From positions 1 through 20,675 of the IMG/VR virus record IMGVR_UViG_3300010160_000287: a stretch of DNA of 20,675 bases; one strand, written 5' to 3'. The stretch comes from a virus. Made by a program: the position numbers and the translations under genes. Below are positions 1 to 20,675 of the stretch, in pieces (position 1 is the stretch's first letter; the number at the start of each line of letters is the position of its first letter). The notes under the pieces are model-generated. The model had not been told where the DNA came from and did no database searches. It saw only the letters and a program-made list of their open reading frames with translations.

Positions 1-10
1 TGAGCGCCAG

Positions 11-385
11 ATGGCTATCACTAGGTCTCGCATTGAGGGTGGCTCACCAACTGCACCTATCCAGCAAGACATTGCTGAGATGGCAGGACCATCACCCACA
101 GACTTGATCGGTGCTGGTGCTCAAATGGCTGGTGGTAATGTGCTTGGTGGTATGACTAACCTCTACCGCCAGCTCGGTCCACGCATTCAAGGCATTGATC
201 AGAATGTCGCAGAAGCCTTATCCCGTAGCGTCTTAAACCCTAGTTTTAACCAGCAACAACAACTCCTTATGGGTATAACACCAGTTATGCAAGAGTTGCA
301 GCGTAGAGCACTAGGCGAGTCAACTCGACGCGCAGGTTACTCAACATCTGCTGGCGCTGCACCTGCAACTTTATTGGGTGAGTAA
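11..385 (+). CDS. Hypothetical virion-region protein, possibly 5'-partial
   Basis: A 124-residue protein, rich in Gly, Ala and Gln and without a recognisable catalytic motif. It has an N-terminal stretch rich in Gly, Pro and Ser, a Gln-run near residues 77-80 (QQQQ) and a C-terminus ending in ATLLGE. No signal peptide or membrane segment is evident. The reading frame is still open at the left edge (codons at 2, 5 and 8 are sense codons), so the true start could lie upstream. The ATG at 11 is preferred because MAITRSRIEGG reads like a natural N-terminus. A TGA at 1-3 in another frame could be the stop of the preceding gene. Its stop is directly followed by the ATG of the next gene, so the two are co-transcribed. 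By position it probably belongs to the tail or internal-virion module. The function is unknown. Confidence 0.75.
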   Translation: MAITRSRIEGGSPTAPIQQDIAEMAGPSPTDLIGAGAQMAGGNVLGGMTNLYRQLGPRIQGIDQNVAEALSRSVLNPSFNQQQQLLMGITPVMQELQRRALGESTRRAGYSTSAGAAPATLLGE

Positions 386-1762
386 ATGGCAGACTACATT
401 GGCGCTACACCGCAGAACCCTTTGCTTGGTTTGCTCTATGGTGGCTACGATTATTTAAGATCACCGCAACGCACCCAGCAGATGCAGGGTCTGGCTAGTC
501 TGCTTGAGTCAACTGGTCTACCTAAGACCATTGAGCGTATGTCCTACGGTGAACCGTTGACGAACATAGGTCAAGCCAATGTGCCATTGCTAAAGCCAGA
601 GACTGCTGAAGCCATGATGACGGTTGCGCCTATGGCTGGTCCTGCTGCAAGAACATTAGGTCGCGGTCTATTGACTCTAGGTCCGAGCGAGGCTGCTGCG
701 ATGAGTAATCCTATGTCGCAGATGGGTGGCGTGACTACATCATTAAAGAAAAACATTACCAAAGCACCGCGCATGAGCGCTGAAGAAGCTAGAGCTGCTG
801 GATATTGGCATGACATTGGAGCTGGTAAAAAGTTACCAATACCAATATCAGAGATGAGGGCAACGCTAGAACCAGTAGGAAACTTACCGCCAAAGATTTC
901 CATAACTCCAGAGAATATGAAGGGTGGATCAATAGTATCGCTTGCTGGTGATAGGTCTGCTACTGGTCAAAATCTTTTAGGAATTGGAGATGTGCAGTTT
1001 GAAAACCCTGTATATCTTGGGGGTGGTTATGACTTCATGCGTGCCAACTCACCAAGTGGATCAATATGGGCTTCTGAAAAAGGTGCTGCGCAAGGCTTGT
1101 TAAATCAGATAAATGAAGCTGCTAAATATGGAAGTGGTGATGTATATGGTGCTTATACATCGATGGGTCCGCTATCAATGAATTACAACACCATGATGTC
1201 TGATGCTTTGCTTGAGCAGATGAAGGCTGGCAAGATAAGCAAAAAAAGTATTGCAGCATTTGATCGTCAAGTTAAAGCGGTGCGTCCTGAGTGGAAGGGC
1301 GTAATGAATCCAGAGTCTAGAGATCAACTTGAGTCAAATGGTGCTTTGCGAATTGCATTTGTTGATCGTATGCAGTTAGATGAATTCCAAAATGCAGGAT
1401 TTCCAAACATTGCTCAAACAAGATTTGCAATTACAGACCCATTGCTATTGAATGAACCAATGTATTCTGGCGGTTTAGCGGTTGGCAAAATGAAGCCAAA
1501 TACTGAGCTAATAACTAACCCAGTATCTCCTCATAAAACATATAACACGCAACTTGCTGGTGAGTATTTAGGTGGATTAGAGCAGTCAGTACCAAAAGAA
1601 ATTATGTTCCCAGATTGGTACAAAATGCGCAGAGAAATTGGAGCGCCAGAGAGTGGAGATGTAAGATCATTCCAACTTGCAAATCCAATACAACAAACTA
1701 ATCAAGAGTGGCTAGATAACATCATGCAATATCTTGCAAGCCAAAAATCTCTCTTAGATTGA
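386..1762 (+). CDS. Large late-region protein with polyvalent-protein-like domain
   Basis: This 458-residue protein starts immediately after the previous stop codon (TAA then ATG). Residues 1-110 form a hydrophobic, Gly/Pro-rich region (LLGLLYGGYDYL, then a MAGPAARTLGRGL stretch), which could contact membrane or capsid. From about residue 150 the protein is a soluble, motif-rich body with PIPISEM, GDRSATGQ and an aromatic, Pro-containing segment near residue 410 (EIMFPDWYK). The body resembles conserved regions I associate with large polyvalent or injected proteins of environmental phages. That match is from memory and has not been searched. The body looks more AT-rich than the first 330 bp, which may indicate domain acquisition. 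The last 41 bp overlap a convergent minus-strand gene. Likely a minor virion or injected protein; the molecular function is unknown. Confidence 0.8.
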   Translation: MADYIGATPQNPLLGLLYGGYDYLRSPQRTQQMQGLASLLESTGLPKTIERMSYGEPLTNIGQANVPLLKPETAEAMMTVAPMAGPAARTLGRGLLTLGPSEAAAMSNPMSQMGGVTTSLKKNITKAPRMSAEEARAAGYWHDIGAGKKLPIPISEMRATLEPVGNLPPKISITPENMKGGSIVSLAGDRSATGQNLLGIGDVQFENPVYLGGGYDFMRANSPSGSIWASEKGAAQGLLNQINEAAKYGSGDVYGAYTSMGPLSMNYNTMMSDALLEQMKAGKISKKSIAAFDRQVKAVRPEWKGVMNPESRDQLESNGALRIAFVDRMQLDEFQNAGFPNIAQTRFAITDPLLLNEPMYSGGLAVGKMKPNTELITNPVSPHKTYNTQLAGEYLGGLEQSVPKEIMFPDWYKMRREIGAPESGDVRSFQLANPIQQTNQEWLDNIMQYLASQKSLLD

Positions 1763-1910
1763 CAAGTACGAGATCAACTCTATGTTGCGTCTCTAATTTG
1801 AATTCTGCTGGATTTTCTTGTTCTGACTCAATGGCAGACTCAATATAAAGTTGAAGCGTATTAAGCGCTTCTAGTTTTTCTTCTTCAGTCATTGCTTCTA
1901 GTTTTTTCAT
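1722..1910 (-). CDS. Small acidic helical hypothetical protein
   Basis: A 62-residue Glu- and Leu-rich protein starting MKKLEAM and predicted to be mostly alpha-helical. A textbook Shine-Dalgarno element (AAGGAG) lies 8 bases before the ATG at 1910, which is the main evidence that the gene is real. It is the last gene of the leftward operon, 19 bp after the oxygenase stop. Its 3' end runs 41 bp into the convergent late gene at 386-1762. No catalytic motif is visible and the function is unknown. Confidence 0.7.
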   Translation of the reverse strand: MKKLEAMTEEEKLEALNTLQLYIESAIESEQENPAEFKLETQHRVDLVLVNLREIFGLQDIA

Positions 1911-1929
1911 TTATACATCTCCTTAAAAA

Positions 1930-2634
1930 TTAAACACGACTTCTCAGCGCAATAAGCTCCAGCACATTAGGATCATTTTCCTGACCCTTTGCTGGTGAGT
2001 ACAGCGCTCTGTATCTTTCCTCTGCTTGCGGTCTTGGCTCGCACAAGTAGTACACCGCAAGAGACTTGCGTGCAAAGTCTTCTGGGCATTGGACAGGTCG
2101 TGAGAGTCCATGTAGTGAGTTTGTTGTGTCAAACAAAACAGCACGATTGAATTTAGGCATCACTTCTTTTACGAGGTTGGATGGCTCGCTCCACATCCCT
2201 AAGTGACCGCCAAAGTCTTTGTGCCAGTCTGGTGTCAGATACACGATTAGATTTAACCGTCTCTCAAGCAGTAGCTTAGGGTGTATGGAGTAGTCCAGAT
2301 GCGGGTTGAGCTTTCCCCCAGAGATGTGCCTGTGCATACCAGCACCATGAAGACCAGCGTCAGCGTAGAGCGTGCAGCCAGTTAAGTGAACAAGGTGCTG
2401 CACAAAGTCAGGAGACACAAGGTGCTGCATTGCTTTATAAATACTGGCTGGGAAAGCACCCCAATGATTCATCGTTGACTTGTGCTCAAGTGCGTTGTTG
2501 TAATGCACCCAGAAGTCTTGTACCTTGTCAAAGTCTTGAGATATTTGCAGAGCGAGTTGTGGTGGAAAGAAGTCATCAATAACCAAGTGCTTGAACGGGT
2601 GCTCGGACTGCCAAGCGAATGTGTGTGTGTTCAT
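1930..2634 (-). CDS. 2-oxoglutarate/Fe(II)-dependent oxygenase
   Basis: A 234-residue protein of the non-haem Fe(II)/2-oxoglutarate dioxygenase superfamily, prolyl-4-hydroxylase-like. The facial triad is visible: HxD at H112 and D114 (context NPHLDY) and the distal histidine H175 (context NSLHGLS). R189 in RKSLAVYYL is placed to bind the 2-oxoglutarate C5 carboxylate. The N-terminal FKHLVIDDFFPP segment is typical of this group. The strand after the HxD (LNLIVYLTPDW) and the GGHLGMW turn match the jelly-roll core. Such enzymes hydroxylate protein side chains, nucleobases or small molecules; the substrate cannot be read from the sequence. Its ATG overlaps the upstream gene's stop (ATGA), so it is translationally coupled. 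It is an accessory enzyme rather than a structural part. Confidence 0.9.
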   Translation of the reverse strand: MNTHTFAWQSEHPFKHLVIDDFFPPQLALQISQDFDKVQDFWVHYNNALEHKSTMNHWGAFPASIYKAMQHLVSPDFVQHLVHLTGCTLYADAGLHGAGMHRHISGGKLNPHLDYSIHPKLLLERRLNLIVYLTPDWHKDFGGHLGMWSEPSNLVKEVMPKFNRAVLFDTTNSLHGLSRPVQCPEDFARKSLAVYYLCEPRPQAEERYRALYSPAKGQENDPNVLELIALRSRV

Positions 2635-3002
2635 ATCTCACCAAAAAATGCAGCAGTCAACGGGTCACGCTTAATCTTGCGTCTTAGTTGGTTTTGCTTG
2701 GTTAGTCTTCTTTCCTTTGCGTCTGCATCTTCTTTGGCTCGGTGCTTTCTAAGCCTTGAGCTGCTGCTCACAGGCTCAGGCTTATCTGCATCGACTCCGA
2801 TGCCGTACCTATAAACAGCAGACCATTGCGTCACGCTCGTCTTACGCCAAGACTGGATGTGGACATTGCCTTGTGCTCTGAGCTTGGCGATCATGTCTCT
2901 GCTGGACCTGATGGTGCAGAAGAGAATCTCAGCCAGCTCGACAGCCGTGTATCCCTTTTGAGTGATCAGAGAGATTAGACGGGGCAACCTGACTGGCTTC
3001 AT
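2631..3002 (-). CDS. Winged-helix-like DNA-binding protein
   Basis: A 123-residue basic protein. Residues 5-50 read as a helix-turn-helix: YTAVELAEIL, a turn, then RSSRDMIAKLRAQGNVHI. A wing-like hairpin follows (WRKT...WSAVYRYGIGVDADKP). The second half is highly charged, with Arg, Lys, Glu and Asp (residues 80-113), and could bind nucleic acid without specificity. The arrangement resembles phage-encoded winged-helix proteins that discriminate between binding sites by helix 3 plus wing. It could be a repressor or activator of early genes, or a nucleoid-like protein. A GAGG Shine-Dalgarno element precedes the ATG. The start directly abuts the stop of the upstream 34-aa membrane peptide, and the stop overlaps the oxygenase start by 4 bp. 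Confidence 0.75.
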   Translation of the reverse strand: MKPVRLPRLISLITQKGYTAVELAEILFCTIRSSRDMIAKLRAQGNVHIQSWRKTSVTQWSAVYRYGIGVDADKPEPVSSSSRLRKHRAKEDADAKERRLTKQNQLRRKIKRDPLTAAFFGEI

Positions 3003-3107
3003 TCATTTGTCCTCATGTCCAAAGTACAGAACCGCAAAGATGATAGCAATGGCAATGGCAGCGCCAAGCGTTAGCAAGACGATGATGGTCAATATATTTT
3101 CAATCAT
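3003..3107 (-). CDS. 34-aa single-pass membrane peptide
   Basis: A very small ORF encoding 34 residues. After MIEN, residues 5-28 are almost entirely Ile, Leu, Val and Ala (ILTIIVLLTLGAAIAIAIIF), followed by a short charged tail (YFGHEDK). This is one transmembrane helix with a polar C-terminus. AAGGGG stands about 7 bases before the ATG at 3107. Its start overlaps the upstream gene by 8 bp and its TGA is immediately followed by the ATG of the winged-helix gene, so it fits the operon exactly. Candidate roles are a small holin-like or membrane-modulating peptide, but nothing beyond the helix supports that. Confidence 0.65.
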   Translation of the reverse strand: MIENILTIIVLLTLGAAIAIAIIFAVLYFGHEDK

Positions 3108-3297
3108 AGTTAAGCCCCTTGAGTTTTAATTCAATATTCTTTGCGGTCTGCTCGATGTCGCAGCCCCCTTTTGCGTAGGCAATACACTTGTGTACCTGAT
3201 CGTCGGTGAGGGACACCCACGCTCTTTTGTAGGTCTGGATGTCGTCGTCCTCATCAACCCTGCGATGCGGGACTGAGATGCCTATGTGTCGTGTCAT
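3100..3297 (-). CDS. Hypothetical protein, 65 aa
   Basis: A 65-residue soluble protein beginning MTRHIGISVPHRR, with an acidic run VDEDDD and a central SLTDDQVHKCIAYAKGGCD segment. The ATG at 3297 is preferred over an in-frame ATG 13 codons upstream. It overlaps the upstream stop as ATGA and has an AAAGGAG element 8 bases before it. Two cysteines (in HKCIAY and GGCD) are present but do not form a recognised metal site. The helix-loop-helix pattern after residue 28 could be a small adaptor. Function unknown. Confidence 0.7.
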   Translation of the reverse strand: MTRHIGISVPHRRVDEDDDIQTYKRAWVSLTDDQVHKCIAYAKGGCDIEQTAKNIELKLKGLNYD

Positions 3298-3485
3298 ATG
3301 TTGCGCTCCTTTAATGCTTGAACAGGTGTAACCCACATTGATGCCACATTCCCCGACGATGGGTCTTGGTCATACACCCAAGGCAATTCAGCATCTCGCA
3401 CATTAGGGGTAGCGTGTCGTGGAGGTGTCGGCTTGTAGATTTTGAATGCCACAGGCTCACTCTGCTCTTGTTTTGGTTGTGTCAT
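3294..3485 (-). CDS. Hypothetical protein, 63 aa
   Basis: A 63-residue protein rich in Pro, Gln and Glu (MTQPKQEQSEPVAFKIYKP), with a PWVYDQDPSSGNVASMWV segment and a helical C-terminus. It is linked on both sides by ATGA overlaps: the start overlaps the 158-aa gene and the stop overlaps the next ATG. Junctions of this kind make translational coupling likely. Weakly structured N-terminus; no known domain was recognised. Confidence 0.7.
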   Translation of the reverse strand: MTQPKQEQSEPVAFKIYKPTPPRHATPNVRDAELPWVYDQDPSSGNVASMWVTPVQALKERNI

Positions 3486-3958
3486 ACCGTCTTCTCCTCT
3501 ATTACTCTAGCTTTGCGTGACTTTATCTCATTAGCAACAATGTCGAGTGCCTTCTCTAGTTGCGCAATAGTGGTGATGTCGAGCTGTGCGTCGTGCAGCT
3601 CCATGCCGTAGTTGATCGCGGTGAGTTCTGATGCCTTCGCCACAAACCTATCGTCTCGATTGATACCGCGACGCGATAACTCCAGCAAGGCATCCTGTCC
3701 TTCTTTGATCTCGTCTACATATTCATGCCCAATGCCAAGGCGAGACAAGGCTTCGGAGACATTCAAAGCAGAGATGATGGAGTCGATGTCGTAGCGCTTT
3801 GCCTGACCCGTCCTAAGCGCTTCTAGGGCAGAATGGTTCTTGATCTTGAGATCGAGTGCAGCGCTGCCAGTAGCGGACACAAGTCTAAAACCGTTTAAGA
3901 CATAGGTGGTGGCATCGAGGCGCACGCCCTTGGGTTTGTATTTACTTCTTTTTCGCAT
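3482..3958 (-). CDS. Phage hypothetical protein, 158 aa
   Basis: A 158-residue protein with a basic N-terminus (MRKRSKYKPKGVRLD) followed by alternating helices. LDLKIKNHSALEALRTGQAKRYDID resembles a conserved segment of small phage proteins often found with replication or lysis-control genes. That is recollection, not a search result. The C-terminal half (residues 105-150) is a long amphipathic helix ending KSRKARVIEEKTV. No catalytic residues are evident. Only a weak AAGG element lies upstream of the ATG, so coupling to the overlapping 49-aa gene (17-bp overlap) probably drives translation. Confidence 0.75.
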   Translation of the reverse strand: MRKRSKYKPKGVRLDATTYVLNGFRLVSATGSAALDLKIKNHSALEALRTGQAKRYDIDSIISALNVSEALSRLGIGHEYVDEIKEGQDALLELSRRGINRDDRFVAKASELTAINYGMELHDAQLDITTIAQLEKALDIVANEIKSRKARVIEEKTV

Positions 3959-4091
3959 TGCGTTGTTTTAACCTTGGGCAGTTTATGCAGAACACTTTTT
4001 CCTTGGACTGACACACGCCAAGGGTCTCGCACTTAGTGCGTAGTACAACCCACGGTGGCGGTGTCACCCATCTAGTTTTGACTTCTGTCAT
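3942..4091 (-). CDS. 49-aa four-cysteine (zinc-ribbon-like) mini-protein
   Basis: A 49-residue basic protein. Four cysteines at residues 21, 27, 35 and 38 lie in KCETLGVCQ and FCINCPR, giving Cys-X5-Cys then Cys-X2-Cys. The spacing would suit a compact zinc-binding knuckle. The C-terminus is strongly basic (RLKQRNAKKK) and could bind nucleic acid. Its ATG overlaps the upstream stop as ATGA, and its end overlaps the next gene's start by 17 bp, so it fits the operon's pattern. No family was recognised. The first CX5C pair is not the classical CX2C, so metal binding is inferred. Confidence 0.65.
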   Translation of the reverse strand: MTEVKTRWVTPPPWVVLRTKCETLGVCQSKEKVFCINCPRLKQRNAKKK

Positions 4092-4351
4092 TGCTGAGAA
4101 GCAATCATTTGCATCTCTAACTCTTTGACGCGCTCGGTCAGCTCTTTGACTGTCAGCTCTGCAACCTCCAGCTCGTTGCCGTGAGCACGCAAGGACATCT
4201 TCATGCCAGCGTCGTATCCAAGCATTGCACCCTTGTGCATTGCGTCTCTGGCTAGTTTGCCGACATCTTGTGGCGACATTATTCTGGCGCTACCTTCGGT
4301 CTTCAGAATGTATTGCAAGACCATCTCTTCGATTTTCTTTTGTACTGACAT
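4088..4351 (-). CDS. Small coiled-coil hypothetical protein
   Basis: An 87-residue protein starting MSVQKKIEEMVLQYI. Its C-terminal half (from about residue 55) has a heptad-like Leu/Val pattern ending in a Glu/Lys-rich helix (ELTVKELTERVKELEMQM), which is a good coiled-coil candidate. The ATG at 4351 is chosen over an in-frame ATG at 4423 because it lies 2 bases after the upstream 47-aa membrane-peptide gene ends, whereas the longer form would overlap that gene almost fully. A GGGG-type ribosome site is weak. Function unknown; it may multimerise with a neighbour. Confidence 0.65.
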   Translation of the reverse strand: MSVQKKIEEMVLQYILKTEGSARIMSPQDVGKLARDAMHKGAMLGYDAGMKMSLRAHGNELEVAELTVKELTERVKELEMQMIASQQ

Positions 4352-4353
4352 GA

Positions 4354-4497
4354 TTAGTACCCCATTGTTAGCATTGCTGTGATCAGACCGACCGTTACGC
4401 CAGCCAAGAAGATGAAGACGCAATCCACAAGGGAGATTCTGTTGTCTTCGTAAGGACCATCGACTTCAAAGTTTTCTGTGTAGTTTTGATGTTTCAT
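4354..4497 (-). CDS. 47-aa single-pass membrane protein
   Basis: A small ORF of 47 residues: a polar acidic N-terminus (MKHQNYTENFEVDGPYED), then one hydrophobic helix (CVFIFLAGVTVGLITAML) and a very short tail (TMGY). The topology is N-out or N-in with a single span. Its ATG shares one base with the upstream stop (TAATG), and it ends 2 bp before the next start, which supports a real gene. Together with the 34-aa membrane peptide further down the operon, it could be part of a lysis or superinfection-exclusion function. That is inference only. Confidence 0.65.
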   Translation of the reverse strand: MKHQNYTENFEVDGPYEDNRISLVDCVFIFLAGVTVGLITAMLTMGY

Positions 4498-4730
4498 TAT
4501 TCGCTTTCAGAGTTAAACATTACGAGGGCTTCTTCGCAAATATGGTCTGCAATACTTTGCATAAGAAGGTGGGCGATGTCAATGTCACCACAAAAGGCAT
4601 TGACCAGATTCATGCAAGCTGGGAAGTCTGGCGCTTCCCCGTAGTTCAATTCTTCGGGTTCGTGTTCGAGGAAGCAGACGAGAGTGACCCCTTCTACTTC
4701 GCACTTGAATCTGTACAGGTCTTCTAGCAT
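4497..4730 (-). CDS. Acidic hypothetical protein, 77 aa
   Basis: A 77-residue acidic protein starting MLEDLYRFKCEVEG. The ATG at 4730 is selected because an AAAGGAG element stands 8 bases upstream and the preceding gene ends 13 bp away. A longer in-frame start at 4781 would overlap that gene without a ribosome site. Five cysteines are scattered (residues 10, 19, 56 and others) without a metal-binding spacing. The middle is Glu/Pro-rich (LEHEPEELNYGEAPDFPA). The C-terminal half is helical. The 15 bases around its start are identical to those of the first gene of the operon. Function unknown. Confidence 0.65.
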   Translation of the reverse strand: MLEDLYRFKCEVEGVTLVCFLEHEPEELNYGEAPDFPACMNLVNAFCGDIDIAHLLMQSIADHICEEALVMFNSESE

Positions 4731-4743
4731 TTCGTTTACTCCT

Positions 4744-4995
4744 TTAATAATCTTGACCAGCGCGTGCGGGTTGTGCGCCAAGGAATTGAGGGTTATAGGG
4801 TGCGTTGTGATTCCATTCGCTGGCTTTGTCTTGGTTCAAGATGGCTAATGCTTCTTTGGCGCTGGAAGCCTCATAGTCACGGCAGACTGCAACCTCAATG
4901 CCGTTGTCGTAAACCACAAGCCATGCACCTGACACGGTGCAATTAAGGCGTGGATTGAACTTCTCTTTTTGGCAATAAATTTCTACGATTTTCAT
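4744..4995 (-). CDS. Hypothetical protein, 83 aa
   Basis: An 83-residue protein whose N-terminal 40 residues alternate beta strands (MKIVEIYCQKEKF, then TVSGAWLVVYDNGIEVAVCRDY). A helix (SSAKEALAILNQDKASEWN) and a polar tail follow, giving a small beta-beta-alpha fold. AAGGA is present 7 bases before the ATG. A hairpin with a GAAA loop lies just upstream of this gene and may reduce its expression relative to the first gene of the operon. No family was recognised. Confidence 0.7.
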   Translation of the reverse strand: MKIVEIYCQKEKFNPRLNCTVSGAWLVVYDNGIEVAVCRDYEASSAKEALAILNQDKASEWNHNAPYNPQFLGAQPARAGQDY

Positions 4996-5007
4996 AATGT
5001 TTTCCTT

Positions 5008-5029
5008 AAAAGATGGGGCTTTCGCCCCG
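5008..5029 (-). terminator. Terminator-like hairpin inside leftward operon
   Basis: Read on the minus strand, GGGGC-GAAA-GCCCC forms a 5-bp GC-only stem capped by a GNRA loop, followed by ATCTTTT. The U-tract has only four residues, so it is probably a partial terminator or an mRNA-stabilising hairpin. It separates the first gene (5036-5308) from the rest of the operon. Confidence 0.5.
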
Positions 5030-5035
5030 TTGGTT

Positions 5036-5308
5036 TTACTTGCGCTCTACTGTGCCGACTAACTCACCATCTGCGATTAAGAACAGGATGTGCTTGGCAA
5101 TGTTGAGTGTTTGACGAGCACCTTCACGAGCACGCTCTACTTCACCATCTGCAATTAATTCCTGAGCATCTGACATCAGACCAGCAACTATCATATTTGC
5201 GCCCGTAAATTTATAAGTAGAAGATGCTTTTACAGAATTTACATAAGCAACAATATCTGGTACACCATACATTGCTAAGTTGCTGTTAAATAAAGTTGCG
5301 TTTGTCAT
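5036..5308 (-). CDS. First gene of leftward operon, hypothetical 90 aa
   Basis: A 90-residue protein starting MTNATLFNSNLAMYG. The motif LIADGE occurs twice, at residues 51-56 and 77-82, suggesting a small internal duplication or a repeated structural turn. The protein is otherwise helical with a basic stretch (VERAREGARQTLNIAKH). It is promoter-proximal: a strong leftward promoter lies 33 bp upstream, a GGAG element precedes the ATG, and a hairpin follows the stop. It is therefore likely to be among the most abundantly made early products. Small early phage proteins in this position often act on host machinery, but no specific target can be read here. Confidence 0.75.
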   Translation of the reverse strand: MTNATLFNSNLAMYGVPDIVAYVNSVKASSTYKFTGANMIVAGLMSDAQELIADGEVERAREGARQTLNIAKHILFLIADGELVGTVERK

Positions 5309-5330
5309 TTCGTTTACTCCGTTGTGTTGT

Positions 5331-5349
5331 TGATATGCGAATCATATCA
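5331..5349. promoter_or_regulatory. Candidate operator palindrome over leftward -10
   Basis: A perfect 7-bp dyad, TGATATG-CGAAT-CATATCA, covers the -10 box and probable transcription start of the leftward promoter. Its size suits a dimeric HTH repressor. The gene for a small HTH protein lies about 220 bp to the right. Binding is inferred. Confidence 0.55.
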
Positions 5350-5368
5350 GAGTTGACTACATCATCAA
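5341..5368 (-). promoter_or_regulatory. Leftward sigma70-type promoter
   Basis: On the minus strand, TTGATG (5368-5363), a 16-bp spacer and TATGAT (5346-5341) form a near-consensus promoter. A TGA just before the -10 gives an extended -10 (TGn). Transcription would begin near 5334 and read into the gene starting at 5308. Confidence 0.65.
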
Positions 5369-5382
5369 GAACTATTTATTAG
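5353..5382 (+). promoter_or_regulatory. Possible rightward promoter
   Basis: TTGACT at 5353-5358 (5 of 6 matches to the -35 consensus) is followed after 18 bp by TATTAG (4 of 6). It lies within the spacer and -35 region of the leftward promoter, so the two would compete. The start would be near 5389. The -10 is weak. Confidence 0.35.
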
Positions 5383-5388
5383 ACCCTA

Positions 5389-5521
5389 CAACTTTGTCGG
5401 GTATTACCGCCATAAAATACATAGTGACAGGGCGTAGTTTCCCTGTCACCTGTGACTTATGTCTCCGCAAGAGTCGCAGTTGCCTTGATAGGGGTGAGCG
5501 TCAAACCTCACCCCTTTTTTT
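5389..5521 (+). ncRNA. Candidate small RNA or attenuated leader
   Basis: This stretch has no credible ORF but holds an ordered set of RNA-like elements. First is a perfect 9-bp inverted repeat, GTGACAGGG and CCCTGTCAC, with an 8-nt loop (5424-5449). A third copy of its half-site, GTGAC (5452-5456), could form a competing dyad. A short unpaired region and a strong intrinsic terminator ending at 5521 complete it. With the possible promoter at 5353 the transcript would be about 133 nt. It could be a stable phage small RNA, or a leader that limits read-through into the HTH gene at 5566. The start point is inferred, and no known RNA family was recognised. Confidence 0.4.
5490..5521 (+). terminator. 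Strong intrinsic terminator
   Basis: A perfect 9-bp stem, AGGGGTGAG with CTCACCCCT (5490-5498 and 5507-5515), has an 8-nt loop and runs into seven T residues at 5515-5521. It faces rightward and ends any RNA started in the divergent control region. Confidence 0.85.
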
Positions 5522-5565
5522 GTCTGCCTTGTTGAAGTAATCAATTCTAGGTTAACATTGTAGGC

Positions 5566-5778
5566 ATGAACTACCTAACTGAAATAATTGAACGCGCTGA
5601 GAAAGCGGGTTTCAAGATGGCTGATATATGCAGAGAGGCTGGCATTGATCAGGCTCAGATGTCACGCTGGATGGCGGGGCATACCGTACCTCTGATCACC
5701 TCAATAGAGAAGCTCAGAACTGCCACAGATCGCTTGATCATTGGTCGCATCAAGTCGCTTGAGGTCAAGAATGATTAG
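5566..5778 (+). CDS. Small Cro/C1-like HTH regulator
   Basis: A 70-residue protein with a helix-turn-helix between residues 14 and 38. The segment GFKMADICREAGIDQAQMSRW has the classic pattern of helix 2, turn (AGID), and recognition helix (QAQMSRWMAG). A C-terminal amphipathic helix (LRTATDRLIIGRIKSLEV) could dimerise it. This is the size of a Cro-like repressor. It has no good Shine-Dalgarno element, and TAACAT at 5553-5558 could be a -10 that places the RNA start at or next to the ATG, so it may be translated from a leaderless mRNA. It probably binds the palindromes in the region to its left and balances leftward and rightward transcription. Confidence 0.8.
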   Translation: MNYLTEIIERAEKAGFKMADICREAGIDQAQMSRWMAGHTVPLITSIEKLRTATDRLIIGRIKSLEVKND

Positions 5779-6241
5779 GGTGATGGGTGTGGATGTTGGC
5801 GCACTCGGAGCGTTTTCTCTGTATGTTGACGGCAAGTTTGAGCAGGTCGTCGATATGCCCATCGTGGAGATTCTCAGAGGTGGCAAGAACAAGCGACAGG
5901 TCTCTGCGCAGGGCGTTGCATCCATCATCAAGGTATTCGCCCCTACGCACGCATTTGTAGAACGCACAGGCGCAATGCCAAACCAAGGCACAGCGAGTAT
6001 GTATGCCTTCGGTAGAGCTGCTGGAATTATTGAAGGCGCACTCGCGTCTTTCTCAGTACCCATTACCTACATCAATCCCTTGGTCTGGCAGAAGGCTACG
6101 GGTTGCGCAAAGGGTAAGGACGCTATACGCCACAGGTGCATGGAACTGCATCCAGAGCACCAGCAAGTGTTTTCTCGCGTTAAGGACTCTGGTCGGGCTG
6201 ACGCAACCATGATCGCTTACTTTGGGAGTCAGGCTAAATGA
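5771..6241 (+). CDS. RuvC-like Holliday junction resolvase
   Basis: A 156-residue protein with the RNase H fold of RuvC-type resolvases. The acidic active site is visible: D8 in GVDVGALGAFSL (first strand), E64 in AFVERTGAMPNQG and D144 in SGRADATMIA on the last helix. The length is close to that of stand-alone RuvC (about 170 aa). It would cut four-way or branched DNA, resolving recombination and replication intermediates before packaging. The ATG at 5771 is chosen over an upstream in-frame start at 5741 because GAGGT stands 5 bases before it and it overlaps the HTH gene by only 8 bp. Its TGA overlaps the next ATG. Confidence 0.88.
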   Translation: MIRVMGVDVGALGAFSLYVDGKFEQVVDMPIVEILRGGKNKRQVSAQGVASIIKVFAPTHAFVERTGAMPNQGTASMYAFGRAAGIIEGALASFSVPITYINPLVWQKATGCAKGKDAIRHRCMELHPEHQQVFSRVKDSGRADATMIAYFGSQAK

Positions 6242-6435
6242 TCGACGAAGAACGAGGCGCAATGCGCGAGCACATTGTCTGGCTCACCAAGGAGCTGGAG
6301 GACACCAGAACCAAGCTCAAGATTAGAGACGAGTTGCTCTCTGAGTTGCTCGATCCAGAGCAGCTCGGTCACGCAGTTACTAACGAGGTGCGCGGTCGCA
6401 TCTACACAATTTTGCACTTACAGGAAAACAACTAA
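6238..6435 (+). CDS. Small coiled-coil protein
   Basis: A 65-residue, highly charged, helical protein (MIDEERGAMREHIVWLTKELEDTRTKLKIRDELLSELL) with a heptad pattern over residues 8-40, then a short second helix. ATGA overlaps the resolvase stop and TAATG overlaps the nuclease start, so it is fully embedded in the recombination operon. It may be a dimeric accessory factor for either neighbouring nuclease. No known family was recognised. Confidence 0.75.
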   Translation: MIDEERGAMREHIVWLTKELEDTRTKLKIRDELLSELLDPEQLGHAVTNEVRGRIYTILHLQENN

Positions 6436-7535
6436 TGATTAAACTACGCCCATCGGCAGCTACGCGCTGGCTCTCTTGTCCTGCATCTGTGAGGCTGTGC
6501 GCAGACATTCCTTATCAGCCAGCAGGAGAGGCTGCACAGATCGGTACTGCAATACACGAAGTAGCAGAGACTGCATTCTTGACTAACTCAAGTGTCTATG
6601 ACTGGGTGGGTAAGACGGTCAAGGACATTCTCATCACCGAGCAGAACGCTGACTTTGCAGCAGCTCATGTGAACCACATCAGGGACTTGGAGTTAAGACT
6701 TGGCACATTGAAGGTCGAGCAGTATGTAACGGTGTACAAGGACAAGGACATCGAGCTGGGCGGTACTGCCGATGTGGTGGCATGGAACGACGAGAAGTCA
6801 ACCCTAGTCATTGCAGACTTGAAGACTGGCAGAGGCTATGTGGATGCTGACTCAGACCAGATGAAGATATATGCTATCGGTGCGATGCGTCACGCAAAGA
6901 TTGAATTTCAGAATATTGAGTTGTCGATCATTCAACCGATACACGGTGAACCCAGAACGCACAAGATCACATTTAAGGAACTGAACGACTGGGCTGAGAC
7001 GCAGTTAACTCCAGCGATACAAGCAATTAAGAAGGGTGATACAGAACCCACTCCGACAGAAGACGGTTGCCAATGGTGTCCAGCAAAAGCAATCTGTCCT
7101 GCGCAGCGTAAAGGTTTCGAGGTCATTGCTGCCACACCAAACCTTGCGGTGATGGCTAAAGAAGAGATGAAGTCTGTGGTGGTGACACTATCACCAGAGC
7201 AGATCGCAGACTTGCTAGAACGCGCACCACTTGTAGAGAAGTTCATTGACGCTGTGAGAGACCATGCAGTCAAACGCATCGAGGCAGGTGAAGTGATCAA
7301 GGGCTGGCAGATGCAGCCGAAGCGTGCGTACCGCAAGTGGATTGACGAGAACGACGCAAAGAACCAATTACACGACGCTGGTATCCCAGCAGATCAGTTG
7401 GTCTCTAGCGAACTAATTAGTCCATCTGAAGCAGCCAAGTTACTTCCCAAAGAATCAAAAGACCTCATTGATAAGCTCACACGCAAGGAGAGTAGTGGTC
7501 TCACTCTTGCGCGAGATTACTCATTAGGTCAATAA
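6435..7535 (+). CDS. PD-(D/E)XK nuclease with Fe-S cluster (DUF2800-like)
   Basis: A 366-residue RecB/Cas4-like nuclease. Core motifs in order: H41 in GTAIHEVAE; D113 in GGTADVV; D128-x-K130 in IADLKTGRG; and Q142 in SDQMKIYA. Together these make the PD-(D/E)XK metal site and motif IV. Four cysteines, C15 in SCPAS and C212, C215 and C221 in GCQWCPAKAICP, are placed as in AddB and Cas4 to hold a 4Fe-4S cluster that ties the N-terminus to the end of the nuclease domain. The C-terminal 130 residues form a separate helical region. It most likely degrades or resects DNA ends for recombination or replication. Length and motif order fit the DUF2800 phage family. It starts one base inside the previous stop (TAATG). 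Confidence 0.88.
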   Translation: MIKLRPSAATRWLSCPASVRLCADIPYQPAGEAAQIGTAIHEVAETAFLTNSSVYDWVGKTVKDILITEQNADFAAAHVNHIRDLELRLGTLKVEQYVTVYKDKDIELGGTADVVAWNDEKSTLVIADLKTGRGYVDADSDQMKIYAIGAMRHAKIEFQNIELSIIQPIHGEPRTHKITFKELNDWAETQLTPAIQAIKKGDTEPTPTEDGCQWCPAKAICPAQRKGFEVIAATPNLAVMAKEEMKSVVVTLSPEQIADLLERAPLVEKFIDAVRDHAVKRIEAGEVIKGWQMQPKRAYRKWIDENDAKNQLHDAGIPADQLVSSELISPSEAAKLLPKESKDLIDKLTRKESSGLTLARDYSLGQ

Positions 7536-7584
7536 TCATTTCCCCCAACCGTTGCTAAATGCAACATAAACTCGAAAGGCTCAA

Positions 7585-8196
7585 ATGCTTAATCTTTCAT
7601 CATCATCTGGCGGTGGTAATTACATTCGCTTTATGCCATCTGCTAACGCATGGCTCAACTCAAACAAGGAGGAATTCACACCCAAAAAAATGGTTGTCGA
7701 TACAGCTTCACTTCAAACAGGATGGATGCACCTTGGAGAAGGTGTGCGCGACTGGCAACCAGACGCAAGTCTGGGTAAGAAGGGTGCTCAACCGTCACCA
7801 GATCACAAGCGTGGCTTCTCTATCAAGTTCTATAACAAGGAGATGGGACTCGCTGAGTGGAGCGCAAACGGGACAGGACCAAATATGGGGCTTGAGAAAC
7901 TTTGGAAGGCAATAGAGGCGGGACAAGCTGCCAACGCTGGCAAGTTACCCGTGATTGAGTACAAAGGCTCGACGCTAGAGAAGATCGGCAAGGGGACAAC
8001 AAGAATCCCTAACTTTGATGTGGTGTCATGGATTGAGAGACCTGCTGGAATGGACGCGGTAGCGGTGGACGACGGCACGCAATCATTTGATAGTGACGGC
8101 AAGATCAGCATGGCAGCACCAGCTCCAGCACCGCAACCAAAGGCAGCGCCTAAGACTGCAATGGCTCAAACCGTCGAAGACGACGAGATGTTTTAA
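7585..8196 (+). CDS. Single-stranded DNA-binding protein-like
   Basis: A 203-residue protein with an N-terminal beta-rich domain (residues 10-150) containing conserved-looking aromatic segments (NYIRFMP, GWMHLGEGVRDW, GFSIKFYNKEMGLAEW, VVSWIERP). A flexible Ala/Pro linker (residues 170-190) leads to an acidic tail ending DDEMF. An OB-fold-like core with an acidic tail and terminal Phe is the signature of phage SSBs of the T7 gp2.5 functional class, where the tail recruits polymerase, helicase and nucleases. There is little direct sequence identity to bacterial SSB, so the call rests on architecture and on its place after the nuclease. AAAGG precedes the ATG. A strong terminator follows. Confidence 0.75.
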   Translation: MLNLSSSSGGGNYIRFMPSANAWLNSNKEEFTPKKMVVDTASLQTGWMHLGEGVRDWQPDASLGKKGAQPSPDHKRGFSIKFYNKEMGLAEWSANGTGPNMGLEKLWKAIEAGQAANAGKLPVIEYKGSTLEKIGKGTTRIPNFDVVSWIERPAGMDAVAVDDGTQSFDSDGKISMAAPAPAPQPKAAPKTAMAQTVEDDEMF

Positions 8197-8208
8197 ATCT
8201 TAAGAGAG

Positions 8209-8243
8209 ACGGGGCTGGCTGAAAGGTCAGTCCCGTTTTTTTT
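8209..8243 (+). terminator. Intrinsic terminator after SSB gene
   Basis: An 11-bp stem (8209-8219 with 8226-8236, ending in CCCGT, two G-T wobbles) with a TGAAAG loop is followed by eight T residues at 8236-8243. It closes the HTH-resolvase-nuclease-SSB operon. Confidence 0.88.
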
Positions 8244-8248
8244 CCTCT

Positions 8249-8368
8249 ATGGAAAACACACAAGAATTTTGGATGCTGCTACTTATTGCGTTGGCTCAAC
8301 GGGTCTACGAGTTGGAGCAGAGATTAGAACAAATAGAACAAGGACAAGAATGCAAGCCGAACAAATAG
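8249..8368 (+). CDS. Possible 39-aa helical peptide
   Basis: A short ORF beginning 5 bases after the terminator's T-tract. It encodes a hydrophobic start (FWMLLLIALAQ) and a Glu/Gln-rich helical tail (RVYELEQRLEQIEQGQE). It overlaps the primase start by 19 bp, and the primase ribosome site lies inside it, so its translation could couple to the primase. It has no Shine-Dalgarno element of its own. The coding status is uncertain. Confidence 0.35.
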   Translation: MENTQEFWMLLLIALAQRVYELEQRLEQIEQGQECKPNK

Positions 8369-10383
8369 CGCAAGCGCTTGGCAACGCAAAGAAGGTGAAC
8401 GGGCAATGGATGGCGAGCTGTCCTGTCAGCAGTCACGGGCAGGGTAACGGGGACAGAAATCCAAGTCTTTGTGTATCGGAGACAGACGAAGGCAAGCCGT
8501 TGTTTAAGTGCTTTAGTGGGTGCTCTCAGGACGAGGTGTTCCACGCAATCAAAGACTACGGGTTGCTGAAAGACCTACCAAACCCGATGGACTTCTTGAC
8601 GCAGATCAAACCGTTACCGAAACCGCAAGAACCTGTGTTGGAGCAGGAGTGGCATTACACAGATGAAGACGGCATCACCCAGCACATAAAACAACGCTAC
8701 AAGACCTTTGACTCCAAAGGAAAGACATACAAGCAGTACAGGGTGGACGAGAACGGCAGACGGCACGCATCAATGACGGGTGCGAACATAGTCCCGTACA
8801 ACTTGCCAGAAGTTGAGTACGCAAGAAAGACAGGCAGGACTGTCTTCTTGTGCGAAGGCGAGAAGGCTGCCGACGCTCTCAAGTCTTTAGGTGTGGTGGC
8901 AACCTGCACGCACAACGGTGCAAGCAACTTCCCCGAAGATGTAGTCAAGCACCTAGTCGGACTGACTATTGCGATAGTCCCAGACAACGATCTGGTCGGC
9001 TGGGAGTACGCAAGGAAAGCAGTTGCAGCGCTCAAGTCGGTTACAAAAAGTATCCGAGTGGTTGACCTTGGGTTACAGGAGATAAAAGAAGACGCATACG
9101 AGTTTGTCCATAAGTATGGCGGTGACAAGGACAGGCTGGTTGACCTGACAAAGGCAACGCAAGCAGTCATAAGTGAACTGGATGTAACGACTCCTGCAAG
9201 ATTGATTGGCGTTGCTGAGACACCAGTAATAGAAGAGTTGGAGCTGCCACAAGCACCACTACAACGCGAAGGATTCAAGCTCGAAGCGTGGGACAGCATT
9301 GAGGACGAACCAGTTGAGTGGCTCATTCAAGGAGTCATACCGCAACGATCATTCGTTGCCTTATACGCACCGCCAGCTTCGTTTAAGAGCTTCGTCGCAC
9401 TCGACATTGCGGAGTGCATCGCAACGGGAAGAGCATTCCTTGGCAACCAGATTACCAGACGCGGTGCAGTCCTGTACATCGCAGGTGAGGGTCATGGCGG
9501 TATCGGGTCACGCATTAAGGCTTTGAAGACGCATCACAAGACACCAGTTGGAGCGCCTGTTTACTTCTTGCGCAGACAAGTCAACCTTCGGTCAAGTAAG
9601 ACAGACCTCCAAGACTTGGTGGCAGCCATTGACGACCTCAAAGCAATCAACGAGATCAACTTTGAGTTGATCATCATCGATACCTTAGCTAGAGCGTTTG
9701 GCGGTGGTAACGAGAACGCATCAGAGGATATGGGTGCATTCATTACGGCTGCTGGCGCTATACAAGGACGGTATACCTGTGGCTTGCTGGTAGTCCATCA
9801 CGCTGGTAAGGACGCGACCAAGGGACTGCGCGGTCACTCTTCCCTGCTTGGCGCAGTAGACACCGAGCTGGAGATTATCAGGATCGAAGGCGCTCAACCG
9901 CCAAAAGGAATACTGCACATCTCCAAGCAGAAGGACGGTGTGGACGGGCAACGCATTGGATTCAAGATGATTGAGGTCAGCTCCAGCAGACTCAATGTCG
10001 CTGACACATCCAGTCTGGCGGTAGAACCTGACAAGGAGATGGACACATCGGTCAAGCAGAAGGTAAAACAAAACCCTCCAGACGCTACTGGAAATGGAAA
10101 GAATCAAAGGCTCGCAATGGAATGCTTGTATGAGGTCGTTGCCGAAAAAGGGTTCATGCGCGACTCAATAAAGTGCGTTGGGATTGGCTATTGGGAGGAA
10201 AGATTTAGGCAGAAAAAGGGAAATAACATCGCCAAAAAGTCAGTTGATAAGGCATGGAGGGAAGTGCAAGAGGATTTGGTTGATTACAAAAAAGTAGTAA
10301 TAAATCGTGACATATGCTGGATCGTATATGAGGACAAAAACGCTTCAGAATACGAAAAAGAGGAGGAGTATTCAGATGCTTAG
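8350..10383 (+). CDS. Bifunctional primase-helicase (TOPRIM + RecA-like)
   Basis: A 677-residue replication protein. Residues 20-62 carry a zinc-binding set (C24, H29, C54, C58; FKCFSGCSQ), as in DnaG- and gp4-type primases. Residues 163-235 form a TOPRIM domain with E169 in LCEGEKAAD and the DxD pair D212 and D214 in VPDNDLVG. Residues 310-540 form a RecA-like helicase domain: a degenerate Walker A at 340-347 (APPASFKS, with K346), Walker B ending at D444 (LIIIDTLARAF) and a VVHHAGKD sensor segment (481-488). It would unwind DNA and lay primers at the fork. The ATG at 8350 is preferred to an upstream in-frame start at 8269 because of AAGGA just before it and because the zinc domain begins there. 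The C-terminus (540-677) is helical, lysine-rich and ends in acidic runs. Confidence 0.9.
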   Translation: MQAEQIAQALGNAKKVNGQWMASCPVSSHGQGNGDRNPSLCVSETDEGKPLFKCFSGCSQDEVFHAIKDYGLLKDLPNPMDFLTQIKPLPKPQEPVLEQEWHYTDEDGITQHIKQRYKTFDSKGKTYKQYRVDENGRRHASMTGANIVPYNLPEVEYARKTGRTVFLCEGEKAADALKSLGVVATCTHNGASNFPEDVVKHLVGLTIAIVPDNDLVGWEYARKAVAALKSVTKSIRVVDLGLQEIKEDAYEFVHKYGGDKDRLVDLTKATQAVISELDVTTPARLIGVAETPVIEELELPQAPLQREGFKLEAWDSIEDEPVEWLIQGVIPQRSFVALYAPPASFKSFVALDIAECIATGRAFLGNQITRRGAVLYIAGEGHGGIGSRIKALKTHHKTPVGAPVYFLRRQVNLRSSKTDLQDLVAAIDDLKAINEINFELIIIDTLARAFGGGNENASEDMGAFITAAGAIQGRYTCGLLVVHHAGKDATKGLRGHSSLLGAVDTELEIIRIEGAQPPKGILHISKQKDGVDGQRIGFKMIEVSSSRLNVADTSSLAVEPDKEMDTSVKQKVKQNPPDATGNGKNQRLAMECLYEVVAEKGFMRDSIKCVGIGYWEERFRQKKGNNIAKKSVDKAWREVQEDLVDYKKVVINRDICWIVYEDKNASEYEKEEEYSDA

Positions 10384-10519
10384 GGGTAGAGACGAATGGA
10401 GACGAATGGTGACAAATGGAAAGCCATTCGTATCCCATTTGTTGCTTGATTTGGAGACGACAAATGGATGGATGTCTAGAAGACATCCATTCGTCGTCGC
10501 CAGCAAATGTCGCCATTGA
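10376..10519 (+). CDS. Possible 47-aa basic protein spanning the repeat cluster
   Basis: An ORF of 47 codons beginning MLRGRDEWRRMVTNGKP and overlapping the primase end by 8 bp. A very strong Shine-Dalgarno run (AGGAGGAG) lies 7 bases before its ATG, although the same bases encode three Glu codons of the primase. The protein is basic and contains related segments, TNGKPFV and TNGW...RHPFVV, because the DNA underneath is made of repeats. It could be a genuine small gene or a chance frame through a structured DNA element. Confidence 0.4.
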   Translation: MLRGRDEWRRMVTNGKPFVSHLLLDLETTNGWMSRRHPFVVASKCRH

Positions 10520-10521
10520 TT
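10391..10521. repeat. Cluster of eight GACRAATGG-type repeats
   Basis: The 9-mer GACGAATGG or close variants occur eight times in 131 bp. Three are direct copies at exact 10-bp spacing (10391, 10401, 10411). A further direct copy is at 10459-10467. Reverse-complement copies are at 10424-10432, 10435-10443, 10487-10495 and, more divergent, 10513-10521. The 10-bp phasing puts the first three on one face of the helix, as in protein-binding iterons. It lies just after the primase-helicase gene. Confidence 0.75.
10456..10498. repeat. Long inverted repeat forming an 18-bp hairpin
   Basis: The left arm (10456-10477) pairs with the right arm (10481-10498) around a 3-base loop. There is one mismatch and a 4-base bulge caused by a duplicated ATGG in the left arm. 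The inner part, GGATGTCT with AGACATCC, is perfect. No T-run follows directly, so it is not an ordinary terminator. Confidence 0.75.
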
Positions 10522-10542
10522 ATTTTTTAGTTGGAGTTGTAT

Positions 10543-11232
10543 ATGGTTAAAAAGAGTTTGAGTAAAGTGCTTGGTGGTCTAAAACAACCAGAATTCCCTA
10601 TGAATACTTTTGAGGTATTTATGAATTCGAGGTTAGTTGAGCTGTCTGTGGTGAAAAGGGAGCACGAAAAGCGTTGGGGCATCAATCGCTTGATCGAGCT
10701 GGTGGACTCGGAATTTCGGATCAAGGTGTGGCGACAGGCTGAGAGAGTGTTCGAGGCTTCGGTGTCCAGAGATGAGGTCAAGCTGGACAGAGCTGTCGCA
10801 GGAATGATCAAGGCTTATGCAGCGCTGGAGACTTGGGCGGTCGAGAACGGTGTGTCGGAGATGCCAGCGATAGTTGCAGTCGAACATGAGATGCAGGACG
10901 GGTCGGTGATGGTGGTCGTTGGTACACATCACGACGCGACGCTTTACCAGCAGTTTAGACCCGATGTTGCCAATCGTCACATCTGGACGATGGAAGAGCT
11001 GGAGTTGATCATGGACTCGCCAGTCATCAAGGACACGATGAAGATCAAGTCGTTGATGCCTTGTGCTGCACTTGTTAGGCTGGACAAGGATGCGAAGGAG
11101 TTTCCACTTGGCGGTGCGACAGGCTTTGATGATGTCAAGTCGGACGAGCTGGAGGCTTCGTCGTTGCCAAAGGTGTTCGACACCAGCAAGATAGGCAAAA
11201 ATAGGGCTAATCGGGCTTTGGAGGAGATTTAG
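10543..11232 (+). CDS. Hypothetical phage protein, 229 aa
   Basis: A 229-residue protein of unknown function. Its N-terminal third is helical and charged (LVELSVVKREHEKRWGINRLIELVD), its centre has a beta-like segment (PAIVAVEHEMQDGSVMVVVGTHHDATLY) and its tail is polar and basic (KIGKNRANRALEEI). The ATG at 10543 is chosen because TTGGAG stands 6 bases upstream; a TTG 4 codons earlier is less likely. It sits between the primase and the small terminase gene, so it may belong to replication or to the replication-packaging switch. No catalytic triad, HTH or zinc motif was found. Confidence 0.8.
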   Translation: MVKKSLSKVLGGLKQPEFPMNTFEVFMNSRLVELSVVKREHEKRWGINRLIELVDSEFRIKVWRQAERVFEASVSRDEVKLDRAVAGMIKAYAALETWAVENGVSEMPAIVAVEHEMQDGSVMVVVGTHHDATLYQQFRPDVANRHIWTMEELELIMDSPVIKDTMKIKSLMPCAALVRLDKDAKEFPLGGATGFDDVKSDELEASSLPKVFDTSKIGKNRANRALEEI

Positions 11233-11289
11233 ATGCTTGGATGTACTTTGTGGTGGGTGAGTGGCTTTGATTGCTTGGAGGGCTTTTAA
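11233..11289 (+). CDS. Possible 18-aa bridging mini-ORF
   Basis: An 18-codon frame starting immediately after the stop of the 229-aa gene and stopping immediately before the ATG of TerS (MLGCTLWWVSGFDCLEGF). It could carry ribosomes across the gap and couple TerS translation. TerS already has a strong GGAGGG site, so this may be chance. Confidence 0.25.
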   Translation: MLGCTLWWVSGFDCLEGF

Positions 11290-11730
11290 ATGGCTGGTAG
11301 ACCAAAACGCAAGTCGGACTTGGCTGCGCTTGATTCGTTGCCGAAGGAACATATCGTCGCAATGCTTGAGGCTGGGCAGCCGATTGCACGCATCTGTTAC
11401 GCGCTCGGAGTTGGTCGAGTTGCACTCGAAGATTGGCTGTCAAAACAGGAGAATGAAGGTCTCGCCTCGCGTGCGCGTGCGAAGGCTGCGGACGACATGG
11501 TAGCAGAAAGCATACTAATTGCTGACGAAACCGATGTCGAAGAGGTACAAAAGGCTAGATTACGGGTGCAAACGAGGCAATGGGTGGCAGAGCGCTGGAA
11601 TCCTGCCTCATACGCCCAGAATAAGATGCCAAGCGTGCAAGTGAACCTGTCTGGCATGAGGCTGGACGCATTGCGACACATCGAGGTCGTTGAGGACATA
11701 TCCACAGAAAACAGCGAGAAGTTGTCCTAG
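11290..11730 (+). CDS. terS: Terminase small subunit
   Basis: A 146-residue protein of the terminase-small-subunit type. Residues 18-50 make a helix-turn-helix (EHIVAMLEAGQPIARICYALGVGRVALEDWLS) suited to recognising the packaging site. A central Ala/Glu-rich helix (RAKAADDMVAESILIADE) and the LRVQTRQWVAERWNP segment are typical of the oligomerisation region in the Sf6/P22-type small subunits. The C-terminal tail is acidic and would contact the large subunit. A strong GGAGGG element precedes the ATG. It is followed by a 306-bp non-coding gap and then the large subunit, rather than overlapping it. It should form a ring that selects phage DNA for packaging. Confidence 0.85.
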   Translation: MAGRPKRKSDLAALDSLPKEHIVAMLEAGQPIARICYALGVGRVALEDWLSKQENEGLASRARAKAADDMVAESILIADETDVEEVQKARLRVQTRQWVAERWNPASYAQNKMPSVQVNLSGMRLDALRHIEVVEDISTENSEKLS

Positions 11731-11794
11731 TTGTCCACAGTTGCGTGGAAACTGGCGAAGTTATGCACAAAACACCCGTCAAACCTGTGGATAA
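11698..11794. other. DnaA-box-like nonamer cluster, candidate origin
   Basis: Four nonamers resemble the bacterial DnaA box TTATCCACA. One is perfect on the minus strand (TGTGGATAA, 11786-11794). Three differ by one base: ATATCCACA 11698-11706 (inside the TerS end), TTGTCCACA 11731-11739 and TTATGCACA 11761-11769. An AT-rich stretch follows at 11791-11830. The clustering suggests DnaA-dependent replication initiation; this is inference from spacing and consensus. Confidence 0.5.
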
Positions 11795-12036
11795 CAGCAA
11801 AATAACTTTACATAATGGACATAGTATAAAGTAGGTGTAGAGATTAGTATTCGTTTCTGCTTGTTTTCTGCTTGTTTTCTGCTGACAGATTCGGGTTTAC
11901 CCCCCCCTTCGCTTGGCGCGACGGGTGGCGCTGAAACTGCACCCCGACAGTTACCGACCTAACACCCCCCCACTACCCCTACCCACAGCACCACTCAACC
12001 CTAAAAAAATAAAAAAAATCAAGGCACAATCCTGAC
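11731..12036. other. Non-coding gap between terS and terL
   Basis: This 306-bp gap holds no convincing gene. In order it contains three of the DnaA-box-like nonamers, an AT-rich stretch, three tandem 11-bp repeats (11854-11886), an 8-base C run at 11900-11907, C-rich runs that are G-rich on the minus strand (11965-11984), and an A-rich leader before terL. In other terminase operons the two genes usually touch. A packaging (pac or cos) signal could also lie here. Confidence 0.6.
11854..11886 (+). repeat. Three tandem 11-bp repeats
   Basis: TTTCTGCTTGT occurs at 11854-11864 and 11865-11875, and a third copy at 11876-11886 ends GAC instead of TGT. Head-to-tail 11-bp spacing keeps the copies on one helical face, as for iterons or terminase-binding sites. 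Confidence 0.75.
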
Positions 12037-13536
12037 ATGACGACAGAATCAACTGCACCAGTACAAAAGAAACTACACCCACAGGTCAAGGAGACGCTAG
12101 ACCGTATCCACGACAAGCGACAAGACGAACTCAGCAAGAATCCCTTTGTTGCGTTCACCATCCGCTACAAGAACAACCCCACGCTCTTCGTGAAGGAAGT
12201 CTTAAAAGCCAACCCCGACACTTGGCAAGAGACCTTCCTCACGCACATCGCAAAGGGCAACCGCAGAATATCTGTAAGGTCAGGGCATGGCGTAGGAAAG
12301 TCCACAGCAGCGAGCTGGGCGATCATCTGGTACTTACTGCTCAGATACCCCGTCAAGGTCGTCGTCACCGCCCCCACATCCAGCCAACTCTACGACGCAC
12401 TCTTTGCGGAACTAAAGCGCTGGGTGAAGGAACTGCCTGAGACCTTGCGGGATATGCTCGAAGTCAAGCAGGACAGGATCGAGGTCAAGGAAGCAGCGTC
12501 CGAGGCTTTCGTCTCAGCCAGAACCAGTAGGGCAGAGCAGCCAGAAGCCCTGCAAGGTGTCCACTCAGAGAATGTGATGCTGGTAGCTGACGAGGCATCT
12601 GGCATCCCAGAGGCAGTCTTTGAGGCTGCTGCGGGGTCTATGTCTGGACACAATGCCGTGACCCTTTTGCTGGGCAACCCTGTCAGAAGTTCGGGATTCT
12701 TTTACGACACCCAGAACCGACTGGCGAACGATTGGGTGACGATGAAGGTGAGCTGCAAAGACTCGCCAAGGGTCTCAGATGCCTATGTCGAAGAGATGAA
12801 GGCGCGGTACGGGGAAGAGTCGAATGCCTACCGAATAAGGGTACTAGGTGAGTTTCCAAGGTCAGACGACGACACCATCATCCCGATGGAACTCTTGGAA
12901 CTGGCAAAGCACCGAGATGTCGAGACCTCCCAGCACGCAAAACTGATCTGGGGCTTGGATGTCGCACGCTTTGGTGGCGACAGGTCTGCACTCTCGAAGA
13001 GACAGGGCAACGCATTGATTGAACCCACGAAGACTTGGAAAAACCTAGACTTGATGCAACTCACAGGCGCAGTAGTCGCGGAGTGGGAAGCCCTACCGCC
13101 AAGCCAGAGACCGCATGAGATCATGGTGGACTCGATTGGACTTGGCGCTGGCGTAGTAGACCGTCTCAGAGAACTTGGGTTGCCAGCCCGTGGCATCAAT
13201 GTCTCAGAGTCCCCCGCGATGGGTACGACTTATCGAAATCTAAGGGCAGAGCTTTGGTACAAGGCAAAGGCGTGGTTTGAGGCGCGTGACTGCCGTATCC
13301 CAAATGACGAGGAGCTGGTGGCTGAACTGGCGACGGTGAGGTACTTCTTTAGCAGCGCGGGGAAGATGCAGGTCGAGGGCAAGGACGACATTAGAAAGCG
13401 CGGTCTGAGGTCACCTGATAAGGCAGACTCGTTTGTATTGACCTTTGCGTCCGACGCTGCCGTCTCGATGTTTGGTGCGAATACGAGTCAGAAGTGGTCG
13501 CAACCGTTGAAAAGAAACCTGTCAAGGGTTGCATAA
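12037..13536 (+). CDS. terL: Terminase large subunit (packaging ATPase-nuclease)
   Basis: A 499-residue TerL. The ATPase domain has Walker A at residues 82-90 (SGHGVGKST) and Walker B ending in D185-E186 (VMLVADEAS). The C-terminal RNase H-like nuclease has D308 in GLDVARFGGDR, D365 in MVDSIGLGAG and a third acidic residue in RSPDKADSF near residue 455. Length and motif order match the P22/Sf6-type headful-packaging group, which would predict circularly permuted genomes. It translocates DNA into the prohead and cuts the concatemer. Only a weak AAGG element lies upstream, and an A-rich leader precedes the gene. Confidence 0.95.
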   Translation: MTTESTAPVQKKLHPQVKETLDRIHDKRQDELSKNPFVAFTIRYKNNPTLFVKEVLKANPDTWQETFLTHIAKGNRRISVRSGHGVGKSTAASWAIIWYLLLRYPVKVVVTAPTSSQLYDALFAELKRWVKELPETLRDMLEVKQDRIEVKEAASEAFVSARTSRAEQPEALQGVHSENVMLVADEASGIPEAVFEAAAGSMSGHNAVTLLLGNPVRSSGFFYDTQNRLANDWVTMKVSCKDSPRVSDAYVEEMKARYGEESNAYRIRVLGEFPRSDDDTIIPMELLELAKHRDVETSQHAKLIWGLDVARFGGDRSALSKRQGNALIEPTKTWKNLDLMQLTGAVVAEWEALPPSQRPHEIMVDSIGLGAGVVDRLRELGLPARGINVSESPAMGTTYRNLRAELWYKAKAWFEARDCRIPNDEELVAELATVRYFFSSAGKMQVEGKDDIRKRGLRSPDKADSFVLTFASDAAVSMFGANTSQKWSQPLKRNLSRVA

Positions 13537-13567
13537 TTCGGGTATCCCATTTCAAGGAGTCATTGAC

Positions 13568-13735
13568 ATGATGAAGAAGACAAAGACAGAGAAGAAAATC
13601 TCTAAGGTGTACAACGAATTCAAGGCTGGCAAGATGCATAGCGGATCGAAGTCTGGACCAGTCGTCAAGAACCCGAAACAAGCCTTGGCGATTGCCTTGT
13701 CCTCTGCTGGCGTGAAGCAGAAAAAGGGTAAGTAA
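13568..13735 (+). CDS. Small DUF6496-like protein
   Basis: A 55-residue very basic protein (MMKKTKTEKKISKVYNEFK). The segment FKAGKMHSGSKSGPVVKNPKQALAIALSSAG matches my recollection of the DUF6496 pattern: a small helix, a GS-rich turn and a QAxAIAL helix. The ATG at 13568 has AAGGAG 8 bases upstream and is preferred over one at 13529 inside the TerL end. Its stop overlaps the next ATG. Its charge suggests nucleic-acid binding. Confidence 0.8.
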   Translation: MMKKTKTEKKISKVYNEFKAGKMHSGSKSGPVVKNPKQALAIALSSAGVKQKKGK

Positions 13736-14217
13736 TGGCTACCTCATACCCCAAGAGCTTGCAAGGCGCAATGGACAAGATGATGTCCGACAGCGACACC
13801 AGCGAGTGTCCAGCACCCACGCAAGACATCACCCTTAATCTGAAAAACCGCGCTAAGGCGATTACGGCTGCGAAGTACGGTCCTGAGAACCCCAATCTGC
13901 CTAACGAGGCATTCTGGAGACGCAAGTCAGATACTTGGGATGTGTCGATTGACGACGCGAAGCAATCTCGTTGCGGTAACTGTGCAGCGTTTAATGTCTC
14001 CGACACCATCAAGCAATGTATTGCTGACGGCATTGGAAACGAAGCAGACCCTTGGGGAACTATCAAACTCGCTGACTTAGGGTATTGCGAGATATTCGAC
14101 TTCAAGTGCGCAGCGTCCAGAACCTGTGATGCTTGGGTTGTTGGTGGTCCTAATACTGGCGAAGCCAAGGACGAGGACATGGAAGAAGGCGAAGACTACG
14201 AGGAGAATGAAAAATGA
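13735..14217 (+). CDS. Cys-rich phage protein, possible metal binder
   Basis: A 160-residue protein. The first 60 residues are polar (residues 30-60 have a helix, LNLKNRAKAITAAKYG). From residue 78 comes a cysteine-rich core: C80-x2-C83 (RCGNCAAFN), C95, C118 (LGYCEIFD), C125 and C131 (FKCAASRTCDAW). Six clustered cysteines would suit an iron-sulphur or zinc site. The tail is strongly acidic (EDMEEGEDYEENEK). The same core is familiar from other phage genomes, where it sits near the terminase, but I know no experimental function. Its ATG shares one base with the preceding stop. Confidence 0.82.
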   Translation: MATSYPKSLQGAMDKMMSDSDTSECPAPTQDITLNLKNRAKAITAAKYGPENPNLPNEAFWRRKSDTWDVSIDDAKQSRCGNCAAFNVSDTIKQCIADGIGNEADPWGTIKLADLGYCEIFDFKCAASRTCDAWVVGGPNTGEAKDEDMEEGEDYEENEK

Positions 14218-14372
14218 AGACTGGACTTTACGCAAATATCAATGCCAAGCAAAAACGCATAGCTGCTGGCTCTGGCGAGAAGATGAACAAGGTCGGCTCT
14301 AAGGCAGCACCGTCTGCTGCCGACTTCAAACAGGCTGCCAAGACCGCCAAGAAGCCAAAGGCTAAGAAGTGA
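14214..14372 (+). CDS. Small basic phage protein, 52 aa
   Basis: A 52-residue protein beginning MKTGLYANINAKQKRIAAG, with an SGEKMNKVGSKAAPSAADF centre and a lysine-rich tail (KTAKKPKAKK). This arrangement recurs in small phage proteins next to head genes. The start overlaps the previous stop as ATGA and GAGGAG lies upstream. The end overlaps the next gene's GTG as GTGA. Probably a DNA-binding or virion-associated basic peptide. Confidence 0.78.
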   Translation: MKTGLYANINAKQKRIAAGSGEKMNKVGSKAAPSAADFKQAAKTAKKPKAKK

Positions 14373-14659
14373 GCGCAGCGTGGCAGAGGAAAGAGGGCAA
14401 GTCACCAACTGGTGGCTTAAACGCTAAAGGTCGTGCCTCTGCGAAAGCTGAAGGCATGAACCTCAAGCCCCCTGTCAAGTCTGGAGATAACCCCAGACGG
14501 GCGAGCTTTCTTGCGCGCATGGCGGGTAACGCAGGACCAGAGTACAAAAACGGTGAAAAGACCCGTCTTCTTTTGAGTCTCAACGCATGGGGTGCGTCCA
14601 GCAAGGCAGATGCCAAGGCGAAGGCGAAAGCGATCACAGCGAGAAACAAAGCCAAGTGA
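14369..14659 (+). CDS. DUF6321-like protein, GTG start
   Basis: A 96-residue basic protein. It has WQRKEGKSPTGGLNAKGRAS (residues 5-24), a KPPVKSGDNPRRASFLARMAG centre and a helical end (KTRLLLSLNAWGASSKADA). These fit my memory of the DUF6321 family of small phage proteins. The start is GTG, overlapping the previous stop as GTGA, and no ATG gives the full conserved N-terminus. The last codons overlap the glycosyltransferase-like GTG in the same way. No enzymatic motif is visible. Confidence 0.78.
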   Translation: MSAAWQRKEGKSPTGGLNAKGRASAKAEGMNLKPPVKSGDNPRRASFLARMAGNAGPEYKNGEKTRLLLSLNAWGASSKADAKAKAKAITARNKAK

Positions 14660-15345
14660 TCCCAATCTGCATTTCGACGGTCAACGGCAAAGGTTTGCCA
14701 GTTCTGCTCGAATCCATTAAGCAATACGCACCAGAGGCGTTTGTTTACTTGCGTGGCACAGAGAGAGTCGTCTCTGGGTACAAAAACGCAAGGCTTATCT
14801 TTGGCGAACCCCGTAACTTTGGCGACGATTACAACGAAGTAATCGACGACGCTCTGAAGTACGCACAGGCTTGCATCGTCTGCAATGACGATGTGGTGCT
14901 GACACCGAACTCTTACCAGCGACTCTTAGAAGATGTCGAGGTGATCCGCGAGCTGGAGGTCAATGTCGGCTGGGTGGGCGCAAGAAGTGACTATGTAAGA
15001 CCTGCGCAGAACATTCGCTACAACCCCGACGGTGATCACCTAGAGATGTGCAGATTTAAGTCCGAGCAGTTCATTCGTCACGCCAACAACATTGCACCGA
15101 TCTTTGCGTACATCTCTAGAGACGCATGGCATCACGGCAGATTCCCCCCACTTAATTGGTTCTCAGACGATGTGAGCTGCGCAGACCTCAACAATCAGGG
15201 CTACCAGCACTTTGTCTCTAGCGCCTATGTCCATCATGTCGGCAGCCAGACAACGGGCGACGACTCGAAGCAATTAGTTGCAGCGTCTGTGCCTTGGGTC
15301 AAGGAGCACCGTCCTCAGTATGTCAAGCACTTCTTTGGTTCTTAA
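14656..15345 (+). CDS. Glycosyltransferase-like protein (GT-A fold)
   Basis: A 229-residue protein whose N-terminus reads as a first Rossmann-like strand (MIPICISTVNGKGLPVLLESI), a typical start of family-2-like glycosyltransferases. An acidic metal and sugar-nucleotide motif follows (ACIVCNDDVVLTPNSY, with D-D). The later segment NWFSDDVSCADLNNQGYQHF and HHVGSQT complete the pattern seen in this fold. The GTG at 14656 is chosen because it overlaps the previous stop (GTGA); an in-frame ATG at 14587 would overlap the preceding gene for 70 bp. It probably glycosylates a virion protein or host component; the substrate is unknown. Confidence 0.8.
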   Translation: MIPICISTVNGKGLPVLLESIKQYAPEAFVYLRGTERVVSGYKNARLIFGEPRNFGDDYNEVIDDALKYAQACIVCNDDVVLTPNSYQRLLEDVEVIRELEVNVGWVGARSDYVRPAQNIRYNPDGDHLEMCRFKSEQFIRHANNIAPIFAYISRDAWHHGRFPPLNWFSDDVSCADLNNQGYQHFVSSAYVHHVGSQTTGDDSKQLVAASVPWVKEHRPQYVKHFFGS

Positions 15346-15853
15346 TCTAGGCTCTGGCAAGGACTTTCGAGACGACTGCATCAACGCAGATATTCAGTTG
15401 CGCGTCAAGCACGACTGGTTACTCGATATTTGCAATGTGCCTTGGGGCGACACCATCTCCACAAGGCTTGGTGACTTCGAGGTGCAGCCAGAGATGTTTG
15501 ACGCTATTCTTGCAAATGATGTGCTCGAACATTTGCCTGATCTGGTCGGTGCAATGACGAGCTGTAAGAAGTTATTGAAAACTGGTGGCGAGATGCGCAT
15601 CCATGTGCCTTATGACTTGAGCTATGGCGCGTGGCAAGACCCGACTCATGTGCGTGCATTCAACGAGCATTCGTGGCATTACTACACCGACTGGCATTGG
15701 CATCTTGGGTGGGAAGACAGGTTTTATGTGACTCACTTGGAATTTCGTTTCAATCCAGTCGCACAAGACCTAAAATTAACGCAAGAAGAACTGTTAAGGA
15801 CTCCGCGTGCCGTGGACTCCATGTATGTCGTATTGCAAAAGGGCAAAAAATGA
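15320..15853 (+). CDS. Class I SAM-dependent methyltransferase
   Basis: A 177-residue protein. Motif I is LNLGSGKDF near residues 8-16, the acidic ribose-binding residue falls in NADIQ, and the FDAILANDVLEHLPDL segment is the usual motif IV with the LEHL signature. It uses S-adenosylmethionine. The target cannot be deduced; sugars, small molecules or proteins are all possible. It starts at 15320, inside the last 26 bp of the glycosyltransferase-like gene, with AAGGAG 13 bases upstream (a little far). An earlier in-frame ATG at 15278 adds a non-conserved extension. Its stop overlaps the portal ATG. It may act with the glycosyltransferase to decorate a product. Confidence 0.85.
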   Translation: MSSTSLVLNLGSGKDFRDDCINADIQLRVKHDWLLDICNVPWGDTISTRLGDFEVQPEMFDAILANDVLEHLPDLVGAMTSCKKLLKTGGEMRIHVPYDLSYGAWQDPTHVRAFNEHSWHYYTDWHWHLGWEDRFYVTHLEFRFNPVAQDLKLTQEELLRTPRAVDSMYVVLQKGKK

Positions 15854-18042
15854 ACATTACCAACGAGCTGGGATTGAGCACCGACATTGCGTCACAGGTT
15901 GACCCGACGCTAGAACCTATGAATGACACAGACCTTGAAGCAATGATGGGTCAGGAGATCACAGACGCTGTGAGCTACATCGACTCTGACTTGAGTCCTA
16001 TCCGCGCTCGCGGTACTGAGTATTACCGTGGCGACCCCTTCGGAAACGAGGAAGAGGGTCGCTCGCAAGTCGTGGCGATGGAAGTGCGCGATACCGTGTC
16101 TGCCATGCTGCCGTCTTTGATGAAGGTGTTTTTTAGCAGCGAGAACACAGTCGAGTTTGTCCCGCGTGGTCCAGAGGATGTGCAAAGCGCACAGCAAGCT
16201 ACCGACTACTGCAACTATGTTTTCAACAACGACAACAACGGTTTTATGGTGACATACGCCACATTTAAAGACGCTCTGGTCAGGAAATGTGGCATTGTCA
16301 AGGTCTACATCGAGGACTCTGAGTCGGTGCGTATTGAGGAATATTCGGGGCTAGATGACCAGACCTTGCAGATTCTTATGCAAGAGGGCGACGCAGATGT
16401 GCAGATCGTTGCAAGTTACCCAGACGAGAGTATGCAAGGCGCAATGCAGATCGATCCGATGACGGGAATGCCTCTACCCCCAGCCATGATGCACGATGTA
16501 CAGGTCAAGAGGAAGATTGTCGATAAGCGCGTCCATGTAGCGTCCCTTCCCCCAGAAGAGTTGCTCTTGTCTCGCCAAGCGATGTCGTTTAAGGATGCAC
16601 CTTTTATCGGTCACCGCAAGATGGCGACTGTGGCTGAGTTGATTGGCATGGGCTACGACGAAGACGAGGTTACAGACTATGTTGGCGCGTCCGACTTGAA
16701 CGACAACGAAGAAGCTCTAGCTCGCGCACCACTAGCAAACAACCAGTTTTATAGCGAGAGCGCCAACCCGATGATGATGCGCGTCCTCTACATCGAGGGA
16801 TACGCCAAGGTTGACTTCGATGGCGACGGCATTCCTGAGTTGCGCAAGATGTGCTTTATGGGGTCTGGCTACAAGATGGTGCGTAACCTGCCAGCGTCAT
16901 ACATCCCATTTGTTGAGTTTCCTTGCGATCCAGAACCCCACACTTCACCACTTGAGGCGATGTCGATATTTGACATTACACGCGACTTACAGGAGATCAA
17001 GTCAGAAGTTATGCGCAATACGCTTGACTCTCTGGCGCAGTCTATCCATCCCCGCACCGTGATCGTTGAGGGTCAGGTCAACATTGACGACATTTTAAAT
17101 AACGAAACAGGTGCAATCATTCGTGCGCGTGCTCCAAACATGGTGCAGCCATTGGCGACACCATTCGTCGGACAGAATGCTTTTCCTGTGCTCACTTACT
17201 TAGACGAGATCAAGGAAGGTCGCACAGGAATGTCCAAGGCATCTATGGGTCTCAACCCAGATGCGTTGCAGTCGAGCACAAAGGCTGCCGTGGCTGCCAC
17301 AGTAAGCGCCAGCCAAGGACGCATTGAGCTGACTGCGCGTCTCATGGCTGAAGGCATGAAGGAGTTGTTTAAGACAATCCTATTTCTTGTCACCACTCAC
17401 CAAGACAAACCCCGCATGATCCGATTGCGCAATAAGTTTGTGCAGATTGATCCACGCGGATGGGACAACACGATGGATGTCAACATCAATATCGGTCTGG
17501 GCAATGGCGATGCGAATGAGCGCCAGATGCAGCTCATGCAGGTACTCGCCAAGCAAGAATCCATCTTGACTCAGTTCGGCTTAGAGAATGTAGTGGTGAC
17601 TCCGCAGATGTATGTCAATACATTAAAGAAGATCGTCGAGATGTCAGGAATCAAGGACGCATCGAGTTACTTCAACGACATACCAGAGGGCTACAAACCC
17701 CCACAAGCACCACAAAAGCCAAGCCCAGAAGAGGTCTTGGCGCAGGTGCAAGCCGAGTCTATTCGTGCAGATATACAGAAAAAGGCTGCCGATCTTGAGT
17801 TACAGCGCCAGAAGATGATCATGGACGACGACTTCCGACGCGATCAGATGAGCCAAGACAGGTTACTAAAACAGTATGAATTAGAGTTAAAGTACAACAC
17901 ACAGGTGAGCACCGCGCAAATTGTTGCGGAGCAGAATGTAAACCGCGAGGTTATAAAAGAGCAAAGTGCATTGGTACAACAAGTTATGGCGCAGCCACAG
18001 CAAGCACCAATGCAACCCATCAACCCCACAGGAATGGTGTAA
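15850..18042 (+). CDS. Portal protein (P22-like)
   Basis: A 730-residue portal, close to the 725 residues of P22 gp1. It begins MNITNELGLSTDIASQVDP. The segment RSQVVAMEVRDTVSAMLPSLMKVFF (from residue 72) is a hallmark of this portal family, and the DxDGDGIPE-type strand (VDFDGDGIPELRK) lies in the middle. The C-terminal 120 residues form a Gln/Lys-rich coiled coil (the barrel-like end). Twelve copies form the DNA channel at one capsid vertex and dock the terminase. The ATG at 15850 overlaps the methyltransferase stop and has AAAGGG upstream; a frame-open extension to 15631 is not coding. Confidence 0.92.
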   Translation: MNITNELGLSTDIASQVDPTLEPMNDTDLEAMMGQEITDAVSYIDSDLSPIRARGTEYYRGDPFGNEEEGRSQVVAMEVRDTVSAMLPSLMKVFFSSENTVEFVPRGPEDVQSAQQATDYCNYVFNNDNNGFMVTYATFKDALVRKCGIVKVYIEDSESVRIEEYSGLDDQTLQILMQEGDADVQIVASYPDESMQGAMQIDPMTGMPLPPAMMHDVQVKRKIVDKRVHVASLPPEELLLSRQAMSFKDAPFIGHRKMATVAELIGMGYDEDEVTDYVGASDLNDNEEALARAPLANNQFYSESANPMMMRVLYIEGYAKVDFDGDGIPELRKMCFMGSGYKMVRNLPASYIPFVEFPCDPEPHTSPLEAMSIFDITRDLQEIKSEVMRNTLDSLAQSIHPRTVIVEGQVNIDDILNNETGAIIRARAPNMVQPLATPFVGQNAFPVLTYLDEIKEGRTGMSKASMGLNPDALQSSTKAAVAATVSASQGRIELTARLMAEGMKELFKTILFLVTTHQDKPRMIRLRNKFVQIDPRGWDNTMDVNINIGLGNGDANERQMQLMQVLAKQESILTQFGLENVVVTPQMYVNTLKKIVEMSGIKDASSYFNDIPEGYKPPQAPQKPSPEEVLAQVQAESIRADIQKKAADLELQRQKMIMDDDFRRDQMSQDRLLKQYELELKYNTQVSTAQIVAEQNVNREVIKEQSALVQQVMAQPQQAPMQPINPTGMV

Positions 18043-18045
18043 AGA

Positions 18046-18312
18046 TTGAGTAAACAAGAAGAAGATGTAAGAAAAGGCAAGAAGGCTGAGTCGCTTATCG
18101 CTGACGAGGCTTTCTCAACTGCATTACTAAAAATGGAGAATGATGCCGTCTGGTTTTGGAAAGATACGAAACCAGAGGACATCACGAAGAGAGAACACGC
18201 TTGGCATATGCTGCGTGCGATTGACAACTTCCGAACCGAGATTTCCAAAATCATGGACAACGGAAAAGTCGCACAGCGCCAGATTGAGCGTGAACAAAAA
18301 TCGTTGGTGTAA
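18046..18312 (+). CDS. Small post-portal phage protein, TTG start
   Basis: An 88-residue helical protein. It starts at TTG 18046, 3 bases after the portal stop, giving MSKQEEDVRKGKKAESLIADE. The N-terminus matches small proteins that commonly follow the portal in such phages, so the TTG is preferred to the ATG at codon 30. It has a WFWKDTKPED segment and a coil-like C-terminal half (FRTEISKIMDNGKVAQRQIEREQK). It may be a head-completion or scaffold-related factor. Confidence 0.75.
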   Translation: MSKQEEDVRKGKKAESLIADEAFSTALLKMENDAVWFWKDTKPEDITKREHAWHMLRAIDNFRTEISKIMDNGKVAQRQIEREQKSLV

Positions 18313-18324
18313 AGGAAGTAGGAA

Positions 18325-19305
18325 ATGGAAATAACACAACCTATGACCGTAGCTGATGCAGCTAGTGCTCTTGATCAATTGATGTTGCCGTTGGACGGAG
18401 AACAGCAGAAAACTGACAAGGCGCGTTTGACCGAGGATAACTCCGAAGTCGCGGTTTCTGTCGATGAAGAACTCGATGTGCAAGACGACGAATTGAGTGA
18501 CGAAACGACAGAGGAACAGTCTGAAGAAGGTGAAGAAACCGAAGAAGAAGAACAGCCAACCGAGGTCTACACCGTCAAAGTTGACGGCAAAGAGGTCGAG
18601 GTCACGCTAGACGAACTTCAAAAAGGATATTCCCGAACACAGGACTACACACGAAAGACACAGCAAATTGCAGAGACCCGTAAAGCGGTTGAAGCAGAAG
18701 CAGGTGCTATTCGTGCCGAGCGTGAACAGTACGCCCAGTTATTGGGAGCGTTGAAACAGCAACTTGAGTCAACTGAAGCACCTGTCGATATGGATCGACT
18801 CTATAACGAAGATCCCATCGAGTGGGTGAGACAGTCAGAAGTGATGCGCCAGAGGCAAGACAAACTCGCAGCTATTCAGTCTGAACAGCAGCGACTGTCG
18901 CAACTTACAGCGCAACAAAGAGCACAGGAGATGAACGCTCACCTTGCGACACAGCAAGAAGCCCTGATCCAAGCCGTACCTGAGTGGAAAGATTCCAAGA
19001 AGGCACAGGCTGAAAAAGCTCTACTCGTCGAATTCGGTAAGAAAATCGGATTCAGCGATGATGAACTCAAGAATGTTTATGACCACAGAGCTGTCGTTGC
19101 GTTGCGTAAAGCAGCGCTATACGATCAGATGATGTCCAAGCGTGGACAGATCAAGCCTGTGATCAACAACGGTCCTCGCCCCGCCAAGCCTAGTGCAGCA
19201 GGTCGCGTCTCCACATCAACTGAAAGTACACGCGCAAAACAGCGTCTTGCAAAGTCAGGTCGCGTCGATGACGCTGCCTCCGCAATTGAACTTTTATTGA
19301 AATAG
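18325..19305 (+). CDS. Putative scaffolding protein
   Basis: A 326-residue protein of scaffold architecture. The first 80 residues are very acidic (runs such as TEEQSEEGEETEEEEQ). A small beta-rich piece (VYTVKVDGKEVEVTLDELQKG) leads into YSRTQDYTRKTQQIAETRK, followed by a long Gln/Glu-rich helical region (residues 110-215), good for coiled coils. A basic C-terminal tail (GPRPAKPSAAGRVS...AKQRLAKSGR) could bind the capsid shell. It lies between portal and major capsid, the usual scaffold position. AAAGGAAG precedes the ATG. Assembly function is inferred from order and composition. Confidence 0.85.
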   Translation: MEITQPMTVADAASALDQLMLPLDGEQQKTDKARLTEDNSEVAVSVDEELDVQDDELSDETTEEQSEEGEETEEEEQPTEVYTVKVDGKEVEVTLDELQKGYSRTQDYTRKTQQIAETRKAVEAEAGAIRAEREQYAQLLGALKQQLESTEAPVDMDRLYNEDPIEWVRQSEVMRQRQDKLAAIQSEQQRLSQLTAQQRAQEMNAHLATQQEALIQAVPEWKDSKKAQAEKALLVEFGKKIGFSDDELKNVYDHRAVVALRKAALYDQMMSKRGQIKPVINNGPRPAKPSAAGRVSTSTESTRAKQRLAKSGRVDDAASAIELLLK

Positions 19306-19315
19306 AGGCACTTAA

Positions 19316-20278
19316 ATGGCAATCGTAACCAACACATTCACCACATTTGATGCGAAGGGTATCCGAGAGGACTTATCCAACATCATCACTAACATCGCTC
19401 CCGAAGAGACTCCTTACATGAGTAACATCGGTCGTGAGTCAATCACCAACTCTTTGTTTGAATATCAAACAGACACACTCGCAGCAGCAGCAGCTAACAA
19501 GCAGCTCGAAGGCGACGATGTGACTTCTTTTGATAGCGTTACAGCTACTGTGCGTCTGCAAAACTACGCTCAGATCAGTCGTAAAACAATCGTCTTGTCT
19601 GCTACTGAAGAGACAGTTAACAAGGCAGGAAGAAAATCTGAATTGGCATACCAAATTGCCAAGCGTAGCGCTGAACTAAAGCGTGATCAAGAGTTCTCAA
19701 TGCTTAATGGCGCTATCGCTGCTGCTGGTAGCACTTCAGTTGCTCGCGGTACTGCTTCTTTGCAAGCCTATATCAAGACTAACTACGATATGCAGACCAA
19801 CGGTGCTAACCCATCGTATACAACTTTGCCTAACAGCTCTCGTACCGACGGCAATGTGCGTACCTTTACAGAAACCATTTTGAAGAATGTTATTCAACAA
19901 GTTTGGACTGCTGGCGGTACACCAAAAATCTTGATGACTGGTCCAGTCAACAAGCAGCGCGTGTCTGGCTTCTCTGGTATCGCATCTTCACGCTTCAACA
20001 TCGATGGCGGTGCTCGTCCTGCAACCATCATTGGCGCAGCAGACATTTATGTGTCTGACTTCGGCAATGTGCAAGTCGTGCCTAACCGCTTCCAGCGCGA
20101 GCGTGACGCTTTCGTGATCGATCCAGATTACGCAAAGATGACCGTGTTACGCCCATACCAACAAGTTGAGTTGGCAAAGACTGGCGACGCTGAGAAGCGT
20201 ATGCTTATCGTTGAGTGGGGTCACAAGGTGTTGGCTGAGAATGCCCACGGCATTGCTGCTGACTTGATCACTTCTTGA
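19316..20278 (+). CDS. Major capsid protein (SU10/DUF5309-like)
   Basis: A 320-residue HK97-fold major capsid protein. It begins MAIVTNTFTTFDAKGIREDL, then APEETPYMSNIGRESITNSLFEYQTDTL, which is the start typical of SU10/DUF5309 capsid proteins. The middle has SELKRDQEFSMLNGAIAA and the C-terminal half carries DIYVSDFGNVQVVPNRFQR and an LIVEWGHKV end. Codon use is regular and the gene is likely highly expressed. AGAGG is close before the ATG, and a strong terminator follows within 12 bases of the stop. Several hundred copies build the head. Confidence 0.92.
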   Translation: MAIVTNTFTTFDAKGIREDLSNIITNIAPEETPYMSNIGRESITNSLFEYQTDTLAAAAANKQLEGDDVTSFDSVTATVRLQNYAQISRKTIVLSATEETVNKAGRKSELAYQIAKRSAELKRDQEFSMLNGAIAAAGSTSVARGTASLQAYIKTNYDMQTNGANPSYTTLPNSSRTDGNVRTFTETILKNVIQQVWTAGGTPKILMTGPVNKQRVSGFSGIASSRFNIDGGARPATIIGAADIYVSDFGNVQVVPNRFQRERDAFVIDPDYAKMTVLRPYQQVELAKTGDAEKRMLIVEWGHKVLAENAHGIAADLITS

Positions 20279-20289
20279 TCTAACTAGCG

Positions 20290-20319
20290 AAGGGTCTGGG
20301 GCAACTCAGACCCTTTTTT
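20290..20319 (+). terminator. Intrinsic terminator after capsid gene
   Basis: AAGGGTCTG (20290-20298) pairs with CAGACCCTT (20307-20315), with an 8-nt loop, then six T residues (20314-20319). It ends the high-level head-gene transcript, or reduces read-through to the genes that follow. Confidence 0.9.
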
Positions 20320-20321
20320 AC

Positions 20322-20636
20322 ATGAGCGAAAAAAGACTATTTAACACAGACGAAGATCAGGGAATAACCCGTTACTTCCACTACGACGAAGAGACAGATC
20401 AGGCAACGATTCAGACACAACAAGATGTGACTGCGATCATTGAAGAGAATAAACAAGAGTACGCACAGGTTGATGAGCGTGCTCGCTGGAGTGAGTGGAA
20501 CAGAGTTGCCAGCATCCCTATGTCTATTTACTTTCAGCTCAAGGCTGAAGGCAAGCTAGATGACCAAGCGTATATGAAGCGCTGGTTAAATGATCCCGAA
20601 AACAAATACTTCAGAACTAGATCAGGACAAGTATGA
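20322..20636 (+). CDS. Conserved-type phage protein after capsid gene
   Basis: A 104-residue protein (MSEKRLFNTDEDQGITRYFHYDEETDQATIQTQQDVTAIIEENKQ...). A beta-hairpin-like N-terminus is followed by helices, with a WSEWNRVASIPMSIYFQLKAEG segment and WLNDPENKYFRTR near the end. The arrangement looks like a small conserved protein seen after the capsid gene in related phages (recollection only). The ATG comes 2 bases after the terminator T-tract and has no ribosome-binding site of its own. Its stop overlaps the next gene's ATG. Confidence 0.85.
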   Translation: MSEKRLFNTDEDQGITRYFHYDEETDQATIQTQQDVTAIIEENKQEYAQVDERARWSEWNRVASIPMSIYFQLKAEGKLDDQAYMKRWLNDPENKYFRTRSGQV

Positions 20637-20675
20637 CCCAAAACTACATTGCGGTATGCACACCAGCGCGTGACA
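20633..20675 (+). CDS. Start of a further gene, cut by window edge
   Basis: The ATG at 20633 overlaps the previous stop as ATGA, and the frame is open to the right edge (MTQNYIAVCTPARD). The hydrophobic strand followed by a TPARD turn resembles the start of a glycosyltransferase-like fold, but 14 residues are too few to assign it. Confidence 0.5.
   Translation, partial: MTQNYIAVCTPARD

Follow-up and report, generated by a model that had tools for sequence, protein, structure and literature searches.

A DnaA-box array next to a dif-like XerC/XerD site between the terminase genes of a freshwater tailed phage: a candidate unit for host-driven replication and resolution

The window, meaning the whole stretch of DNA that was analysed, is an entire virus record of 20,675 bp from a freshwater tailed phage, and we take it to be a fragment because its relatives run to 35-38 kb. 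It encodes a RuvC-like nuclease, a DUF2800 exonuclease, an AAA_25 primase-helicase, the small (terS) and large (terL) terminase subunits, and a portal and a capsid protein of the SU10 type. The initial annotation had placed terS and terL on either side of the gap studied here, and both calls were correct: terS (11290-11730, plus strand) matches Pfam PF20901 Sf6_terminase at 50 bits as well as phrog_1482, and terL (12037-13536, plus strand) was recognised by Pfam and PHROGs searches. The primase-helicase, a phage-encoded part of the replisome, lies at 8269-10383 on the plus strand (PF13481, E 3e-40; phrog_239 and phrog_906). A 233-aa gene of unknown family (10531-11232) sits directly upstream of terS, with homologues recognised by eye at the matching place in loci L127, L151, L169 and L278, and between it and the primase-helicase gene there is a 10-bp tandem repeat, GAGACGAATG, in 3.2 copies (10389-10420). 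The counterparts of window positions 1930-2634 and 15278-15853 in the complete relative G001 match a 2OG-Fe(II) oxygenase and a methyltransferase domain. Genes around the gap are co-directional in the window and in G001, and three relatives circularise at about 35-37 kb, with end overlaps of 121-127 bp and break points elsewhere than in the terS-terL gap.

Four DnaA-box-like nonamers, one perfect and three with a single mismatch, had been reported here, and we found all of them inside 97 bp, with these matches to TTATCCACA. R1 (ATATCCACA, 11698-11706), R2 (TTGTCCACA, 11731-11739) and R3 (TTATGCACA, 11761-11769) are on the plus strand and R4 (TTATCCACA, 11786-11794) is on the minus strand; measured against the consensus TTATNCACA, two of the four are perfect. 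The description of the array as an island between terS and terL holds for most of it, the exception being R1, which falls within the last (3′) part of terS. Shuffling the window with its dinucleotides preserved never gave four boxes with at most one mismatch to TTATCCACA within 97 bp (0/2000), and the looser set, TTATNCACA with up to one mismatch, gave four boxes in 1/2000.

Related loci were collected by a TerL search, keeping the best 80 of 338 matches, and 35 distinct close sequences from these relatives were aligned for column conservation. Place, order and orientation of the array are kept in close relatives, and the mean majority frequency in the 35 sequences is 0.959 for box columns and 0.858 for spacers (Mann-Whitney p 0.0008, with columns treated as independent though the sequences are related). 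Setting aside 12 rows gapped at position 9, R1 varies only between A and G at position 1. Position 3 of R2 is A in 18 rows and G in 17, position 5 of R3 is G in 18 rows and C in 17, and A replaces G in two rows of R4; the further departures are one row each at one other position, twice in R2 and once in R3. DnaA tolerates A or G at box position 3 and G or C at position 5, and most of the variation thus falls at tolerated positions, which counts for the reading of these nonamers as DnaA boxes. A BLAST search of phages with the 411-bp gap gave chance-level matches only (best E 0.4), as did a 49-bp query of box plus adjacent site against plasmids and phages (best E 0.07 and 0.9).

Beyond R4, after a spacer of 10 bp (11795-11804, no strand assigned), comes an AT-rich stretch, with 69% A+T over 11795-11853 compared with 51% for the window. 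The stretch is present as the initial annotation had described it. In an origin it could be the unwinding element; its conserved core is a dif-like, candidate XerC/XerD recombination site. This core, ACTTTATACTA-TGTCCA-TTATGTAAAGT, occupies 28 bp on the minus strand (11805-11832), with the XerD arm at 11805-11815, the central hexamer TGTCCA at 11816-11821 and the XerC arm at 11822-11832, and its 11-6-11 layout with dif-like arms is that of a dif-type site. A matrix built from 47 chromosomal dif sequences, listed in Table 1 of PMC2731167, scores it at 18.7 bits, the best match on either strand of the window; 500 shuffles reached at most 17.5 bits, with a 99% level of 14.7, so that the excess in the window taken alone is modest. 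We had considered by eye that this AT-rich palindrome could be a promoter or operator, a reading displaced by the dif match. The site also ranks first by matrix in phage C72C1 (22.5 bits) and, at 19.2-22.1 bits, in 9/9 of the 35-38-kb relatives. It is not the top match in Sinorhizobium phage phiM5 (10.1 bits), it is tied and not singled out by the matrix in contig G805 of a wider set (10.7 bits), and no such site was found in the 10.6 kb examined of the 36.5-kb MW202879, which has the closest TerL in GenBank (69%).

Across the TerL set (best 80 of 338), a site of at least 14 bits was found at 71/72 loci, window included, L066 being the one without. This count covers loci whose sequence extends 300 bp or more upstream of terL, 9/80 shorter loci having been dropped, and the scan was made on one strand, with orientation taken from separate matrix scans of both strands. 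At least three boxes lie within 170 bp at 69/71 site-bearing loci (best 80 of 338), so the conservation of the nonamers, which the initial annotation had proposed checking, is very clear. R4 is the best-conserved box, and its distance to the site is fixed: at exactly 10 bp from the site stands TGTGGATAA at 59/71 loci and a near variant of this nonamer at the other 12/71 (best 80 of 338). The central hexamers of the 71 sites (best 80 of 338) are TGTTCA (35), TGTCCA (24), CATTCA (8), CGTCCA (3) and TCTTCA (1), and the phage XerC arms carry ATACAA, ATACTA, ACACTA, ATACGA and similar sequences.

The three tandem 11-bp repeats reported after the AT-rich stretch are real in kind, but the copy number is 2.7 (TTTCTGCTTGT, 11854-11883, plus strand), and they are not conserved: 15/35 distinct close sequences have an unrelated, longer segment there, and among the remaining 20 the extra copy is found in the row of the window only. 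This rules them out as iterons or unwinding repeats. No conserved unwinding element besides the Xer site was found in the aligned close relatives, which counts against an origin. Further on, a hairpin-like stretch recognised by eye, GGGTTTACCCCCCCCTTCG...GCGCGACGGG (11893-11930, plus strand), has 24/38 columns invariant in the 35 distinct close sequences and opens a C-rich tract that reaches about 11998. In or beside this tract, 44-87 bp before terL, 7/80 TerL contigs end (L018, L024, L032, L048, L050, L069 and L077; best 80 of 338), and L134 and L138, coming from the terS side, likewise stop near it; these ends may be a sequencing break or a genome terminus. Other loci (L031, L042, L054, L060, L062, L063 and others, some read through overlapping loci) carry between the Xer site and terL a structured repeat that is absent from the window, with the stem CAA[CG]ACG-CAT-GRGGAYTG ... 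CAGTCCYC-AGY-CGTGTTGG and a tip that varies between copies. We counted 22 distinct units in 20 loci, with covariation seen by eye (GGGGA/TCCCC in 10, GAGGA/TCCTC in 10 and GGGGA/TCCTC in 2), and no Rfam family (six sources) or tRNA (16 loci) was matched; it may be a phage RNA that has not been described before. Rfam likewise gave nothing at the gathering threshold in the window or in five relatives.

A pattern scan of viral contigs matched at least 120 stretches, of which 80 loci were analysed; since the pattern itself predetermines some positions of the arms and the centre, hexamers were counted in the TerL set. Among these 80 of at least 120, three or more boxes lie on the XerD side at 51/59 loci scoring at least 14 and at 5/21 low-score matches. 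A box with at most one mismatch stands 10 bp from the site at 31/59 loci (80 of at least 120 analysed), and 12 of these 31 have a TerL match below 40% identity; the loci have many proteins in common and are not independent lineages, and the relatedness of the sequences makes most of our counts non-independent. The 10-bp geometry is absent at the other 28/59 (80 of at least 120), the exceptions including one group whose boxes lie at a greater distance on either side, another whose box is at 4 bp, and a few box-less loci. Fewer than three boxes were found at 8/59 loci (80 of at least 120): L123, L142, L197 and L191 are among the 28 records in which an initiator was sought, and left out of those were L131, L143 and L150, each of which has two boxes, and L157, which breaks off 59 bp ahead of the matched pattern. 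When other TerL types were examined, the Xer site was again beside the terminase genes, recognised partly by eye. The motif TCAAYRACTTA was also seen on the XerC side in 20/80 loci of this first set (80 of at least 120 analysed).

The 28 hand-chosen records never combine the array with an O-like initiator gene (HTH_36, PF13730). HTH_36 was found in 4/4 box-less records with enough flank (G809, G810, G811 and C72C1) and in 0/23 box-bearing ones; in the fifth box-less record, L191, the flank is too short for a judgement. In G809-G811, the stop codon of the HTH_36 gene is 19 bp before the Xer site, at the place where the array would be expected. PHROGs matches to replication-initiation families were weak for G809 and G810 and strong for C72C1, with G811 left out. 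The region of the C72C1 initiator gene (locus L104, 20557-21384) holds three copies of TGTCAGGGG, which by eye belong to longer, similar repeats, and this brings to mind the lambda O gene, a gene that contains an origin.

In a second set, made up of 27 loci whose sites have canonical arms, there are at least three boxes near the site in 0/27 and a homologue of the C72C1-type initiator in 11/27, with HTH_36 over the cut-off in 3/17 contigs and weak in 2 more. A TerL homologue was found at 19/27 loci, where the orientation of the site relative to terL is that of the window in 19/19, and the site is within 437 bp of the TerL match in 17/19. A strict rule of array or own initiator fails in this set, as the sites of L274, L278, L283, L289 and L292 are accompanied by 0-1 box, and HTH_36 does not reach the cut-off in their contigs. 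Neither set contains a record that combines the array with HTH_36 over the cut-off. Four of these five contigs are fragments of 4.6-11.1 kb, and the contig of L274, G818, is 37 kb; the absence of both in G818 argues that the Xer site does not require the array. The exchange of array and initiator gene, which is not a law, is the best evidence that the array may do the job of an initiator. A motif, AATGACTTA or AATGAGTTA, was also noted beyond the XerD arm at 17/27 canonical-arm loci (L274-L300), 15 of them at 17 bp, and is perhaps the site of an accessory factor.

No DNA polymerase A or PolIII alpha was found in 10 contigs, window included, no tyrosine recombinase (PF00589) in 18 contigs, and no partition or recombinase family among the 20 Pfam-scanned proteins of the complete G001. 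The skew inflection expected by the initial annotation was not seen: GC skew is positive on both sides in 9/9 contigs, at +0.12 to +0.19 over the 3.9 kb before the site and +0.05 to +0.08 over the 4 kb after the terL start, a weak test since the genes run one way. A local dip below zero occurs in the C-rich gap in 7/8 contigs measured, and the skew falls elsewhere along some contigs.

The data themselves show the sequences, their spacing and conservation, the co-occurrence of boxes and site, and the exchange with an initiator gene; from these we infer all protein-DNA interactions and functions at this locus, and propose with moderate confidence that it is a host-driven replication and resolution unit, a DnaA origin coupled to an Xer resolution or circularisation site. 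Host DnaA would bind the box array and open the DNA there, the phage primase-helicase and a host polymerase would then copy the genome, and host XerC/XerD would use the neighbouring site, either in the circles so formed or in redundant ends, most likely resolving multimers, or terminally redundant incoming genomes, to monomer circles. The likeness of the site's arms to a host dif, detailed below, counts for this reading. The original suggestion of an origin is partly supported, keeping its conserved boxes and losing its repeats and, by a weak test, its skew signal; the orientation of the boxes relative to the AT-rich side also differs from the E. coli R1 arrangement, which counts against an origin. 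As for the suggested tie between replication and packaging, position at the terminase locus was the sole link found. A more ambitious proposal, that DnaA and XerC/XerD, both taken from the host, work 10 bp from each other at the packaging locus to start replication and to recombine the copies, so that DnaA occupancy would physically gate Xer and hence the DNA supply of the terminase in a widespread group of tailed phages lacking their own integrase and replicative DNA polymerase, is a tentative one, and we consider it rather doubtful as a whole.

The Xer site could instead be an attachment site through which the phage integrates at host dif by means of XerC/XerD, as VGJphi does, with the boxes serving replication or regulation around it. 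We consider this unlikely, although the 0/18 contigs with a tyrosine integrase speak for it, and so do the arms, both of which resemble host dif. In the portion of PMC2731167 that tabulates dif sites, CGCATAA occurs, by our count, in the XerC arm of 20/48, and Rhodoferax ferrireducens alone has ATACGA there (ACTTGATACGATGTATATTATGTTAAGT). When Pseudomonadota genomes were sampled with a dif query of this kind, allowing up to 3 mismatches, 6/398 matched, ACTTTATACGATGTATATTATGTTAAAT being one example, and the six belong to a single family; the core ATACGA-N5-ATTATGT occurs in 55/150 genomes of this host-type family, and the putative hosts are Comamonadaceae. Phage arms come within 1 mismatch of host dif for XerC (G352) and 0 for XerD (G245). 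The phage centre TGTYCA keeps the three XerC-side bases of dif and differs on the XerD side, as VGJphi attP does according to the relevant section of PMC5357621. Three genomes (G429, G437 and G538) have two dif-like sites each with differing centres, TATATA and TTAAGA, ATTGCA and TGTATA, and TATAGA and TTTGTA, perhaps belonging to a second replicon or mobile element.

Against integration, the host-type dif centre is TGTATA in 48/58 matches, with no phage hexamer among the other 10, and none of the 71 phage sites (TerL set, best 80 of 338) has a central hexamer equal to that of host dif, which sets them apart from chromosomal dif. Since the phage centre (TGTYCA in 59/71, best 80 of 338) differs from TGTATA, exchange between phage copies would be favoured over exchange between phage and chromosome. 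The CATTCA centre of 8/71 sites (best 80 of 338) mismatches dif even on the XerC side. A site with a TGTYCA centre was found in 0/399 genomes of the host-type family, and a TerL profile scan of genome contigs gave 15 loci (best identity 63%), none with a dif-like site of at least 14 bits (best 12.4); for these two reasons, resolution or circularisation is favoured over integration. Temperate carriage may occur in unsampled hosts.

The boxes could also be something other than an origin, with DnaA acting as an accessory protein for Xer recombination, the part that ArgR and PepA play at cer, or the array as a regulatory or titration site, and replication starting elsewhere. The fixed distance of 10 bp from the last box to the XerD arm, with the exact TGTGGATAA at 59/71 loci (best 80 of 338), fits such a role, as does the recurrence of a box at 10 bp in 31/59 pattern-set loci, 12 of them with TerL below 40% (80 of at least 120). 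This account seems to us slightly less probable again than integration at dif, as the Xer site is retained in C72C1 and in the canonical-arm phages, where the number of boxes within 180 bp is 0 to 2, and three records have an initiator gene at the array's expected place.

A packaging site, with the nonamers as TerS-binding repeats and the palindrome as a promoter or operator, would suit a location between terS and terL, the 7/80 TerL contigs (best 80 of 338) that end 44-87 bp before terL, and the terminal repeat of phiM5 directly before terL. It is nevertheless improbable: the repeats fit the DnaA consensus in phages whose terminases are quite unlike one another, the dif matrix picks out the palindrome, whose arms resemble host dif down to the unusual XerC arm, and the stop of L134 and L138 near the tract from the terS side means that the contig ends may be a sequencing break. 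A chance cluster, for which we found nothing in favour, is ruled out for practical purposes by the 0/2000 shuffles and by the conservation of at least three boxes at 69/71 site-bearing loci (best 80 of 338).

In the portions of the literature that our search covered, we found neither a bare Xer site in a tailed phage nor a DnaA array tied to such a site. If the proposed replication and resolution unit is real, a phage lifestyle dependent on host DnaA and XerCD would be added to those described, the phage perhaps borrowing DnaA and XerC/XerD from its host for copying and tidying a circular genome. The signature of box, 10 bp and dif-like site could then flag such phages in metagenomes, the dif arms would let their hosts be guessed, and the alternation of a host-run origin with a phage initiator gene would offer a natural swap for testing the role of the array.

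Filamentous phages are described as using host XerCD at dif-like sites, and the same is proposed for tailless phages, some of which have integrases as well, in the sections of PMC5357621 and PMC9966536 that treat integrative mobile elements exploiting Xer (IMEX), and the phages studied here, in which no tyrosine integrase was found, share with CTXphi, VGJphi, TLCphi and NO16 a dif-like site. Unlike IMEX, they are terminase-portal phages of about 35-38 kb with a DnaA array 10 bp away, and no integrated copy was found in the genomes scanned. Gokushovirus prophages have reportedly also been linked to host XerCD at a dif-like site. Among plasmid prophages such as P1, D6 and B83, most of the tailed ones listed in the part of PMC8026635 consulted have their own Cre or Xer recombinases. 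Site-specific resolution together with a plasmid-like origin would meet the same need here, whereas no tyrosine recombinase (0/18 contigs), no partition gene (20 G001 proteins) and no TGTYCA site (0/399 genomes) were found.

Plasmids offer a parallel in cer, an element-borne site for host XerCD with an 8-bp centre, as given in the relevant section of PMC5357621. The likeness lies in host XerCD acting at an element-borne site with an accessory sequence nearby, but the phage sites have a 6-bp centre, dif-like arms, and DnaA boxes in place of ArgR/PepA sites. Another plasmid Xer site that invites this comparison is psi. Phage C72C1 (OQ984150) has an Xer site in its terS-terL gap, with the centre CGTCCA, and no tyrosine integrase, and differs in having no DnaA array and its own O-like initiator gene. 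Bacterial and plasmid origins such as oriC and P1 oriR have clustered DnaA boxes beside an AT-rich stretch, and here too clustered TTATNCACA boxes adjoin one; in contrast to those origins, no conserved 13-mers or iterons were seen, and there is no known initiator gene beside the array, which sits between terminase genes with no change of skew sign. Phage P1 also pairs oriR with lox, and the locus described here would be a similar pairing of origin and recombination site, in which the host supplies both the initiator and the recombinase.
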